64,000 nucleotides of DNA, from NCBI GenBank assembly GCA_036924855.1, contig JBAGRP010000001.1, positions 5,146,001-5,210,000 of the forward strand, given 5' to 3'. The notes beneath the pieces are model-generated. The model worked only from the letters and a program-made list of their open reading frames with translations, did no database searches and was not told the DNA's origin. The stretch comes from Nitrobacteraceae bacterium AZCC 2146. Lineage in GTDB: Bacteria > Pseudomonadota > Alphaproteobacteria > Rhizobiales > Xanthobacteraceae. Made by a program: the position numbers and the translations under genes. This document shows, piece after piece, positions 1 to 64,000 of the stretch (position 1 is the stretch's first letter; each line of letters starts with the position of its first letter).

Positions 1-180
1 CTGGCCATGCCCGTGCTGGCGATCGGTGGGGCATTCGGCCTGGGAGAGTCGATGGCGAAGTCGATCGGTCAAGCCGCGGAAAACGTTCAGGGCGCGGTGA
101 TCCACGGGTGCGGCCATTACGTGCCGGAGGAGCGGCCGGACGAGTTGCTGGCTATTTTGCTGCCCTTCAGCCTGGGCTGA
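1..180 (+). CDS. alpha/beta hydrolase, C-terminal fragment (runs in from the window edge)
   Basis: An open frame enters at base 1 and stops at TGA 178-180, giving the last 59 residues of a protein. It has an alanine/glycine-rich stretch followed by GCGHYVPEERPDELL, the usual C-terminal catalytic-histidine segment of epoxide-hydrolase or haloperoxidase-like alpha/beta hydrolases, where HxxxEE-P-xx is typical. The nucleophile and acid lie outside the window, so the substrate cannot be inferred. The ORF is followed by 136 bp before murA, so it probably belongs to a separate transcript. Confidence 0.7.
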   Translation: MAMPVLAIGGAFGLGESMAKSIGQAAENVQGAVIHGCGHYVPEERPDELLAILLPFSLG

Positions 181-316
181 GCGGTGAGGGAGCCCGGAAT
201 GACGAACAATTGTGCAGATTCGCCCAATCCCATCGAAAAGCCGCAAATTTCAAAGCTTTTGCTTTAAACAGCCCATCCGCCCTATAGTTCGGGCACAGCA
301 ATCAGCGGGAATCGGT

Positions 317-1606
317 ATGGATCGCATTCGCATCGTCGGCGGTAGCACGCTTAATGGCACCATTCCGATCTCTGGCGCGAAAAACGCCGCCCTGCCGTTA
401 ATGATCGCGGGTCTGCTGTCCGAAGAGACGCTGATCCTCGACAATGTGCCGCGGCTGGCCGATGTCGCGCAGCTGCAGCGGATTCTCGGCAACCACGGCG
501 TCGACATTATGTCGGCCGGAAAGCGCCCGGGCGACCACGAATATCAGGGCCAGACCCTGCATATCTCCGCCGCCAACATCATCGATACCACCGCGCCCTA
601 TGAGCTGGTGTCGAAGATGCGCGCCAGCTTCTGGGTGATTGCGCCGCTGTTGGCGCGGATGCACGAAGCCAAGGTGTCGCTGCCCGGCGGCTGTGCCATC
701 GGCACCCGCCCGGTGGATCTGCTGATCATGGCGCTGGAAAAGCTCGGCGCCGAGCTGACCATCGACGGCGGCTATGTGATCGCAAAGGCGCCCGGCGGCC
801 TCAAGGGTGCCGAGATCGATTTCGCCAAGGTCACCGTATCCGGCACCCATGTGGCGCTGATGGCGGCGACGCTCGCCAAGGGCACCACGGTCATCACCAA
901 TGCCGCCTGCGAACCCGAGATCGTCGATGTCGCCGACTGCCTGAACAAGATGGGCGCCCGCGTCAGCGGCGCCGGCACGCCGCGCATCGTCATCCAGGGT
1001 GTCAGCAAGCTGCATGGCGCCCGCCACACCGTGTTGCCGGACCGCATCGAGACCGGCACCTATGCCATGGCGGTGGCGATGACCGGCGGCGATGTCCAAT
1101 TGTCCGGCGCCCGGCCGGAATTGCTGCAGTCGGCGCTGGACGTGCTTACGGAGGCTGGCGCGACCATCACCGTCAACAACGACGGTATCCGCGTCGCCCG
1201 CAACGGCGCCGGCATCAAGCCGGTGACGGTTTCGACCGCGCCATTCCCCGGTTTCCCGACCGATCTGCAGGCTCAGCTGATGGCGTTGATGGCCTGCGCC
1301 AAGGGTAGCTCACAGATCACCGAGACGATCTTCGAGAACCGCTTCATGCATGTGCAGGAATTGGCGCGGTTCGGTGCCCAGATTCATCTCGACGGCGAAA
1401 CCGCCACCGTCGATGGCATCGCAAAACTGCGCGGCGCGCCTGTCATGGCGACAGATCTGCGTGCCTCGGTGTCGCTGGTGATCGCCGGCCTCGCCGCCGA
1501 AGGCGAGACCATGGTCAATCGCATCTATCATCTCGACCGCGGCTTTGAGCGGCTAGAGGAAAAACTCTCCGCCTGCGGCGCCACCATCGAGCGCATCAGC
1601 GGCTAG
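317..1606 (+). CDS. murA: UDP-N-acetylglucosamine 1-carboxyvinyltransferase
   Basis: MurA transfers enolpyruvate from PEP to UDP-GlcNAc, the first committed cytoplasmic step of peptidoglycan synthesis, and is the fosfomycin target. From ATG 317 the protein is 429 residues, the normal family length; an upstream in-frame start would add 35 residues without family similarity. The N-terminus MDRIRIVGG with SGAKNAALP is the classic EPSP-synthase-fold start. The PEP-binding loop [12 protein letters not shown] places the catalytic cysteine at about residue 126, so the fosfomycin-sensitive Cys form is present rather than a Cys-to-Asp variant. It heads a run of co-oriented housekeeping genes. Confidence 0.97.
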
Positions 1607-1640
1607 GTTTCTCGCAATTCTTGGAAGATCTGGGGCTGCC

Positions 1641-2087
1641 GTGACAGGTCAACGCAAGCTGATTGCTCTGGATGCTGATGACCTCGCGGTGATCTCCGCG
1701 CATGTGCAGGATGCCGCCGTTCGCGTCGGCGACATCCTGTGGCGGCAGAGCGAAAAGCGGCTGGTGGTCGGCATGAGACGGCTCGATTGGGACCAGACCA
1801 TCTCCGGCGAGGTCACGCCGCGCCGGCTGGTGGCGGCGCTGCGGTTTGACCGGGTGCTGGCCTGCAAGTCGCGCGATATCGATCTGGATGCCCCGGGCGC
1901 CGCGCTGGAGCTGCTTGGGATCGAGTTTCACCCCGGCGAGGCGCCGGGCGGGAGCGCAGTGCTGATGTTCGCCGAAGGCGGTGCGCTGCGGCTGGATGTC
2001 GAATGCCTCGAAGTCGAACTGACCGACCTCGGCACGGACGATCTCGGTGCCAGCGAGGTCGATGAGGCCTCCGGCCTCATCGCCTGA
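1641..2087 (+). CDS. DUF2948 family protein
   Basis: A 148-residue soluble protein starting at GTG 1641, 34 bp after murA. The sequence resembles the DUF2948 family of alphaproteobacteria, which is commonly found between murA and hisD. It shows alternating hydrophobic/charged strands (LIALDADDLAVISAHVQDA near the start, then RLVVGMRRLDW) and no signal peptide, transmembrane segment or recognisable catalytic motif. The function is unknown. Synteny with cell-wall and histidine-biosynthesis genes is conserved but does not reveal a role. Confidence 0.85.
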   Translation: MTGQRKLIALDADDLAVISAHVQDAAVRVGDILWRQSEKRLVVGMRRLDWDQTISGEVTPRRLVAALRFDRVLACKSRDIDLDAPGAALELLGIEFHPGEAPGGSAVLMFAEGGALRLDVECLEVELTDLGTDDLGASEVDEASGLIA

Positions 2088-2190
2088 GCCAATATTCATT
2101 TCTTCTGCCGCAGCACAGGGTTGACGGCGATTTGTCGCCGCGCCATTGAGCAGTGGGCCTTGGCCGGCAAGGCCCCGCCGGGACACCGCA

Positions 2191-3486
2191 ATGCCAATTC
2201 GCCTCACCACACGCAGCGCCGACTTCACCGCGGGCTTCAACGCCTTCCTCGCCATGAAGCGCGAGGTCGCGGCCGATATCGAGACTGCCACCCGGGCCAT
2301 CGTCGATGACGTAGCCGTGCGCGGCGACGTCGCGCTGCTCGAGGCCACCCGAAAATTCGACCGGCTGGATCTGGATGCCTCCGGCCTGCGCGTCGCCCCC
2401 GCCGAGGTGGATGCCGCGGTAGCCGCCTGCGACACTGATACCCTCGACGCCCTGAAATTCGCCCGCGGCCGCATCGAGCTGTTTCATCAGCGCCAGTTGC
2501 CGAAGGACGATCGCTTCACCGATGCGCTCGGCGTCGAACTCGGCTGGCGCTGGAGCGCCATCGAGGCCGTCGGCCTCTATGTGCCCGGCGGCACCGCGGC
2601 CTATCCGTCGTCGGTGCTGATGAATGCGGTGCCTGCAAAAGTCGCCGGCGTCGATCGCGTGGTGATGGTGGTGCCGTCGCCGGATGGCAAGCTCAATCCG
2701 CTGGTCCTGGCCGCCGCGCATCTCGGCGGTGTCTCGGAAATCTATCGCGTCGGCGGCGCTCAGGCCGTGGCCGCTTTGGCCTATGGCACCGAAACCATCG
2801 CGCCGGTCGCGAAAATCGTCGGGCCGGGCAATGCCTATGTCGCGGCCGCCAAACGCCAGGTGTTCGGCAAGGTCGGCATCGACATGATCGCGGGGCCTTC
2901 GGAAGTGCTTGTGATCGCCGACCACACCGGCAATGCCGACTGGATCGCTGCAGACCTTCTGGCGCAGGCCGAGCACGATGCCAACGCGCAGTCGATCCTG
3001 ATCACCGACAGCGTGGTCTTGGCCGACGACGTCGAGCGCGCCGTGGAAGCGCAACTCACCACGCTGCCGCGCGCGGACATCGCTCGCGCGTCGTGGAACG
3101 AGTATGGCGCCATCATTCTGGTGCAGACCCTCGACGAGGCCGTGACTTTGGCCAATTCCATCGCGGCCGAACATCTCGAAATCATGACCGCTGACGCCGA
3201 TGCGTTGTCGCTTCGCATCCGCAATGCCGGCGCGATCTTCCTCGGCCCGCATACGCCGGAAGCGATCGGCGATTACGTCGGCGGCTCCAACCATGTGCTG
3301 CCGACGGCGCGCTCGGCGCGGTTCTCGTCCGGGTTGGGGGTGCTTGACTTCATGAAGCGGACGTCGATCCTGAAATGCGGGCCGGATCAGCTGCGGGCGC
3401 TGGGACCGGCGGCGATGACGCTGGGTAAGGCCGAAGGCCTCGATGCCCACGCACGTTCGGTTGGATTGCGCCTCAATCTGCGATGA
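2191..3486 (+). CDS. hisD: histidinol dehydrogenase
   Basis: HisD catalyses the last two steps of histidine biosynthesis, oxidising L-histidinol to L-histidine with two NAD+, as a zinc-dependent cytoplasmic homodimer. From ATG 2191 it is 431 residues, a normal length; the frame extends upstream to a TTG but without family similarity. Visible motifs are [16 protein letters not shown], the [12 protein letters not shown] segment and AAEHLEIM carrying the catalytic Glu-His pair. The stop overlaps the ATG of the next gene (ATGA), so the two are translationally coupled. Confidence 0.97.
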
Positions 3487-3977
3487 GCAAGGCCCCCCCA
3501 AAGGAAGATTCCCACAACCGCATCGTCGCGGTGACGCTCGATGAGGAGTCGATTGGCCGTTCCGGGCCGGATATCGAGCACGAACGCGCGATTGCGATCT
3601 ACGATCTCGTGGAGAAGAACCTGTTTGCGCCGGATGGTGCCGACGCCGGGCCGTTCATGCTGCATCTCGGCATCACTGGCAACCGGCTGATGTTCGACAT
3701 CCGTCGCGAGGACGGCACGCCCGTCGTCGCGCATCTGCTTTCGCTGACGCCGTTTCGCCGCATCGTGAAGGACTACTTCATGATCTGCGACAGCTACTAC
3801 CAGGCGATTCGCACCGCGACGCCCGACAAGATCGAAGCCATCGACATGGGCCGCCGCGGCATCCATGACGAGGGTTCGCGTACCCTGATGGAGCGGCTGC
3901 ATGGCAAGGTGCGGGTCGATTTCGAGACCGCACGGCGGCTGTTTACGCTGATCTCCGTCCTTCACTGGAAAGGATAA
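3483..3977 (+). CDS. UPF0262 family protein
   Basis: A 164-residue cytoplasmic protein whose ATG overlaps the hisD stop. It matches the UPF0262 family: an N-terminal segment [15 protein letters not shown], a central ERAIAIYDL and a C-terminal [11 protein letters not shown]. No catalytic signature is evident and the biochemical role is unknown. The hisD-UPF0262-phosphatase arrangement recurs in rhizobiales. Only 6 bp separate it from the following phosphatase gene, so it is almost certainly co-transcribed. Confidence 0.88.
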
Positions 3978-3983
3978 CCGGGG

Positions 3984-4451
3984 GTGTCCGCGCCGCCCCG
4001 CGTGCGCCCCCCGCAGGCCATATTGTTCGCCTGCGGCCAGAACAGCGTGCGCTCGCCAATGGCGGCCAGTCTGCTGCAGCACATGTTTCCCCACGCGCTC
4101 TATGTGAAGTCCGCTGGGGTCAAGAAGGGCGAACTCGATCCCTTCGCGGTGGCCGTAATGGCCGAACTCGGCCAGGACATCTCAAAGCACAAGCCGACTA
4201 CCTTCGAGGAACTCGACGATTGGGAAGGCCTCAACTTCGACCTCATCATCACCCTGTCGCCGGAGGCGCATCACAAGGCGCTGGACCTGACGCGCACCGA
4301 TGCCGCGGAGGTGGAATACTGGCCGACCCTGGACCCGACGGGAACCGAGGGCAACCGCGAGCAGAAGCTCGCCGCCTATCGCGAGGTTTGCGATAGCCTG
4401 CTGCTGCGGATACGCAAACGTTTTGCCAAGGGCGGCGCGGCCAGCGGCTAA
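3984..4451 (+). CDS. low-molecular-weight protein-tyrosine phosphatase family protein
   Basis: A 155-residue protein of the LMW phosphatase/arsenate reductase fold, starting at GTG 3984. The phosphate-binding loop FACGQNSVRSPMA gives the C(X)5R signature with the nucleophilic cysteine at residue 17 and arginine at 23. A DPTG segment near residue 117 may supply the general acid. The family includes tyrosine phosphatases and thioredoxin-type arsenate reductases. Here the absence of other ars genes argues for a phosphatase, but activity cannot be settled from sequence. Confidence 0.88.
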   Translation: MSAPPRVRPPQAILFACGQNSVRSPMAASLLQHMFPHALYVKSAGVKKGELDPFAVAVMAELGQDISKHKPTTFEELDDWEGLNFDLIITLSPEAHHKALDLTRTDAAEVEYWPTLDPTGTEGNREQKLAAYREVCDSLLLRIRKRFAKGGAASG

Positions 4452-4526
4452 ACGCCGCCTGCGCGGTTGTCGAAGCGGTGGCCTTCCGATAGGTTCCGCG
4501 CGCTCTTCCAGGATCGATAAACCCGC

Positions 4527-5150
4527 ATGCTCGGTCGTCCCAAATTCGTTCTCGCCTCCGGTTCGCCTCGTCGCCTCAGCCTGCTCAACCAGGCCGGCAT
4601 CGAGCCCGATGCGCTGCGTCCCGCCGATGTCGACGAGACCCCGAAACGGGGCGAACTGCCGCGTGCTTGCGCCAATCGCCTTGCCCGCGCCAAGGCCGAC
4701 GCGGCGCTGAAATCGGTTCAGCTCGACGACGAATTGCGCGGCTCGTTCATTCTGGCCGCGGATACGGTGGTTGCAGTCGGTCGCCGCATCCTGCCGAAAG
4801 CGGAACTGGTCGATGAGGCCTCGCAGTGCCTGCGGCTGCTGTCCGGCCGCAACCATCGCGTCTACACGGCTGTCTGTCTCGTGACGCCGAAAGAGACCTT
4901 CCGGCAGCGCCTGATCGAGACCCGGGTGCGCTTCAAGCGGCTCACCGAAGAAGACATCCAGACCTATATCGGCTCCGGCGAGTGGCGCGGCAAAGCCGGC
5001 GGCTATGCCGTACAGGGCATCGCCGGCTCCTTCGTGGTCAAGATGGTCGGCTCCTACAGCAACATCGTTGGCCTGCCGCTATATGAAACGGTGTCGCTGC
5101 TGGGGGGCGAAGGTTTTCCGATTCGCTTCGGCTGGCTGAATGCCAGCTAA
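4527..5150 (+). CDS. maf: Maf-family nucleoside triphosphate pyrophosphatase
   Basis: Maf proteins hydrolyse non-canonical or modified nucleoside triphosphates to the monophosphate, a cytoplasmic house-cleaning role linked to septum control. The 207-residue product begins [20 protein letters not shown], containing the family S-x-SPRR phosphate-binding motif, and has the catalytic aspartate motif FILAADTVV. An [13 protein letters not shown] segment near the C-terminus is also typical. The C-terminal 11 bp overlap yacG. Whether it prefers dTTP/UTP or m7GTP is not resolved here. Confidence 0.95.
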
Positions 5151-5325
5151 GCCGCCAGAGCCTGCGGCCAAGGCCGCCAAACCGTGCCCGATCTGCGGAA
5201 AACCCTCGGTCGCGGCCTCAAAACCTTTCTGTTCGGAGCGATGCCGCGACGTCGATCTGAACCGCTGGCTGTCGAATTCCTATTCGATTCCCGCCAGCAC
5301 GGACGATGACGAAGACGCCGAATAG
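5140..5325 (+). CDS. yacG: DNA gyrase inhibitor / zinc-binding protein YacG
   Basis: A 61-residue zinc-ribbon protein. It has CPICGKP near residue 16 and [15 protein letters not shown] near residue 31, giving four cysteines for one zinc ion, then an acidic tail. In Escherichia coli YacG binds GyrB and inhibits gyrase; that role is transferred by family. It starts inside the end of maf (11-bp overlap), so it is translationally coupled. It closes the housekeeping operon before tRNA-Phe. Confidence 0.95.
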
Positions 5326-5495
5326 GCAATTTGCGTCGCGCGGCGCGGATGCCGGCTGGCTGACCACGCCCGAACCGGCCATTTCCCATTGTTTTGACAA
5401 AGAAATCCGCTTCCCAAGCAATCGCCGTCGGGCGGGTGGACAGGGCCCGTCAGCCTGACTATAAACCGGCGCTCCCTGGACCTGATCCGGGCGGC

Positions 5496-5571
5496 GCCCA
5501 GGTAGCTCAGTTGGTAGAGCATGCGACTGAAAATCGCAGTGTCGGTGGTTCGATCCCGCCCCTGGGCACCA
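5496..5571 (+). tRNA. tRNA-Phe(GAA)
   Basis: A 76-nt cloverleaf. The acceptor stem GCCCAGG pairs with CCTGGGC (5561-5567), with discriminator A and an encoded CCA at 5569-5571. The D-arm contains AGCTCAGTTGGTAGAGC. The anticodon stem TGCGA/TCGCA (5522-5526/5534-5538) holds the loop CTGAAAA with anticodon GAA at 5529-5531. The T-arm is GGTGGTTCGATCCCGCC. Decayed integrase sequence lies just downstream in the same orientation, as expected for a tRNA used as an integration site. Confidence 0.97.
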
Positions 5572-5575
5572 TTCA

Positions 5576-5600
5576 GCTTTTAAGCGCTTGTTTTAAAAGC
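5576..5600 (+). terminator. AT-rich stem-loop just after tRNA-Phe
   Basis: Perfect 8-bp arms GCTTTTAA (5576-5583) and TTAAAAGC (5593-5600) flank a 9-nt loop, 4 nt after the encoded CCA. There is no clear U-run after it, so it may be a processing or termination signal for the tRNA transcript. The assignment is tentative. Confidence 0.4.
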
Positions 5601-5670
5601 AAATAAGCAACATCAGAGGCTTAGCGCTACCCGGCTGGTACAAAAGGCTGGCACAACGTCGCTTGCAACG

Positions 5671-5840
5671 TCACGTCCCTGGAAGCATCCCAACAGTGGT
5701 GTCTACCGGCTTCGCAAGCGCGTTCCAGATGACGGCTGAAGCTTGCCGGCAAGCGTGAAGAGAAGCGCAGCCTACAAACTCGCGACCCCGGTGAGGCTAA
5801 GCGCCGGCAAGCCAAAGCACTGGTTGAATTTGAGGGCTGC
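5671..5840 (+). pseudogene. decayed tyrosine-recombinase (phage/island integrase), N-terminal remnant
   Basis: Reading one frame from about 5671 gives SRPWKHPNSGVYRLRKRVPDD followed by a stop. Shifting frame at about 5739 continues with KLAGKREEKRSLQTRDPGEA and then KRRQAKALVEFE. Together these match the N-terminal segment of integrases that have a VYYxRKRVP...GKREEK-SL-TRDP-EAK arrangement. The frameshift, the internal stop and the absence of the catalytic R-H-R-Y domain downstream show it is dead. It sits about 100 bp behind tRNA-Phe in the same orientation, which suggests a former integrative element. Confidence 0.7.
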
Positions 5841-5984
5841 AGGACAAACCTGCGCGCGGGACCGAAGGCACTTGCGGAGCGCTAGGCGCACCAGATGGCC
5901 GTGTCTGTCCACCACCGCTGGCTGCCGCAGTACCTGGACAACCCCAGTCAGCAGACGGCTTGGAATGTCGATTTGGCCGATCGG

Positions 5985-6286
5985 CTGCCGCTCGCCGAAG
6001 GCGGTACCAGAATGATCTGGCCGCGACGTACTACGCCCAGCGCGCGACAGCCGGACGGATCGTCAGCGAGGGCACTGCACTCACCCACCGGGCGCAAGGC
6101 TTCGCCGATGTTTCCGGCCTCTACGCGCCAGAGCAGCTTGCGGGTTGGAAGAAAGTTCCGGCCGCCGTGCATGAGGCTGGTGGCGAGATCGTCTCGCAGC
6201 TTTGGTCGTTGGGCGCGGGCGCGTTGGTGAGCGCGCTTTTGGGCTGGCACCATGACGTTGAACCGACTGGTCCAGCCTACATATGA
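5985..6286 (+). pseudogene. decayed old-yellow-enzyme (NADH:flavin oxidoreductase) remnant
   Basis: From about 6005 the frame reads NDLAATYYAQRATAG, then IVSEGT, QGFADVSGLYAPEQLAGWKK and VHEAGGEIVSQLW. These are successive hallmark segments of the N-terminal half of OYE/NemA-type ene-reductases. The start is lost (a matching AEGGT lies in another frame at about 5990). After QLW the expected HVGR-x-S/H motif is corrupted, and the frame ends at 6286, so only about 90 of some 360 residues remain. It lies in the debris between tRNA-Phe and the formate dehydrogenase gene. Confidence 0.65.
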
Positions 6287-6381
6287 GAGTTGTCCAAAAA
6301 TGCCCGCATAAGAGTCGTGCGCGCGAAATAGCTTGTTCAAGGGCATTGGCGAAATGGCGGGCCGTCGATTGGGAGGAAGAG

Positions 6382-7548
6382 ATGGCGAAAGTTCTATGTG
6401 TGCTCTACGACGATCCGGTTGCTGGGTATCCGAAATCCTATGCTCGGGACGGGATTCCGAAAATCGAACGTTATCCCGGGGGGCAGACAACGCCGACGCC
6501 AAAGCGGATCGATTTCAAGCCCGGCGAACTTCTCGGCTCGGTCTCGGGGGGACTCGGGCTGCGTAAATTCCTGGAGGGTCTGGGCCACACCTTCATCGTA
6601 ACCTCGGATAAGGAGGGGGCGACCTCGGTCTTCGAGCGCGAACTGCCCGACGCGGAAATCGTCATCTCGCAACCGTTCTGGCCAGCCTATCTAACGGCAG
6701 AAAGGATCGCGAAGGCGAAAACGCTGAAGCTTGCGATCACGGCGGGCATCGGGTCGGATCACGTCGACCTTCAAGCTGCCATCGAGCATGGCGTCACGGT
6801 CGCGGAAGTTACCTATAGCAACAGCATCAGCGTGTCCGAACACGTGGTGATGATGATCCTGTCGCTCGTGCGCAATTACATCCCTTCCTACAAGTGGGTG
6901 ATCGACGGCGGGTGGAACATTGCCGACTGCGTGTCTTCCTCCTACGATCTCGAAGCGATGGAAGTCGGTACGGTTGGTTCCGGACGCATCGGCTTGGCAG
7001 TTCTGAGGCGATTGAAGCCCTTTGATGTCAAGCTTCATTACACCGATCGGCATCGGCTCCCGGAAGATGTCGAGAAAGACCTGAACCTCACCTACCACCC
7101 GGATGTCGAGTCAATGGTGCGCGTCTGCGACGTGGTCACGATCAACGCTCCGTTGCATCCGGAGACTGAGCACCTCTTCAATGACACCCTCATCAACAAG
7201 ATGAAGCGCGGCGCATATCTGGTGAATACGGCGCGCGGCAAGATCTGCGATCGCGACGCTGTCGTCCGTGCCTTGAAGAGCGGGAAGCTTGCTGGTTATG
7301 CGGGCGACGTCTGGTTCCCTCAGCCAGCGCCGAGGGACCACCCCTGGCGGACGATGCCTCACCACGGCATGACGCCGCACACCTCGGGGACGTCATTGTC
7401 CGCTCAGGCCCGTTACGCTGCCGGGACCCGGGAGATCCTTGAATGCTGGTTTGAAGGTCGCCCGATCCGCGAGGAGTATCTGATTGTGGATAGCGGCAAG
7501 CTGGCCGGCACGGGTGCGCATTCCTACAGCGTTGGCAAGACCGCTTAG
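6382..7548 (+). CDS. fdh: NAD-dependent formate dehydrogenase (single-subunit, D-2-hydroxyacid dehydrogenase superfamily)
   Basis: Oxidises formate to CO2 with NAD+; a soluble cofactor-free homodimer. The 388-residue product starts at ATG 6382 behind GGGAGGAAG. It aligns almost colinearly with the Pseudomonas sp. 101 enzyme as I recall it. Catalytic positions are present: Asn147 (YSNSIS), Arg285 (NTARGK), Gln314 (WFPQPAP) and His333 (TPHTSGT). The Rossmann loop GTVGSGRIG and Asp222-Arg223 (YTDRHR) indicate NAD+ rather than NADP+. Two cysteines known to limit stability of the Pseudomonas enzyme (145 and 255) are Ser146 and Ala256 here. It stands alone in the accessory patch behind tRNA-Phe, with no partner genes for methylotrophy. 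Confidence 0.95.
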   Translation: MAKVLCVLYDDPVAGYPKSYARDGIPKIERYPGGQTTPTPKRIDFKPGELLGSVSGGLGLRKFLEGLGHTFIVTSDKEGATSVFERELPDAEIVISQPFWPAYLTAERIAKAKTLKLAITAGIGSDHVDLQAAIEHGVTVAEVTYSNSISVSEHVVMMILSLVRNYIPSYKWVIDGGWNIADCVSSSYDLEAMEVGTVGSGRIGLAVLRRLKPFDVKLHYTDRHRLPEDVEKDLNLTYHPDVESMVRVCDVVTINAPLHPETEHLFNDTLINKMKRGAYLVNTARGKICDRDAVVRALKSGKLAGYAGDVWFPQPAPRDHPWRTMPHHGMTPHTSGTSLSAQARYAAGTREILECWFEGRPIREEYLIVDSGKLAGTGAHSYSVGKTA

Positions 7549-7555
7549 CCGATAT

Positions 7556-7577
7556 GGAGGCCCAGGCCTGGCCCTCC
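7556..7577 (+). terminator. GC-rich hairpin between convergent formate dehydrogenase and lux genes
   Basis: An 11-bp inverted repeat with one mismatch and no loop spacer (GGAGGCCCAGG / CCTGGCCCTCC) begins 8 bp after the fdh stop, in the convergent gap before the luxI-linked small ORF. There is no U-run on either strand, so intrinsic termination is only a possibility. Confidence 0.35.
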
Positions 7578-7636
7578 GAGGGGGCGACTAGATGAAGCCG
7601 TGGCGTGGTCGGCCACTCCTCGAAGCGTGCTCGACT

Positions 7637-7873
7637 TCACTCGCCATTGCGCAGTCTTGTGCCCGACCTTTCGTGGTCGTCGCCGGCTGCTGTATTGTCC
7701 TGGTTGAGATAGGCGGCCAGCCGAATTCCTTCGTTCAACAGTGCCATCTTGAGAATCTCGACAGTCGTGTCCGATCGACACGCCTCCGCCACCTTGATCG
7801 CATGCAGGATGGTCGTCACGAGATTATCTTCGTGGGCTCTTCCCTCAATCACCCTGAGATGAATCAACGACAT
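7637..7873 (-). CDS. small protein of unknown function, coupled to luxI
   Basis: A 78-residue ORF whose ATG (7873-7871) follows the luxI stop by one base (TGAGATG), implying translational coupling. The sequence begins MSLIHLRVIEGRAHEDNLV and continues TTILHAIKVAEACRSDTTVE and ILKMALLNEGIRLAAYLN. This predicts two amphipathic helices followed by a disordered charged tail. There is no signal peptide. I do not recognise a domain. A longer in-frame start inside luxI exists, but the first 40 residues from it look like out-of-frame luxI. It may be a quorum-sensing accessory protein, by position only. Confidence 0.6.
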   Translation of the reverse strand: MSLIHLRVIEGRAHEDNLVTTILHAIKVAEACRSDTTVEILKMALLNEGIRLAAYLNQDNTAAGDDHERSGTRLRNGE

Positions 7874-7874
7874 C

Positions 7875-8489
7875 TCAAGCGATCCGGCGGTGGGCGACGA
7901 CGTCGTCAAGCACCGACGCCTCGATGTCAACGGACTTGCGGACGCGGGACAGGCAACTCTCGCTGACGCTGAACAGAACGGCGATCGCCGCTTCACCCTG
8001 AATCATCTGGGGAAGTCCAAGCGGTTCGATTTCGAATCCGAAGCCCTGCAGGATCGGAAGGCGCAATGGGTTGATGACCGATGTGTAGCCGGCCAGGCCT
8101 TCGTCGAGGCCATATTCCTGAATGGCGACCAGAAGTTCGAAGTAATGCCGGCTTCGGCGCTCGGTCTTGCGCATCGCAAAGCGCGTCAGCTCAAGCACAT
8201 CGCGTCGCTGCGGAATGGCGCCATCGACCAGGATCGGAAAATGCTCCGCCAACATGTGGGGCAGCGTCGTGGGATAGAGCCGGAAACCGCCGGCCACATT
8301 ATCCTTGTCGTCGGCGGCGATCACATAGACGGCTGCCTCGTTGTCGTACTGGTCTTTCTCGTAGAAGCCGTCCCGCTCGAATTCCGTCCAGCCTCGCTCT
8401 TTCACGAACACTTCATGCCGCAATCGGAATTGCCGATCCATGACCACAGCGAATTGGCTGCGATTCCCATTGTGGACGACCCTGATCAT
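7875..8489 (-). CDS. LuxI-family acyl-homoserine-lactone synthase
   Basis: Makes an N-acyl-homoserine-lactone signal from S-adenosylmethionine and an acyl-ACP or acyl-CoA. The 204-residue protein keeps the invariant LuxI residues: Arg24, Phe28 and Trp34 in RLRHEVFVKERGW, Asp46 and Asp49 in KDQYDNE, Arg70 in GGFRL, and Glu100/Arg103 in LELTRF. The acyl chain cannot be predicted; relatives in bradyrhizobia include branched-chain and aryl-HSL synthases. It lies 84 bp downstream of a luxR gene on the same strand. Its Shine-Dalgarno sequence is buried in a strong hairpin (8493-8526). Confidence 0.95.
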   Translation of the reverse strand: MIRVVHNGNRSQFAVVMDRQFRLRHEVFVKERGWTEFERDGFYEKDQYDNEAAVYVIAADDKDNVAGGFRLYPTTLPHMLAEHFPILVDGAIPQRRDVLELTRFAMRKTERRSRHYFELLVAIQEYGLDEGLAGYTSVINPLRLPILQGFGFEIEPLGLPQMIQGEAAIAVLFSVSESCLSRVRKSVDIEASVLDDVVAHRRIA

Positions 8490-8492
8490 GAA

Positions 8493-8526
8493 AAAGCTCC
8501 CCGCGTGCCGTGACGCGGGGAGCTTT
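8493..8526 (-). promoter_or_regulatory. hairpin enclosing the luxI Shine-Dalgarno sequence
   Basis: Perfect 14-bp arms AAAGCTCCCCGCGT (8493-8506) and ACGCGGGGAGCTTT (8513-8526) flank a 6-nt loop. On the minus strand the 3' arm contains GGGGAG, then CTTTTTC and the luxI ATG at 8489, so the ribosome-binding site (7-nt spacing) is fully base-paired. The same hairpin followed by five U residues also looks like an intrinsic terminator between luxR and luxI. Either reading implies control of luxI at the RNA level. Confidence 0.7.
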
Positions 8527-8546
8527 CATGTTCGCTAGATGGTCAA

Positions 8547-8561
8547 CTATTCCGTGAACAG
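8547..8561. promoter_or_regulatory. candidate LuxR-binding palindrome upstream of luxI
   Basis: The imperfect inverted repeat CTATTC-CGT-GAACAG lies 58-72 bp upstream of the luxI start. A related CTATTCG...CGAAT inverted repeat lies upstream of luxR (9384-9404), and both are preceded by GGTCAAC. It is shorter and less symmetric than a classical 20-bp lux box, so this is only a candidate. Confidence 0.35.
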
Positions 8562-8573
8562 GGTATTGACAAA

Positions 8574-9308
8574 TCAAAGGTCGATTTCGCCAGTCCGGAT
8601 CGACACGGCGACAGCCTGGGCGCGGGTATGAACGTTCAGCTTGTGCATGGCCGTGGACACGGTCTTGTTCACGGTGTCTTCCGAGATGCTGAGGATCGCA
8701 CTGGTGTCCCATGCCGTCTTGCCGGCCGCGACCCAATTCATGACCTCCCGCTCGCGCGGCGTTAGGACCTTGCGCTGCGCCGGCTGGTGCGACCGGATGA
8801 TGACCAGCCGGTTGAACGCGTACATCGTCACCAGCTCAATTGCAGCGCGCGCTTCTCCGGTATCTTCGACCTCTCGTCCTGCAAGCGATAAGCCGGCCTG
8901 ATATCCGTTCATGCCGTGAACGGGCGTACACAGGCCATGCTTGAGGCCGTAATCGACGGCTGCGATCTGCATGATTGAATTGGCAACCGGATCGGTTTCG
9001 CTGGGGCGGAGTTCCGACCAGGTAAAGGATTCCGGTCGCTGCCTGATCCGCGGTGCCACCGGGTCAGATGCGTAAAAGTTCGACGCCGCGTACTGCTCGG
9101 CCCACGTTTTCGGCCAGACTTTTAGCAATACTTTTTCTTCGAACGATTGCTTGTGGCCGGTCGAGGCGAGAAAGCAAATATGATCGTAGCCAAAGCCGCC
9201 AGCCAGATCGGAAATGACGTTGCCAACCCTTGCGGAGGTATCAGCTTCACGAATGGATTCGATCGCATCGAGTGCGGACTGAAAATGCTTTCCCTTGAAA
9301 GATCCCAT
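8574..9308 (-). CDS. LuxR-family autoinducer-binding transcriptional regulator
   Basis: A 244-residue quorum-sensing regulator. The N-terminal autoinducer-binding domain (about 15-170) keeps the signature aromatic/acid set Trp69, Tyr73, Asp82-Pro83 and Trp97 in WAEQYAASNFYASDPVAP and ESFTWSEL. The C-terminal GerE-type helix-turn-helix (about 180-240) begins LTPREREVMNWVAAGKT and includes SEDTVNKTVSTAMHKLNV. It is encoded directly upstream of the LuxI homologue on the same strand and is its likely cognate receptor. The start is ATG 9308 with a modest AGGG ribosome-binding site. Confidence 0.95.
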   Translation of the reverse strand: MGSFKGKHFQSALDAIESIREADTSARVGNVISDLAGGFGYDHICFLASTGHKQSFEEKVLLKVWPKTWAEQYAASNFYASDPVAPRIRQRPESFTWSELRPSETDPVANSIMQIAAVDYGLKHGLCTPVHGMNGYQAGLSLAGREVEDTGEARAAIELVTMYAFNRLVIIRSHQPAQRKVLTPREREVMNWVAAGKTAWDTSAILSISEDTVNKTVSTAMHKLNVHTRAQAVAVSIRTGEIDL

Positions 9309-9383
9309 GGAGGCAGCCCTTTTGGAAATAGTGTTTCGGAAGGCTGAGCTTATCGACCCATCCGGTCAACATATTCGTTGGTA

Positions 9384-9404
9384 CTATTCGGGCACGAATT
9401 ATAG
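9384..9404. promoter_or_regulatory. candidate LuxR-type inverted repeat upstream of luxR
   Basis: CTATTCG-GGCA-CGAAT with a following TATAG forms an imperfect inverted repeat 76-96 bp upstream of the luxR start. It resembles the repeat in front of luxI, and the same GGTCAAC heptamer precedes it at 9364-9370. This could be an autoregulatory site; support comes only from the two copies. Confidence 0.3.
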
Positions 9405-9429
9405 GCATGCGCCGTACGAGAGCGCCTGA

Positions 9430-9999
9430 TTACCGGAATGCGATGAGGACCAACCGCGCCGATGCGGCGGACTCCATGCGGATGGGGCCGACTCCCGGAC
9501 CCAACACGAGGCCATCGTAATTCGCCAGCACTTCAAGGATCGAGCCATACTGTACCGTCACCGCGCCCCGTTCGACGAGCAGCACGGTGAGAGCGGACGG
9601 CGATGGAAAAACCTGAGGCGTGGTCAGGTCAAGGCGGCTGACATTGTGTTGAAATCGGTCGCGCCGGCTCATGACGTTGAGATCGACGATCGGGCCGCCG
9701 ATCAGGGTGGCATAGGTCGGCTGGTCTCCGGGAAACGAATGGATGGATTCGCGATCCAGCCGGACAAGCCCGTGATCGGCAACCTTGAGAATGATACCGT
9801 CGCCCTCCAGTACCAGTAGTGTCCGGTCGATGCCGGGAAACGGCGAAAACGGCCCGTCGGTCTCGACCCGCGCCATGCTGATGCGCCAGTCGAAACCCTC
9901 AAAGCCTTCGGCCTCCGGCGAGACGGCGATCTCGGTCGTCGATCCCATGCCGTTTTTCCACGGCATGATCTTGTAGTCCGCGGCGCGCAGGATTCGCAT
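9430..9999 (-). CDS. hutD: HutD family protein
   Basis: A 189-residue cupin-like protein of the HutD/Ves family, found in histidine-utilisation operons and proposed to modulate pathway flux. It starts MRILRAADYKIMPWKNGMGS, where PWKNG-G-T is the family signature, followed by GFDWRISMARVETDGPFSPF and PGIDRTLLVLEG. The ATG is 8 bp after the hutU stop, so it is the third gene of hutI-hutU-hutD. The in-frame extension upstream overlaps hutU and is not family-like. No enzyme activity is assigned to the family. Confidence 0.93.
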   Translation of the reverse strand: MRILRAADYKIMPWKNGMGSTTEIAVSPEAEGFEGFDWRISMARVETDGPFSPFPGIDRTLLVLEGDGIILKVADHGLVRLDRESIHSFPGDQPTYATLIGGPIVDLNVMSRRDRFQHNVSRLDLTTPQVFPSPSALTVLLVERGAVTVQYGSILEVLANYDGLVLGPGVGPIRMESAASARLVLIAFR

Positions 10000-10007
10000 C
10001 GGCTCGA

Positions 10008-11672
10008 TCAGCCCAAGCTCGGCAGGTTCAAGCCATGTTCCTCGGCGCAGGCGATCGCCGACTCGTAGCCCGCATCGGCGTGGCGCATCACGCCTGACGC
10101 GGGATCGTTCCACAGCACGCGCTCGATGCGCTTGGCGGCTTCCGGTGTGCCGTCGGCGACGATCACCATGCCGGCATGCTGCGAAAATCCCATGCCGACG
10201 CCGCCGCCATGATGCAGCGACACCCACGTCGCCCCGGATGCGCAGTTCAGCAACGCGTTGAGTAGCGGCCAGTCGGAGACGGCATCGGAACCGTCCTTCA
10301 TCGCCTCGGTCTCGCGGTTCGGGCTGGCGACCGAACCGGAATCCAGATGGTCGCGGCCAATCACGATCGGTCCGGCCAATTCACCCGACGCCACCATCTC
10401 GTTGAAGGCGAGGCCAAGCCGATGCCGATCGCCGAGACCGACCCAGCAGATCCGTGCCGGCAGGCCCTGAAACTGGATGCGCTCGCGCGCCATGTCGAGC
10501 CAGTTCACCAGCGCTTTGTTGTCGCCGAGAATTTCCTTCACCTTGGCGTCGGTCTTGTAGATGTCCTCGGGATCGCCCGACAGCGCGACCCAGCGGAATG
10601 GACCGATGCCCCGGCAGAACAGCGGCCGAATGTAAGCCGGCACGAAGCCCGGAAAATCGAAGGCATTCTCGACACCTTCCTCCTTGGCCATCTGCCGGAT
10701 GTTGTTGCCGTAGTCGACGGTGGGCACGCCCATCTTCTGGAAATCCAGCATCGCCCGGACATGTTCGCCCATCGATTTCCGCGACGCCTGCTCGACCGCC
10801 TGCGGCGCCGTGGCGCGCTTGTCTTCCCATTCGGCCAGGCTCCAGCCTTTCGGCAGGTAGCCGTTGATGGGATCATGCGCGGAGGTCTGGTCGGTGACGA
10901 CATCCGGGCGCACGCCGCGGCGGACCAGTTCGGGGAAGATGTCGGCGGCGTTGCCGAGCACGCCGACCGAGATCGGCTTCCTGTCCTTGTTGGCGCGTTC
11001 GATGATTTCCAACCCTTCATCGAGATCCTTGGCCTGGACGTCGAGATAGCGGCTCTTCAGCCGCATCTCGATCCGGCTCGGCTGACACTCAACCGCGAGG
11101 CAGGAGGCTCCGGCCATGGTTGCCGCCAGCGGCTGCGCACCGCCCATGCCGCCGAGGCCTGCAGTCAGGATCCAGCGCCCGCTGAGATCGCCGTTGTAGT
11201 GCTGGCGGCCGATCTCGACAAAAGTCTCGTAGGTGCCCTGCACGATGCCCTGCGAGCCGATATAGATCCACGAGCCCGCGGTCATCTGGCCGTACATCAT
11301 CAGGCCCTTGCGATCGAGCTCGTTGAAGTGCTCCCAGGTCGCCCAGCGCGGCACCAGATTGGAATTGGCGATCAGCACGCGGGGCGCGTCGGCATGGGTG
11401 CGGAAAACGCCGACCGGCTTGCCGGATTGCACCAGCAGCGTCTCGTCGCTTTCGAGCTTGCGCAGCGATGCAGCGATCTGATCGAAGCTTTCCCAACTAC
11501 GCGCGGCGCGGCCGATGCCGCCATAGACCACCAGCTCATTGGGATTCTCGGCCACTTCCGGGTCGAGATTGTTCATCAGCATGCGCAGCGGCGCTTCGGT
11601 GAGCCAGCTCTTCGCGGTCATCTCCGCGCCGCGCGGGCTGCACACGATCCGGGCGTTCTTGCTGCGGTCCAT
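10008..11672 (-). CDS. hutU: urocanate hydratase
   Basis: HutU converts urocanate to 4-imidazolone-5-propionate using tightly bound NAD+ as an electrophile; cytoplasmic step two of histidine degradation. The 554-residue length is standard. Visible hallmarks are [35 protein letters not shown], the nucleotide loop [14 protein letters not shown] and the C-terminal [20 protein letters not shown] with the conserved cysteine. It lies 12 bp downstream of hutI and 8 bp upstream of hutD. Confidence 0.98.
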
Positions 11673-11684
11673 GATGGGGTGTCC

Positions 11685-12914
11685 TTACCTGGATAATGTC
11701 GTTTGCGACTGGCCGTGCCAGACGCGCGCGTGAAGCGGATTGAAGCCGACCCGGTAGACCAGCTCGGCGGGCTGTTCGATGTCCCAGATCGCGAGATCGC
11801 AGGACTTGCCGGCTTCGAGCGTGCCGACCTCGCCGAGCCGTCCCAGTGCGCGCGCGGCTTCGCGGGTCACGCCGGTAAGGCATTCGTCCACGGTCAGATG
11901 AAACAGCGTCGCGCCCATGTTCATCGCCAGCAGCAGCGACGTCAGCGGCGACGTCCCGGGATTGCAGTCGGTGGCCAGTGCCAGATGTGTGCCGTGTTTG
12001 CGGAACAGCGCGATCGGCGGTGCCTGCGTCTCCCGCAATGCGTAGAACGCGCCGGGCAGCACCACCGCGACGGTGCCGGCTCTGGTCAGGGCGATGACGC
12101 CGTCCTCGTCGGTGAATTCGAGGTGATCCGCCGACAGCGCGCCGTGCTCGGCCGCGAGCCGCGCGCCATGCAGGTTGGAAAGTTGGTCGGCATGCAGCTT
12201 GACCGGCAGTCCGAATGCCTTCGCGGCGGCAAACACCCGCGCCGTCTGCGCCGGCGAAAACGCGATGCCTTCGCAGAATGCATCGACGGCATCGGCTAGT
12301 TTCAGCTCCGCAATCGCCGGCAGCATCTCGTCGCAGACGCGGGCGATATACGCGTCCTTGTCGCCCTTTGCTTCCGGCGGCATTGCATGGGCACCGAGAA
12401 ACGACGTCACCACCGACACCGCGCGTTCGCGGCCGAGCTGCCGCGCCGCACTAAGGCAGCGGATCTCGGTTGCCTGATCGAGGCCATAGCCGGATTTGAT
12501 TTCGATGGTGGTGACGCCCTCGGCGATCAGATGATCGAGCCGCTTCAGGCCGCTGGCGACCAACTGCTCTTCGCTCGCCGCGCGGGTCGCCAGCATGCTC
12601 GAGGCAATGCCGCCGCCGGCGCGGGAAATCTCTTCGTAGCTGGCGCCATCCAGCCGCATCGCGAATTCATTGGCGCGGTTGCCGCCGAAGATCAGATGGG
12701 TGTGGCAATCGACCAGGCCCGGCGTGATCCAGCGGCCGTCGCAGTCGATGCGCTCAATCGCATCGGTGGCTGCGGGCATGTCGGCCGCAGCGCCGGCAAA
12801 TACGATGCGGCCGTCCCTGGACGCGACGCAGCCGTGCTCGATGATACCAAGGCCGGGCTGTCCCGGCGCCATGGTGGCAAGGCGCGCGTTGGTCCAGATC
12901 GTATCGAAGGGCAT
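11685..12914 (-). CDS. hutI: imidazolonepropionase
   Basis: Hydrolyses 4-imidazolone-5-propionate to N-formimino-L-glutamate; a metal-dependent amidohydrolase and step three of histidine degradation. The 409-residue protein shows [20 protein letters not shown] (metal ligands His71 and His73), [24 protein letters not shown] and a late [12 protein letters not shown]. It is first in the minus-strand hut operon and divergent from hutF, with a HutC-type operator in the 95-bp gap. hutH, normally nearby, is not in this window. Confidence 0.98.
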
Positions 12915-12942
12915 GATGGCCTGCCGTCATTTAAGCACGTCG

Positions 12943-12956
12943 TATGTCTATACATA
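12943..12956. promoter_or_regulatory. HutC/GntR-type operator between hutI and hutF
   Basis: The inverted repeat TATGT-CTAT-ACATA contains GTCTATAC, which fits the GT-N-TA-N-AC core recognised by HutC-subfamily GntR repressors. It sits in the 95-bp divergent gap, 29 bp from the hutI start and 54 bp from the hutF start, where one repressor could control both directions. hutC itself is encoded behind hutF. Confidence 0.7.
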
Positions 12957-13009
12957 ACCAGCGGCGTCGCCTATTGTCGAGCGTCTTTTGATTGCATCGA
13001 ACGAGTGCC

Positions 13010-14389
13010 ATGCGCGCCGAAAGTCCTGCAAAACGGCTGTTCTTCGCTGACGCGCTGCTGCCCGGCGGCTGGGCGCGCGACGTCACTGTATCCATCGAAA
13101 ACGGCGTCATCGCGTCGGTTGCCGACAATGCAAGCAGCGCTGGCGCTGAAATCATCAGCGGCGTCGCGATCCCCGGACTGCCTAATTTGCACAGCCATGC
13201 CTTCCAGCGCGGCATGGCCGGCCTGACTGAAGTCCGCGGCGTCACTCAGGACAGTTTCTGGACCTGGCGGCAGTTGATGTATCGATTCCTCGATGCCCTG
13301 ACGCCCGACGATGTCGAGGCGATTGCCGGCTTCGCCTATGCCGAGATGCTGGAGGCCGGCTTTACCAGCGTTGCAGAATTCCACTATCTGCATCACGACG
13401 AACACGGCCAACCCTATGCCGACCTCGCGGAGATGGCTGGCCGCATCACGGCGGCGGCCGGCGCAACCGGTATCGGGCTGACGCTATTGCCGTCGTTCTA
13501 CAACTTCAGTTCGTTCGGCGGCGCGCCGTCGCTGCACGGCCAGCGGCGGTTTGCCAACGATCCCCAGCGGTTTCTTGCGCTGCTGGAAAAATCGCGCGCC
13601 GCCATTGCTGCCTGCGACGATGCGGCGATCGGCATCGCGCCGCATTCGCTGCGCGCCATCACGCCGGAGACGCTGAAGGAAGTGCTTGCGGCATTCCCGC
13701 AGGGGCCGATCCACATTCATGTCGCCGAGCAGGTCAAGGAAGTCAGCGACTGCGTCGCCTGGTCCGGCCAGACCCCGGTGGCCTGGCTGCTCGACCACAT
13801 GCCGGTCGATAGACGCTGGGTGCTGATCCACGCCACCCACATGACCGCAGAGGAGGCGACGGGTGTCGCGGCCTCCCGCGCCATGATCGGACTGTGCCCG
13901 CTCACCGAAGCCAGTCTCGGCGACGGCATTTTTGAAGGCTCGCAATTTCTTGAAGCCGGCGGCAGCTTTGGCGTCGGTACCGATTCCAATATCGAGATCA
14001 CCGCGCCGGGCGAACTGAAGCAGCTCGAATACAGCCAGCGGCTGCGCTATCGGATCCGCAACGCGGTGGCGCGCACGCCGGGTGAATCCACCGGCCGCGC
14101 GCTCTACGAACATGCACTGGACGGCGGCGCGCAGGCGCTGGGCCGCTCGGTTGGATCGCTCGCCGTCGGCAAGCGCGCCGATATCGTCGTGCTTAACAAT
14201 GCCCATCCCGATCTCGCCGCGGTTAGCGGCGATCGTTGGCTCGATGCCTACACGTTCGTCGCCGGCAAGTCGGCCATCGACAGCGTCTGGGTCGGCGGCA
14301 AGCAGGTCGTCGAAGCCGGTCGTCACCGGCAGCGTTCGTCCATCGTCGCGCGCTACCAGCGCACGATGAAGCGTTTGGTCGGTCTGTGA
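13010..14389 (+). CDS. hutF: formimidoylglutamate deiminase
   Basis: Deaminates N-formimino-L-glutamate to N-formyl-L-glutamate and ammonia, the step specific to the five-enzyme histidine pathway. The product is 459 residues from ATG 13010; a TTG 18 bp upstream is also in frame. It is an amidohydrolase with GLPNLHSHAFQRGMAGL (metal-binding HxH), IHIHVAEQVKEV, LIHATHMT and GVGTDSNIEI. The stop overlaps the hutC start by one base. HutG, which should remove the formyl group, is not encoded in the window. Confidence 0.97.
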   Translation: MRAESPAKRLFFADALLPGGWARDVTVSIENGVIASVADNASSAGAEIISGVAIPGLPNLHSHAFQRGMAGLTEVRGVTQDSFWTWRQLMYRFLDALTPDDVEAIAGFAYAEMLEAGFTSVAEFHYLHHDEHGQPYADLAEMAGRITAAAGATGIGLTLLPSFYNFSSFGGAPSLHGQRRFANDPQRFLALLEKSRAAIAACDDAAIGIAPHSLRAITPETLKEVLAAFPQGPIHIHVAEQVKEVSDCVAWSGQTPVAWLLDHMPVDRRWVLIHATHMTAEEATGVAASRAMIGLCPLTEASLGDGIFEGSQFLEAGGSFGVGTDSNIEITAPGELKQLEYSQRLRYRIRNAVARTPGESTGRALYEHALDGGAQALGRSVGSLAVGKRADIVVLNNAHPDLAAVSGDRWLDAYTFVAGKSAIDSVWVGGKQVVEAGRHRQRSSIVARYQRTMKRLVGL

Positions 14390-15156
14390 TGGTGACAGCG
14401 CGCGCGCAAAGGACCGATGCCGTCAAAGCACGCGCCGCGCCGCAGGCGCTGTACCAGCGCATCCGCGCCGATCTTGAAGAAAAGATCATGTCCGGCCGCT
14501 GGCCGCCCGGCCATCGGATTCCGTTCGAACATGAACTGGTCGATACCTATAATTGCTCGCGGATGACCGTGAACAAGGTGCTGTCGGGTCTGGCCGATGC
14601 TGGCGTCATCGAGCGCAAGCGCCGCGTCGGCAGCTTTGTCGCGCGGCCCTTAGTGCAGTCGGCTGTGCTGCACATTCCCGATATCCAGGCCGAGATCGCC
14701 AAGCGCGGCGAGAGCTACGGCTACGAATTACTGGTGCGCAAGCGTCGGGCAGCGACCAAGGACGATCTCGATCGTCTCGGCCTCAAGGCGGGGTGCGACG
14801 TGCTGTCGCTGCGCTGCCGGCATATCGCGAAGGGGCGTCCGTTTGCACTGGAAGAGCGGCTGATCAATCTCGACGTGGTGCCGCTGGCAAGCGAGATCGA
14901 TTTTACCAAGGTGCCGCCGGGCACATGGCTGCTCGGCCATGTGCCGTGGAATGAAGCGGAGCACCAGATCACCGCCTGCCTTGCCGACGACACGATCCTG
15001 AAAGCACTGGCGCTGAAGTCGCCGGCAGCGTGCCTCATGGTCGAGCGGCGCACCTGGCGCAAACGCAAGATCATCACGTCTGTTCGCGTCAGCTATCCGA
15101 GCGACCTGTATCAACTCACCGCACGTTTCACGCCGGCGGCGCGATCATGGCGATGA
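14389..15156 (+). CDS. hutC: histidine utilization repressor (GntR family, HutC subfamily)
   Basis: A 255-residue urocanate-responsive repressor. The N-terminal winged helix (about 20-85) shows ALYQRIRADLEEKIMSGRW, PPGHRIPFEHELVDTYNCSR and MTVNKVLSGLADAGVIERK. The C-terminal UTRA effector domain (about 105-250) includes FALEERLINLDVVP. The ATG overlaps the hutF stop (TGATG), so the two are co-translated. The frame is open further upstream inside hutF, but the family start is at 14389. Its probable operator lies at 12943-12956. Confidence 0.96.
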   Translation: MVTARAQRTDAVKARAAPQALYQRIRADLEEKIMSGRWPPGHRIPFEHELVDTYNCSRMTVNKVLSGLADAGVIERKRRVGSFVARPLVQSAVLHIPDIQAEIAKRGESYGYELLVRKRRAATKDDLDRLGLKAGCDVLSLRCRHIAKGRPFALEERLINLDVVPLASEIDFTKVPPGTWLLGHVPWNEAEHQITACLADDTILKALALKSPAACLMVERRTWRKRKIITSVRVSYPSDLYQLTARFTPAARSWR

Positions 15157-15262
15157 GCAACACCCGCGATGAAGGCTGCGACTATCAAGCCGCAGAATTG
15201 ACTCTGGCAATCCGCCATGCTGCCATGCAATATCATTCAAAATCTGTTCAGGAGAGCGCGTC

Positions 15263-16207
15263 ATGAAGTTGATTGGAATTCCAGCGGCTGCGATGCTCGC
15301 GGCCCTCGTCGCGACACCCGCTGTCGCGCAGACCAAGGTAACCATCGCGATCTCCGGCTGGACCGGCTTCGCGCCGCTGACACTGGCCAAGGAAGCCGGC
15401 ATCTTCGCCAAGAACGGTCTCGACGTCACCATCAAGAAAGTCCCGCAGGCCAGCCGCCATCTCGCTATCGCTTCCGGCGATGTGCAATGCGCGGCGACGA
15501 CGGTTGAAACCTGGGTGGTGTGGAACGCCAACGGCGTCGCCACCACGCAGCTGTTCCAGCTCGACAAGTCCTATGGCGCCGACGGCATGGTGGTGCGGTC
15601 AGGCACGACCGCCATCAAGGATCTCAAGGGCAAGACCGTCGCCGCGTCGGCGCCGGGCACCGCGCCATACTTTACGCTGGCCTGGTTCCTGAAGAAGAAC
15701 GGCATGTCGGTGAAGGACGTCACCGTGGTCAACATGGACCCGGGTCCGGCCGCGCAGGCCTTCATCGCCGGACAGAACGACGCCGCGATGACTTATGAGC
15801 CGTATCTCTCCGCGGTACGCGAGAAGCCGGAAGCCGGCAAGATCATCGCCACCACGCTGGACTACCCGATGATCATGGACACCTTCGGCTGCACGCCGAA
15901 GTTCATCGCCGAGAACGAAGCTGCGGTGAAGGCGCTGACCAAGAGCTATTTCGACGCCGTCGACATGATCAAGGCCGACCAGGCCAAATCCTATGAGATC
16001 ATGGGCGCCGATGTGAAGCAGAGCGGCGAGGCGTTCGGCAAGTCCGCGGCCTATCTGCGCTGGCAGGGCAAGGACGAGAACAAGAAGTTCTTCGCCGGCG
16101 ATTTCCAGGCGTTCTCCAAGGAAGCGGCCGAGCTGCTGCTGGAAATCGGCATCATCAAGGAAATCCCCGATCTGACCAAGATCGTCGACACCCGTTTCAT
16201 CCAGTGA
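15263..16207 (+). CDS. ABC transporter substrate-binding protein (NitT/TauT/NMT1 type)
   Basis: A periplasmic receptor of 314 residues with a cleavable signal peptide ending near PAVAQT (residue 23). The mature part begins TIAISGWTGFAPLTLAKEAGIFAKNGLDV, typical of SsuA/TauA/NMT1-like receptors, and includes DLKGKTVAASAPGTAPYFTL. It is followed by a matching permease and ATPase and lies directly behind hutFC. A histidine-pathway-related ligand such as urocanate or histidine is therefore plausible, but the ligand is not shown by sequence. A ribosome-binding site CAGGAGAG precedes the ATG. Confidence 0.9.
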   Translation: MKLIGIPAAAMLAALVATPAVAQTKVTIAISGWTGFAPLTLAKEAGIFAKNGLDVTIKKVPQASRHLAIASGDVQCAATTVETWVVWNANGVATTQLFQLDKSYGADGMVVRSGTTAIKDLKGKTVAASAPGTAPYFTLAWFLKKNGMSVKDVTVVNMDPGPAAQAFIAGQNDAAMTYEPYLSAVREKPEAGKIIATTLDYPMIMDTFGCTPKFIAENEAAVKALTKSYFDAVDMIKADQAKSYEIMGADVKQSGEAFGKSAAYLRWQGKDENKKFFAGDFQAFSKEAAELLLEIGIIKEIPDLTKIVDTRFIQ

Positions 16208-16224
16208 CCATAGGTTCGAACAGC

Positions 16225-16311
16225 CGTCATTGCGAGCGTAGCGAAGCAATCCAGTTGCTTTGCTACGCTGCTCACTGGATTGCTTCGTCGCAAGGGCTCC
16301 TCGCAATGACG
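16225..16311. repeat. dispersed palindromic repeat (CGTCATTGCGAG family), copy 1
   Basis: Ends are exact 12-bp inverted repeats, CGTCATTGCGAG at 16225-16236 and CTCGCAATGACG at 16300-16311. Inner complementary segments are GAAGCAATCCAG and CTGGATTGCTTC. A second copy of this family lies at 59113-59227. It sits between the binding-protein and permease genes of an ABC operon, where the transcript would fold into a long stem that could protect or attenuate the mRNA. Confidence 0.85.
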
Positions 16312-16334
16312 AACACGAGCGTAGACTACATTCC

Positions 16335-17108
16335 ATGAAACCGCTCGCCCCGATCTCGTCTCCCGCGCGCGTCGTGCTCGGTATTTCGTTTTTCATTCTG
16401 TTCATCGCCGCCTGGTCCTATGCGACCTTCGGCGGGTTCGTCTCGAAAACCTTTCTCGCCAATCCGCTGACCATGCTGAGCGACGGCTGGCTGCTGCTCA
16501 CCAGGCATGACTTCCTCTTCGATATCGGGATGACGATCTGGCGCGTGATCGGCGGTTTCGTGCTGGCGGCGCTGGTCGCGGTGCCGCTCGGCATCTTGAT
16601 GGGCGCCTACAAGCCCATCGAGGCCTTCCTCGAACCCTTCGTGTCCTTCGCACGCTATCTGCCGGCGTCGGCGTTCATTCCGCTGCTGATCCTGTGGGCC
16701 GGCATCGGCGAATTGCAGAAGCTGCTGGTGATCTTCATCGGCTCGGTGTTCCAGCTTACCCTGATGGTCGCCGTCACCGTCGGCAGCGTGCGCCGCGATC
16801 TGGTCGAGGCCTCATTGACGCTCGGTGCGCGCGACGTCGGCGTGCTGCGCCGGGTGCTGATCCCGTCGGCGGCGCCGGACATCGCGGAAATTCTCCGCCT
16901 CGTGCTCGGCTGGGCCTGGACCTATGTCATCGTCGCCGAACTGATCGGTTCGTCCTCGGGCATCGGCCACATGATCATCGACAGCCAGGCATTGCTGGCC
17001 ACCGGCCAGATCATCTTCGGCATCATCGTCATCGGCATCATCGGTCTGATCTCCGACTATGCGTTCAAGGCGGCGAACCGGCAGATGTTCCCGTGGAGCC
17101 TGATTTGA
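16335..17108 (+). CDS. ABC transporter permease (NitT/TauT type)
   Basis: A 257-residue inner-membrane permease with about six hydrophobic segments. It has a BPD-type coupling region: YLPASAFIPLLILWAGIGE followed by EASLTLGARDVGVLRRVLIP, the EAA loop that docks on the ATPase. The start is ATG 16335, 24 bp after the palindromic repeat. The 3' end overlaps the ATPase start (ATTTGA). It belongs to the three-gene importer behind hutFC. Confidence 0.92.
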   Translation: MKPLAPISSPARVVLGISFFILFIAAWSYATFGGFVSKTFLANPLTMLSDGWLLLTRHDFLFDIGMTIWRVIGGFVLAALVAVPLGILMGAYKPIEAFLEPFVSFARYLPASAFIPLLILWAGIGELQKLLVIFIGSVFQLTLMVAVTVGSVRRDLVEASLTLGARDVGVLRRVLIPSAAPDIAEILRLVLGWAWTYVIVAELIGSSSGIGHMIIDSQALLATGQIIFGIIVIGIIGLISDYAFKAANRQMFPWSLI

Positions 17109-17890
17109 GCAAGCTTGTGATCGAGAACGTCTCGCGCATCTTCCCCGCCGTGCGTGGCGGCACGCCGACGCGCGCGCTGGAGCCGACCCATCTCAGCGTG
17201 GCGGATAATGACTTCGTCACCATCCTCGGCCCGTCCGGCTGCGGCAAGTCGACCTTGCTGCGCATGGTCGCGGGGCTGGATACGCCGACCACCGGCCGCA
17301 TCCTGCTCGATGGCAAGGCGATCACCGGCCCCGGCGCCGATCGCGGCATGGTGTTTCAGTCGTACACGCTGTTTCCCTGGCTCACGGTGTCGGAAAACAT
17401 TTCCTTCGGCCTGCGCGAACGCGGCATCGCGCCGCGCGAACGCAATGCCATCGCCGGTGAGTGGCTCGACAAGGTCGGTCTCACCAGTTTCGCCAATCAT
17501 TTTCCGAAGCAGCTCTCCGGCGGCATGCAGCAGCGCACCGCGATCGCGCGTGCGCTGGCCAACAGCCCCGAAATTCTATTGCTCGACGAGCCGTTCGGCG
17601 CGCTCGACAACCAGACCCGCGCGCTGATGCAGGAATTGCTGCTCGGCATCTGGGAGCGCGAACGCAAGACAGTGATCTTCGTCACCCACGATATCGAGGA
17701 GGCAGTGTTCCTCGCCTCCCGCGTGGTGGTGATGTCGGCGCGGCCCGGCCGCATCAAGGCCGACGTGACGGTCGATCTGCCGCATCCGCGGCACTACACC
17801 GTCAAGACCAGCCCGGAATTCTCGGCGCTGAAGGCCCGGCTGACGGAAGAGATCCGCGTCGAGGCGGTGCTCGCGGCGGAAGTCCACTAG
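17105..17890 (+). CDS. ABC transporter ATP-binding protein (NitT/TauT type)
   Basis: A 261-residue ATPase. I place the start at TTG 17105, overlapping the permease stop, because SKLVIENVSRIFP is the normal beginning of SsuB/TauB-like ATPases; a GTG at 17117 is an alternative. The Walker A is [10 protein letters not shown], the signature LSGGMQQRTAIARAL, the Walker B ILLLDEPFGALD and the H-loop VTHDIEEA. It completes the importer. The IS630 element begins 15 bp after its stop. Confidence 0.93.
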   Translation: MSKLVIENVSRIFPAVRGGTPTRALEPTHLSVADNDFVTILGPSGCGKSTLLRMVAGLDTPTTGRILLDGKAITGPGADRGMVFQSYTLFPWLTVSENISFGLRERGIAPRERNAIAGEWLDKVGLTSFANHFPKQLSGGMQQRTAIARALANSPEILLLDEPFGALDNQTRALMQELLLGIWERERKTVIFVTHDIEEAVFLASRVVVMSARPGRIKADVTVDLPHPRHYTVKTSPEFSALKARLTEEIRVEAVLAAEVH

Positions 17891-17903
17891 GTTGTCGGCG
17901 CTC

Positions 17904-18954
17904 TAGAGCGTGATTGCCTCACGTTGAAGCGTATCCGGAGTTTGTCAAATAGTTCGCGCATTCTTGAGGGCTGAAGGCGCTGAGGAGCGCTCCGATCCTG
18001 CGCCACGTGGCTTCGACGGTTCGTTCTGCGGCCTTGCGCAGCAGGGTTTTGAGCTTGGCAAACATCTGCTCGATCGGGTTGAGATCTGGACTGTAAGGCG
18101 GAAGGAAGAACAGCTTCGCGCCGGCCGCGCGGATCGCGCGGCGAACGGCCTTTCCCTTGTGGCTGCCGAGATTGTCGATGACGACGATGTCACCCGGCTT
18201 CAGGGCTGGGACCAGCACCTGCTCGACATAAGCAAGGAAGCTGTCGCCGTTGATCGGCCCGTCGATCACGCAGGGAGCGTCGATGCGATCCGAGCGCAGC
18301 GCTGCCAGGAAGGTCAGGGTTTGCCAATGACCGTGCGGCACCTTCGCGACCAGCCGTTCGCCACGTGGCGCCCGGCCATGGGTGCGCGTCATGTTGGTCT
18401 TGGCCCAGGTCTCATCGATAAAGACGAGGCGGCCTGGATCGAGCTTGTTTTGCAGGCGCTTCCATCGCGCCCGCCGCCTTGCCACGTCCGGGCGATCCTG
18501 CTCGCTGGCGTGAAGGCTTTTTTTTGAAGCTGATGCCTTCATGCTCGAAGAAGTGCCACACCGCATAATAGCTGACCTTGATGCCGCGCCCGGCAAGCTC
18601 CGCCACCAGCGCCCGCAACGTCACATCAGGCTGATCGGCAAGGCGTTTCAGCAGCCAGTCCCGCTGGTCGGCCAGCGCATAGGGTCGATTGCCACCCATA
18701 GGGCGGGCCGCGGGGCTTCCGGTGGCGCGTGCGCGTTGCGACCATTTCACCGCACTCGCCACGCTCACCTTGAAGAGCGCGGCTACCTTCCGGCAGCTCT
18801 CGCCCGCCGCAACCGCCGCCACAACGCGTTCACGAAGATCCAGAGAATAAGCGCGGGCCATCGATGCTGCCTCCCGTTCAGACAGCACCTCTGAATCACA
18901 CTCCACCAGATTTGGGAATCCCAAACCGATTCAGGTCAACGCGATCATGCTCTA
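17904..18954 (-). mobile_element. IS630-family insertion sequence, 1047 bp with TA target duplication
   Basis: The element spans 17906-18952 and is bounded by TA at 17904-17905 and 18953-18954, the expected IS630 target duplication. The left end GAGCGTGATTGCCTCACGTT and the right end read on the other strand, GAGCATGATCGCGTTGACCT, form imperfect terminal inverted repeats (15 of 23 positions, including TGAA at 20-23). A subterminal perfect palindrome TTTGGG-AAT-CCCAAA lies at 18911-18925. It encodes one frameshifted transposase. Both ends are intact, so it may be a recent arrival. Confidence 0.9.
17919..18861 (-). CDS. IS630-family transposase, two frames joined by a probable -1 programmed frameshift
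   Basis: Frame A (18861-18412) starts MARAYSLDLRERVVAAVAAG behind GGGAGG and carries the N-terminal helix-turn-helix and the GNRPYAL linker region. Frame B (to 17919) carries the DDE catalytic domain: FIDETWAKTNMTRTHGRAPRG, IVIDNLGSHKGKAVR and YSPDLNPIEQMFAKLK. The frames meet at a run of eight A residues on the coding strand (18525-18518). A -1 slip there converts FKKKPSR into FKKKSLHASEQDRPD and gives a continuous product of about 313 residues. The catalytic residues are intact, so it is probably functional. Confidence 0.9.
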
Positions 18955-20553
18955 GCGTTTGTCGATCATCTCGCGGATCTTGCTGGCGAGTGCCGCCTGC
19001 GCGATCGGCTTTTGCAGCAGCGATACGCCGGCATCCAGCCGGCCCTGATGCACGATGGCGTTTCGCGAATAGCCGGTCATGAACAGTACTTTGAGGGTCG
19101 GCTGGCGCTTCAGCATTTCGTCGGCGAACTGCCGGCCGTTCATTCCGGGCATCACGATATCGGTCAGCAATAGATCGAACACTGAGGAATCGCGGGCGAA
19201 ATCCGACAACGCCACGTCGGCGTTAGGCGCCTTGCGGACGCGATAGTTCAGGCCCTCCAGCGTTTCGACCAGATACGACCGCACGTCCGGATCGTCTTCC
19301 ACCACCATGATGGTTTCATTGCCGCGGCTGCCGACAACGACGCTCTCGGTTTCAACCGTCATCTCCAGGGGCTTGGCGGTGCGCGGCAGATAGATCTTGA
19401 TCGTCGTGCCGAAACCTTCCTCGCTGTAGATCTTGACGTGACCGCCCGACTGTTTGACGAAGCCGTAGACTTGGCTGAGGCCGAGGCCGGTGCCCTGGCC
19501 GGGCTCCTTGGTAGTGAAGAACGGATCGAAGGCGCGCTCCTGCACCTCCTTCGGCATGCCCGGCCCGGTATCGCTCACCGCGATCAGCACATACTGGCCG
19601 ACCGCGGCATCATGCTGCTGCGCGTAAGGCTCATCGATGAAGGCGTTGCTGGTCTCGATGGTCAGCTTGCCCTTTCCCGCCATCGCATCGCGGGCATTCA
19701 CCACCAGATTGAGGATGCCGGCTTCCATCTGGCTCGGATCGACCTCGACCTGCCACAGCCCGGCGCCACCGACGATTTCCAGATCGACATTCTCGCTCAA
19801 GGTGCGCTGGAAGAACTCCGACATGCCCTGCAGCAGTTGATTGACGTTGATCGGCTTCGGATCGAGCGGCTGGCGGCGGGCGAAAGCCAGCAGGCGCTGC
19901 GTCAGGATCACCGCACGTTGCGCGCCGCCGGCGGCGCTGGCGATCACCCGCTTCAGGCGTGCCTGCGAGGCGTCGGTCCAGCTGTTGACGGCGTGTTCGG
20001 CGATTTCGAGATTGCCGATGATGATGGTGAGCAGGTTGTTGAAATCATGCGCGACACCGCCGGTGAGATGGCCGATCGCTTCCATCTTCTGAGTGTGACG
20101 CAGCATGTCTTCGGCCTCGCGGCGATAGCGGCCTTCCTCGATCAGCGCCATTTGCGTATTGCGCAATTGCGCCGGCGACGGAATCGCCAGCAGTTTTGGC
20201 AGCAGCGGCCACAGGATCGCGGCGGTGATCACGGAGGCGACCGCGGTGATCGCCTTGACGATGCCTTCGATGCCGTAGATCGGCACCCACAGCGTATAGA
20301 TCGACAGGATGTGAGTGAGGCCACAGGCCATGATGAAGATCGCGAAGGCCCAGAAGATCCAGCCGAACTCGACGTCGCGGCGCTTCGAGACAAAGATGCT
20401 GAGTGCTATCGGGATCGAGAAATAGGCCGCGGCGATCAGCGCGTCGGATCCGACGTGCAGCCAGATCAGCCCGGGCTCCCACAGCAGGCAAATGCCGTGC
20501 GGGGCGAACATGGATGTATCGAGGAGATGTCCGAGGAAGGCCCACATCGTCAT
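18952..20553 (-). CDS. hybrid sensor histidine kinase/response regulator with an ethylene-receptor-like membrane domain
   Basis: A 533-residue membrane sensor. Residues 30-118 form three transmembrane helices matching the ethylene-binding domain of plant ETR1 and cyanobacterial Etr1. The ETR1 residues Asp25, Tyr32, Ile35, Pro36, Ile62, Cys65 and His69 correspond to Asp37, Tyr44, Ile47, Pro48, Ile74, Cys77 and His81, all at a constant offset of 12. Then come HisKA (VAHDFNN, His169), HATPase ([23 protein letters not shown]) and a C-terminal receiver (Asp420/421, phospho-Asp465, Lys515). There is no GAF domain, unlike plant receptors. A single-domain response regulator is encoded 80 bp upstream. 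The stop codon TAG lies across the IS630 junction. Confidence 0.93.
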
Positions 20554-20633
20554 GCTCTGCTCGTTGCCGGCGAAATACCAGCGTGGACGGGCAGCGATCG
20601 GTCGTCAAGCGCGAGAGGTATGCCGGGATGGGC

Positions 20634-21014
20634 TCAGATGGCGCCAGCCAGCTCGTGCAGTGCGCTGATGACCTGGTTCGAACGGTAGGGCTTTGCAATG
20701 AAACGCCCGCCGGTCGGCAGGTCGCCGTCGCGAATATTGAAGTGGCCGGACGTTGCGACGATCCGGATCGGCGGCCAGCGGTTGGCGACCGCGTGCGCCA
20801 GCTTCAGGCCGTTCATCGAGCCGGGCATGTCGACGTCGGTGAAGACGATGCGGATGTCCATCCGGCTTTCCAGCAAGCGGATCGCCTCGTCGGCATTCTG
20901 TGCTTCGATCACCCGGAAGCCAGCCTCCTCGATCATCTCGGCGGCGTGCATCCGCAGTAAGGCGTCGTCTTCGACAACCAGGACGAGGGAACTTGCATGA
21001 GTTGCATGGGCCAT
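20634..21014 (-). CDS. single-domain response regulator
   Basis: A 126-residue stand-alone receiver (CheY-like) domain. It has the acid pocket VVEDD (Glu15, Asp16, Asp17), phospho-acceptor Asp60 in IVFTDVDMPGSMNG, the switch residue Ser89 in ATSG and Lys108 in AKPY. There is no output domain, so it probably works as a phospho-relay intermediate or by protein contact. It is co-oriented with the ethylene-receptor-like hybrid kinase 80 bp downstream and is the natural partner by position. A strong hairpin (21101-21140) lies in its upstream region. Confidence 0.92.
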   Translation of the reverse strand: MAHATHASSLVLVVEDDALLRMHAAEMIEEAGFRVIEAQNADEAIRLLESRMDIRIVFTDVDMPGSMNGLKLAHAVANRWPPIRIVATSGHFNIRDGDLPTGGRFIAKPYRSNQVISALHELAGAI

Positions 21015-21100
21015 GGATGTGAACCTTGATGGGCGGTTCCATGCGCCAGAAGGCTGGGATGAACGCGTCTGTCGGCGAAGGTCATTGGATTGAAATCCAT

Positions 21101-21140
21101 ACCCCCGGGCATTTGCCTGATGGCATAAATGTCCGGGGGT
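21101..21140. promoter_or_regulatory. long stem-loop between the thioesterase gene and the response regulator
   Basis: ACCCCCGGGCATTTGCC (21101-21117) pairs with GGCATAAATGTCCGGGGGT (21122-21140), nearly perfect with a small bulge and a 4-nt loop. It lies 89 bp downstream of the thioesterase stop and 87 bp upstream of the response-regulator start, both on the minus strand. No U-run follows. It may terminate the upstream transcript or act as a leader element. Confidence 0.5.
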
Positions 21141-21229
21141 GTACGCATGCTAAGTAATGGCAAGAACATTCGTTCCGCCCCGAAGCGAGATAAAGCTGGT
21201 CGGCAACCGGGCTTGACCGCGTACGGTGC

Positions 21230-21676
21230 TTAGTCAGGCCGTCGCCCGGCGTCGGCGCGGTCGCGCACCACCTTGAACACGCCATGCGCCGTGGCGACCA
21301 CGCGATCGTCCACGCTGACCTCGGTGCTCATGAAGATCAGGCTCTTGGTGGTGCGCAGCGCCTTCGGCCGCGAGATCATCAGGTCACCGATCCGCGCGGC
21401 ATCGACGAAATAGGTATCCATCTGCACGGTGGCGAGGCTTTCCGCGCCGGACACTGCGCGGGCGGTCATGCCGCAGCTCCGGTCCGCCAGCGTCATCAGC
21501 ACGCCACCCTGCACCACGCCGCGGCGGTTGCGGTGTTTGTCCTGGCCTAGAATGGCGAATTCGTAGGCTGTTCCCAGCATTCGGTGCCAGACCGGTCCGA
21601 CCAGATGGATGAAGCCGTCATCGTCCATGATGCGCCAGCCGGCAGCTTCCAGCTCGGCGTGTGCCGCGTCGGTCAT
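21230..21676 (-). CDS. PaaI-like hotdog-fold thioesterase family protein
   Basis: A 148-residue cytoplasmic hotdog-fold protein. The core GVVQGGVLMTLADRSCGMTA corresponds to the helix motif HGG-x-x-x-x-L-x-D of PaaI/YbgC-like acyl-CoA thioesterases, but the usual His before GG is Gln here. The following strands (LATVQMDTYFVDAARIGDLM) support the fold. The substrate is unknown, and loss of that His leaves the catalytic mechanism uncertain. It is 21 bp downstream of the aldo/keto reductase gene, probably in one transcript. Confidence 0.85.
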   Translation of the reverse strand: MTDAAHAELEAAGWRIMDDDGFIHLVGPVWHRMLGTAYEFAILGQDKHRNRRGVVQGGVLMTLADRSCGMTARAVSGAESLATVQMDTYFVDAARIGDLMISRPKALRTTKSLIFMSTEVSVDDRVVATAHGVFKVVRDRADAGRRPD

Positions 21677-21697
21677 GCAGTATCCTTGTGTTGATGG

Positions 21698-22711
21698 TCA
21701 GGAGGCCGTTCGTGGCCGGCGGCCTTCGATTGGGTAGGCGGGGTCGTTATAGCCCGGTGTCGAGGGATGTCCGCTGGCGACAAGGCCATCGATCAGCGCT
21801 TCGTCCTCGGCGGTAAAGCGATAGTCCAGCGCGCGCAGGTAGTCATCCCATTGCGCTTCCGTGCGCGGGCCGGCGATCACGCCGCTGACAAAGGAGGAGT
21901 TCAGCACCCAAGCCACGGCGAACTGCCCGGCGGTGATACCGCGGGCTTCGGCATGCTGGCGAATCTGCTGTGCGAGCTGCAGCGATTCCAGCCGCCATTC
22001 GGTCTGCATCATCCGGGTGTCGTTGCGGCCGGCGCGGCTGTCCTTGTCCGGCGCCGCATCGGGGCGATATTTACCAGTCAGCACGCCCCGCGCCAGCGGG
22101 CTGTAGGGCACGATACCCATGCCGTAATAGCCGCAGGCCGGGAAGTGCTCGACCTCCGGCATCCGGTTCATGGCGTTGTAATAGGGCTGGCTGACGATCG
22201 GGCGGTCGATGCCGAGCCGGTCGCAGATGTTGCAAATCTCGGCGACGCGCCAGCCGCGGTAATTCGACAGGCCGAAGTAGCGCACCTTGCCCTGGCGGAT
22301 CAGGTCGCCGATCGCGCGCACGGTTTCTTCCAGCGGCGTCGAGTGGTCTTCCTTGTGCAGATAATAGATGTCGAGATAGTCGGTGCCGAGCCGCTGCAGG
22401 CTTTCCTCGGCGGCCTGCAGCACCCAGCGCCGCGACAGCCCGGCGCGGTTGGGATCCTTCCCCATCGCATTGGCGAGCTTGGTGGCGAGCACCCAGTCCG
22501 AGCGATTTTTCGCAATCGCGCGGCCCACGACCATTTCGGACAGGCCGTTCGAATAGGCGTCGGCGGTGTCGATGAAATTGATGCCGGCGCCGCGTGCCTT
22601 GTCGATGATCGCAGCCGAGGTCGGCTCGTCGGTGGCGCCGCCGAACATCATGGTGCCCAGGCAGATCGGGGAAATCTTCAGGCCGCTGCGGCCGAGCGGG
22701 CGATAATCCAT
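21698..22711 (-). CDS. aldo/keto reductase
   Basis: An NADPH-dependent oxidoreductase with a TIM-barrel fold. The 337-residue product from ATG 22711 starts MDYRPLGRSGLKISPICLG and has a GAGGA ribosome-binding site 7 nt upstream; an ATG 12 bp earlier lacks one. The catalytic tetrad appears as Asp in FIDTADAYSNG, the following Tyr, Lys in LATKLAN and His in YYLHKEDHSTPLEE. It is close to the YajO/Tas-like AKR groups. The substrate is not predictable. It pairs with the downstream thioesterase. Confidence 0.93.
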   Translation of the reverse strand: MDYRPLGRSGLKISPICLGTMMFGGATDEPTSAAIIDKARGAGINFIDTADAYSNGLSEMVVGRAIAKNRSDWVLATKLANAMGKDPNRAGLSRRWVLQAAEESLQRLGTDYLDIYYLHKEDHSTPLEETVRAIGDLIRQGKVRYFGLSNYRGWRVAEICNICDRLGIDRPIVSQPYYNAMNRMPEVEHFPACGYYGMGIVPYSPLARGVLTGKYRPDAAPDKDSRAGRNDTRMMQTEWRLESLQLAQQIRQHAEARGITAGQFAVAWVLNSSFVSGVIAGPRTEAQWDDYLRALDYRFTAEDEALIDGLVASGHPSTPGYNDPAYPIEGRRPRTAS

Positions 22712-22837
22712 GGCAGTCCTCATTCGGGAAGAGAGGGACGGTCGACGGGCACCGCACTGCGGGCCGGACCCCGTTCATACAAAAGCAGGCGGCAGGTGCC
22801 TAGTGCAGCCTCTGTTCCGGTCGTGTAATCAATCCTG

Positions 22838-23464
22838 ATGACGCATCCGTTTAATGCCGCCACGCGGCAAATGATCGCCGCGCGCGGCGCGACGTTTGTG
22901 CGTGTCGAGAGCGACACGGCATCGGACCTGAAGCACGCGGCGGTGGCCATCGTGCTGGTCGAGACGGCCGGCGGCTCGGAGACGGCGCTGCTGCTGACGC
23001 TGCGCGCTTCCGGCCTGCGTGCCCACAGCAACCAATGGGCGCTGCCCGGCGGCCGCTGCGATCCCGGCGAGATGCCGGTGCAGGCTGCTTTGCGCGAGCT
23101 GCATGAAGAACTCGGGCTCCAACTCACGCCCGCCGATGTGATCGGCATCCTCGACGACTATCCGACCCGGTCCGGCTATCTGATCACGCCCGTGCTGATG
23201 TGGGCGCAGCACAGCGCGACGCTCAACCCCAATCCGGACGAGGTCGCCTCGGTGCATCGTATCGCGCTGGCGGAAATCGCGCGCGCCGATGCCTTCGACT
23301 TCGTCGCCATTCCGCAAAGCCACCGCCGCGTGGTTCGCTACAACCATTTCGGCGATTACATCCATGCGCCCACAGCCGCGCTGATCTACCAGTTCAGCGA
23401 AGTGCTCGCCGGCCGCGATACCCGCGTCACAGAGCTGGAGCAGCCGGTGTTTGCCTGGAAATAG
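22838..23464 (+). CDS. Nudix hydrolase (CoA-pyrophosphatase-like)
   Basis: A 208-residue protein with a complete Nudix box, GGRCDPGEMPVQAALRELHEELGL (GX5EX7REUXEEXGU), at about residues 69-92. Preceding WALPGGR and following LTPADVIGILDDYPT, together with overall length, suggest the NudL/NUDT7-8 group that cleaves CoA and acyl-CoA derivatives. The hallmark UPF0035 motif is not unambiguous, so the substrate stays open. It is divergent from the aldo/keto reductase. Confidence 0.88.
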   Translation: MTHPFNAATRQMIAARGATFVRVESDTASDLKHAAVAIVLVETAGGSETALLLTLRASGLRAHSNQWALPGGRCDPGEMPVQAALRELHEELGLQLTPADVIGILDDYPTRSGYLITPVLMWAQHSATLNPNPDEVASVHRIALAEIARADAFDFVAIPQSHRRVVRYNHFGDYIHAPTAALIYQFSEVLAGRDTRVTELEQPVFAWK

Positions 23465-23541
23465 TCCGGCAGTTGCGCAGCCGCGCCGTTTCGGCGACGA
23501 TCCCGGTAACAATAAAGACGTTTTCGGGAGGATGATCCGCC

Positions 23542-24523
23542 ATGGGTTCGTGGACGCGATTTCTGTGCGCGGCCGTGGCCGCGCTTGCCGTGCAGGGCGC
23601 TGCGGATCGCGCCTGCGCACAAGCCTATCCCGACCGTCCGGTCACGCTGGTGATCCCGTTTGCCCCGGGCGGCAGCACCTCGATTGTCGGCCGCGTCATC
23701 GCCGACAAGATGAGCGAGACGCTGGGCGAGAAAGTCATTGTCGATAACAGGCCCGGCGCGGGCGGCACCGTCGGTACCCGGGCGGTCGCCAAAAGCGCGC
23801 CTGATGGCTACACCATCGGCCTCGGCTATACCGGCACGCTGGCGATCGGCCCCACGCTGTACAGCAAGGCCGGCTACGATCCGCGCAAGGACTTTGCCCC
23901 GATCGGCCTGATCGGCAATTCGCCGAATTCGCTGGTGGTGCATCCGGCGTTTCCGGCAAAGACCGTCGGCGAGCTGATTGCCTACCGCCAGGGCCAATCC
24001 CGGCAAGGTCAATTTCGGCTCCGCGGGTGCGGGTACCGCCAGCCACATCACCGGCGAATATTTCGGCCGCGCCGCCGGCATCACGCTGGTGCACATCCCG
24101 TACAAGGGCACCGGCCCGGCGCTGGTCGATCTGATCGGCGGTCACATCCCGATGGCCTTTGCGCCGATCCCAGCCACCCACGCCAATGTTTCCGGCGGGC
24201 AGTTGCGCGCGCTCGCGGTCACCAGCCTCACCCGCACCAGCCTGCTGCCGGAGGTGCCGACCGTTGCCGAATCCGGCCTGCAGGACTTCGATGCCTCGCT
24301 GGTTTACGGGCTGATCGCACCGGCCGGCACGCCGCGGCCGATCGTCGAGCGCCTCAACAAGGAATTGCGCGCGGCGCTGGCGTCCGACGAGGTGAAGAAG
24401 CGGCTGTTGCAGGACGGCACCGAGCCGACGCCGGGCACGCCGGAAGATTATGTCGCCTTCATCGACAAGGACGAGACCAAGTGGTCTGCCATCGTCAAGG
24501 CCAGCGGCGCCAAGGAGGAGTAG
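23542..24523 (+). pseudogene. Bug/TctC-family tripartite tricarboxylate transporter receptor, single-base frameshift
   Basis: Reading from ATG 23542 gives a signal peptide, PVTLVIPFAPGGSTSIVGRV, RPGAGGTVGTRAVAKSAPDG and VGELIAY, a normal TctC N-terminal half. At 23985-23986 one extra C shifts the frame. The correct continuation, ARANPGKVNFGSAGAGTASH then IPYKGTGPALVDLIGGHIPM, is in the next frame and runs to TAG 24521-24523. Removing one C restores a receptor of about 326 residues. No TctA/TctB membrane genes are nearby. It is a young pseudogene or an assembly error. Confidence 0.88.
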
Positions 24524-24541
24524 TAGGGCAAGGAGGAGTAG
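24511..24541 (+). repeat. 13-bp direct repeat at the 3' end of the TctC pseudogene
   Basis: CAAGGAGGAGTAG occurs at 24511-24523, including the stop codon, and again at 24529-24541. This is a short tandem duplication, probably by slippage, and creates a second Shine-Dalgarno-like run without an obvious gene behind it. Confidence 0.8.
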
Positions 24542-24554
24542 GGAATGGCGATCC

Positions 24555-24782
24555 TCAGTTCGCCCGTATGGCTTTCCGCTTTGCCCTGATCGTCGGCCTG
24601 GACTTTTCTCCGTCCGGTCTGGCTGGTGTGGCGGTTTCGGGCGGCGCCCGCGACACCACATCGTAGCAATTCATCCGGGCGCGGAAATCCGGAAAGCCGT
24701 TGCAATCGGGCGGCTCGGCCGATGCCGCGGATGTTCCGGCGGCGAAGGCGGCGATCAGCATTGGAAAGACAATCTTCACCAA
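24555..24782 (-). CDS. small exported protein of unknown function
   Basis: A 75-residue ORF beginning MVKIVFPMLIAAFAAGTSAA, a good signal peptide with cleavage predicted near ASA-EPP. The mature part CNGFPDFRARMNCYDVVSRA has two cysteines 14 residues apart that could form a disulfide, followed by a basic, proline-rich tail. The gene is convergent with the TctC pseudogene. I recognise no domain. Coding is supported by the signal peptide and the spaced cysteines only. Confidence 0.55.
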   Translation of the reverse strand: MVKIVFPMLIAAFAAGTSAASAEPPDCNGFPDFRARMNCYDVVSRAPPETATPARPDGEKSRPTIRAKRKAIRAN

Positions 24783-24915
24783 GCTGCTCCAAGGTTATTT
24801 GAGCGACGGTCGGCCATGTTCTGCTTCTGCCGGACATCCCTGGCCAATATGGGGCGCTATTCCCAACATTTCAGAGCGCGGTTGGTTCGCGCCATCAAGG
24901 AATTGAACAGGTCGT

Positions 24916-26115
24916 ATGCCGCCGTTTCATCCGCTTCGCTCGTTCCTCGCTACCGTTCCATTCGCGCTGCTGCTGATCGCGCCGCAGGCTCATGCGCTCG
25001 ATGTAACGGCGCTTCCTGCCGGCGTCGCCAATGCGATGGCGCAGGCGGCGTCGCCGCAGGCCATCGCGGAATACCGCCGCAAGCTGCAGGAATATCAGGA
25101 GGCGCGCGCCGCCTTTGACCAGGAAGCCAGCGGTTACTGGAACGCGGTCTATGAGAAGCGCAAAAGCCGCAACGCCAAGCGGCGCAGCCGCGAGACCATC
25201 ACGCTCGACGACTACATGCTGGAACAGGCGCCGCTCTATGACGGGCCGAAGCGTCCGGTCGATCCGCAGCCCGAGGAAGGCACGCCGCGAACCCGCAAGG
25301 AGATCCCGGTGGTCGCCGATTTCGTGCGTGCCGCGCAGGAGCATTTCCAGTTTTCGCCACAGCGCCCGGCCAATGAATTGGATTTCAAGCGCGCTTATGC
25401 CCGCGCGGCGCTGGCAGCGGGATTGACGCGCGAGCAGGCGATACGGGTCTATTCCTTCGAGACCGGCGGCAACGGCGCCTACGATATGCAGTCGGGCCTC
25501 AGCGCCTCGCGTCCGGGCTCGCGCGCTATCTCCACCGCGGTCGGCTACAACCAGCTGCTCACCACCAACAGCGTCGAGTTGGTCGCCGAGCAGGGCCATC
25601 AGATATTGAAGGTGCTGACGGACAAGGCCGCGCTACTATCCGGCGCGCCGCGCAAGGCGATGGATCACAAGATTGCGGTGTTCAAGAAGATGTACGCGTT
25701 TACGCGCACCGTGCCGGACACCTGGAACGAACATGAAAAACTCGCCAACACGCCGCAGGGCTGGGCGGTGCATGCCCTGGCGCTGGATATCGATGTCGGC
25801 CCGCAATTGCAGGTCCACAAGCTCTTGACCTCGGTGATCTTCGCCCGCGACAAGGGATTTAGCCGTCCGCTCAGCGCCGCCGAACTGGAGATGATGAATC
25901 TCACCGGCGACGGCACCGGGCTCGACATGGTGACGATGCCGCTGGCGATGCGCGAACAGGTGCCGACCGCCAATTTCTTCCAGCGCGGCGGCTACGAGCG
26001 CAACCCGGTGGCGATCCGGCACAACACGGTGGCCAAATTGCTCGCGGTCACCAACGCGCGGATGGACAGCAACAGCAACCTGCAAGGCGCCAAGGATTTG
26101 GCCGCGGCTTTCTAG
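24916..26115 (+). CDS. exported protein of unknown function, possible lysozyme-like domain
   Basis: A 399-residue protein with a signal peptide (residues 1 to about 28, ending AHA-LD). A charged helical region follows (50-100, ERRKLQEYQEARAAF-like). The central part (165-225) has EQAIRVYSFETGGNGAYDMQ then AISTAVGYNQLLTTNS. A glutamate (Glu182) followed by a glycine-rich turn and an AxGYxQ(L) segment recalls lytic transglycosylase/lysozyme cores. That comparison is mine and unverified. No neighbours are functionally related, and it stands alone ahead of a convergent DUF4167 gene. Confidence 0.75.
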   Translation: MPPFHPLRSFLATVPFALLLIAPQAHALDVTALPAGVANAMAQAASPQAIAEYRRKLQEYQEARAAFDQEASGYWNAVYEKRKSRNAKRRSRETITLDDYMLEQAPLYDGPKRPVDPQPEEGTPRTRKEIPVVADFVRAAQEHFQFSPQRPANELDFKRAYARAALAAGLTREQAIRVYSFETGGNGAYDMQSGLSASRPGSRAISTAVGYNQLLTTNSVELVAEQGHQILKVLTDKAALLSGAPRKAMDHKIAVFKKMYAFTRTVPDTWNEHEKLANTPQGWAVHALALDIDVGPQLQVHKLLTSVIFARDKGFSRPLSAAELEMMNLTGDGTGLDMVTMPLAMREQVPTANFFQRGGYERNPVAIRHNTVAKLLAVTNARMDSNSNLQGAKDLAAAF

Positions 26116-26170
26116 CCGCGGCCAATATCCGTTTCCAGAATTTCACCCTCCGAAGAGGGAGAAATCAGCG

Positions 26171-26953
26171 TTACGAATTGCCGGGATTGTAGTCGTCGCC
26201 GGGTGTCGCGGGTGCTGCGGCCCCGCCCTCGGGGCGCGGGCCATGTGGACGGCGGCGGCGGCGCGGCGGGAAACGTTCGCCGCTGGGGGCATCGAACGGG
26301 ACCGGGCCGTTCACCTGCGGCTGGGGACCGGTGATGAAGGACGGTAGCCGATCGACGCTGTCGCTGACCGGAATCACCGGCTGGGGCTGCGGCTGGAACT
26401 GCGGTTGCGGTTGCGGCTGGTGCTGCGGGCGGTGCTCGCGATGATTGTTCTCGCGGGGCTGGTACTGCTGATTTTCGCGTGGCTGGTAGGGCTGGCCTTC
26501 GCGCTGCTGCTGCTCACGCGGCGGGTCGCGCGGCACGAACGGCTGCGGCTGCACCGGCACGAAGCCCGGCTCGGCGCCGAAGTTCGAATAGCTCTCGCTC
26601 TCGTCGTCATTGTCCTCGGCCGGCATCTCGTTTTCCGTGCGCGGCTGCGGCTGGTTCTGGCGGAACTGCTCCTGCGCCGCGGCGATCAGACGAAAGTAGT
26701 GTTCGGCGTGCTGATAGTAGTTCTCGGCGGCGACCGGATCGCCGGAGCTGCGCGCGTCGCGCGCCAGTTGGACGTATTTCTCGGCGACGTGGGAGGCGGT
26801 GCCGCGGATCTTGATATCGGGGCCATTCGATTCGAACACCCGGGTCATCGGGTTCTGGCCGCGCCGGTTGTTGTTATTATTATTGTTGCCGCCGCCGTTG
26901 TTGCGGTTGTTGTTATTCCGCATCCGCTTGTTGTTATTCTGACCGTTTCTCAT
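26171..26953 (-). CDS. DUF4167 domain-containing protein
   Basis: A 260-residue protein. Residues 1-35 are a low-complexity Asn/Arg tract. The DUF4167 core (about 38-105) reads RVFESNGPDIKIRGTASHVA, EKYVQLARDARSSGDPVAAE and NYYQHAEHYFRLI. The rest is a disordered Gln/Pro/Arg-rich tail. The family is restricted mainly to alphaproteobacteria, lies near prfA/prmC and has no assigned function; the basic, low-complexity termini suggest nucleic-acid or ribonucleoprotein binding. RBS AAAGGCGAG precedes the ATG. Confidence 0.92.
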   Translation of the reverse strand: MRNGQNNNKRMRNNNNRNNGGGNNNNNNNRRGQNPMTRVFESNGPDIKIRGTASHVAEKYVQLARDARSSGDPVAAENYYQHAEHYFRLIAAAQEQFRQNQPQPRTENEMPAEDNDDESESYSNFGAEPGFVPVQPQPFVPRDPPREQQQREGQPYQPRENQQYQPRENNHREHRPQHQPQPQPQFQPQPQPVIPVSDSVDRLPSFITGPQPQVNGPVPFDAPSGERFPPRRRRRPHGPRPEGGAAAPATPGDDYNPGNS

Positions 26954-27434
26954 GTCTCGCCTTTATTACCGATCCAGGATTGTCGCAGAGTTCGTCGTAA
27001 AGAGATTGTCCGTGTCACAGAGGTCTTGCCGGATGCGGGCCGCGCCATACGCCCGACTCGCCATGCAGGTCATCGCTGCATCGATCTTGCCGTCATGCGC
27101 GTTGAACAAAGACGCATTCCCCAACCGCCAGCGGATATCGCGGGCCGGACCAACTCATTCACCTGCCGAAACAAGGTCAGGCTTTTTTGCGTGATTTCCG
27201 AAGCGCAATATCAGGCTTTCGTTCGCTTTGCGGTCGCGAGCAGCGCAGCTCTCTCAGCCATCGCGCTCAATCTAACCTGCCTGTTGGAACCTTTCACTCG
27301 GACGGGCTCTCTAGCGAGAATTCTGGCCTCCAGCCGTAAATCTACGGGGCGAGCCAACCCTGAACCGATGTTGTGACTGGAACGTAGTCGCTCCCCGGAG
27401 ATATTCCAAGGGGTTTTTTCGGGCCAGTTCGGCT
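26954..27434. other. 481-bp gap between prmC and the DUF4167 gene; no convincing gene
   Basis: No ORF here has family similarity. It holds a small stem-loop CCGTA-AATC-TACGG (27334-27347) and a plus-strand terminator-like hairpin with T6 (27393-27419). The minus strand must contain the DUF4167 promoter. A 16-codon ATG frame on the minus strand near 27257 (MAERAALLATAKRTKA) could be a leader peptide but has no clear ribosome-binding site. Confidence 0.6.
27393..27419 (+). terminator. plus-strand terminator-like hairpin with no plus-strand gene
   Basis: CCCCGGA and TCC-AA-GGGG form a bulged stem around a GATAT loop and are followed directly by TTTTTT (27414-27419). Both flanking genes are on the minus strand, so it would end an unannotated plus-strand RNA or simply be fortuitous. 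Confidence 0.4.
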
Positions 27435-28325
27435 TTATTTGAGTGGTTTCCGCCCGGAAACGGCCCTCCGGATGCCCGCCAGATCGGTCCTGGCCGGACC
27501 CTGCAGGGTCAGCCCGGCCGCCGCCAGCAGACCCGCGACGTCGCCGCTCTGGTCATGCCCGACTTCGACAACCAGCCACCCGCCGGGCGCCAGCAGCCGG
27601 GCCGCTTCGGGGGCGATGACGCGATAGGCATCGAGCCCGTCGGCGCCGCCGTCCAGCGCCCGGTGTGGATCGTGGTCCCGCACCTCGGTGGCGAGGCCGG
27701 CGACCTCAGCCGAGCTGATATAGGGCGGGTTCGAGACGATAAGATCGAGGCCGTCGGCCAGTGTCGAAGCGTAGTCGCAACGAACGAAGGTCGTGCGATT
27801 CGCGAAGCCGAGCCGCGTGGCGTTGTTCCTTGCCGTCTGCAGCGCTGCAAAATTGATGTCGGTGCCGATGCCAAAGGCGCTGGGCAACTCCGAAAGCAGC
27901 GCGAGCAGAATCGCACCGGAGCCGGTGCCGAGATCGGCGATGCGGAGAGCGTGATCCCGACGCGATTCGGCGCTGAGAATCTCAAGCGCGGCCTCGACGA
28001 TGGTTTCCGTATCGGGCCTCGGCACCAGTGTATCGGCGGACAGCTGCAGTGACAGGCCCCAGAATTCCTTGACGCCAACAATCCGCGCGACCGGCTCGCC
28101 GGCGATGCGGCGTTGTGCGAAATCCTCCAGCCGCGTCGCTTCATCGGCGGTGATGATCCGCTTCGCGGCCAGGATCACGCCGGTGAGATCGAGGCCGAGC
28201 ACCGCGCCGGTCAGCAAACGCGCATCGAGGTCGGCGGATTCAACATTATTTGCTCGTAACTGTGCAGCGAGCACGCGCCTGACTGTCTCGACGTTCTTTC
28301 CGGCGAACGAGTCGCCGGTGCTCAC
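27435..28325 (-). CDS. prmC: peptide chain release factor N5-glutamine methyltransferase
   Basis: PrmC (HemK) methylates the Gln of the GGQ motif in release factors using SAM. The 296-residue protein has an N-terminal helical domain, then a Rossmann methyltransferase: [15 protein letters not shown] (motif I) and the catalytic [19 protein letters not shown] before motif I is also diagnostic. Its start overlaps the prfA stop (ATGA), consistent with substrate and modifier being co-translated. It is the last gene of the ptsP-prfA-prmC run. Confidence 0.96.
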
Positions 28326-29407
28326 GCCGCCGCGCCTTGCGCCGCGAGCTGCGCCGCCTGATGCTCGGTCGTCAGCGCGTCGATCAACTCACCCAAAGCT
28401 TCGCCGGCGATCACCTGCGGCAGCTTGTAGAGCGTCAGGTTGATGCGGTGGTCGGTGACGCGGCCCTGCGGAAAATTATAGGTACGGATCCGCTCGGAGC
28501 GATCGCCGGAGCCGACTTTTTCGCGGCGCTCGGCGGAGCGCGCCGAATCGATCCGCTGCTGCTCGGCGTCATAGATGCGCGAGCGCAGGATGTTCATCGC
28601 CGAGGCGCGGTTCTTATGCTGCGAGCGGCTGTCCTGCATCATCACGGCGATGCCGGTCGGGATATGGGTGATGCGGATCGCGGATTCGGTCTTGTTGACG
28701 TGCTGGCCGCCGGCGCCCTGTGCGCGCATGGTCTCGATCCGGAGGTCGTCGCTCTTGATCTCGACATCGACCTCCTCGACCTCCGGCAGCACCGCCACCG
28801 TCGCCGCCGAGGTGTGGATGCGGCCTTGTGTTTCGGTGTCGGGCACGCGCTGCACGCGGTGCACGCCGGATTCGAATTTCAATTTCGCAAACGCGCCACG
28901 GCCCTGCACCTCGACGATGATTTCCTTGAAGCCGCCCATGGTGCCCTCAGAGGCGGAGATCACCTCGACCTTCCAGCCCTGCAGCGCGGCGAAGCGCTCA
29001 TACATCCGGAACAGGTCGCCGGCGAACAGCGACGCCTCATCGCCGCCGGTGCCGGCGCGGATTTCCAGCACCACGTTGCGTTCGTCCATGGCGTCCTTCG
29101 GCAGCAGCGCGACGCGGATCTGCTGCGCCAGCTCCAGCGCGCGGGCTTCCAGCGCCGGACGCTCGGCCTCCGCCATTTCGCGCATCTCGGCATCGGTGGA
29201 AGCGTCTGCGATCATCGCGTCGATGTCGGCGATCTCCTTGGTTGCCGTGCGATAGGCCTTCACCGCGTCGATCAGCGGATTGAGCTCGGCCAGCTCGCGC
29301 GTCATCTTGACATAGTTCTCGGGGCTCACCTGGCTCTGCAACTGGGATTCCAGCGAGGCGTGGTGCGCCAGCAAAATATCGAGTTTGGCTTCGGGCAGAA
29401 TGGACAT
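28322..29407 (-). CDS. prfA: peptide chain release factor 1
   Basis: RF1 terminates translation at UAA and UAG. The 361-residue protein has the peptidyl-hydrolysis motif [18 protein letters not shown]. The codon-recognition tripeptide, P-x-T in RF1, reads Pro-Asp-Thr within [19 protein letters not shown]; the middle residue is Ala or Val in many other bacteria. [18 protein letters not shown] is typical of domain 2. It precedes prmC, whose product modifies its GGQ glutamine. Confidence 0.97.
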
Positions 29408-29461
29408 GAGGCAATCTCGGGATCACGGAAGGAGAGGGCGCGTCGAGCGGGCAGAGCCTCG

Positions 29462-31729
29462 CTACAACGACAGCCCCTCGGCTTCGGCAAATTCCTTCAA
29501 CTTCTGCCGGATCGAGACGCTGCCGGAGGGGGCATCGAGCAGCGGCTTCATCATCGCCTCGGCCTTCTTGGCGTCGAGGTCGAGGATCAGCGCCTTGACC
29601 GGTCCGTGCGACGTCGCCGACAGCGACAGCGAGCGATAGCCGAGCGCGATCAGCGCCAGCGCGCCGATCGGCTGCGACGCCATCTCGCCGCACAGCGATG
29701 CGGATTTGTTGGCGGTGTTGGCCTTCTGCACGATCTCGCGCAGCGCCCGCAGGATCGGCGCCGACAACGTGTCGAAGCGCTCGGAGACCTTGGCGTTGCC
29801 GCGATCGACCGCGAACAGGAACTGGAACAGGTCGTTCGATCCGACCGAAACGAAGTCGACCTTCTTCAACAATTCGTCCATCTGGTAGAGCAGCGCCGGC
29901 ACCTCAACCATGGTGCCGACGTCGATGCGCTCCGGCAGCGGATGGCCGTGCTGGCGCAGATAGGTGAGTTCGCGCTCGATGATGCTCTTGGCGTGGTCGA
30001 ATTCCGCCACCTCGGAAATCATCGGGAACATGATTCGCAGCGCGCGGCCGCCGCCGGCGCGCAGCAGCGCGCGGATCTGGCCGCGCAGCAGGCCCGGCCG
30101 ATCGAGACCCAAGCGAATCGCGCGCCAGCCCAGTGCCGGATTCTCTTCGCTGATGGTCTCCATATACGGCAGTGCTTTGTCGCCGCCGATGTCCAGCGTA
30201 CGGAAGGTCACGGGCTTCGGACCTGCGGCATCAAGCACCGCGCGGTACAGCGCCAGCTGGTCGCTGGAGCGCGGCAGGCTCTCGCCGACCATGAACTGCA
30301 GTTCGGTGCGGAACAGGCCGATGCCGGCGCTGCCGGTGTCCTCGATATGCGGCAGATCGATGATCAGGCCGGCATTGATCATCAGGTCAACCGGCTGGCC
30401 GTCCTTGGTGATGCAGGGCTTGTCGCGCAGCGCCAGGTACTGCGCCTGCCGCCGGGCACGAAACCTTACCCGTTCGGCATAGGCGGATTCGATTTCCGCG
30501 GACGGCCGGATGTAGATCGAGCCCGAGGTGCCATCGACGATGATGGCGTCGCCGGGATCGGCGATGCCCGGCGCGTTGGCCACTTCGCCGATCGCGGGAA
30601 TGCCGAGCGCGCGCGCCACGATCGAGACGTGGGAATTCGCGGTGCCTTCCTCCAGCACCAGGCCGCGCAGCTTCTTGCGGTCGTAATCCAGCAAGGCCGC
30701 AGGCCCCATCGAGCGCGCGATCAGGATCGCATTGTCCGGCATCTGCTCGCGCGACGGCGCGTGGTCCTTGCCGACCAGCTGCCGCATCAGGCGGTGGCCG
30801 AGGTCTTCGAGGTCGTGCAGCCGGTCGCGCAAATAAGGATCGGTAGAGCGCAGCATCCGCGCGCGGGTGTCGGACTGCACGCGCTCGACCGCGGCTTCGG
30901 CGGTAAGGCCGGTGGCCACCGCCTCATGCAGGCGATGCGACCAGCCGTGGTCGTTGGCGAACATCCGGTAGGCTTCCAGCACGTCGCGGTGTTCGCCGCC
31001 CTCGGCGACGTCGCCGCGCTCCAGCATGCGGTCGAGATCGGCGCGCAGCTTGGCAAGCGCCATGTCGAGCCGCTTGATTTCCTGCGGCAGGTCCTCGGCG
31101 ATGTAGTTGGTGATGACCACGCGCGGCTCATGCAGCACGACATGGCCGAGCGCGATGCCGTCGGACAGCACCGCGCCGGTCTTGTGCAGCGAATGCCGCG
31201 CGGCGGGCTCGGCGCCCGGCTGCGCCAGTGCCGACAATTCGCCCGAGGCGATCATTTCCGCCAGCACCATGGCGGTAGTCTGCAGCGCCTCGACCTCTTC
31301 CTCGACATAAGTGCGCTTGGCGCGGTTCTGCACCACCAGCACGCCGAGCGTATTGCCGGCGCGCAGAATGGGGACGCCCAGGAACGAGTGATAGATTTCT
31401 TCGCCGGTTTCCGGGCGGAACGAGAACGCCGGATGGTTCTGGGCATCGCTGAGGTTGAGCGGCGTGGCCTCGGAGGCGACGAGGCCGACGAGGCCTTCAT
31501 GGGCGCTCAGCACGGTCTGGTGGACCGCGTCGCGGTTCAGGCCTTCGGTGGCATAGAGCTCGAGCGTGTTGTCGATGCGCAGCACATAGGTCGAGCACAC
31601 CTCGGCCACCATGTTGGCAGCGATCAGCACCACGATCTTGTCGAGGCGCTCCTGAGCGGAGACCTGCTCCGCCATGGTTTCGCGGAGCCGTCTCAGCAAG
31701 ACGCGGGGACCACCCGACGCGCTCCGCAT
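29462..31729 (-). CDS. ptsP: phosphoenolpyruvate-protein phosphotransferase, nitrogen-PTS enzyme I
   Basis: EI-Ntr takes phosphate from PEP and passes it to NPr, the entry of the regulatory nitrogen PTS. From ATG 31729 the protein is 755 residues, starting MRSASGGPRVLLRRLRE as in relatives. An N-terminal GAF domain (about 20-165) is followed by the EI N-domain, the phospho-His site EEGTANSHVSIVARALG, and the PEP-binding TIM barrel with FRTDIGGDKALP-like, FRTELQFM and the catalytic SLCGEMAS. The frame extends 18 codons upstream without similarity. No sugar PTS genes are nearby. Confidence 0.96.
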   Translation of the reverse strand: MRSASGGPRVLLRRLRETMAEQVSAQERLDKIVVLIAANMVAEVCSTYVLRIDNTLELYATEGLNRDAVHQTVLSAHEGLVGLVASEATPLNLSDAQNHPAFSFRPETGEEIYHSFLGVPILRAGNTLGVLVVQNRAKRTYVEEEVEALQTTAMVLAEMIASGELSALAQPGAEPAARHSLHKTGAVLSDGIALGHVVLHEPRVVITNYIAEDLPQEIKRLDMALAKLRADLDRMLERGDVAEGGEHRDVLEAYRMFANDHGWSHRLHEAVATGLTAEAAVERVQSDTRARMLRSTDPYLRDRLHDLEDLGHRLMRQLVGKDHAPSREQMPDNAILIARSMGPAALLDYDRKKLRGLVLEEGTANSHVSIVARALGIPAIGEVANAPGIADPGDAIIVDGTSGSIYIRPSAEIESAYAERVRFRARRQAQYLALRDKPCITKDGQPVDLMINAGLIIDLPHIEDTGSAGIGLFRTELQFMVGESLPRSSDQLALYRAVLDAAGPKPVTFRTLDIGGDKALPYMETISEENPALGWRAIRLGLDRPGLLRGQIRALLRAGGGRALRIMFPMISEVAEFDHAKSIIERELTYLRQHGHPLPERIDVGTMVEVPALLYQMDELLKKVDFVSVGSNDLFQFLFAVDRGNAKVSERFDTLSAPILRALREIVQKANTANKSASLCGEMASQPIGALALIALGYRSLSLSATSHGPVKALILDLDAKKAEAMMKPLLDAPSGSVSIRQKLKEFAEAEGLSL

Positions 31730-31995
31730 ATGCCGACACCCTCCCCGCGAGGCTGGCGTCGACAGAATCTCGTGCGCCAGCACTAAGCCTCAGAAAAACA
31801 ATAGGATTCTAGCCTTCACGCCGCAACCGGCGCGGAAGCCAACCGAATCAGATTGTCCGAAACGGCGCCATCAACCGCAACGGCCGCCCGTTCAGGCCGT
31901 ATAGCGAATTGAAGCTTGTTTTGCCAAGCAAAACGCCTGCCAGACGTGAAACTTGCCGTTCACATCAAAATAGCGACTGTTTCAGGAAAAATTTT

Positions 31996-33249
31996 CTACG
32001 CTTTGTCGAGACCGTAGAGTGTGTGCAGGGTGCGCACCGCCAGTTCGGTATAGGCGGCATCGATCAGCACCGAGAACTTGATCTCGGAGGTGGTGATGGC
32101 GCGAATGTTGATCTGGCGCTCGGACAGGGCCGCGAAGGCCTGGGCAGCGACGCCGGCATGGCTGCGCATGCCTGACCCGATCACGGAGACTTTTGCCACA
32201 TCGGTGGCGCTGTCGAAGCGGGCGTAGCCGATCTTGGCCTTGGCCGAGGTGATCGTCTCCTTGGCGCGGGCATAGTCGGAAGCCGGCACCGTGAAGGTGA
32301 GGTCGGTGGTCTTACCGTCTTCGGAGACGTTCTGCACGATCATGTCGACGTTGATGTTGGCTTCCGCCAGCGGCACGAAAATCGAGGCGGCCACCCCCGG
32401 CTTGTCCTCGATCTGGCGAACGGAAATCTGGGCCTCGTCCTTCGAGAACGCGATGCCTGTGACGACGTGGCTTTCCATGATTTCCTCCTCGCTGCAGATC
32501 AGCGTGCCCGGCGGCGTGCCGTGCGGGTCGATGTCTTCGGGTTTATCAAAACTTGAGCGCACGAAAATCGGCATGTTGTGGACCATGCCGAGTTCCACGG
32601 AGCGGACCTGCAGCACCTTGGCGCCCTGCGACGCCAGTTCCAGCATTTCCTCGAACGCCACCTTGTTGAGGCGCTGTGCCTTCGGCACCACGCGCGGGTC
32701 GGTGGTGTAGACGCCATCGACGTCGGTATAGATGTCGCAGCGATCGGCCTTGATCGCTGCGGCAATCGCCACCGCCGAGGTGTCGGAACCGCCGCGGCCC
32801 AGCGTCGTGATGCGGCCGGTGGTTTCGTTGATGCCCTGGAACCCGGCGATGACGGCGACTTCCTTGCGGTCCTTGAAGCGGCCGATCAGCTCGGCGCCAT
32901 TGATGTCGATAATGCGCGCCGAGGCGTGGGCGTCGCTGGTCTTGATCGGGATCTGCCAGCCCTGCCAGGACCGCGCCTGGACGCCGACCGCCTGCAGCGC
33001 GATAGCCAGCAATCCGGCGGTGACCTGCTCGCCGGAGGCGACCACGGCGTCGTATTCGCGGGCGTCGTGCAGCGGCGAGGCGTCGCTGGCCCAGGCCACC
33101 AGCTCGTTGGTCTTGCCGGACATGGCGGAGACCACCACGGCGACGTCGTGGCCGGCATCGACCTCGCGCTTGACGTGCAGCGCAACGTTGCGGATGCGGT
33201 CGATGTTGGCGACGGACGTGCCGCCGAATTTCATAACGAGCCGGCCCAT
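31996..33249 (-). CDS. lysC: aspartate kinase
   Basis: Phosphorylates aspartate in the first step of lysine, threonine and methionine synthesis. The product is 417 residues from ATG 33249, the usual size; the frame runs upstream 74 codons without similarity. It starts MGRLVMKFGGTSVANIDRI (nucleotide-binding KFGGTS) and has GRGGSDTSAVAIA and TDVDGVYTTDPR. Two C-terminal ACT domains (about 270-410) bind feedback effectors. It is divergent from the PH-domain protein and ubiG. Confidence 0.97.
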   Translation of the reverse strand: MGRLVMKFGGTSVANIDRIRNVALHVKREVDAGHDVAVVVSAMSGKTNELVAWASDASPLHDAREYDAVVASGEQVTAGLLAIALQAVGVQARSWQGWQIPIKTSDAHASARIIDINGAELIGRFKDRKEVAVIAGFQGINETTGRITTLGRGGSDTSAVAIAAAIKADRCDIYTDVDGVYTTDPRVVPKAQRLNKVAFEEMLELASQGAKVLQVRSVELGMVHNMPIFVRSSFDKPEDIDPHGTPPGTLICSEEEIMESHVVTGIAFSKDEAQISVRQIEDKPGVAASIFVPLAEANINVDMIVQNVSEDGKTTDLTFTVPASDYARAKETITSAKAKIGYARFDSATDVAKVSVIGSGMRSHAGVAAQAFAALSERQINIRAITTSEIKFSVLIDAAYTELAVRTLHTLYGLDKA

Positions 33250-33407
33250 GACGAGTGGTGCATTCCCTGACGACAGTGGGTAAAGATACCGCGCATGAGC
33301 GCGCGCGGGCGAAAAGGCGCGTATACCTAGCGGCGGCGGCGGGGGCAAGCCACCCCGGGTTCCGCAACCCGTAGAACGTACCGAGATATGGGTCATTAGG
33401 ACGGCAG

Positions 33408-33875
33408 ATGGGGCGCTATATCGACGATATCCTGCAGCCGGGCGAGAAAGTGCTGTATTCGACCAACGCACACTGGATCGTCTACTGGAAGGGCATCCTG
33501 GCGTGGATCGTAGCCGCCGCCCTGTTGGTGCTGTCGCGATCTACGGTCAACGAAAGCTTGACCCTGTTTTGCCTGGCCAGCGCGGCCGTGGTGGCATTGG
33601 CAGCGCTTTTTTGGACGGTTGTCGCATGGTTCCATCGCTGGACCACCGAGACCGACGTCACCAACCTGCGCGTCGTGCACAAAACCGGTTTCATCAAGCG
33701 CCGGACATTTGAGATGAGCCTCGACAAGGTCGAGAGCGTCGATGTCAACCAGAGCATTCTCGGTCGCATCCTGAATTTCGGCGACGTCACGATCCTCGGC
33801 GTCGGCGAAGGTAAGGAAACCATCAAGACCATCGCCTCGCCTCTGGCGTTCCGCAATTACATCACGGCCCGATAG
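33408..33875 (+). CDS. bacterial PH (bPH_2/DUF304) domain membrane protein
   Basis: A 155-residue inner-membrane protein. It has two transmembrane segments (about 27-44 WKGILAWIVAAALLVLS and 54-75), then a bacterial pleckstrin-homology-like domain of about 75 residues: WTTETDVTNLRVVHKTGFIK, MSLDKVESVDVNQSILGRIL and FGDVTILGVGEG. The function is unknown. It precedes ubiG by 17 bp and is probably co-transcribed. This pair divergent from lysC recurs in related genomes. Confidence 0.9.
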   Translation: MGRYIDDILQPGEKVLYSTNAHWIVYWKGILAWIVAAALLVLSRSTVNESLTLFCLASAAVVALAALFWTVVAWFHRWTTETDVTNLRVVHKTGFIKRRTFEMSLDKVESVDVNQSILGRILNFGDVTILGVGEGKETIKTIASPLAFRNYITAR

Positions 33876-33892
33876 GAGCAACGCCGCACGCC

Positions 33893-34651
33893 ATGGCCAT
33901 GCAGTCAAATGTTCAGGACGCCTCGGCGTCCTCCGTCGATGCCTCTGAAGTCGCGAAATTCTCGCGCCTGTCGGATGAGTGGTGGAATCCGAAAGGCAAG
34001 ATGGCGCCGCTGCACAAGATCAATCCGCTGCGCCTGACCTATATCCGCGACGCCGCCTGCCGCAAGTTCGACCGCAACGTCAAAAGCCTGGGTTGCCTTT
34101 CGGGTCTGCGCATCCTCGACATCGGCTGCGGCGCCGGCCTTTTGTGCGAACCATTCACCCGGCTGGGCGCCCAGGTGATCGGCATCGATCCGTCCGCCAC
34201 CAACATCGCTGCCGCCAAGCTGCATGCCGACAAGTCGCATCTGTCGATCGACTATCGCTGCACCACCGTGGAAGAGATGGACACCCGCGAGCGCTTCGAC
34301 ATCGTGCTGGCGATGGAAGTGGTCGAGCACGTCGTCGATGTCGGTGCCTTCCTCGATCGCTGCGCCTTGCTGCTGAAGCCTGGCGGGCTGATGGTGCTCT
34401 CGACGCTGAACCGCAACTGGAAGAGTTTTGCGCTCGGCATCGTCGCTGCGGAATATGTGCTGCGCTGGCTGCCGCGCGGCACCCATCAATGGGACAAGTT
34501 CGTCACCCCCGACGAACTGGCGCAGCACCTGGAGCGCAACAAGCTCGCCATCACCGAACAGACCGGCGTGGTCTACAGCCCGCTGGCCGACCGCTGGGGC
34601 CTGTCGTCGGACATGGACGTCAACTACATGGTGGTGGCAGAGGGGATTTAA
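33893..34651 (+). CDS. ubiG: bifunctional ubiquinone biosynthesis O-methyltransferase
   Basis: Performs the two SAM-dependent O-methylations of ubiquinone synthesis. The 252-residue class I methyltransferase has motif I LDIGCGAGLLCEPFTRLGA, an acidic post-I GIDPSATNIAAA and LKPGGLMVLSTLNR. The N-terminal FSRLSDEWWNPKGKMAPLHK and late GTHQWDKFVTPDEL are UbiG hallmarks. A second ATG lies two codons in. It may be membrane-associated like the E. coli enzyme. Confidence 0.96.
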   Translation: MAMQSNVQDASASSVDASEVAKFSRLSDEWWNPKGKMAPLHKINPLRLTYIRDAACRKFDRNVKSLGCLSGLRILDIGCGAGLLCEPFTRLGAQVIGIDPSATNIAAAKLHADKSHLSIDYRCTTVEEMDTRERFDIVLAMEVVEHVVDVGAFLDRCALLLKPGGLMVLSTLNRNWKSFALGIVAAEYVLRWLPRGTHQWDKFVTPDELAQHLERNKLAITEQTGVVYSPLADRWGLSSDMDVNYMVVAEGI

Positions 34652-34702
34652 CGCCGCTGCTGAAAGGGCATTCGGCCCGCGCCGTTGCTCTGTCAGCAGA
34701 GT

Positions 34703-35623
34703 TCATTCCCCGCCACCCGCCAACTGCGCCCGCAACCGCGGCGTCGCAAAGTCGATGAAGCTGCGGAGTTTGGCTGTCGCCTGATTGGCGGCGCTGAACA
34801 CCAGATGCACCGGAATCGGCGGCGGTTCGAAGCCGGTCAGCAGCAGCTTGAGGCGGCCCATCTTGAGGTGCTCCTCGACCTGATACGACAGCACCCGCGC
34901 GATGCCATGGCCCTCCACCGCCGAGTCGATCGCGCTCGCCGCACCGGTCAGGAAAATCCGCGGCCGGATCGCGACCGGCTGCAGCGCCTTGCGCTTGCTG
35001 CCGGCACCCGGCGCAAAGCTCCACGGCTCCACGCCGGCGGTGGAATTCGTCATCAGGCAGGCATGCTGCAACAGGTCGGCCGGGACTTTCGGACTCTTGT
35101 GCTGCGCAAGGTAAGACGGCGAGGCGCAGACCACCTGGCGCACCTGACCGAGCCGCACCGCCACCAGATTCGAATCCGGCAGATGCGCGAGGCGCACGGC
35201 GACGTCGATGCCTTCCTCGATCAGATTGACGATGCGATCGAGCGCCACCAGCCTCACCTGAACATCGGGATAGGCCTGCAGGTAGTCATGCAGCAGCGGG
35301 CGTACCCGCAACTGTCCGAACAGCACCGGCGCAGTGAGCGTGAGAAGTCCGCGCGGCGCGTCGCGCTCGGCAGCGGCGCCAAGTTTGGCGGCGTTGAGTT
35401 CGGCCAGCACCTTTCGGCAGGTGTCGAGATAGCCTTCGCCGAATTCGGTCAGATGCAGCGCCCGGGTGGTGCGGCGCAGCAATTGCGCGCCGAGCCAGTC
35501 TTCCAGCGCCGTGATCGCCCGCGTGACATTGGCCGGCGAATGGCCCAGACGCCGCGCCGCCGCGGCGAGCGATCCCTCGTCCACCGCGGCCACAAAGGCC
35601 GTCATCGCATCGAGCCGGTCCAT
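34703..35623 (-). CDS. LysR-family transcriptional regulator
   Basis: A 306-residue regulator from ATG 35623. The N-terminal winged helix reads MDRLDAMTAFVAAVDEGSLA, AAARRLGHSPANVTRAITAL and EDWLGAQLLRRTTRALHLTE; the C-terminal LysR substrate domain spans about 90-300. The frame stays open far upstream through antisense of the next gene, but the HTH fixes the start. It is divergent from an alpha/beta-hydrolase gene across a 120-bp gap, the standard arrangement for a LysR regulator and its target. Confidence 0.93.
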   Translation of the reverse strand: MDRLDAMTAFVAAVDEGSLAAAARRLGHSPANVTRAITALEDWLGAQLLRRTTRALHLTEFGEGYLDTCRKVLAELNAAKLGAAAERDAPRGLLTLTAPVLFGQLRVRPLLHDYLQAYPDVQVRLVALDRIVNLIEEGIDVAVRLAHLPDSNLVAVRLGQVRQVVCASPSYLAQHKSPKVPADLLQHACLMTNSTAGVEPWSFAPGAGSKRKALQPVAIRPRIFLTGAASAIDSAVEGHGIARVLSYQVEEHLKMGRLKLLLTGFEPPPIPVHLVFSAANQATAKLRSFIDFATPRLRAQLAGGGE

Positions 35624-35743
35624 TGTTGCAAGTTCCGCAAGTCGATCTTCCGAACAGTGCACATTCCGCAAAACGCTGCAATGGCCGAGGGTTGGCGCGT
35701 CGGGCAGCGAGTGCCGCCCACCGTCAAGCGAAGGAATCGTGCC

Positions 35744-36610
35744 ATGACCGTGAAATACCAGACCGTTCGCGTCGATAGTGTCGACGTCTTCTACCGCGAG
35801 GCCGGCCCTGTCGATGCGCCGGTGATCCTGCTGCTGCACGGCTTTCCCACCAGCAGCCACATGTTCAGGGATCTGATCCCGGAGCTTTCGGCCACCTATC
35901 GCGTAATCGCGCCGGATCTTCCCGGCTTCGGCAACACCATCGCGCCGCCGCGCGGAACGTTCGACTACACCTTCGACAACCTCGCGCGCGTAGTCGACGG
36001 CTTCACCGAAGCGGTTGGGCTTGCGCGCTACGCGCTCTACGTGTTCGATTACGGCGCGCCCACCGGCTTCCGCCTCGCGCTGGCACATCCAGAGCGAGTC
36101 ACGGCGATCGTCAGCCAGAACGGCAACGCCTATCTTGAGGGGCTGAGCGACGCTTGGGGGCCGTGGCAGACCTATTGGCGCGAGCCGACGCCGGAGCATC
36201 GCGAGGCGTGCCGCGAGTCGCTGCTGCCCGAGACCATCCGCGACTGGCAATATCTCACAGGCACCGACAAGAGCCGCGTCTCGCCCGACGGCTACACGCT
36301 CGATATCGCCTATCTGGCGCGGCCCGGCGCCGAGGAGATCCAGCTCGATCTGATTCTCGATTACCGCAGCAATGTCGCGCTGTATCCGGCCTTCCAGAGC
36401 TACTTCCGCACCCATCGGCCGCCCTTGCTGGCGATCTGGGGCAAGAACGATCCGGCGTTCATCCCGCACGGCGCGGAAGCCTACAAGCGCGACATCCCCG
36501 ATGCCGATGTTCGCTTCCTCGACACCGGCCATTTCGCGCTGGAGACCCACGCCGCCGAGATCGGCAGCGCCATGCGCGAATTTCTCGGCCGCTGCATTCT
36601 CGCGGATTAG
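35744..36610 (+). CDS. alpha/beta hydrolase (epoxide hydrolase/haloalkane dehalogenase-like)
   Basis: A 288-residue soluble hydrolase. It has the oxyanion segment LLLHGFPTSSHMFRDLIP, the nucleophile elbow VFDYGAPTGFRLA (Asp102, not Ser), a late acid in IWGKNDPAF and the catalytic His in DTGHFALETH. An aspartate nucleophile points to epoxide hydrolase or dehalogenase chemistry, not an esterase. The actual substrate is unknown. It is probably regulated by the divergent LysR gene. Confidence 0.9.
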   Translation: MTVKYQTVRVDSVDVFYREAGPVDAPVILLLHGFPTSSHMFRDLIPELSATYRVIAPDLPGFGNTIAPPRGTFDYTFDNLARVVDGFTEAVGLARYALYVFDYGAPTGFRLALAHPERVTAIVSQNGNAYLEGLSDAWGPWQTYWREPTPEHREACRESLLPETIRDWQYLTGTDKSRVSPDGYTLDIAYLARPGAEEIQLDLILDYRSNVALYPAFQSYFRTHRPPLLAIWGKNDPAFIPHGAEAYKRDIPDADVRFLDTGHFALETHAAEIGSAMREFLGRCILAD

Positions 36611-36628
36611 AGGATCGCTCGAGCGCGG

Positions 36629-37258
36629 TTATTCGCGCTCGAGCCGTCCGCCGCCGAACATCGTCGGGACGTAGCGTGGAGCGCCGAGGGCCGACATGAA
36701 GCGGTGCTTGGTCAGCACCGGATCGAACGCAATCGGCGGTCGAACCACATCGACATCGGGTCTGGTCGATAGAACCAGGAAGCGCGCGCCGTCTCCCGCA
36801 GATGGCGTGCCCATTGCGGAGGCAAATGCCTGCGGCGTCGCCACATTCTCCGCGCCGGCGATTCCGGCCGAACGGGCCAGTTGGGCGAGATCGAGGGCCG
36901 AGCTGGTCAACGCCTGTCCACCTGACGCCGCGTGAACGCCGTTCTGGATCAGCAGCACCGTCAGGTTGCTCGGCGCCACCGCGCCGACGGTGACCAGAGT
37001 CCCCATATGCATCATCAGCGCGCCGTCGCCCTCGACCACGAACACCGACCGGGTGGGCTGCGCGATGGCGAGGCCGAGGGCCAATGGCAGCGCGAGGCCC
37101 ATCGCATCCTCGAAATAGAAATTTTCCGGGGCGTGATGCGTCGCCGCCCACAGGTAGGACGCATTGCCGAGCGACGTGACGACGAGGGCGTTGGCCGGCA
37201 GCGTGTCGGCGAGCACGTGATAATAGTCGGCCCTGCTCGGCCGGGTATCGCTCACCAT
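36629..37258 (-). CDS. thiamine-diphosphate-dependent decarboxylase, C-terminal (beta) subunit; ComE/phosphonopyruvate decarboxylase-like
   Basis: A 209-residue subunit equivalent to the pyrophosphate-binding half of ThDP decarboxylases. VVTSLGNASYLWAATHH opens it, and the ThDP/Mg motif GDGALMMHMGTLVTVGAVAP ends in LIQNG (GDG...N form). It resembles the beta subunit of sulfopyruvate decarboxylase and the C-terminal half of phosphonopyruvate decarboxylase. Its start overlaps the alpha-subunit end by 7 bp. The pair is divergent from a Pot/Phn-type ABC importer. Confidence 0.85.
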   Translation of the reverse strand: MVSDTRPSRADYYHVLADTLPANALVVTSLGNASYLWAATHHAPENFYFEDAMGLALPLALGLAIAQPTRSVFVVEGDGALMMHMGTLVTVGAVAPSNLTVLLIQNGVHAASGGQALTSSALDLAQLARSAGIAGAENVATPQAFASAMGTPSAGDGARFLVLSTRPDVDVVRPPIAFDPVLTKHRFMSALGAPRYVPTMFGGGRLERE

Positions 37259-37779
37259 TGGACGTCCTCCTGCGACAACAGAAGCGCAAACGGGCAGGAG
37301 GCTTCCTCGGCATAGGTTGCCGCGCGCTCGACCTGGAGACCGATCGGCCGGCTTCGATCGGCGATGGCGTAAGCGAGGCCGATGCCCTTGAGGACGGGCT
37401 CCGTCACCCGGCCTTTCGGAACGTGGTAGAACACGGGATCTTCAACCGTGCCGCGATACGAGACCAGCATCAGCAGCGGAAATTGATAACGCTGGGCCAG
37501 GGACACCATGCCGGCGCCCATGCTGAGCAGCCCTGCATTCTGCACGAACATCGCCGTGCGCACGCCGCCCAGCCGACTGCCGCACGCAATCGCCAGCGCT
37601 TCTTCTTCATGGGTGGCCCGCACCAGCCGTATCGTCGAGTCCTGCTCGATGCGCACCAGAATCTCGCCAAGCCAGCTGTCCGGCACGGCAATTGCAACAC
37701 CGAAGCCGAGACGTTTCAGGGTGTCGAGGATTTCTGAGGGCCTATGCGAAGCTGCGATCTGCTCATCCGGCGTCACCAT
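37252..37779 (-). CDS. thiamine-diphosphate-dependent decarboxylase, N-terminal (alpha) subunit; ComD-like
   Basis: A 175-residue subunit matching the PYR half of ThDP decarboxylases. RATHEEEALAIACGSRLGG carries the catalytic glutamate, and FVQNAGLLSMGAGMVSLAQR with PLLMLVSYRG is typical of sulfopyruvate/phosphonopyruvate decarboxylases. I start it at ATG 37779, which has AAGGAGAG about 8 nt upstream; an in-frame ATG at 37803 lies ahead of that site. Alpha and beta together make one active site. It would decarboxylate a 3-sulfo- or 3-phosphono-pyruvate-like acid, by family. Confidence 0.84.
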   Translation of the reverse strand: MVTPDEQIAASHRPSEILDTLKRLGFGVAIAVPDSWLGEILVRIEQDSTIRLVRATHEEEALAIACGSRLGGVRTAMFVQNAGLLSMGAGMVSLAQRYQFPLLMLVSYRGTVEDPVFYHVPKGRVTEPVLKGIGLAYAIADRSRPIGLQVERAATYAEEASCPFALLLSQEDVQW

Positions 37780-37999
37780 CAACCATCTCTCCTTCGGCAG
37801 CAATTAGCGGTTGCGCCGACCAGCCATATTCCAACTGCGCGAAGCCGCGCGCCCTGACGCGACAATCGCGAACCTAGGCAAGACGGCTGCGCAAGACAAC
37901 TGCGGTTGTCGACCAGGGCTTCGCCGATGCTGAAGATGGGCGACACATGACGAGACAAGTTTGACATCGCAGCGGACGTTGCGAACAAGGGAATTCAAC

Positions 38000-39013
38000 A
38001 TGAAGCGTTTTCTGCTCGCACTTTTTGTCCTTGCTGTCGCCGTGCCGGCGCATGCGCAGGACAAGCTTGTCGTCAGCATCTGGGGCGGCAGCTGGCGCGA
38101 CCTGGTTGCCGAAACGGTCGCCAAGAAATTCACGGCGGAGACCGGCGTACCCGTGGAATTCATCACCGGCGGCACCATCGACCGGCTCAACAAGGCGAAG
38201 CTCGCCAAGGGAAATCCCGAGAGCGACCTCACCTTCACCACGTCGCATGTCGGCTGGATCTACGCCAATGACGGACTGTTCGAAGAACTCGATGCTGCCA
38301 AGATTCCGAATTCCAAGAATCTCGCCGACGAAGCCCGCATCAGTCCGTTTCATCTCGGCGCCTGGGCCTATGTCTACACGATCGGTTATCGCGCCGATCT
38401 GCTCGGTGGCATGAAATTCGAGAGCTGGGATGATCTCTGGAAGCCCGAGCTGAAAGGCAAGATTGCGGCGCCGGATTTCGATCCAAGCCACATCATCGCC
38501 ATTTCGGCGCTTCTGTCCGGCGGCGATGCCGCGCATTGGGAAAAGGGGCAGGATAAGCTGAAGGCGCTGAAACCCAATTTCAAGGCGTTCTACACCAACG
38601 ATGCCAACAGCCAGCAGCTTTTGGCGTCGGGCGAAACGCCGGTCCAAGTCGTGCTGTCCATGAATGCCTACTACATGATCTCGCAGGGTGTTCCCATCAC
38701 CCTGGCGATTCCGAAAGAGGGCGCGGTGCTCGGCATCGACACCGTGGCCATCATGAAGGGTTCGAAGAAATCCGAACTGGCCTACAAGTTCATCAACGCG
38801 CTGTACGATCCGGAGATTCAGGCGGAGATCGCCAAGATCAAGAAGGGCAGCCCCGCGGTCCTCAACGCCAAGATCGATCCGGAAATCGCAAAGCTTCCCG
38901 GCGTCTTCACCACCGCCGCGCAATGGAAACAGCAGATCAACATCGATGCCAAACTGCGCGCCGAGAAAACCGCGGAGTGGCGCAAGTGGTTCGCCGAAAA
39001 TATCATGAACTGA
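38000..39013 (+). CDS. ABC transporter extracellular solute-binding protein (PotD/Phn-like family 1)
   Basis: A 337-residue periplasmic receptor with a signal peptide ending VPAHAQD (residue about 19). The mature start LVVSIWGGSWRDLVAETVAK is typical of spermidine/putrescine and 2-aminoethylphosphonate receptor families. RBS AGGGAA precedes ATG 38000. It heads an operon with two permeases and an ATPase. The divergent ThDP decarboxylase pair suggests the ligand could be a sulfonate or phosphonate, but polyamines or other amines remain possible. Confidence 0.9.
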   Translation: MKRFLLALFVLAVAVPAHAQDKLVVSIWGGSWRDLVAETVAKKFTAETGVPVEFITGGTIDRLNKAKLAKGNPESDLTFTTSHVGWIYANDGLFEELDAAKIPNSKNLADEARISPFHLGAWAYVYTIGYRADLLGGMKFESWDDLWKPELKGKIAAPDFDPSHIIAISALLSGGDAAHWEKGQDKLKALKPNFKAFYTNDANSQQLLASGETPVQVVLSMNAYYMISQGVPITLAIPKEGAVLGIDTVAIMKGSKKSELAYKFINALYDPEIQAEIAKIKKGSPAVLNAKIDPEIAKLPGVFTTAAQWKQQINIDAKLRAEKTAEWRKWFAENIMN

Positions 39014-39035
39014 TGGCGAACAGCGTTCCGACCCT

Positions 39036-39887
39036 GTGAACCCGCAACCCTTTCTCCGTGCATTTACGGCGCCGGCCGTGCTGTGCACGTTCGCCCTCCT
39101 TGCCGCGATGGCGGCGGTGCTGCAATTCAGCCTGCGTGCCTATGTTCCCGGGTCGCTCGATCCCGGCGGCTTCACGCTGGCCAATTTCGCGGACCTGCTG
39201 AAGCCGCTTTATGCACGGGTCTTCCTCGACACCGTCTGGATCTGCTTTCTGACCGCGATTTCGACCCTGATCGTCGGCTACCCGCTGGCCTATGCGCTGG
39301 TGCATACGCAGAACGCCATCGTCAAATCCACCTTGCTGGTGATCGTCGTCACGCCGTTGTTCCTGGGCGAAGTCGTGCGCACCTATTCCTGGATCATCGT
39401 GCTGGGCAATAACGGCTTCATCAATGCGGTGCTGATGAATCTCGGCATCGTCAGGCAGCCGATCCAGTTCATGTTCACCACCTTCGGCGTTGTCGTCGCA
39501 CTGGTGCATGTGACCATGCCGGTCATGGTGATCATGCTGGCGGCGGGGCTGTCGCATATCGATCGGGATTTCCAGAAGGCCGCCGAAAGCCTCGGCGCCG
39601 GACCTGTCCGCGCATTCCTGACGGTGACGCTGCCGCTGTCGATGCCGGGCGTTGTGGCCGGCGTCACCACGGCCTTTGCATGGACCTTCAGTGCCTTCGC
39701 CACGCCGCAGCTGATCGGAGGCGGCCGGGTCAACATGATCTCGAACCTCGTGTACCAGCTTGGATTTGCGAGCTTCAATTTCCCGTTCGCTGCGAGCCTG
39801 TGCGTTGCCGGGCTGGCGCTGACGATCGTTGTGCTGTCGATGCTGCGGCTCGCGGCGCGCCCGCTCGAAAATATCAGGCCGCACTGA
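39036..39887 (+). CDS. ABC transporter permease (PotB-like)
   Basis: A 283-residue inner-membrane permease starting at GTG 39036, with about six transmembrane helices. It has the docking loop KAAESLGAGPVRAFLTVTLPLS (EAA motif; Ala-Ala-Glu-Ser-Leu-Gly) and a preceding GEVVRTYSWIIVLG segment typical of PotB/PhnU-like proteins. It lies 22 bp after the binding-protein stop and 1 bp before the next permease. Confidence 0.92.
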   Translation: MNPQPFLRAFTAPAVLCTFALLAAMAAVLQFSLRAYVPGSLDPGGFTLANFADLLKPLYARVFLDTVWICFLTAISTLIVGYPLAYALVHTQNAIVKSTLLVIVVTPLFLGEVVRTYSWIIVLGNNGFINAVLMNLGIVRQPIQFMFTTFGVVVALVHVTMPVMVIMLAAGLSHIDRDFQKAAESLGAGPVRAFLTVTLPLSMPGVVAGVTTAFAWTFSAFATPQLIGGGRVNMISNLVYQLGFASFNFPFAASLCVAGLALTIVVLSMLRLAARPLENIRPH

Positions 39888-39888
39888 G

Positions 39889-40707
39889 ATGCCCCGCTCG
39901 ACCTATCAGCGCTGGCTCGGCCTCGTCGGAAAGCTCGCCGTGCTGCTGATCCTCGGCTTTCTGGTGCTGCCGGTCGCCGTCGTCACCATCGCGGCCTTCA
40001 ATGACAGGGCGATCCTGTCGTTTCCGCCGCAGGCCTGGTCGATGCGCTGGTTTGCCAAGGCCATCGCCTATCAGGATTTCCGCGACGGCTTTCGCAATGG
40101 CCTGATCGTCACCGTGTGGAGCTCGACCATCGCGCTGGTGGTCGGGGCGATGTTTGCCTTTGCGCTCGACCGCTACCGGTTCCGCTTCAAGAAGCTGATC
40201 GAAGGCATCCTGCTGTCGCCGCTCGTCATTCCGCATTTCACGGTGGGACTGGGCTTTCTCATTCTGGCCGCGCAGATCGGATGGACGCGCGGCTATGCCG
40301 TGGTGGTCGTCTGTCACGTCATTCTGGTGCTGCCGTTCGTTATTCGCAGCGTCTATGTGTCGCTGCGCAATCTGGATCAGAGCTTTGAGCTGGCCGCGGC
40401 CAGTCTGGGCGCGCCGCCGCTGCGGGTGTTGCTGACGGTCACGCTGCCGCTGCTGTTGCCGGGCTTGATCAGCGGCTGGCTGTTTGCCGCGATCCTGTCG
40501 TTCAACGAGTTCACGGCGTCGCTGTTTGTCACGGCGCAGCGGACGCAGACGCTGCCCGTCGCCATGTACAACTATGTGCGGGAATTCGCCGATCCGTCGA
40601 TGGCGGCGCTGTCGGTGATGTACATTGTGGGCACGGCCGCGCTGATCGTTTTTGCTAATGCGTTCCCGGGTCTCGGTAAGGTGCTGAATATTGAACAAGG
40701 TCGCTGA
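39889..40707 (+). CDS. ABC transporter permease (PotC-like)
   Basis: A 272-residue second permease with six predicted helices. Its EAA loop is FELAAASLGAPPLRVLLTVT, and the early VVTIAAFNDRAILSFPPQAW is characteristic of PotC-like proteins. ATG 39889 follows the previous stop by one base. Its 3' end overlaps the ATPase start by 17 bp, so all four transporter genes are coupled. Confidence 0.93.
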   Translation: MPRSTYQRWLGLVGKLAVLLILGFLVLPVAVVTIAAFNDRAILSFPPQAWSMRWFAKAIAYQDFRDGFRNGLIVTVWSSTIALVVGAMFAFALDRYRFRFKKLIEGILLSPLVIPHFTVGLGFLILAAQIGWTRGYAVVVVCHVILVLPFVIRSVYVSLRNLDQSFELAAASLGAPPLRVLLTVTLPLLLPGLISGWLFAAILSFNEFTASLFVTAQRTQTLPVAMYNYVREFADPSMAALSVMYIVGTAALIVFANAFPGLGKVLNIEQGR

Positions 40708-41830
40708 CAGAGGCGCTGCGGCGCAGAACGCAAATATTGCAGCGGGCGATGAAGCGGCGGTTCGCTTCAACGCGGTGACGAAGCGATTCGGCGAAGCCGT
40801 TGCGCTGCGCGAGGTTTCGCTGTCGGTGCGATCAGGCGAGTTCATGACGCTGCTCGGCCCGTCCGGCTGTGGCAAGACCACGCTGCTCAATCTGGCCGCG
40901 GGTTTTTTCAGCCCGGATGGCGGAGAAATTACGATCGACGGGGAACGCGTCAACGATGTGCCGACCTACAAGCGGGAAATCGGCATGATGTTTCAGAACT
41001 ATGCGCTGTTTCCACACATGACGGTGGCCGACAACATCGCCTACGGCCTGAAGGTCCGCCACATTCCACGGCATGAGAGGGATCGCCGTGTCGCCGAGGC
41101 CCTGGCGCTGGTCAGGCTCACCGGCTTGCACGATCGCAAGCCGCGCCAGCTCTCCGGCGGCCAGCAGCAGCGCGTCGCGCTGGCACGCGCGCTGGTGATC
41201 AACCCCACGGTTCTGCTGCTCGATGAGCCGTTTTCCGCGCTCGACAAGAATTTGCGCGCGTCGATGCAGGTGGAGCTGCGCGAAATCCAGCGCAAGCTTC
41301 AGGTCACGACGATCTTCGTCACCCACGACCAGGGCGAGGCCTTGAGTCTTTCCGACCGGCTGGCTGTGATGTCGGAGGGGCGCATTCGCCAGCTCGGAAC
41401 GCCGGAAGAGATCTATCGCAGGCCGTGCGACCGGTTCGTTGCGTCGTTTGTCGGCGATGCCAATGTGCTGCGCGGCCGGCTGGACGGTCTCGATGGCGCG
41501 GAAGCTATCGTCGGTCTGGGGGCGGCACGCGTGAAGGTGCCGGCCGCGCCGTTGCGCGGCGTCGCGCCGACTGCGCCGGTCGACCTGTTCGTCCGGCCCG
41601 AACAGTTGCGGGTCGTCGAAGCCGGTGAGGCGTGTGCAGCCAGCGGAACCATCGCCGCACAGGTCTACCAGGGGGGGCACGTCGATCTGTATATCGACAG
41701 CGAGGCCTCGTCGCGGGACAAGCTGCTGGTGCGATCGGCCGGATATGACGCGATGGCGCGTTGGCCTGTCGGTGCAAAGGTCGGCGTTTCGATCAGCACC
41801 GACGACGCCGTCGCGTTCGCCATTCCGTAG
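40691..41830 (+). CDS. ABC transporter ATP-binding protein (PotA-like, with TOBE domain)
   Basis: A 379-residue ATPase starting at TTG 40691 inside the permease gene. Walker [12 protein letters not shown]-loop [11 protein letters not shown], signature [15 protein letters not shown], Walker [13 protein letters not shown] and H-loop VTHDQGEAL are all present. The C-terminal TOBE region (about 270-375) includes [16 protein letters not shown]. It energises uptake by the two preceding permeases. Confidence 0.95.
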
Positions 41831-41840
41831 CGCGATCCGG

Positions 41841-42659
41841 TCAAACCCCGTCGAGAATGATCACCGTCGGCGTGCCGGGCAGGGTGCCCAGCGAAATCCG
41901 CAGGGTTCGCTCGGTGCGGACGTCGATGGCGAATTGCTGGCCGATCTTGCGCATGAACTCACTCAGCGGCGTCATGAAGCGATGCATCGGCAGCACCACC
42001 GACGCGCGCAGCCGCCTGGTGATCTCGGAGACGCCGTCCAGCGACATGGTGTAGCTGCCGTCGATCGGCACCATCACGATGTCGAGCCGGCCGATTGCCG
42101 CGAAATGGCTTTCGTCGAGCTTGTGGTGCAGGTGGCCGAGATGGCCGATGCACAGGCCGGCGACCTCGAAGATGAAGATCGAGTTGCCGTCCTTGATCAT
42201 CTCGGCGCTGGAATCGTCGCTGTAATAGCGCCTGATGTCGGTGGTCACATTGCGGATCAGCACATCGCCGATCCGGCGGTTGATCCGCGCGGGTTGTCCA
42301 TCCTCGCCCCAGCCGTGCAGCACGTTTGCAATGCGCGGATCAGGAAACAGCGTGTAGTGCGTGCTGTGCGCACGGTTCATGGTGGCGACGTCGGGGATGC
42401 GGTCCAGCCGGTAGACGCCGTTGTAATCGGTGGCGATCGTCACCCCGCCTGGCGTGTCGATGTAATAGGTGGAATGGCCGGCATAGGTGATCGCCACCTC
42501 GTCCGCCTTCGCGGCCGTGCGGCGCAGGCTGACCGGCGTGGCCCGCGGCGGTGCATTCGCCATCGCCAGGCATTCGCTGCCGCGCGGGGCCTCCTGCGCC
42601 GCCGCCGGTGCAATCAGCGAACCCAGCACGGCGATGACGACAGAAAGGGATCGCAGCAT
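41841..42659 (-). CDS. exported metallo-beta-lactamase-fold protein
   Basis: A 272-residue protein from ATG 42659 with a signal peptide (VVIAVLGSLIAPAAAQEA, cleavage about residue 21). The core ITYAGHSTYYIDTPGGVTIA with TDYNGVYR, HLGHLHHKLDES and VVLPMHRFM resembles the UlaG/YtnP-like metal-dependent hydrolase branch of the MBL fold, with GHST replacing the classical HxHxDH. The enzymatic activity is unknown. It is convergent with the Pot-like transporter operon. Confidence 0.82.
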   Translation of the reverse strand: MLRSLSVVIAVLGSLIAPAAAQEAPRGSECLAMANAPPRATPVSLRRTAAKADEVAITYAGHSTYYIDTPGGVTIATDYNGVYRLDRIPDVATMNRAHSTHYTLFPDPRIANVLHGWGEDGQPARINRRIGDVLIRNVTTDIRRYYSDDSSAEMIKDGNSIFIFEVAGLCIGHLGHLHHKLDESHFAAIGRLDIVMVPIDGSYTMSLDGVSEITRRLRASVVLPMHRFMTPLSEFMRKIGQQFAIDVRTERTLRISLGTLPGTPTVIILDGV

Positions 42660-42792
42660 GAAGACCGTCTCCGGTGACACCACAGCGTATCGCCAAATTC
42701 CGGACGTGTCATAGCGACAATCATGAGCATTCGCCGCGCGGAAAAGCGCCATCGGGCACCGGCCCTTTCAGGCGCGTATTCGGGATTTGCGC

Positions 42793-45510
42793 TCAAGCCA
42801 CCGCTGACTGCAGCCGCCGCTGCAGCAGCGCTCTGATCTCCCGGGCCGGTTTCGCGGCGCTGAACAGCCAGCCCTGCATCTGGGTGCAGCCGAGGGCCCG
42901 CAGCTGATCGAGCTGTTGCTGGGTCTCGACTCCCTCAGCGGTCGTAACCATGTTGCGCGCGTTTGCGATGGTCACCACCGCCTGCACGATGGAGGACGAT
43001 CCGCCGGGGCCTGCAAGGTCGTTGATGAAGCTGCGGTCGATCTTGATCTTGTCGAACGGAAAGCGCTGCAGGTAGCTCAGCGAGGAATAACCCGTGCCGA
43101 AATCGTCCAGCGCGATCCGCACGCCGATGGCCCGCAGCTGATGCAGGATCGTCAGTGCCGCTTCGTCGTCGCGGATCAGCACGGTTTCCGTGATCTCAAG
43201 TTCCAGCCGGCTTGCGGACAGGCCGGACGCCGCCAGCGCCTGCACGACCTTCAATGCCAGGGTTTGTGATTTGAATTGCACCGGCGAAACGTTGACCGCG
43301 AGCTTGACCTGGTCGGGCCATGTCGCGGCTTCCCCGCAGGCGTTCATCAGCACCCATTCGCCCAGTTCGGTGATCAGCCCGGTTTCCTCGGCGACCGGAA
43401 CGAACTCGGCGGGCGAGATCATGCCGCGCACCGGATGACGCCAGCGCAGCAACGCTTCGCACCCGGTCACCTCGCTGCTGCCGATATCGACCAGCGGCTG
43501 GTAGTGAATCTCCAGGCCGCCATTCGCAAGCGCCTGGCGCAGATCCAGTTCGAGGGCGCGTCGCGCCTTGGCGCTGGCATCCATGGCCAGCTCGAAAAAC
43601 CGGTAGTTGCGGCGTCCGTCGGCCTTGGCGCCGTACATCGCCAGATCTGCATGGCGGAGCAACTGGTCCAGATCCGTGCCATCGTTCGGGGCGAGCGCGA
43701 TACCGATACTGGCGTCGGTGGAGATCTGGTGGCCGAGACATTCGTAAGGTTTGCGGATGGCCTCATACAGGCCGGTCACAAGGCGGATGACGTCGTCGCG
43801 ATCCGTGATCGCGGTCTGGACGATGGCAAATTCATCGCCGCCGAGCCGGGCGACGAAGCCGGATTCGCCGATACAGTCGCGCAGACGTGCGGCAACGCCT
43901 TTCAGCAGTTCGTCGCCAACGGCATGGCCGAGTGAATCGTTGATGCCCTTGAATTCATCGATGTCGATATAGAGGATGGCGAACCGTGCGCCATCGGGGA
44001 TGGTCGCGATCTCGCGTTCGAGCTGCTGGCGAAACATCACGCGGTTCGGCAGATCGGTCAGCGCGTCATAATGCGCGAGGTGCGCGATGCGATCTTCCGA
44101 ACGCCGGCGCTCGGTGATGTCTTCCAGCGTCGATGCCCATCCGCCGTCCGCCGATGTCTGATACAGGATCTGGATCGAGCGGCCATCCGGTGTCGACAGA
44201 ATCGCATCGTGAACGATGCCTTCCGCCGCGTTGCGGAGAAAGGTCGTGCAGTACTCATCGGCATCCCCGACGAATGTACCGGTCTCCTGGCGATGCCGAA
44301 CGAGATCGCGGAAATGGCAGCCCGGTTTGACCACGTCGGTGGATACGCCAAACATGTCGATGAAGCGCTGATTGCAAACCACGAGCCGTGCATTGGCGTC
44401 GAACAGCAGCAGTCCCTGCGTCATGCTGTTGATGGCTGTGTCGAGATACTGCGATTTCTGCGCCAGCAGGTGTTGCGCGGCACGATGTTCGCGGATCAAT
44501 TGCCGGACGATCAGGAACAGGGTTGCGAAGATGACCAGCGCGGCCAGCGTGGCGCCGATGATTTCAAGCCGGGTCTGTTCCCGCCAGTCGTTCAGCGCGG
44601 CCGACATGCTGGTGGTCGCGACGATGAGAATGGGTGAGGTGGTCAGGCGCCTTGCCGATCCCAGCTGATCCTCGCCGTCGATGGGACTGAGATATCGGCC
44701 GGTCGAACTGCCCCCGGACGACAGGATGTCGCGGAAAACGGAGCTCGTCGCGAGGTTCTGGCCGATCACGGTTTCGTTGCGGGGGTAGCGCGCCAGCACC
44801 GTGCCGTTGCGATGGATCATGGCGATGGTGGCGTCTTTTCCGAGCGCCAGTGACGCGAAGTAGTTCTCGAAGTGTGCGGGCTCGACTCCTCGGCTGAGGA
44901 TGCCGAGAAACTCGCCATTCTGCCCGACCAGTTTTCGGGCAAAAATCGCCGTCCACGCCCCTGTGACGCGGCTGATGACCGGTTCGGCCAATACGGTCCG
45001 CTGGGTCGTTGCGGATTTCAAAACCTGGAAATGATGGCGATCGGAAATATTGATGCTGGGTACCGGCCACGCTTCGGAGGAGTTGATCAGCCGCCCCTCG
45101 GCGTCGAACAGATTGAGCCCGCCGACATAGGGCAGACTTGCGAGCTTGGCCCGCAGCAAACGATGTACATCAATGCCCGACATCAGATTCTGGTAGGCGT
45201 CGCTTGTATCGATGTTCGCCGACTGCATGTAGGCAACGACCTCGTTCTGGACGCCCTGGAGGTCGCCGAACTGTTGGTCGAAGTGTCGGGTGACCAGCAG
45301 GACCGTATTTTCCAGCTCCCGCTTGCTGCTGTCGATGGCGCGATCCCGGAAGTGGATCGCAACCAGCACGGTCCCGATCACGATCGCCGTGATAAGGAGG
45401 CCGCCACACAGGATGAGGCCCTTGATCGGCTCCAGCCGGAACCGCAAACGGCGAGCGGCAACCGCGGGAGCAATACCGCCGGTGCCTGTTGCTATAGGTT
45501 GGATTTGCAT
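42793..45510 (-). CDS. dCache-PAS-GGDEF-EAL cyclic-di-GMP turnover protein
   Basis: A 905-residue membrane signalling protein. TM1 spans about 30-53, an extracytoplasmic double-Cache-like sensor 60-310, TM2 315-337, PAS 355-470, GGDEF about 478-640 and EAL about 655-895. The diguanylate cyclase motif ARLGGDEFAIV (557-561) is intact and lacks the upstream RxxD inhibitory site. The phosphodiesterase motifs GCEALLRWRHP (685-687), ITETVL, DDFGTGYSSL, KIDRSFI and AEGVET are intact. So both opposing activities look possible. It is monocistronic. Confidence 0.95.
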   Translation of the reverse strand: MQIQPIATGTGGIAPAVAARRLRFRLEPIKGLILCGGLLITAIVIGTVLVAIHFRDRAIDSSKRELENTVLLVTRHFDQQFGDLQGVQNEVVAYMQSANIDTSDAYQNLMSGIDVHRLLRAKLASLPYVGGLNLFDAEGRLINSSEAWPVPSINISDRHHFQVLKSATTQRTVLAEPVISRVTGAWTAIFARKLVGQNGEFLGILSRGVEPAHFENYFASLALGKDATIAMIHRNGTVLARYPRNETVIGQNLATSSVFRDILSSGGSSTGRYLSPIDGEDQLGSARRLTTSPILIVATTSMSAALNDWREQTRLEIIGATLAALVIFATLFLIVRQLIREHRAAQHLLAQKSQYLDTAINSMTQGLLLFDANARLVVCNQRFIDMFGVSTDVVKPGCHFRDLVRHRQETGTFVGDADEYCTTFLRNAAEGIVHDAILSTPDGRSIQILYQTSADGGWASTLEDITERRRSEDRIAHLAHYDALTDLPNRVMFRQQLEREIATIPDGARFAILYIDIDEFKGINDSLGHAVGDELLKGVAARLRDCIGESGFVARLGGDEFAIVQTAITDRDDVIRLVTGLYEAIRKPYECLGHQISTDASIGIALAPNDGTDLDQLLRHADLAMYGAKADGRRNYRFFELAMDASAKARRALELDLRQALANGGLEIHYQPLVDIGSSEVTGCEALLRWRHPVRGMISPAEFVPVAEETGLITELGEWVLMNACGEAATWPDQVKLAVNVSPVQFKSQTLALKVVQALAASGLSASRLELEITETVLIRDDEAALTILHQLRAIGVRIALDDFGTGYSSLSYLQRFPFDKIKIDRSFINDLAGPGGSSSIVQAVVTIANARNMVTTAEGVETQQQLDQLRALGCTQMQGWLFSAAKPAREIRALLQRRLQSAVA

Positions 45511-45793
45511 TTTCCCGCCCGAACTCCGGCGGTTTTATACCCCGTGGATTTCCAACGCGCGGTTAGCAACTTCGGTCAATATTCGGTTAAAGATGGCGGT
45601 GCGATGCGCGCCCGCCGGCAAAGGCCGCCGCGAGGCGACCAAGCACGCGTGACAGCAGCCGGAGTGCCGCCTCAGGTTGCGATGCCGCGCCGGTGATCGC
45701 CAGGCTTGGTCAAAAACTTCAATAAAACCGTTGGAAGAGAGCGCTGTCGCGGATAAAGACGGCGGCAACGCACTTTCGATCAGGAAATAGCCC

Positions 45794-46927
45794 ATGAACA
45801 AGCGAATTGTCGCCACTCTGGCCATATCGGCTTTCGCCGTGGCTTCCGCCGTCTGGACCACGCCCGCCAGGGCCGACGATGTCACCATTGGCGCGATCGA
45901 GATCCTGACAGGCCCCAACAGCCGTTATGGCTTCGCCATCAAGAACGGCTTCGACCTGGCGCTGGACGAGGTCAACAAGGCCGGCATCCTCGGCGGCAAG
46001 AAGCTGGTCATCCAGTACGAGGACAGCGCCGGCAACAAGGATCAGGCGGTCAGTTCCGCGCGCAAGCTGATCGGTCTCGCCAAGGTGCCTGTCATCCTCG
46101 GCCCGACGCTATCGAACGAGATGTTTGCCGCGGGGCCAGTGGCCAACGGCCAGAAAGTGCCAATCGTCGGCACCTCGACCACGGCCGCCGGCATCACCGC
46201 GATCGGCCCCTATGTCTACCGCACCTCGTTGCCGGAGAGCGACGTCATCCCGGTGACGCTGAAGCGGGCCCAGGACAAGTTCGGCATCAAGAAGGTCGCG
46301 GTGATGTACGCGAACGACGATGCGTTCAGCAAATCCGGCTACGACGTGTTCAAGGCCACGCTCGACAAGATGGGCATCCAGATTCTGACCACCGAAACCT
46401 TCGGCTCGAAGGACAGCGATTTCTCGGCGCAGCTGACCAAGATCAAGAGCCTGAACCCGGATGCCATCGTCGTCTCGGCGCTGGTCGAGCCAGCCTCCGG
46501 CATCCTGCTCGGCGCCCGCGCCGTCGGCATCGATCCGAAGGTGCGCTTCATTGGCGGCAACGGCTTCAATTCGCCGAAGCTCGGCGACATCGCCGGCGAG
46601 GCGGCCGACGGCACGCTGGTCGGCAGCCCCTGGTTCATCGCCAAGGATGATGCCGCCAACACCAAGTTCGTCGCCAGCTACCGCGCCAGGTACAAGGACG
46701 ATCCGGACCAGTTCGCGGCCCAGGCCTACGACACGCTGCACATCGTCGCCAATGCCATCGACAAGGCCGGTGCTGCCGACAGCGAGAAGATCAAGGCGGC
46801 GCTGCAGGCGACCAAGTATTCCGGCGTCATGGGTCCGTTCTCCTTCACCGACAACCGCGATCCGGCCGATGCGTCCGGCGTCGTGGTGATCGAGATGAAG
46901 GGCGGCAAATTCCAGATCCTCAAATAA
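45794..46927 (+). CDS. branched-chain amino-acid-type ABC transporter substrate-binding protein
   Basis: A 377-residue periplasmic receptor (LivJ/LivK family). It has a signal peptide through PARADD (about residue 28). The mature start VTIGAIEILTGPNSRYGFAI and the segment VPIVGTSTTAAGITAIGPYV are family-typical. It heads a complete five-gene Liv operon (livH, livM, livG and livF follow). Ligand could be a branched-chain or other amino acid, amide or aromatic acid, as this family is broad in bradyrhizobia. Confidence 0.93.
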   Translation: MNKRIVATLAISAFAVASAVWTTPARADDVTIGAIEILTGPNSRYGFAIKNGFDLALDEVNKAGILGGKKLVIQYEDSAGNKDQAVSSARKLIGLAKVPVILGPTLSNEMFAAGPVANGQKVPIVGTSTTAAGITAIGPYVYRTSLPESDVIPVTLKRAQDKFGIKKVAVMYANDDAFSKSGYDVFKATLDKMGIQILTTETFGSKDSDFSAQLTKIKSLNPDAIVVSALVEPASGILLGARAVGIDPKVRFIGGNGFNSPKLGDIAGEAADGTLVGSPWFIAKDDAANTKFVASYRARYKDDPDQFAAQAYDTLHIVANAIDKAGAADSEKIKAALQATKYSGVMGPFSFTDNRDPADASGVVVIEMKGGKFQILK

Positions 46928-46987
46928 TGGACGAACGAGTGACGGCCGGCGCGTTGCGCCGGTCGTTGCTTTGACTGGCACCTTCAT

Positions 46988-47890
46988 ATGTTCGCGCAGA
47001 TTCTCCAACAGCTCCCCCAGCAGCTCCTCAACGGACTGGTGCTGGGCTCGACCTACGCGCTGTTTGCGCTCGGCTTCACGCTGATGTTCGGCGTGCTGGG
47101 CGTCATCAACCTGACCTACGGCTTCTATTTCACGACCGCCGCCTTCCTGGCGCTGTACGGCAGCAAGCTGCTGGCGCTGCCGATCGGGCTGGCGCTGCCC
47201 GGCGCGGCGTTGCTGGCCGGGCTGATCGCGGTGCTGCTGGACGCCATTCTGCTGACGCCGCTGCGGCGCAAGAAGGCGCCCGAATTGTCGTCGCTGATGG
47301 TGACGCTCGGCGCCACGCTGCTGCTCTATTCGCTGATGACCGCGACCTTCGGCACCGAAATCCGGCGGCTGCCGCCGGCCATCATCAGCCATGCCGCCAT
47401 CATGCTGGGCGGCGTGCGCATGAACCTGTCGCAGATCCTGATCGTCGTCACCACCGTCTTGATCGTGGCGGCGCTGCTGGCGGTGATCCGCTTCACCCGC
47501 TTCGGCCTGTCGATGCGCTCGATGGCCGAGAATGGCGAAGCCGCCGAGCTGATGGGCGTCAACACCGACGCCGTGGTGCGCCTGGTGTCCTTTATCTCCG
47601 GCGCACTCGGCGGCACCGCTGGCGTTCTGATCGGGCTCAACTTCAATGCGATCCAGCCCTATATGGGCGAGACCATGATGCTGAAGGGCTTTGCCGTCAT
47701 CATCATCGGCGGGCTCGGTGATATCAAGGGCGCGTTGATCGCCGGCCTCGTGATCGGCGTGCTCGAAGTGCTGACCGCCGGCTTCATCTCCTCCGACATC
47801 AAGGATGCCGTCGGCTTCATCCTGCTGGTCGCCACGCTCTGGTTCCGTCCGGTCGGCCTGTTCGGCCGCGCACCGGCCAAGCGCGCCTGA
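46988..47890 (+). CDS. livH: branched-chain amino-acid ABC transporter permease LivH
   Basis: A 300-residue inner-membrane permease with about eight hydrophobic segments. GLVLGSTYALFALGFTLMFG VLG near the N-terminus and GAIAEN-like MRSMAENGEAAELMGVNTDA (the cytoplasmic coupling segment) are LivH hallmarks, as is FAVIIIGGLGDIKGALIAGL near the end. It lies 60 bp after the binding-protein gene and 13 bp before livM. Confidence 0.94.
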   Translation: MFAQILQQLPQQLLNGLVLGSTYALFALGFTLMFGVLGVINLTYGFYFTTAAFLALYGSKLLALPIGLALPGAALLAGLIAVLLDAILLTPLRRKKAPELSSLMVTLGATLLLYSLMTATFGTEIRRLPPAIISHAAIMLGGVRMNLSQILIVVTTVLIVAALLAVIRFTRFGLSMRSMAENGEAAELMGVNTDAVVRLVSFISGALGGTAGVLIGLNFNAIQPYMGETMMLKGFAVIIIGGLGDIKGALIAGLVIGVLEVLTAGFISSDIKDAVGFILLVATLWFRPVGLFGRAPAKRA

Positions 47891-47903
47891 CCGGGAAAGC
47901 ATC

Positions 47904-48743
47904 ATGACCGCCTTTCTCGACAACTTCTTCTTCTCGTACCAGACGCTGATCTTCGCGCTTGGCATCAACGGCCTGCTGGCGCTGTCGATGTACACCGTGC
48001 TCGCGGTCGGCCAGCTCTCGCTCGGCCAGGCCGCGTTCATGGGCATCGGCGCTTACGTCTCGGCGCTGCTGACGCTGCATCTCGACTGGCCGTTCGCCGC
48101 CGTGCTGCTGGCCGCCATGATCGTGCCGGCCCTGTTTGCTCTGCTGATCGGCGGTCCCACGTTGAAATTGACCGGCGTCTATCTGGCGCTGGCGACGATT
48201 GCGCTCGGCGAGATCATTCGCATCTTCTGCAACGCGTCCTATCTCACCGGTGGCGCGCTCGGTCTGTCCGGCATTCCCAACAAGACCACCTTCACGCTGA
48301 TCTTCGGCCTGCTGGCGCTGGCCCTCGTCGGTTTCGTGTTGATAGCGCGGTCGCGCGTCGGTCGCGCCATGGAGGCGATGCGCGAGGATGAGATCGCGGC
48401 AGGCGTGATGGGCGTCAATCTGCCAGCGATGAAGCTCGGGGCGCTGGTGGTCTCGGCGATGCTGGCGGGACTCGCTGGCGCGCTGAACGCCCATGCCAAC
48501 AGCTTCATTGGTCCGAACGACTACGGCTTCGACCAGGCGGTGACGATCCTCTCCTTCGCGCTGCTCGGCGGCATCGGCTCGCCGTTCGGCCCGGTGCTGG
48601 GCGCGGTCATCCTGACCTTGCTGCCGGAATTGCTGACCGCGCTGCATGACTTCAAGCTGGTGGTGAACGGCTTCATCATCGTCGTCGCCGTGCTGTACAT
48701 GCCGCGCGGGCTGCTGTCGTGGCGGATCGGACGGGTCGGATGA
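47904..48743 (+). CDS. livM: branched-chain amino-acid ABC transporter permease LivM
   Basis: A 279-residue permease from ATG 47904. It has about eight transmembrane segments, LAVGQLSLGQAAFMGIGAYV near the N-terminus, RAMEAMREDEIAAGVMGVNL (coupling helix) and ALLGGIGSPFGPVLGAVIL. It is shorter than E. coli LivM, as usual for rhizobial versions. The stop overlaps the livG start by 4 bp (ATGA). Confidence 0.94.
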   Translation: MTAFLDNFFFSYQTLIFALGINGLLALSMYTVLAVGQLSLGQAAFMGIGAYVSALLTLHLDWPFAAVLLAAMIVPALFALLIGGPTLKLTGVYLALATIALGEIIRIFCNASYLTGGALGLSGIPNKTTFTLIFGLLALALVGFVLIARSRVGRAMEAMREDEIAAGVMGVNLPAMKLGALVVSAMLAGLAGALNAHANSFIGPNDYGFDQAVTILSFALLGGIGSPFGPVLGAVILTLLPELLTALHDFKLVVNGFIIVVAVLYMPRGLLSWRIGRVG

Positions 48744-49540
48744 CGCTCATGACAAATCATCTGCTCGAGATCGAAGACCTCACCGTCCGCTTCCATGGGC
48801 TGGTGGCGGTCGATCATGTCAGCTTCCAGGTCGAATCCGGAACGGTGCATGGCCTGATCGGCCCGAACGGCGCCGGCAAGACCACCTGCTTCAATCTGAT
48901 CTCCGGCCTGATCCCGCCGACCTCCGGCCGTGCCACGCTGGCCGGCGCGCCGCTCATGGGTTCGAGCTGGAAGCGCACCCGCGCCGGCCTGTCGCGCACC
49001 TTCCAGAACATCCGCATGTTCCAGGAGATGACGGTGTGCGAAAATGTCATGACCGGGATGCAGGCGCGGTTGCACGCCTCGGTGCCGGAAATCCTGTCGC
49101 GCCTCGGTCGTTTCCGCAAAGAGGAAACCGCCGCCAAGGCGCGGGCCGACGAGCTGCTGGCCTTCGTCGGCCTCGCCGCGTCGGCTGACCGCCGCGCCGG
49201 TGATCTGTCTTATGGCGATCAGCGCCGGCTCGAAATCGCCCGCGCCGTGGCCTCCGACCCGAAGCTGTTGATGCTCGACGAGCCTGCTGCCGGCATGAAC
49301 CCGACCGAGACGCGCGAACTCGTCGAACTGCTGCTGCGCCTCAAGCAAAACGGACTGACCTTGTTGCTGGTCGAGCATGACATGCATTTCGTCATGAGCC
49401 TGTGCGACCGCATCACCGTGCTGAATTTCGGACGCAAGATCGCCGAAGGCACGCCGCGCGAGGTACGCGAGAATCCTGATGTGATCGAGGCCTATCTGGG
49501 AGCCAAGGTCGCCGAGCGCCTGAAGGGAGGCACGGCATGA
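48740..49540 (+). CDS. livG: branched-chain amino-acid ABC transporter ATP-binding protein LivG
   Basis: A 266-residue ATPase. ATG 48740 overlaps the livM stop; a second ATG lies three codons later. Walker A IGPNGAGKTT, Q-loop SRTFQNIRMF, signature LSYGDQRRLEIARA (LivG-type) and Walker B LLMLDEPAAGMNP are present, and the H-loop is VEHDMHFVM. It works with LivF, LivH and LivM. Confidence 0.95.
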   Translation: MTLMTNHLLEIEDLTVRFHGLVAVDHVSFQVESGTVHGLIGPNGAGKTTCFNLISGLIPPTSGRATLAGAPLMGSSWKRTRAGLSRTFQNIRMFQEMTVCENVMTGMQARLHASVPEILSRLGRFRKEETAAKARADELLAFVGLAASADRRAGDLSYGDQRRLEIARAVASDPKLLMLDEPAAGMNPTETRELVELLLRLKQNGLTLLLVEHDMHFVMSLCDRITVLNFGRKIAEGTPREVRENPDVIEAYLGAKVAERLKGGTA

Positions 49541-50250
49541 GCGTGCTGAAGGTTCGCGGGCTGACGCTGGGCTATAACCGCACTGATGCGGTGAAGGGCA
49601 TCGATCTCGATGTCGCCGAAGGCGCGGTGGTGTCGCTGATCGGCGCCAATGGTGCCGGCAAGACCACGACGTTGCGCGGCCTCAGCGGGTTGTTGAAGGC
49701 GCGCGCCGGCTCGGTGCTGTTCCAGGGCGCCGAGATGGCCGGGCAGCCGGCCTACAAGATCACCCGCGCCGGCATCGTCCAGGTGCCGGAGGGCCGTCAG
49801 GTATTCGCCAACATGACCATCGAGGAAAACCTGCGGATGGGCGCCTATCTGGTCCAGGACAAGGCCGAGATCGCGCGCCGCCGCGTGGGCGTCCTCGATC
49901 GTTTTCCGCGCCTCGGCGAGCGGCTGCAGCAACTGGCCGGCCTGTTGTCCGGCGGCGAGCAGCAGATGCTGGCGATCGGCCGCGCGCTGATGGCCGATCC
50001 CAAACTCCTGCTGCTCGACGAGCCGTCCATGGGGTTGGCGCCGCTGTTCATCGAGGAGATCTTCGCGATCATCCGCGCACTGAAAGTCGAAGGTCGCACC
50101 ATCCTGCTGGTCGAACAGAACGCGCAGGCGGCGCTCGAAGTGTCCGACCATGCCTATGTGCTGGAAAGCGGCCGCATCAAGCTGCAGGGCCCCGCCACCG
50201 AGATCGCCACCAATCCCGAAGTGATCGCGGCCTATCTCGGCGCGGCGTAG
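49537..50250 (+). CDS. livF: branched-chain amino-acid ABC transporter ATP-binding protein LivF
   Basis: A 237-residue ATPase whose ATG overlaps the livG stop. Walker A IGANGAGKTT, IVQVPEGRQVFANMTIEENL (LivF Q-loop region), signature LSGGEQQMLAIGRALM, Walker B LLLLDEPSMGLAP and H-loop VEQNAQAAL are all present. It is the last gene of the Liv operon and convergent with ohrR, the two stops being adjacent. Confidence 0.95.
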   Translation: MSVLKVRGLTLGYNRTDAVKGIDLDVAEGAVVSLIGANGAGKTTTLRGLSGLLKARAGSVLFQGAEMAGQPAYKITRAGIVQVPEGRQVFANMTIEENLRMGAYLVQDKAEIARRRVGVLDRFPRLGERLQQLAGLLSGGEQQMLAIGRALMADPKLLLLDEPSMGLAPLFIEEIFAIIRALKVEGRTILLVEQNAQAALEVSDHAYVLESGRIKLQGPATEIATNPEVIAAYLGAA

Positions 50251-50712
50251 CTACCGCTTGCCCTGCGCAGCCTTGATGAGGTTGCCGCGAAGCGTGACGA
50301 CGGCCTTCTGCATTTTCGCAAAGTCCTCGGTGTTCAGGCCGGAAGCTTCCACGAGGTTCATGCCCAGGCTTTTTTCCCGCAAGCGGCGGCCGGCATCCGT
50401 CAGGCTGACGAAGACTTTGCGTTCATCCGCGGCATCGCGTTCCCTGCGGAGATAACCCATCCCCTCAAGCTTCTTCAGGATAGGGGTGAGCGTGTTGGAT
50501 TCGAGAAACAGCTTCTCGCCGAGGCCGCTGACCGTCTGGTTGTCTTCCTCCCACAGCGCTACGATCGTGATGTATTGCGTGTAGGTGAGACCGAGTTCCT
50601 CGAGGATCGGCTTGTAGGCCCTGCCGTAGGCGAGATTGGCCGAATAGATCGCAAAGCACAGGAAGTCAGCGAGTCTGGGATTCGTTGGGTCGGCCGGGTC
50701 TGAAGGATTCAT
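50251..50712 (-). CDS. ohrR: OhrR-type MarR-family regulator (single-cysteine)
   Basis: A 153-residue organic-peroxide-sensing repressor. FLCFAIYSANLAYGRAYKPI gives the reactive Cys19 with the following Tyr residues, and LGLTYTQYITIVALWEED and SNTLTPILKKLEGMGYLRRE are OhrR-like winged-helix segments. It is the only cysteine, so this is the one-Cys subtype that needs a small thiol for inactivation. From ATG 50712 a GAGG site lies 6 nt upstream; the in-frame ATG at 50766 is less likely. Palindromic operators lie upstream and in front of ohr. Confidence 0.88.
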   Translation of the reverse strand: MNPSDPADPTNPRLADFLCFAIYSANLAYGRAYKPILEELGLTYTQYITIVALWEEDNQTVSGLGEKLFLESNTLTPILKKLEGMGYLRRERDAADERKVFVSLTDAGRRLREKSLGMNLVEASGLNTEDFAKMQKAVVTLRGNLIKAAQGKR

Positions 50713-50765
50713 TGGAGCCTCGTCATCACACGAATAATTGAAGTCTCGTACGCATATATATCGCA

Positions 50766-50780
50766 TCCGATTTAATCGGA
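50766..50780. promoter_or_regulatory. OhrR-type operator 1 (upstream of ohrR)
   Basis: TCCGATTTAATCGGA is a perfect 15-bp palindrome with one central base, 54 bp upstream of the ohrR start. It shares the CGATT-N-AATCG core with the palindrome in front of ohr, consistent with autoregulation. Confidence 0.7.
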
Positions 50781-50820
50781 AGGGTTGACTGTTGGACGAG
50801 TTCAGATATTTATCATCGTA

Positions 50821-50835
50821 TGCGAGTTAATCGTA
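50821..50835. promoter_or_regulatory. OhrR-type operator 2 (divergent promoter region)
   Basis: TGCGAGTTAATCGTA matches the ohr-promoter palindrome TACGATTAAATCGTA at 12 of 15 positions. It lies 38 bp upstream of a 31-codon ORF and would control the plus-strand transcript toward the Tat-exported hydrolase. Confidence 0.55.
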
Positions 50836-50872
50836 CGCGATAAACAATGAAGAATAGCTCGGAGAACCAACC

Positions 50873-50968
50873 ATGAAACAGGCGTTTATTGCCTTGATGG
50901 CCGCGACCGCGATGCTGGCCTCGTCAACGGCCATGGCCCTGACCGCCAGAGAAGTGCTCGGGTCGTAG
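50873..50968 (+). CDS. 31-residue ORF encoding almost only a signal peptide
   Basis: ATG 50873 with a GGAGAACC ribosome-binding site opens MKQAFIALMAATAMLASSTA followed by MALTAREVLGS and a stop. The first 22 residues are a textbook signal peptide (cleavage after AMA), leaving only nine residues. It may be a small exported peptide, a translated leader, or a gene truncated by an early stop; the DNA after the stop shows no obvious continuation. It is the first ORF behind OhrR-type operator 2. Confidence 0.5.
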   Translation: MKQAFIALMAATAMLASSTAMALTAREVLGS

Positions 50969-51108
50969 TCCCCGAGGGGGCCGCGGCGAAAAGCCATCAC
51001 TGATCGCTCACTACCCGGGCGGACGATGCACGGAGCATCGGAAGGCGGGTTGATCACGCCCGCTCGCCCACCATGATCCAACGAAATTTACCAATGGAGA
51101 CGGTCAAC

Positions 51109-52149
51109 ATGTCCGAAGATATCAACCATCATCGCCGCCGCTTTTTCGGCACTGCAGCTGCCAGCATTGCTGCCGCGCAGTTAGTCCTCAGCGGGTCTGC
51201 GGATGCACAAGTCCCGGCCGGTGTGCCGACGATCAAGCCGGGCACGAACACGTCGTTCGGTCCACTGAAGCAGATCGATGCCGGCGTCCTCAATGTCGGC
51301 TACGCAGAAGCCGGCCCCGCCGACGGTCCCGTGGTCATCCTTCTGCACGGCTGGCCCTACGACATTCACAGCTTTGTCGATGTCGCGCCCCTGTTGGCGG
51401 CGAAGGGTTACCGCGTGATCGTGCCGTATCTGCGCGGCTATGGCTCGACGCGCTTTCTTTCCAGTGAAACGGTTCGGACTGGCCAGCCGTCGGCGGTCGC
51501 TGTCGACATGATCGCCTTGATGGATGCGCTGAAGATCGAGAAGGCGATCCTCGCCGGGTTTGACTGGGGCGCGCGGACCGCCAACATCATGGCGGCGCTC
51601 TGGCCGGAACGCTGCAAGGCCATGGTCTCCGTCAGTGGCTATCTGATCAGCAGCCCTGAAGCCGGCAAGATGCCGTTGCCGCCAAAGGCTGAGCTGCAAT
51701 GGTGGTACCAGTTTTATTTTGCCACGGAACGCGGCCGGGCCGGCTACGAGGCAAACCGGCACGATTTCAACAGACTGATCTGGCAGATCGCTTCGCCGAA
51801 GTGGGACTTCGATGATGCCACGTTCGATCGCTCTGCGGCGTCGTTCGACAATCCGGATCATGTCGGCATCGTGATCCATAACTACCGCTGGCGGCTCGGC
51901 CTGGCGGAAGGCGCGCCGAAATATGACGATCTGGACAAGCGGCTTGCCGCAGGCCCTGTGATCCCCGTGCCCACCATTACCCTGGAAAGCGATGCCAACG
52001 GCGCGCCACACCCGGACCCCAGCTCCTACGCCAAGAAATTCTCGGGCAAATATGCGCACCGGACCATCACGGGCGGCATCGGCCACAACCTGCCGCAGGA
52101 AGCCCCGCAGGCCTTTGCCCAGGCCGTCATCGATGTCGCCGGTTATTGA
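51109..52149 (+). CDS. Tat-exported alpha/beta hydrolase (epoxide-hydrolase-like)
   Basis: A 346-residue hydrolase from ATG 51109 with GGAGA 8 nt upstream (other ATGs at 51073 and 51094). A twin-arginine signal HHRRRFFGTAAASIAAAQLV precedes cleavage near ADA-QV, so it acts in the periplasm. The catalytic features are LLHGWPYDIHSFVDV (oxyanion), nucleophile Asp152 in AGFDWGARTAN and His in GGIGHNLPQE. The Asp nucleophile suggests epoxide-hydrolase or dehalogenase chemistry. Position between OhrR-type operators suggests a role in organic-peroxide or lipid-oxidation stress. Confidence 0.88.
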   Translation: MSEDINHHRRRFFGTAAASIAAAQLVLSGSADAQVPAGVPTIKPGTNTSFGPLKQIDAGVLNVGYAEAGPADGPVVILLHGWPYDIHSFVDVAPLLAAKGYRVIVPYLRGYGSTRFLSSETVRTGQPSAVAVDMIALMDALKIEKAILAGFDWGARTANIMAALWPERCKAMVSVSGYLISSPEAGKMPLPPKAELQWWYQFYFATERGRAGYEANRHDFNRLIWQIASPKWDFDDATFDRSAASFDNPDHVGIVIHNYRWRLGLAEGAPKYDDLDKRLAAGPVIPVPTITLESDANGAPHPDPSSYAKKFSGKYAHRTITGGIGHNLPQEAPQAFAQAVIDVAGY

Positions 52150-52283
52150 CCGGCGGCAGCGGGTATGATTGGCGGCGTAGGAGGGGCTGCAGGTTTCCTG
52201 CAGTCCCTGATGCTGCCTGCTCGGGTGGCTAGGACGTGCCTGCGAACACGGTGATGTGAACTCTCGCTCCCATTTATATCGCA

Positions 52284-52298
52284 TACGATTAAATCGTA
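52284..52298. promoter_or_regulatory. OhrR-type operator 3 (ohr promoter)
   Basis: TACGATTAAATCGTA is a perfect 15-bp palindrome, 38 bp upstream of the ohr start. It closely resembles the AT-rich inverted repeats known to bind OhrR in front of ohr genes, and is the best of the three related sites in this cluster. Confidence 0.8.
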
Positions 52299-52335
52299 CA
52301 TGATAAATAGCAAATCTTTCAGAGAGGAACACGCC

Positions 52336-52752
52336 ATGACCCAACTCGAAAAAGTGCTCTACACAGCCAGGACCCACACCACCGGTGGCCGCGACGGTGC
52401 GTCCCGCAGCTCGGACGGCCGCCTCGACATCAAGCTTTCGTCCCCTGGTTCTGCGGATGCCGGCACCAATCCGGAGCAACTGTTCGCCGCTGGCTGGTCG
52501 GCCTGTTTTGAAGGCGCGTTGGGGCTTGCAGCTCGCAAAAGGAAGATCGCGCTTCCGGCTGAGCTGTTCATCGATGCCGAAGTGGACCTCGGCACAACCG
52601 ACGGCGCTTACTTCCTCCAGGCTCGCCTCAACGTCGGCCTGCCGGGCGTCGAGCGCGACGTCGCCCAGGCCCTGGTGGATGAAGCGCACCAGACCTGCCC
52701 GTATTCCAAACTCACGCGCGGCAATATCAACGTGACGATCAACCTGGTCTGA
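52336..52752 (+). CDS. ohr: organic hydroperoxide resistance protein (OsmC/Ohr family)
   Basis: Ohr is a lipoyl-dependent thiol peroxidase for fatty-acid and other organic hydroperoxides. The 138-residue protein starts at ATG 52336 behind AGAGAGGA. The reactive pair is Cys57 (FAAGWSACFEGAL) and Cys121 (HQTCPYSKLTRGN); Arg19 in the TGGRDG loop and Glu48 complete the site. A frame open 12 codons upstream overlaps the operator region. Regulation by the nearby OhrR is likely. Confidence 0.96.
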   Translation: MTQLEKVLYTARTHTTGGRDGASRSSDGRLDIKLSSPGSADAGTNPEQLFAAGWSACFEGALGLAARKRKIALPAELFIDAEVDLGTTDGAYFLQARLNVGLPGVERDVAQALVDEAHQTCPYSKLTRGNINVTINLV

Positions 52753-52831
52753 GCTGGACCGTGACGGCTCTGGCCTGCCCGTGGTGATCGGGCAGGCCGT
52801 CCCGACGCCCCCTTATCAAGCGGTGCAACCG

Positions 52832-54586
52832 ATGACGCTCTATATCCTCGCTTATGCGGCAGGCCTGCTCACGATCGCATCGCCTTGCATCTTTCCGATC
52901 CTGCCGTTTGTCCTGACACGCGCAGACCAGCCTTTCAGGCGAGGCGGTCTGCCGTTGCTTCTCGGGCTCGCTCTCGCCTTTGCGGCGGTGGCGAGTCTCG
53001 CATCGGTCGCCGGCGGGTGGGCGGTGGACGTCAATCGCCATGGCCGGATCGCCGCCCTTGCCGTGATGACGCTGTTCGGACTGGCGATGCTGTTTCCTGC
53101 CTTGGCGGCGCGCATGATGGCGCCGGTCGTGTCGATCGGGTCCCGCCTGTCGGACTGGGCCGGGCATCGCGTGAACGCCAGCGACGCGACAAGGAACGCG
53201 ACGGCCATCCCGTCGATACTGCTTGGCGTCGCGACAGGATTGCTCTGGGCGCCTTGCGCCGGCCCGGTGCTGGGATTGATCCTGACTGGCGCGGCGCTGC
53301 GCGGTCCCAGCATTGAAACGTCGCTTCTGCTCCTGACCTATGGATTGGGAGCGACAACGTCGCTTGCCGCAGGCTTGCTGTTCGGCGGGCGTCTTCTTGC
53401 GGTCGTCAAGCAGTCGGTGCGATGGAGCGATGGCTTTCGCCACGTCCTCGGTGCGGCCGTCGTGGCGGGCGCTGCGACCATCTGGCTTGGAGCCGATACC
53501 GGCCTTCTCACCCGCCTGTCGTCAGCCGGCACCAACGTTCTCGAACAAGGTCTCATCGTCGCCTTGCGCCAAGCGCCCGTATCCGCGACGGCGCAAGCGG
53601 CCGCGCACGCCGCTCCAGCCTTTGCGCTACCAGCTCCGCTGAGTTCGCTGTTCGATAAGCGGCAGTGGTTGAACGCGCAGCCTCGCCCCGAAGATCTGAG
53701 CGGCAAGGTCGTTCTGGTAAATTTCTGGACCTATTCCTGCATCAACTGCCTGAGGACGCTTCCACACATCCGTTCCTGGGCAGAGAAATACAGGGATCGC
53801 GGCCTCGTCGTCATCGGCGTCCACACACCGGAGTTCGCCTTCGAGAAGAACGTCGCCAATGTGCGCACAGCGTCGGTCTCGCTCGGCGTCGGCTATCCCG
53901 TCGTGATCGACAATGACTTCGCCATCTGGCGGGCGTTCGACAATCAGGCATGGCCGGCGATCTATTTCATCGGTGCCGATGGTCGTGTCCGTCATCATAC
54001 GCTCGGTGAGGGTGGCTACGAACAATCTGAAAAATTGATCCAGCAACTGCTGTCCGAAGCAGGTGGCGCGCCGGTCGTCAAAGATATCACCGGCATCCGC
54101 GCGGAAGGTGCGCAGGCCGCGGCGGATGAACGCAATCTTGGTTCAGCGGAAACCTATATCGGTTACCGGCAAGCCAGCAATTTCGCATCTCCCGGTGGCA
54201 TCAGGGAAGATGTCCCCAGTCTCTATGGCGCAGGACCGGCACTGTCGCTCAACACATGGAGCCTGGCAGGCAATTGGACCGTTGGAGGAGAGTTCGCGAC
54301 GCTGAACAAGGCGCCCGGTGGGATCAGCTACCGGTTTCACGCCCGCGATCTTCACCTCGTCCTGGGCCCTGCCATTCAAGGCCAGCCCGTTCGCTTCCGG
54401 GTCAAGATCGATGGCCAGCCGCCAGGCGCCGACCACGGTTTCGACGTCGATGCGGAAGGATTGGGAAGTGTGCGGGAGAACCGACTCTATCAACTCGTCC
54501 GGCAAGCGGGACCGGTGATGGAGCGCACATTCGAAATCGAATTCCTCGATGCGGGCGTCCAGGCTTACGCCTTCACGTTTGGATAG
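52832..54586 (+). CDS. DipZ-like protein: CcdA/DsbD membrane domain fused to thioredoxin and a C-terminal beta domain
   Basis: A 584-residue inner-membrane thiol-disulfide exchange protein from ATG 52832. The CcdA/DsbD domain (about 1-245) has paired cysteines Cys19 (ASPCIFPILP) and Cys142 (WAPCAGPVLG), which shuttle electrons across the membrane. The periplasmic thioredoxin domain (about 275-420) has Cys303/Cys306 in TYSCINCLRTLP. The last 150 residues are the beta-rich domain seen in DipZ (TYIGYRQASNF start). It may supply reductant to periplasmic proteins. It follows ohr by 79 bp and could belong to the peroxide response. Confidence 0.9.
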   Translation: MTLYILAYAAGLLTIASPCIFPILPFVLTRADQPFRRGGLPLLLGLALAFAAVASLASVAGGWAVDVNRHGRIAALAVMTLFGLAMLFPALAARMMAPVVSIGSRLSDWAGHRVNASDATRNATAIPSILLGVATGLLWAPCAGPVLGLILTGAALRGPSIETSLLLLTYGLGATTSLAAGLLFGGRLLAVVKQSVRWSDGFRHVLGAAVVAGAATIWLGADTGLLTRLSSAGTNVLEQGLIVALRQAPVSATAQAAAHAAPAFALPAPLSSLFDKRQWLNAQPRPEDLSGKVVLVNFWTYSCINCLRTLPHIRSWAEKYRDRGLVVIGVHTPEFAFEKNVANVRTASVSLGVGYPVVIDNDFAIWRAFDNQAWPAIYFIGADGRVRHHTLGEGGYEQSEKLIQQLLSEAGGAPVVKDITGIRAEGAQAAADERNLGSAETYIGYRQASNFASPGGIREDVPSLYGAGPALSLNTWSLAGNWTVGGEFATLNKAPGGISYRFHARDLHLVLGPAIQGQPVRFRVKIDGQPPGADHGFDVDAEGLGSVRENRLYQLVRQAGPVMERTFEIEFLDAGVQAYAFTFG

Positions 54587-54709
54587 GCCGCGGATTCGGC
54601 AGGCGCAATGCTGGCATGTGACGTCCCGGTTGACCGCGTCGGCTATCGCCGTCACGGTGCCGCGCGTTCGCCGCCAGCCATTCCGTTCCTCACGCGAATC
54701 CCCCACCTC

Positions 54710-55609
54710 ATGTTCAGCATTGCCGCGCTCTGGATTCCCTTCACCATCGTTGCCGCCATGGGGCAGGTGGCGCGCAACGCGATGCAGCGGTCGCTGACCG
54801 GGCCGCTCGGCACCTGGGGCGCCACCAATATCCGCTTCCTGTTCGGCTTCCCGTTCTCGCTCGTGTTCTTCGCCATTGTCATCGCCGCGACCGGCGATGC
54901 GATCCCGTGGCCGACGGTGGCGTTCTGGCCATGGCTGCTGCTCGGCGCGCTCAGCCAGATCCTCGCCACCGGGCTGATGCTGGCAGCGATGAACGACCGC
55001 TCCTTCGTGGTCACCACGGCGTATCTGAAGACCGAGGCGATCCAGACCGCGATCTTCGGCTTCGCGTTTCTGGGCGATCATCTGACGATGTTGAAGGTGA
55101 TGGCGATCCTGATCGCCACCGTCGGCGTCGTGGTCACCGCGCTGCGCCCCGGCGCGGTGCGCGACATCGCCAGCGTCCGGCCGACCGTGCTGGGCCTCGT
55201 GGCCGCCGCGGCCTTCGCCTTTTCGGCGGTCGGCTTTCGCGGCGCCATCATCGTGGTGCCCAACGTCTCGTTCGTCACCGCGGCGTCCTACACGTTGGTG
55301 TGGGGCCTGTTCGTGCAGACGCTGGTGCTGACCATTTATCTGCTGGCGCGGGCGCCAAAGGTGCTGAGCAACATCCTCGGCCTGTGGAAGCCCTCAATGC
55401 TCGCCGGCTTCATGGGGGCGGCAGCGTCGCAGTTCTGGTTTCTCGCCTTCGCACTCACCGCCGCTGCCAATGTCCGCACCCTGGCGCTGGTCGAGGTGCT
55501 GTTCGCGCAGGCGGTGGCGTATTATTCGTTCAAGCAGCCGGTGTCGGCGCGCGAACTGTCAGGCATTGTGCTGATCGTAATTGGCGTGGCGCTGCTGGTA
55601 GCGGTTTAG
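54710..55609 (+). CDS. DMT-superfamily (EamA) transporter
   Basis: A 299-residue membrane protein from ATG 54710 with about ten hydrophobic segments in two EamA-like halves. Examples are WIPFTIVAAMGQVARNAMQR at the start, AYLKTEAIQTAIFGFAFLGD near residue 110 and ANVRTLALVEVLFAQAVAYY near residue 255. The frame extends 34 codons upstream without similarity. The substrate is unknown; family members export amino acids, sugars or metabolites. Its stop overlaps the convergent DUF1178 gene by 4 bp. Confidence 0.88.
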   Translation: MFSIAALWIPFTIVAAMGQVARNAMQRSLTGPLGTWGATNIRFLFGFPFSLVFFAIVIAATGDAIPWPTVAFWPWLLLGALSQILATGLMLAAMNDRSFVVTTAYLKTEAIQTAIFGFAFLGDHLTMLKVMAILIATVGVVVTALRPGAVRDIASVRPTVLGLVAAAAFAFSAVGFRGAIIVVPNVSFVTAASYTLVWGLFVQTLVLTIYLLARAPKVLSNILGLWKPSMLAGFMGAAASQFWFLAFALTAAANVRTLALVEVLFAQAVAYYSFKQPVSARELSGIVLIVIGVALLVAV

Positions 55610-56076
55610 TTCCTGTCCCCCGGCAGCACCGGCAGCGGCGTCACTTCGATGCCTTCGTCGATCAGCGAGCGGGCTTCGTCGGGCGAGGCTTCGCCGTAGA
55701 TCGGGCGGTGCTCGATATCGCCGTAATGCATTTTCCGCGCTTCGTCGGGAAACTTCTCGCCGACATTGTCGGCATTCCTGGTGACGTGGTCGCGCAGTTC
55801 CTTGATCTTGGCGCGCAACTCGGCTTCCTGCGCCATCATCAGCGGCGTCGAGTTGCCGGTGCTGACCTCGGTCGAGGTCGAAGGCTCCGGCGCGGCGGCG
55901 CGGTCCTTCTTCTTGCGGCCGATCTGCGGGGCCATGATGGCCTTCTCGACCTTGGTCGAACCGCAAGAGGGGCAGTTCACCAGCTTGCGCTTCACCTGCG
56001 AGTCATAGGCGCCCGAACTCTGAAACCAGCTCTCGAAAGCATGGCCGCGGTCGCAGCGCAGGTTGTAGCGGATCAT
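55606..56076 (-). CDS. DUF1178 family protein
   Basis: A 156-residue protein. The N-terminal region MIRYNLRCDRGHAFESWFQS and CPSCGSTKVEKAIMAP form a zinc-ribbon-like Cys pair set. IGRKKK follows, then a helical C-terminal half (EAELRAKIKELRDHVTRNAD) and DIEHRPIYGEASPDEARSLI. This is the DUF1178 family, of unknown function, normally next to nit and grxC in rhizobiales. Its ATG overlaps the nit stop by 4 bp. Confidence 0.9.
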   Translation of the reverse strand: MIRYNLRCDRGHAFESWFQSSGAYDSQVKRKLVNCPSCGSTKVEKAIMAPQIGRKKKDRAAAPEPSTSTEVSTGNSTPLMMAQEAELRAKIKELRDHVTRNADNVGEKFPDEARKMHYGDIEHRPIYGEASPDEARSLIDEGIEVTPLPVLPGDRN

Positions 56077-56954
56077 GTCGCTTCTCGGACCAGATGCAGA
56101 TATTCCGGGCCAGCCTTGGGGTCGGCGACGCTGAAGCGGCGGCCGTGCTGCAGCGACGGAACGGTCCGGCGCGCCTCGGTCACCTTGGCGGGATCGATCT
56201 TCGCCATGATGAAGCCGGGCTCGATGCCGGTGGCTTCGGCCAGCACCACGCCCCAGGGGTCGATGATCAGCGAATGGCCATACGTCGAGCGCTTGTTCTC
56301 GTGCACGCCGCCTTGCGCCGCGGCGAACACGAAGCAGCCGTTCTCGATGGCGCGGGCGCGCAGCAGCGTGTGCCAGTGCGCCTCGCCGGTCTTCTGGGTG
56401 AAGGCCGAGGGAATGGTGAGGAATGACGCGCCGCTCTCGGCCAGCGCGCGGTACAGCGCGGGGAAGCGAACGTCGTAGCAGATGGTGAGCCCGACGCGGC
56501 CCCATGGCAGGTCGGAGATGACCGCGGTCTCGCCGGGCTGGTAGTTGGCGGATTCGCGATAGGTCTCGCCGTTCGGCAGGTCGATGTCGAACATGTGGAT
56601 CTTGTCGTAGCTTGCCAGCACCTGGCCGTCCGGCCCGATCAGGAACGAGCGGTTGGCGGCGCGCTCCGGCGTCGCCAGCACCGCCAATGATCCGATGTGC
56701 AGATGGATATTCAGCTCGGCGGCGAGCGCGCGATAGGCCTTCAGCGAAAGGTCGTCTTCCTCGGGGCGCAGATGCTCGAACAGTGCCGTGCGGTTCAGCT
56801 GCATCATGTTGCTCACCTCGGGGGTGAGCACGTAATCGGCGCCGGCCAGCGCCGCCTCGCGGATCAGATGGCTGCCCTGCTCCAGGCTCGGCTCCGGCAA
56901 CAGGCCGGTGCGCATCTGCACCATCGCGGCGGTGAAGGTGAGGTCATCGCTCAT
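56073..56954 (-). CDS. carbon-nitrogen hydrolase (Nit family, probable deaminated-glutathione amidase)
   Basis: A 293-residue nitrilase-superfamily amidase. The catalytic triad is Glu46 (LTPEVSNM), Lys118 (YDKIHMFD) and Cys159 (LTICYDVRFP). YDKIHMFDIDLPNGETYRES is typical of the Nit1/NIT branch, which removes deaminated glutathione, a side product of transaminases. The genes grxC-nit-DUF1178 overlap by 4 bp each and form one operon; the glutaredoxin neighbour agrees with a glutathione role. Confidence 0.92.
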   Translation of the reverse strand: MSDDLTFTAAMVQMRTGLLPEPSLEQGSHLIREAALAGADYVLTPEVSNMMQLNRTALFEHLRPEEDDLSLKAYRALAAELNIHLHIGSLAVLATPERAANRSFLIGPDGQVLASYDKIHMFDIDLPNGETYRESANYQPGETAVISDLPWGRVGLTICYDVRFPALYRALAESGASFLTIPSAFTQKTGEAHWHTLLRARAIENGCFVFAAAQGGVHENKRSTYGHSLIIDPWGVVLAEATGIEPGFIMAKIDPAKVTEARRTVPSLQHGRRFSVADPKAGPEYLHLVREAT

Positions 56955-57226
56955 GAAGGGGCCTTTTCACCGGCGAGCATGCCGTCCAGTCTGCCTTCGC
57001 GGTCCAGCGCATAGAGGTCGTCGCAGCCGCCGACATGGCTACCGTCGATGAATATCTGCGGGAAGGTCGAGCCGGCGCCGGCGCGTTCGAACATCTGCTG
57101 GCGGTAGGTCGGGTCGGCGGCGACGTCGAAATGGGTGAAGGCCGCCTTCTTGCGCTGAAGCAGCGAGATGGCGGCGCTGCAATAGCCGCAGCCGGGACGG
57201 GTATAGATTTCGATCGCGGCGGCCAT
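56951..57226 (-). CDS. grxC: glutaredoxin 3
   Basis: A 91-residue class I dithiol glutaredoxin. The active site Cys13-Gly-Tyr-Cys16 lies in YTRPGCGYCSAA, TFPQIFIDG carries the cis-proline, and HVGGCDDLYAL binds glutathione. It reduces protein disulfides and glutathione mixed disulfides in the cytoplasm. It is first of the grxC-nit-DUF1178 operon, 33 bp after comF. Confidence 0.96.
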   Translation of the reverse strand: MAAAIEIYTRPGCGYCSAAISLLQRKKAAFTHFDVAADPTYRQQMFERAGAGSTFPQIFIDGSHVGGCDDLYALDREGRLDGMLAGEKAPS

Positions 57227-57259
57227 GTCAGGGCGCTCCGTTGGAAGAGGGTAGTCTAA

Positions 57260-58069
57260 TTATATGGGAGCCTTGTGGGCGTCCACAACCCGCGCGAAGA
57301 CGAGCACATCGACCTGGGCCGCTTTGGCGCGCAGCAGCGCCCGGGCGCAGGCGTCCACAGTGGCGCCGGAAGTCAGCACATCGTCGATCAGGATGACGCG
57401 ACGGCCGTGGATGTCAGGTCGTTTGTCCTGCGGAACCTTGAATGCACCCTGCACATTTGCTGCGCGCTCGCTCCGCGACAGGCCAATCTGGTGCTCGGTC
57501 GGCCGGATCCGGCGCAGCGCGTCGCGCGAGACCGCTACGCCGCTCTGCTTCTGGATCGCGCGTGCCAGCGCCCCGGACTGGTTGAAACGCCGGCTAAACC
57601 CGCGCCGCCAATGCAATGGCACCGGCACCAGCACGTCGGCCCCCTCAAGCAGTTCCTGCCCGGCGCGCGCCATCCAGCGCCCCATCGCAGGCGCGAGATC
57701 AGTGCGGTCATGGTATTTCAGCTGGTGCACCAGCGTGCGGGCGACATCGTCGTAGCGCACCGCGGCGCGGGCGCGCTGATAGGCCGGCGGATCGGCAATC
57801 GCCTGCATCGACAGGATGCCGGGGCCGGGGTCGTAGACAAAGGGAATCCCGAGCCGGGCGCAGAACGGCGGCGCGATGAACGACAGTTTGGCCCAGCAGT
57901 TGGCGCAGACGCCGTCGCCGGCGACCGGCTCGCGGCAGGCCACGCACAGCGTCGGCAGCGCGATATCCAGCGCCACATGCGCCGCATAATCCCACGCCGT
58001 CCCGCACGCCCGCCACACCCCGCGCATTTGCGAGGCGAGGGACCACGGCGATGTCGCTTCGGCGTCCAT
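57260..58069 (-). CDS. comF: ComF family phosphoribosyltransferase-like protein
   Basis: A 269-residue protein. An N-terminal zinc-finger-like segment (CVACREPVAGDGVCANCWAK) is followed by a phosphoribosyltransferase domain with VPVPLHWRRGFSRRFNQS and the PRPP loop VILIDDVLTSGATVDACARA. In naturally competent bacteria ComF acts in DNA uptake, but it is broadly conserved in non-competent species with an unclear role. It is upstream of grxC on the same strand. Confidence 0.93.
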   Translation of the reverse strand: MDAEATSPWSLASQMRGVWRACGTAWDYAAHVALDIALPTLCVACREPVAGDGVCANCWAKLSFIAPPFCARLGIPFVYDPGPGILSMQAIADPPAYQRARAAVRYDDVARTLVHQLKYHDRTDLAPAMGRWMARAGQELLEGADVLVPVPLHWRRGFSRRFNQSGALARAIQKQSGVAVSRDALRRIRPTEHQIGLSRSERAANVQGAFKVPQDKRPDIHGRRVILIDDVLTSGATVDACARALLRAKAAQVDVLVFARVVDAHKAPI

Positions 58070-58116
58070 GGCGAAAAGCTAGCGCTGGTTTTGCGGACTC
58101 TCAAGCCACAAAGGAA

Positions 58117-58215
58117 CCTCATCCTGAGGAGCCGCGCCTTGGCGCGGCGTCTCGAAGGATGGCGGCTGCACACTCATGGTTCGCGACGGCGCAAGAGCGC
58201 CTCCTCACCATGAGG
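58117..58215. repeat. dispersed palindromic repeat (CCTCATCCTGAGGAG family)
   Basis: CCTCATCCTGAGGAG (58117-58131) and CTCCTCACCATGAGG (58201-58215) are inverted (13 of 15), with GCGCCTTGGCGC and GTCTCGAAGGAT/ATGGTTCGCGAC segments inside. The structure differs from the CGTCATTGCGAG family. It lies in the divergent comF/methyltransferase gap, upstream of both starts. Confidence 0.75.
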
Positions 58216-58259
58216 GCTGCCGGATTGCCAGAGCCCCGAACTTCGGCGTACCAACCGGC

Positions 58260-59108
58260 ATGGCTCCGAACCCCAACGCCGCCCCCATCCTGTTCGACCG
58301 CGCGCTGCTGCGCGCGCGGCAGGATCGTGCGTTGAAGCAGGGTGCGGCGACCTTCCTGCTCGATCGCGTTACCGAGGAGATGGACGAACGCCTGCACGCC
58401 GTATTGCGCACCTTCACCAGCGTCGCGGATATCGCCACGCCGGGCGACGGTCTCCGCGCGGCGCTGGCGGCCCGCGTCGGCACGCTGACTCACATTGCCG
58501 TGCCCGACAACGAGCGCGACGGCCTGGGGCTCGCGCCCGATTCCCTCGATCTCGTCGTCTCCGCGCTGGCGCTGCACTTTGTGAATGATCTGCCCGGTGT
58601 GATGGCGCAGATCAGCCGCGCGTTGAAGCCGGACGGGCTGCTGCTGGCGGCGATGCTCGGCGGCGATACGCTGACCGAGTTGCGGCAGTCTTTTGCGGCG
58701 GCGGAAGCGGAGCTCGAAGGCGGCATCTCGCCGCGCGTCGCCCCCTTCGCCGATCTGCGTGATGTCGGTGCGCTGTTGCAGCGCGCGGGTTTTGCTTTGC
58801 CGGTCACCGATGTCGACCGTGTCGTGGTGCGCTACGACAGTGCCTTCGCGCTGATGCAGGATATCCGGCGCATGGGCGCCACCAATGTGCTGATGGAGCG
58901 CCGCCGCATCCCGTCGCGCCGCGCCACCCTGCTGCGGATGGCGCAGATCTATGCCGAGCGCTTCGCCGACCCGGACGGCCGCATCCGCGCCACCTTCGAT
59001 GTGATCTGGCTGTCCGGATGGGCCCCACATGAAAGCCAGCAGAAGCCGCTGAGACCGGGTTCGGCGAAAGCGAGTCTGGCCGACGCGGTGAAGGGGCTGA
59101 AGCCGTAA
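58260..59108 (+). CDS. SAM-dependent methyltransferase domain protein (NDUFAF5/BioC-like)
   Basis: A 282-residue protein from ATG 58260. It begins with ILFDRALLRARQDRALKQGA and has LDLVVSALALHFVNDLPGVM, ISRALKPDGLLLAAMLGGDT and RRMGATNVLMERRRIPSRRA, the pattern of the alphaproteobacterial relatives of mitochondrial NDUFAF5. The canonical motif I glycine-rich loop is poor (VADIATPGDGLRAAL), so methyltransferase activity is uncertain. NDUFAF5 hydroxylates a complex I subunit instead. Confidence 0.82.
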   Translation: MAPNPNAAPILFDRALLRARQDRALKQGAATFLLDRVTEEMDERLHAVLRTFTSVADIATPGDGLRAALAARVGTLTHIAVPDNERDGLGLAPDSLDLVVSALALHFVNDLPGVMAQISRALKPDGLLLAAMLGGDTLTELRQSFAAAEAELEGGISPRVAPFADLRDVGALLQRAGFALPVTDVDRVVVRYDSAFALMQDIRRMGATNVLMERRRIPSRRATLLRMAQIYAERFADPDGRIRATFDVIWLSGWAPHESQQKPLRPGSAKASLADAVKGLKP

Positions 59109-59112
59109 GGTT

Positions 59113-59227
59113 CGTCATTGCGAGGAGCCCTTGCGACGAAGCAATCCAGCCCTCGCTTGCGGTCTTCTGGATTGCTTCGCTCAGGATAAAATTGGCAAAG
59201 CCAATTTTATCAGAGCTCGCAATGACG
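59113..59227. repeat. dispersed palindromic repeat (CGTCATTGCGAG family), copy 2, with nested AT-rich inverted repeat
   Basis: CGTCATTGCGAG (59113-59124) and CTCGCAATGACG (59216-59227) are exact inverted ends shared with copy 1 at 16225. Inner CGAAGCAATCCAG and CTGGATTGCTTCG also pair. Unlike copy 1, it contains a perfect 12-bp inverted repeat GATAAAATTGGC-AAA-GCCAATTTTATC (59185-59211). It lies between the convergent methyltransferase and mutT genes. Confidence 0.88.
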
Positions 59228-59235
59228 TGGAGAGG

Positions 59236-59634
59236 CTACAGCAGATCGATCAGATGCGGGATCAGCGGAATGTCCGCGGCCGGCATCGGATAGTCGCGCA
59301 GTTTGTTGGCGCGGACCCAGGCGAGTTGCTGGCCTTCGCGCGCCACCGCGAGGCCCTCCCAGCGCCGGCAGATATAGAGCGGCATCAGCAAATGAAAGTC
59401 CTCATAAGCGTGGCTGGCGAAGGTCAGCGGCGCCAGACAGGCTTCCTTGACGGTGATGCCGATCTCCTCGTGCAATTCGCGGATCAGCGCCGCCTCCGGC
59501 CGCTCGCCCGCTTCCAGCTTGCCGCCGGGAAATTCCCACAGGCCGGCCAGCGTCTTGCCCTCCGGCCGCTGCGTGATCAGCACGCGGCCGTCGGCATCGA
59601 CCAGTGCGCAGGCGACGACGAGAACGAGTTTCAC
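59236..59634 (-). CDS. mutT: 8-oxo-dGTP diphosphatase (MutT-type Nudix hydrolase)
   Basis: Removes oxidised dGTP from the nucleotide pool to prevent transversions. The 132-residue protein has the MutT start [20 protein letters not shown] and the Nudix box [24 protein letters not shown] preceded by LWEFPG. Length and motif spacing match MutT. The start overlaps the argJ stop by 4 bp, so it is translationally coupled to argJ, a common pairing in rhizobiales. Confidence 0.95.
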
Positions 59635-60872
59635 GACCGGTAGTCGCCGTTGATGGCGATGTATTCCTTGGTGAGGTCGCAGGTCAGCACGCGGTCGCGG
59701 CCTTTGCCGAGACCGAGTGCGACCTTGATCTGGATCGTCGGATTCTTCATCGCCTTCGAGACATCCTTCTCGTCATAGGACGGATCGCGCGCACCACTTT
59801 TCGCGACGCGAATGCCGTTGAACGAGATCGAAAGCTTGTCGCGATCGGCGGGCTCGCCGGCCTTGCCGACCGCCATCACCACGCGGCCCCAATTGGCGTC
59901 CTCGCCGGCGACAGCGGTTTTCACCAGCGGCGAATTGGCGATCGACATGGCGATCTTGCGCGCCGAGGTCTTCGAGGTCGCGCCCTCGACGATGATCTCG
60001 ATCAGCTTGCGGGCGCCTTCGCCATCGCGCGCCACCTGCTCGGCGAGATCGGCGAGCAGGGTCTGCAGCGCCTTCACGAACGGCTTCAGCCGGACGTCGC
60101 CGGCCTTGGTGATCTTCGGCGCGCCCTGCGCTGAGGCTGCGCCGGTGGCGAACATCATCAGCGTGTCGGAGGTCGAGGTGTCGCCGTCGACGGTGATGGC
60201 GTTGAAGGTGTCGGTGACGCCGGCCTTGAGCAGCGCCTGCAGCGCGGGCGCTGAAATCGGCGCGTCGGTGAAGATGAAGGCCAGCATGGTCGCCATGTCC
60301 GGCGCGATCATGCCGGAGCCCTTGGCCATGCCGTTGATGGTGACTTTCGCCTTGCCGAGCTTCACCGTCGCGGTGGCGACCTTGGGAAAGGTGTCGGTGG
60401 TCATGATTGCCCGCGCGGCATCCATCCAGCCATCGGGCGTGGCGCTGTCCGCCAGCGTGCCGAGCACACCGTCGAACCTGCTGGCGTCGAGCGGTTCGCC
60501 GATCACGCCGGTGGAGGCGAGGAAAACATCATCCGGCTTGCAGCCGACCGCCTTCGCCGCGATATCGCCGGTCAGCTTGGTCGACTGCCGGCCGTTCTTG
60601 CCGGTGAAGGCGTTGGCATTGCCGGAATTGACGACCAGCGCGCGGGCTTGCCCGCCTTTGAGCTTGGCGCGGCACCATTCCACCGGGGCGGACGGGCATT
60701 TCGAGGTGGTGAAGACGCCGGCCGCTGTGGTGCCCTTGTCCATCACCGCCAGCAGCACGTCGGTGCGGCCCTTGTAGCGGATGCCGGCCGCGGCGGTCGC
60801 CAGGCGGACGCCGGCGATTTCGGGCATGTCGGGAACGTAAGTGGGGGCGAGCGGGGAGACGGGAAGGACCAT
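59631..60872 (-). CDS. argJ: glutamate N-acetyltransferase/amino-acid acetyltransferase
   Basis: Bifunctional ArgJ recycles the acetyl group from N-acetylornithine to glutamate and may also use acetyl-CoA in arginine synthesis. The 413-residue precursor self-cleaves; the site is in [20 protein letters not shown], before the Thr of ATML, which becomes the nucleophile. [17 protein letters not shown] ([16 protein letters not shown]) and [18 protein letters not shown] are family signatures. mutT follows by overlap. Confidence 0.97.
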
Positions 60873-60979
60873 GAGCGCTTTCAGCTTTCGTAAAAAGATG
60901 AGGCGCTCTGTAACACCTCTGCCGCGGCAGCGGGAGAGGTGATCGATGTCATGTCGCTGTCACGCGTGGTGCGGCGGTG

Positions 60980-61279
60980 TCAGCCCGGCCCGAACTTGAA
61001 TTTGCCGTCGTCTTCCAGGTACGGCCCGCTGCGCATGTAGAGCTGGCCGTTCTCGCCGATGAAGAACAGCGTGTTCTTCGGCACCTTCTTGGCGCCCTTC
61101 AGCAGGAATTTGGCGTTGTTGGTGCCCATCTTGTAGGCGAAGGTCTTGCCACTGGCGTCGTAGCCGTAGCCCATGTCCGGCGCCAGAACCCACGGTGCCG
61201 GCGCCTGCGCCAGGGCCGGCATTGTCAGCGCCGTCAGCGCGGCGGCGGCGCACAGCATCCTGATTGTTCGTGCGGTCAT
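60980..61279 (-). CDS. small exported protein of unknown function
   Basis: A 99-residue protein with a signal peptide ending PALAQAP (about residue 25). The mature domain (WVLAPDMGYGYDASGKTFAY, KMGTNNAKFLLKGAKKVPKN, TLFFIGENGQLYMRSG) looks like a small beta-rich fold. It has no cysteine in the mature part and no catalytic motif. I recognise no family. It is divergent from another small exported protein gene across 188 bp. Confidence 0.7.
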   Translation of the reverse strand: MTARTIRMLCAAAALTALTMPALAQAPAPWVLAPDMGYGYDASGKTFAYKMGTNNAKFLLKGAKKVPKNTLFFIGENGQLYMRSGPYLEDDGKFKFGPG

Positions 61280-61467
61280 CTCTGCGGTCTCCGAACTAGT
61301 TCTAGTTTAAGGCGCACTTGGTACTGCATGGCAATGCTTTGAACAAATCACGAACGTTGTAAGCCCGTCAATATGACATCGGGTCACGATGACTTTGTGA
61401 TTTCCCGTATCGTGCCGGACGACTATCTTTCGGCTTCGGGCTAGACCGGGTCACAGCGATACCGGCG

Positions 61468-61959
61468 ATGGGGATGATTCGAATGCATGCGATAGTGAAG
61501 TGCGGTGTGGTCCTCGGTGCGCTGGCGCTGCTGCCGGCGATAGCCGCGGCGGATGATTTCAAGCTCAGCAACAACCAGCGGATCTCTTGCGGCCGGGGCT
61601 TGAGCGCCGGCAAATTGAGCACCGCGACCTGCCGCTCCTACGCCTACCTGTTCAACACCAAAACCTCGGAATACTTCCGCTGCTCGGTCAGCCTGTCGAT
61701 GACGCGCGACAACAAGGAAATCATCAGCACGCAGACCGATGGCGCCTGCGTGAAGAAGCCGCGCATCTTCGACACCGATTCCAGCTATTCGTTCGATGCC
61801 ACCGAGACCGAACCGCCGAACACCAATTCCTTCTTCGGCACCGGCGGCTACGTGGTCTGGGCCAGCGACAACACCGCGCAGAAAGTCCGCGGCTGCCTCA
61901 CCATCGCGTCGGGGCTGGGCTCCGACGTCAGCAAATGCGTGGACATGAAGTTCGAATGA
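61468..61959 (+). CDS. exported cysteine-containing protein of unknown function
   Basis: A 163-residue protein (starts possible at 61468, 61474 or 61483). Its signal peptide ends AIAAADD (about residue 29). The mature part has five cysteines in RISCGRGL, TATCRSYAY, YFRCSVSL, GACVKKPR and RGCLTIASGLGSDVSKCVDM (a sixth), suggesting several disulfides. It has no identified domain. GGGGA upstream of ATG 61483 would fit that start best. It is convergent with the Bug-type receptor gene. Confidence 0.75.
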   Translation: MGMIRMHAIVKCGVVLGALALLPAIAAADDFKLSNNQRISCGRGLSAGKLSTATCRSYAYLFNTKTSEYFRCSVSLSMTRDNKEIISTQTDGACVKKPRIFDTDSSYSFDATETEPPNTNSFFGTGGYVVWASDNTAQKVRGCLTIASGLGSDVSKCVDMKFE

Positions 61960-61992
61960 CCGGTGCGCGAGGCGCGCCGGTCATTTGTTCAT

Positions 61993-62994
61993 TTACTCCG
62001 GCTTGATGCCGGCGAATTGGGCGACCTTGCCCCACTTCTCGGTTTCCGAGATCACATAGGCCTGCATCGCTTCCGGCGAGCCGCCGGCCGGCTCGGCGCC
62101 GAGCTTGCGCAGCCGCGTGGTGCCGTCTTCCGACTTGATGAACTTGTCGATGCTGGCGTTGAGCCTGTCGATCATGTCCTTCGGGGTCTTCGCAGGCGCC
62201 GCGACGGTGAACCACGCCGCCGCCTCGTAGCCGGGCACGCCGGCTTCGGCGATGGTCGGGATATCCGGCATCAGCGGCCAGCGCGCCGCAGTGGAGACCG
62301 CGAGCGGGCGGATCGAATTGGATTCCGCGAAGGGCTGCGAGGCCGGCAGGTTGTCGATGGTGAGGTGGACGCGGCCGGCGATCAGATCGGTCAGTGCCGG
62401 CGCGCTGCCCTTGTAGGGCACGTGGGTGATGTTGACGCCGGTCATCGACTTGAACAGTTCGGTGGAGACATGCGCGGTCGAGCCGAGGCCGGGGGTGCCG
62501 TAGAAGAATTCGCCGGGCTTGGACTTCGCCAGCGCGATGAATTCGGCGACGCTCTTCACCGGCAGCGAATTGGTCACCGAGAACAGGTTCGGCACCTTGG
62601 CGATGATGATCACCGGCGCCAGATCCTTGATCGGATCGTACTGCATGTTCTTGAACACGAACTTGTTGATGGCGTGGGTGCCCGGGGTGCCGACCAGGAA
62701 GGTGTAGCCGTCGGGATCGGCCTTGGCGACGAAGTCGGCGGCGATGTTGCCGCCGGCGCCCGGCTTGTTCTCGACGATGAACTGCTGGCCGTATTCCTCG
62801 GAGATCTTGGCGGCGACCACGCGCGCCAGAATGTCGGTGGTGCCGCCGGCCGCGAACGGCACGACGAACTTGACCGGATGGGTCGGCCAGGCGTCGGCGG
62901 CGCGGGCGTTGCGTGACAGCAACGGCAGGCCGAGCGCGGCAGCGCCGCCGAGCATGACCGAGCGGCGGGTCGGAAAGCGGGTCGTGGATGACAT
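61993..62994 (-). CDS. Bug/TctC-family tripartite tricarboxylate transporter substrate-binding protein
   Basis: A 333-residue periplasmic receptor. The signal peptide has a twin-arginine-like start (TRFPTRRSVMLGGAAALG) and ends ARAAD. The mature protein has PVKFVVPFAAGGTTDILARV, ENKPGAGGNIAADFVAKADP and THVPYKGSAPALTDLIAGRV, the Bug signatures. It is intact, unlike the frameshifted paralogue at 23542. The TctA/TctB membrane subunits are not in the window. Bug receptors bind varied carboxylates, so the ligand is open. Confidence 0.93.
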   Translation of the reverse strand: MSSTTRFPTRRSVMLGGAAALGLPLLSRNARAADAWPTHPVKFVVPFAAGGTTDILARVVAAKISEEYGQQFIVENKPGAGGNIAADFVAKADPDGYTFLVGTPGTHAINKFVFKNMQYDPIKDLAPVIIIAKVPNLFSVTNSLPVKSVAEFIALAKSKPGEFFYGTPGLGSTAHVSTELFKSMTGVNITHVPYKGSAPALTDLIAGRVHLTIDNLPASQPFAESNSIRPLAVSTAARWPLMPDIPTIAEAGVPGYEAAAWFTVAAPAKTPKDMIDRLNASIDKFIKSEDGTTRLRKLGAEPAGGSPEAMQAYVISETEKWGKVAQFAGIKPE

Positions 62995-63502
62995 TTCAGG
63001 TATCCTCTGGATAAGAGATTGGCGCGCAGGCGCACGCGTGAACGCTGTGGCGATGGGTGTCGTCAGGTGGTGATTTTCAGAACCCGGCGATCACGAATGA
63101 TCCTGCAGGGATCGGGAGGGCGCGGCCGCGGCTTGCTTCCAAAAGTCCAACTGTGCTGATCGCAGGCACTTCATATTCTCCCGGTCATGCCGGTCTGTGT
63201 GAGCCGAACGGATTGTTCGCATGCTACGCGGCGGCACTGCAGGTTGCCAGTGCAATGCAACACCATCGTTAAGCATTTGGTACAATGGCCCGGTCGCCTG
63301 CGACATGTGGCCGCGTCTGCAGCGCGATCACGTCAAGCAAGACGGCTCTACGGCTCCGGCAGCCTCTCACATCGTCATCCGGGCCCATGCCTTAGTCGGC
63401 TATCGCCGACGAAGGCGCGTCCCCGGCACGCCAATTGGCGTGCCGGGGAATGACAAATCTATATTGATCCGACCCAATTCAGGTTGAAAAGCTCCATCGG
63501 CC
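62995..63502. other. 508-bp gap without a recognisable gene
   Basis: The gap between the Bug receptor start and the TAXI receptor stop has only short frames without family similarity or convincing ribosome-binding sites. It must hold the Bug-receptor promoter on the minus strand near 63000-63100. Its distal end carries a palindromic repeat (63374-63454). Confidence 0.6.
63374..63454. repeat. palindromic repeat with a 28-bp perfect palindrome
   Basis: CCCCGGCACGCC-AATT-GGCGTGCCGGGG (63421-63448) is a perfect palindrome. The block is bounded by GTCATCCGGGC (63374-63384) and GCCGGGGAATGAC (63442-63454), imperfect inverted ends of the kind found in REP-like elements. It lies 49 bp downstream of the TAXI receptor coding end only if read on the plus strand; on the minus strand it is the gap after the Bug gene start. 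Confidence 0.75.
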
Positions 63503-64000
63503 TCAGCCGCCGATGCCCTTTTCCTTGAAATACTTCAGCGCGCCGGGATGGAACGGAATCGGCGAACGATCCTGGACCTGGTTGTCCAGCGAGAAGCTTT
63601 CGGCTTCCTTGTGCACGGCGACGATGTCGGCCTTCTTCTCCACCAGCGTCTTGACGATGTTGTAGGCGTCCTCATTGCTCATCTTGTCGCCGGTGACGAT
63701 GATGTTCCAGACTTCCGCGATGGCGTTGTCCTTGTCGGTACCGGGATAGATGCCGGCCTTGATGCTGCTGCGCGCATAGAGCTTGCCGTATTTCGCGTTC
63801 ATCTTCTCGACGGCGTCGCTGTGGTCGATCAGCTTCATCTTCATGCCGGGCGTGGCGGCGAGGTCGGTGACCGCCGCGGTGGGCACGCCGCCGACCCACA
63901 TGAAGGCGTCGATCTTGCGGTCCTTGATGGCGTTGACGGATTCGGCGACGCCGAGCCGCTCGCGCTTCATGTCCTTGTCCTTGTCGAGGCCTGAGGCTTC
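63503..64000 (-). CDS. TRAP transporter TAXI-family solute receptor, C-terminal part (runs off the window edge)
   Basis: The frame is open from base 64000 to the stop at 63503, giving 165 residues; an internal ATG at 63970 is not the true start. RLGVAESVNAIKDRKIDAFM, WVGGVPTAAVTDLAATPGMK and YARSSIKAGIYPGTD match TAXI receptors, as does the ending PFHPGALKYFKEKGIGG. These periplasmic proteins feed TRAP membrane subunits, which would lie upstream or elsewhere. Ligand unknown; glutamate and C4-dicarboxylates are known for some relatives. Confidence 0.9.
   Translation of the reverse strand, partial: EASGLDKDKDMKRERLGVAESVNAIKDRKIDAFMWVGGVPTAAVTDLAATPGMKMKLIDHSDAVEKMNAKYGKLYARSSIKAGIYPGTDKDNAIAEVWNIIVTGDKMSNEDAYNIVKTLVEKKADIVAVHKEAESFSLDNQVQDRSPIPFHPGALKYFKEKGIGG

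Follow-up and report, generated by a model that had tools for sequence, protein, structure and literature searches.

A probable ethylene receptor of the hybrid histidine kinase type in Nitrobacteraceae bacterium AZCC 2146, with homologues in Bradyrhizobium

The window is a stretch of 64,000 nucleotides from the genome of Nitrobacteraceae bacterium AZCC 2146 (contig JBAGRP010000001.1, positions 5,146,001 to 5,210,000), and all coordinates below are positions within it. The gene we studied encodes a hybrid sensor histidine kinase on the minus strand, with a gene for a lone receiver protein upstream and a mobile element downstream. The features are as follows.

18952..20553, minus strand: hybrid sensor histidine kinase of 533 aa (ethylene-binding domain by profile, HisKA/HATPase, receiver); open reading frame with an ATG start, domains from Pfam
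20161..20514, minus strand: putative ethylene-binding domain together with the N-terminal motif (residues 14-131), with three predicted membrane helices and residues D37, Y44, I47, P48, I74, C77, H81 and K100; from Pfam, alignment and model
20479..20502, minus strand: PHGICLLW motif (residues 18-25), outside the Pfam match, with a short predicted helix (19-25) directly before membrane helix 1; from alignment and model
19378..20124, minus strand: kinase core (residues 144-392), with the phospho-acceptor H169, N286, D328-G332 and G354/G356; from Pfam and motifs
18976..19311, minus strand: fused receiver domain (residues 415-526), with the phospho-acceptor Asp in LTDIVMPG; from Pfam and motifs
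20634..21014, minus strand: lone receiver protein of 126 aa with intact phospho-acceptor motifs, encoded 80 bp upstream of the kinase gene and in the same orientation; from Pfam and motifs
21230..21676, minus strand: hotdog-fold (4HBT) thioesterase-like protein of 148 aa, a conserved neighbour in the genus; from Pfam and the gathered loci
17919..18924, minus strand: IS630-family element, its transposase in two overlapping frames, between the kinase gene and a convergent ABC-transporter ATPase gene; from Pfam and NCBIfam

A sequence-only reading of this DNA had proposed a profile search against ethylene-binding-domain models, and that search gave a match by a wide margin: ETR1_N (PF25487) covers residues 29-124 of the 533-aa kinase at 132.2 bits against a cut-off of 27. 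The Pfam scan also placed HATPase_c at residues 272-392 and Response_reg at 415-526, both above their cut-offs, and HisKA at 162-228 with 24.6 bits, slightly below its cut-off of 26.9. A motif check found the phospho-acceptor His, the N and G boxes, and the receiver Asp and Lys all intact, which makes this protein a hybrid histidine kinase. In both the fused and the lone receiver the phospho-acceptor Asp is retained, as are the Thr/Ser and Lys motifs. The same reading had described a protein that lacks a GAF domain and is accompanied by a separate receiver gene, and this was correct: the Pfam scan of the whole protein found no GAF and no PAS, and the receiver gene lies at 20634-21014 (-).

The kinase and receiver part (residues 144-531) is closest to NF010076 / PRK13557 and CckA in NCBIfam, in both cases below the cut-off of the model (402 bits against 631 for NF010076), and in a sequence search of PDB the best match to the kinase part was CckA (5idj). 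Those kinases are like ours in the kinase-receiver part but have a different N-terminal sensor. For the sensor domain, the sequence search found no match among solved PDB chains. An AlphaFold2 model gives helices, the predicted membrane helices, at residues 27-57, 64-89 and 93-122 with a mean pLDDT of 93.3, so the three N-terminal helices noticed from the letters hold up in a confident model. Compared with full-length Tardiphaga and Bradyrhizobium homologues, the sensor domain had dN/dS values of 0.07-0.17 in nine comparisons, which are rough ratios because dS is high and synonymous changes are near saturation in several of them. At the protein level, it was the least diverged part in all nine. 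The sensor domain is under purifying selection.

Seven residues of the domain had been claimed to align with the ethylene-binding residues of ETR1 at a single offset. In our profile alignment they do, with Asp37, Tyr44, Ile47, Pro48, Ile74, Cys77 and His81 paired with ETR1 25, 32, 35, 36, 62, 65 and 69 at a constant offset of 12. After His81 the alignment has a gap of three residues, so that K100 pairs with ETR1 K91. For this we take the Arabidopsis ETR1 N-terminus to carry D25, Y32, I35, P36, I62, C65, H69 and K91, the expected letters. Of the 99 aligned positions, 35 have the same residue in the window domain and in ETR1, and the probability that the seven named positions would all fall among the identical ones by chance is ~5e-4. 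The 132-bit Pfam score, the residue alignment and this probability together rule out a chance resemblance to ETR1.

The receptor AzoEtr1, whose numbering we retrieved from DNA, provides an anchor for the residue assignment that is independent of the ETR1 letters. Read from its ATG, the locus in the A. brasilense Sp7 record (L134) encodes 525 aa and has Asp35, His79 and Lys98, the key residues given for AzoEtr1 (D35, H79 and K98; PMC11819568). The spacing of D37, H81 and K100 in the window kinase is the same as in AzoEtr1, and the two domains are 57% identical.

AzoEtr1 is an alphaproteobacterial receptor whose first 130 residues are reported to bind ethylene saturably in yeast (PMC11819568). 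Like the window kinase it has the seven residues, the Lys and a histidine kinase, and both genes adjoin a gene for a small receiver that has no output domain (PMC11819568). The two differ in that the scanned AzoEtr1 locus encodes a PAS but no receiver within the protein, with the receiver gene downstream, whereas our kinase has no PAS, a fused receiver and the lone receiver upstream. Arabidopsis ETR1 resembles the window kinase in the seven residues, the Lys91 equivalent, the three membrane helices, and the histidine kinase and receiver. However, ETR1 has a GAF domain between the membrane part and the kinase, which ours lacks, it has Cys4 and Cys6 where ours has PHGxC, and the kinase part of ours is nearest to PRK13557 and CckA. 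SynEtr1 (slr1212 of Synechocystis), which we compared by description, is a bacterial ethylene receptor that signals by histidine phosphorylation; it also senses light, whereas the window kinase has neither GAF nor PAS. Cyanobacterial homologues other than SynEtr1 were retrieved for comparison. Proteins with an ethylene-binding domain and varied outputs have been described in many proteobacteria and cyanobacteria (PMC7700396), and therefore this kind of receptor is already known. The window kinase is an ordinary member of a known receptor family. The novelty implied by the sequence-only reading was too high, as ethylene receptors had been described in bacteria before and one of them has been functionally proven in an alphaproteobacterium, according to PMC11819568. 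Our literature background comes from PMC11819568, PMC7700396, PMC6586836, PMC12586476, PMC13012798 and PMC4714629.

Judging from its sequence, we consider it quite probable that the window kinase is a functional bacterial ethylene sensor or receptor of the ETR1/AzoEtr1 kind. Ethylene sensing had been raised as a possibility, and it is now supported by the profile match and by the residue match to AzoEtr1, which binds ethylene (PMC11819568). The sequence features named as required for ETR1, SynEtr1 and AzoEtr1 are present in the window kinase. As described in work on these three receptors, Cu(I) held at the Cys and His binds ethylene, and the Asp-Lys pair has a supporting role in ligand binding and in output. 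SynEtr1 is described as signaling by histidine phosphorylation to a response regulator, AzoEtr1 is predicted to do likewise, and ethylene is thought to inhibit the kinase.

The mechanism that we propose is that the three membrane helices would hold Cu(I) via C77 and H81, with D37 positioning H81 and pairing with K100. Ethylene bound to the copper would change the helix bundle and so alter autophosphorylation at H169, and the phosphate would pass to the fused receiver and, in one step or through a relay, to a receiver protein, for example the lone upstream one. Because the lone receiver has no output domain, we propose that it would act via protein-protein contacts. By analogy with SynEtr1 and AzoEtr1, ethylene would most likely lower the kinase activity. 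For the window kinase we infer the binding of copper and ethylene, the direction of the effect and the partner receiver from these likenesses, and the biological role may lie in colonisation, biofilm or metabolism near plants or near ethylene-producing microbes.

In all ten of the domain-carrying relatives examined from the window's genus, Tardiphaga (L012-L021), the order is hotdog gene, lone receiver gene, kinase gene, with the receiver gene directly upstream of the kinase. Three nearly complete congeners that lack the domain (G002, G008 and G009) still have adjacent hotdog and receiver genes, with the receiver motifs intact, and in these three there is no kinase of the window type after the receiver gene. 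In G002, the ABC-transporter gene whose end neighbours the kinase in other genomes lies within ~160 bases of the receiver gene. Genomes of the genus thus either have or lack the kinase as a module at one place, beside a retained thioesterase-receiver pair. The lone receiver persists without the kinase in three congeners and is therefore not dedicated to it.

Downstream, the kinase and ATPase genes are ~20 to 170 bases apart in L015, L020 and L021, so the IS630 element is absent there, and some 3-6 kb of other DNA separates the two genes in L012 and L016-L019. In the window, the element leaves the kinase frame intact. A solute-binding protein gene at 23536-24663 (+), whose product we take to be of the TctC/Bug-like family, seems to change frame, with its C-terminal part in the frame of 23978-24520; its counterparts in L015 and L021 are unbroken frames of 336 and 328 codons.

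ETR1_N occurs as a single copy in the window's genome. We searched genomes of the genus, family, class and phylum with the same Pfam model, in samples that overlap and that each include the window's genome. The domain was found in 11 of 18 genomes of the genus, 95 of 291 of the family (93 above the cut-off), 32 of 387 of the class (31 above) and 33 of 397 of the phylum (31 above), and in none of 14 control genomes. Seven of the 18 sampled congeners lack the domain (four of those seven genomes are <90% complete), and its function is therefore dispensable. We looked for a phage or plasmid origin and dropped both: a scan of viral contigs, able to find close relatives only, gave no match, and of 72,556 plasmid records 18 carry the domain. 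One plasmid carrier is p2 of Novosphingobium sp. ES2-1 (L135, typed conjugative), where a kinase with the domain and an overlapping receiver gene lie near a type II Cas9 gene.

To describe conservation we used an alignment of 260 domains, made up of the gathered loci, 120 database proteins, the window and ETR1. All seven residues are present in 202 of its 259 bacterial rows (175 of the 231 distinct sequences). From these we took 72 bacterial representatives with <70% mutual identity, chosen by identity only; 35 keep all seven residues, nine keep six, six keep five, and the other 22 have at most three. By these residues, the domain family divides into canonical and degenerate members, and the window protein is one of the canonical ones. 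Since relatives exist that have the fold without the ligands, ethylene binding does not follow from membership of the domain family alone. Three loci (L047, L050 and L053) are stand-alone domains, with PHGxC and all seven residues, in frames of 142-153 codons that encode no kinase; L050 and L053 were also checked by Pfam scan. In three others (L095, L101 and L104) the seven residues are present, PHGxC is not aligned, and Glu or Gly stands in place of K100.

When named genomes were scanned, 230 stretches were confirmed, and the best 80 of them are from Tardiphaga (including T. robiniae), many Bradyrhizobium (including strains named B. japonicum, B. diazoefficiens and B. yuanmingense) and Rhodopseudomonas rhenobacensis. 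All 80 have K100 as well as the seven residues. Among database proteins, the seven residues are present in 238 of 240 (the best 120 of 1,562 and the best 120 of 1,278), and the other two lack the Cys.

The Bradyrhizobium proteins come in two forms. The short form is ~536-588 aa, can be aligned with the window kinase over its full length, and is mostly 69-77% identical to it (five are at 50-54%); by Pfam, short-form loci L148, L175 and L210 share the window's domain plan. The Rhodopseudomonas protein can also be aligned over its full length, at 67% identity. The long form is mostly 660-740 aa. It is like the window kinase in the domain, with 64-74% identity over the N-terminal stretch (window residues 3 to ~153) and the seven residues kept, but unlike it in the kinase part, which is 44-48% identical, and in having a PAS, as in L157, where Pfam shows one inserted (EBD-PAS-HK-REC). 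The long-form locus L172 has an interrupted reading frame. A record titled Frankia sp. RB7 (L181) has the long Bradyrhizobium form with a domain 80% identical to the query, and is possibly a mislabelled or mixed assembly. Neither the lone receiver nor the hotdog protein has a relative (E 1e-8) within the flanks, of up to 4 kb, of the Bradyrhizobium loci. The full-length homologues and the PAS-bearing sister form in many named Bradyrhizobium, as identified by sequence comparison, are a new addition here, as are the presence-or-absence pattern of the kinase in the genus, the PHGxC lead and the degenerate relatives. Among the open-literature matches listed, which leave most subscription papers outside their coverage, we found no report of a receptor of this type in rhizobia, and the Bradyrhizobium branch, common in nodule bacteria, seems not yet to have been studied experimentally.

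We next consider where the ethylene would come from. A plant host had been suggested, and this remains purely circumstantial: an ACC deaminase gene lies ~79 kb from the kinase in the same genome (588 bits, well above the cut-off), but the two genes are not associated in the genus. ACC deaminase was the only ethylene-related enzyme that we sought, and for the comparison with its gene, acdS, a strong domain was one of at least 100 bits. Across the 291 family genomes, 47 have the domain and acdS, 16 the domain only, 49 acdS only and 179 neither (p 1e-14), and a single genus accounts for 40 of the 47 double carriers. In the window's genus, five have both, five the domain only, three acdS only and none neither, so that acdS is in five of ten carriers and three of three non-carriers. 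We dropped the association as a plant signature, given that one genus dominates it and that the relation is absent in the window's genus.

It is possible, if somewhat doubtful, that the kinase is a real ethylene sensor for microbial or soil ethylene and not for a plant host, a variant that overlaps with our preferred explanation. The lack of association with ACC deaminase in the genus fits this, and the AzoEtr1 authors themselves raise a microbial source (PMC11819568). However, the best 80 of the 230 named loci are mostly Bradyrhizobium and include species that live as partners of legumes, and the domain and acdS do co-occur across the family, although mostly through the one genus.

A different possibility is that the domain binds Cu(I) and that the natural cue is copper, redox or another small ligand (CO or another alkene), with ethylene incidental. 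Part of the case for this is a second His/Cys pair, H19 and C22 of the PHGxC motif, at the outer end of helix 1. Both are present in 40 of the 44 representatives with six or seven residues (38 of the 40 also have G20 and W25) and in two of the 22 with three or fewer. Scored against C77 and H81, PHGxC is present in 40 of 47 representatives with both ligands and two of 25 without (40, 7, 2 and 23 of the 72). In five of the seven exceptions (L066, L069, L095, L101 and L104) most or all of the motif columns are unaligned, and the absence is therefore not clean. In the two reverse cases, L090 and L097, the motif is present, Cys77 is retained and His81 is lost.

On a quick tree built without the motif and ligand columns, C77/H81 changes nine times and the motif 13 times. 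There are two supported independent contrasts, and on average H19 with C22 changes in the same direction in 1.9 of the two, C22 alone in 0.7, and the other conserved columns whose output was seen in 0.0-0.6; with only two supported contrasts, a sign test cannot reach significance. Shared ancestry could explain the association, and we treat the link between PHGxC and C77/H81 as a lead from sequence. Two data sets were kept out of the motif evidence: the 27-row alignment A1, which was hand-picked and excludes members without the full motif, and the named-genome scan, where PHG[IV]CLLW was one of the two search patterns, so that the presence of PHGxCxxW in all 80 loci partly reflects the search itself. 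In plant ETR1, Cys4 and Cys6 lie near the same place and are modelled as inter-chain disulfides in PMC6586836, and a disulfide role for C22 therefore rivals a copper role.

The co-conservation of this pair would suit metal handling, and the copper ligands are near-invariant in close and AzoEtr1-like relatives among the proteins listed. Some carriers are also not from plants: examples are Novosphingobium of activated sludge and lake water, and marine or freshwater cyanobacteria. Even so, we find a copper, redox or other-ligand cue unlikely: Y44, I47, P48 and I74 are equally conserved and are not expected to be needed for copper alone, their ETR1 equivalents are described as required for ethylene binding, and AzoEtr1, with the same residues, binds ethylene (PMC11819568). 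Very improbable is a degenerate or repurposed sensor, its fold kept as a membrane anchor or dimer switch that does not bind ethylene, for which the 22 representatives with three or fewer residues and seven loci from g21 that keep 0-1 would be precedents, as the window protein has all seven residues, K100 and a low domain dN/dS. Those seven degenerate loci (L121, L122, L123, L125, L126, L128 and L129) belong to one genus, g21, of the same family, and in L121, the sole g21 locus scanned, the domain is joined to PAS and an HWE kinase.

We return to the preferred reading, an ethylene receptor of the ETR1/AzoEtr1 kind, and to what it would mean for these bacteria. Nodulation is under negative regulation by ethylene, and the usual discussion of bacteria is that they lower ethylene via ACC deaminase (PMC4714629). 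A bolder proposal, which we hold to be rather unlikely as a whole, is that the legume-nodule bacteria of Bradyrhizobium and the related genus Tardiphaga would use their own plant-type receptor to sense the hormone with which the host inhibits nodulation. In this proposal the bacterial receptors would also have a further site for handling copper, apparently not remarked on before: PHGxC, at the outer end of helix 1, would load or guard the ethylene-binding copper, a task that in plants falls to the lumenal N-terminus and RAN1 delivery. The motif offers a concrete hypothesis for how bacterial receptors may obtain copper. With a conserved receptor-like protein in many Bradyrhizobium, whether rhizobia listen to ethylene becomes directly testable, and the presence and absence of the kinase in Tardiphaga provide ready natural contrasts.
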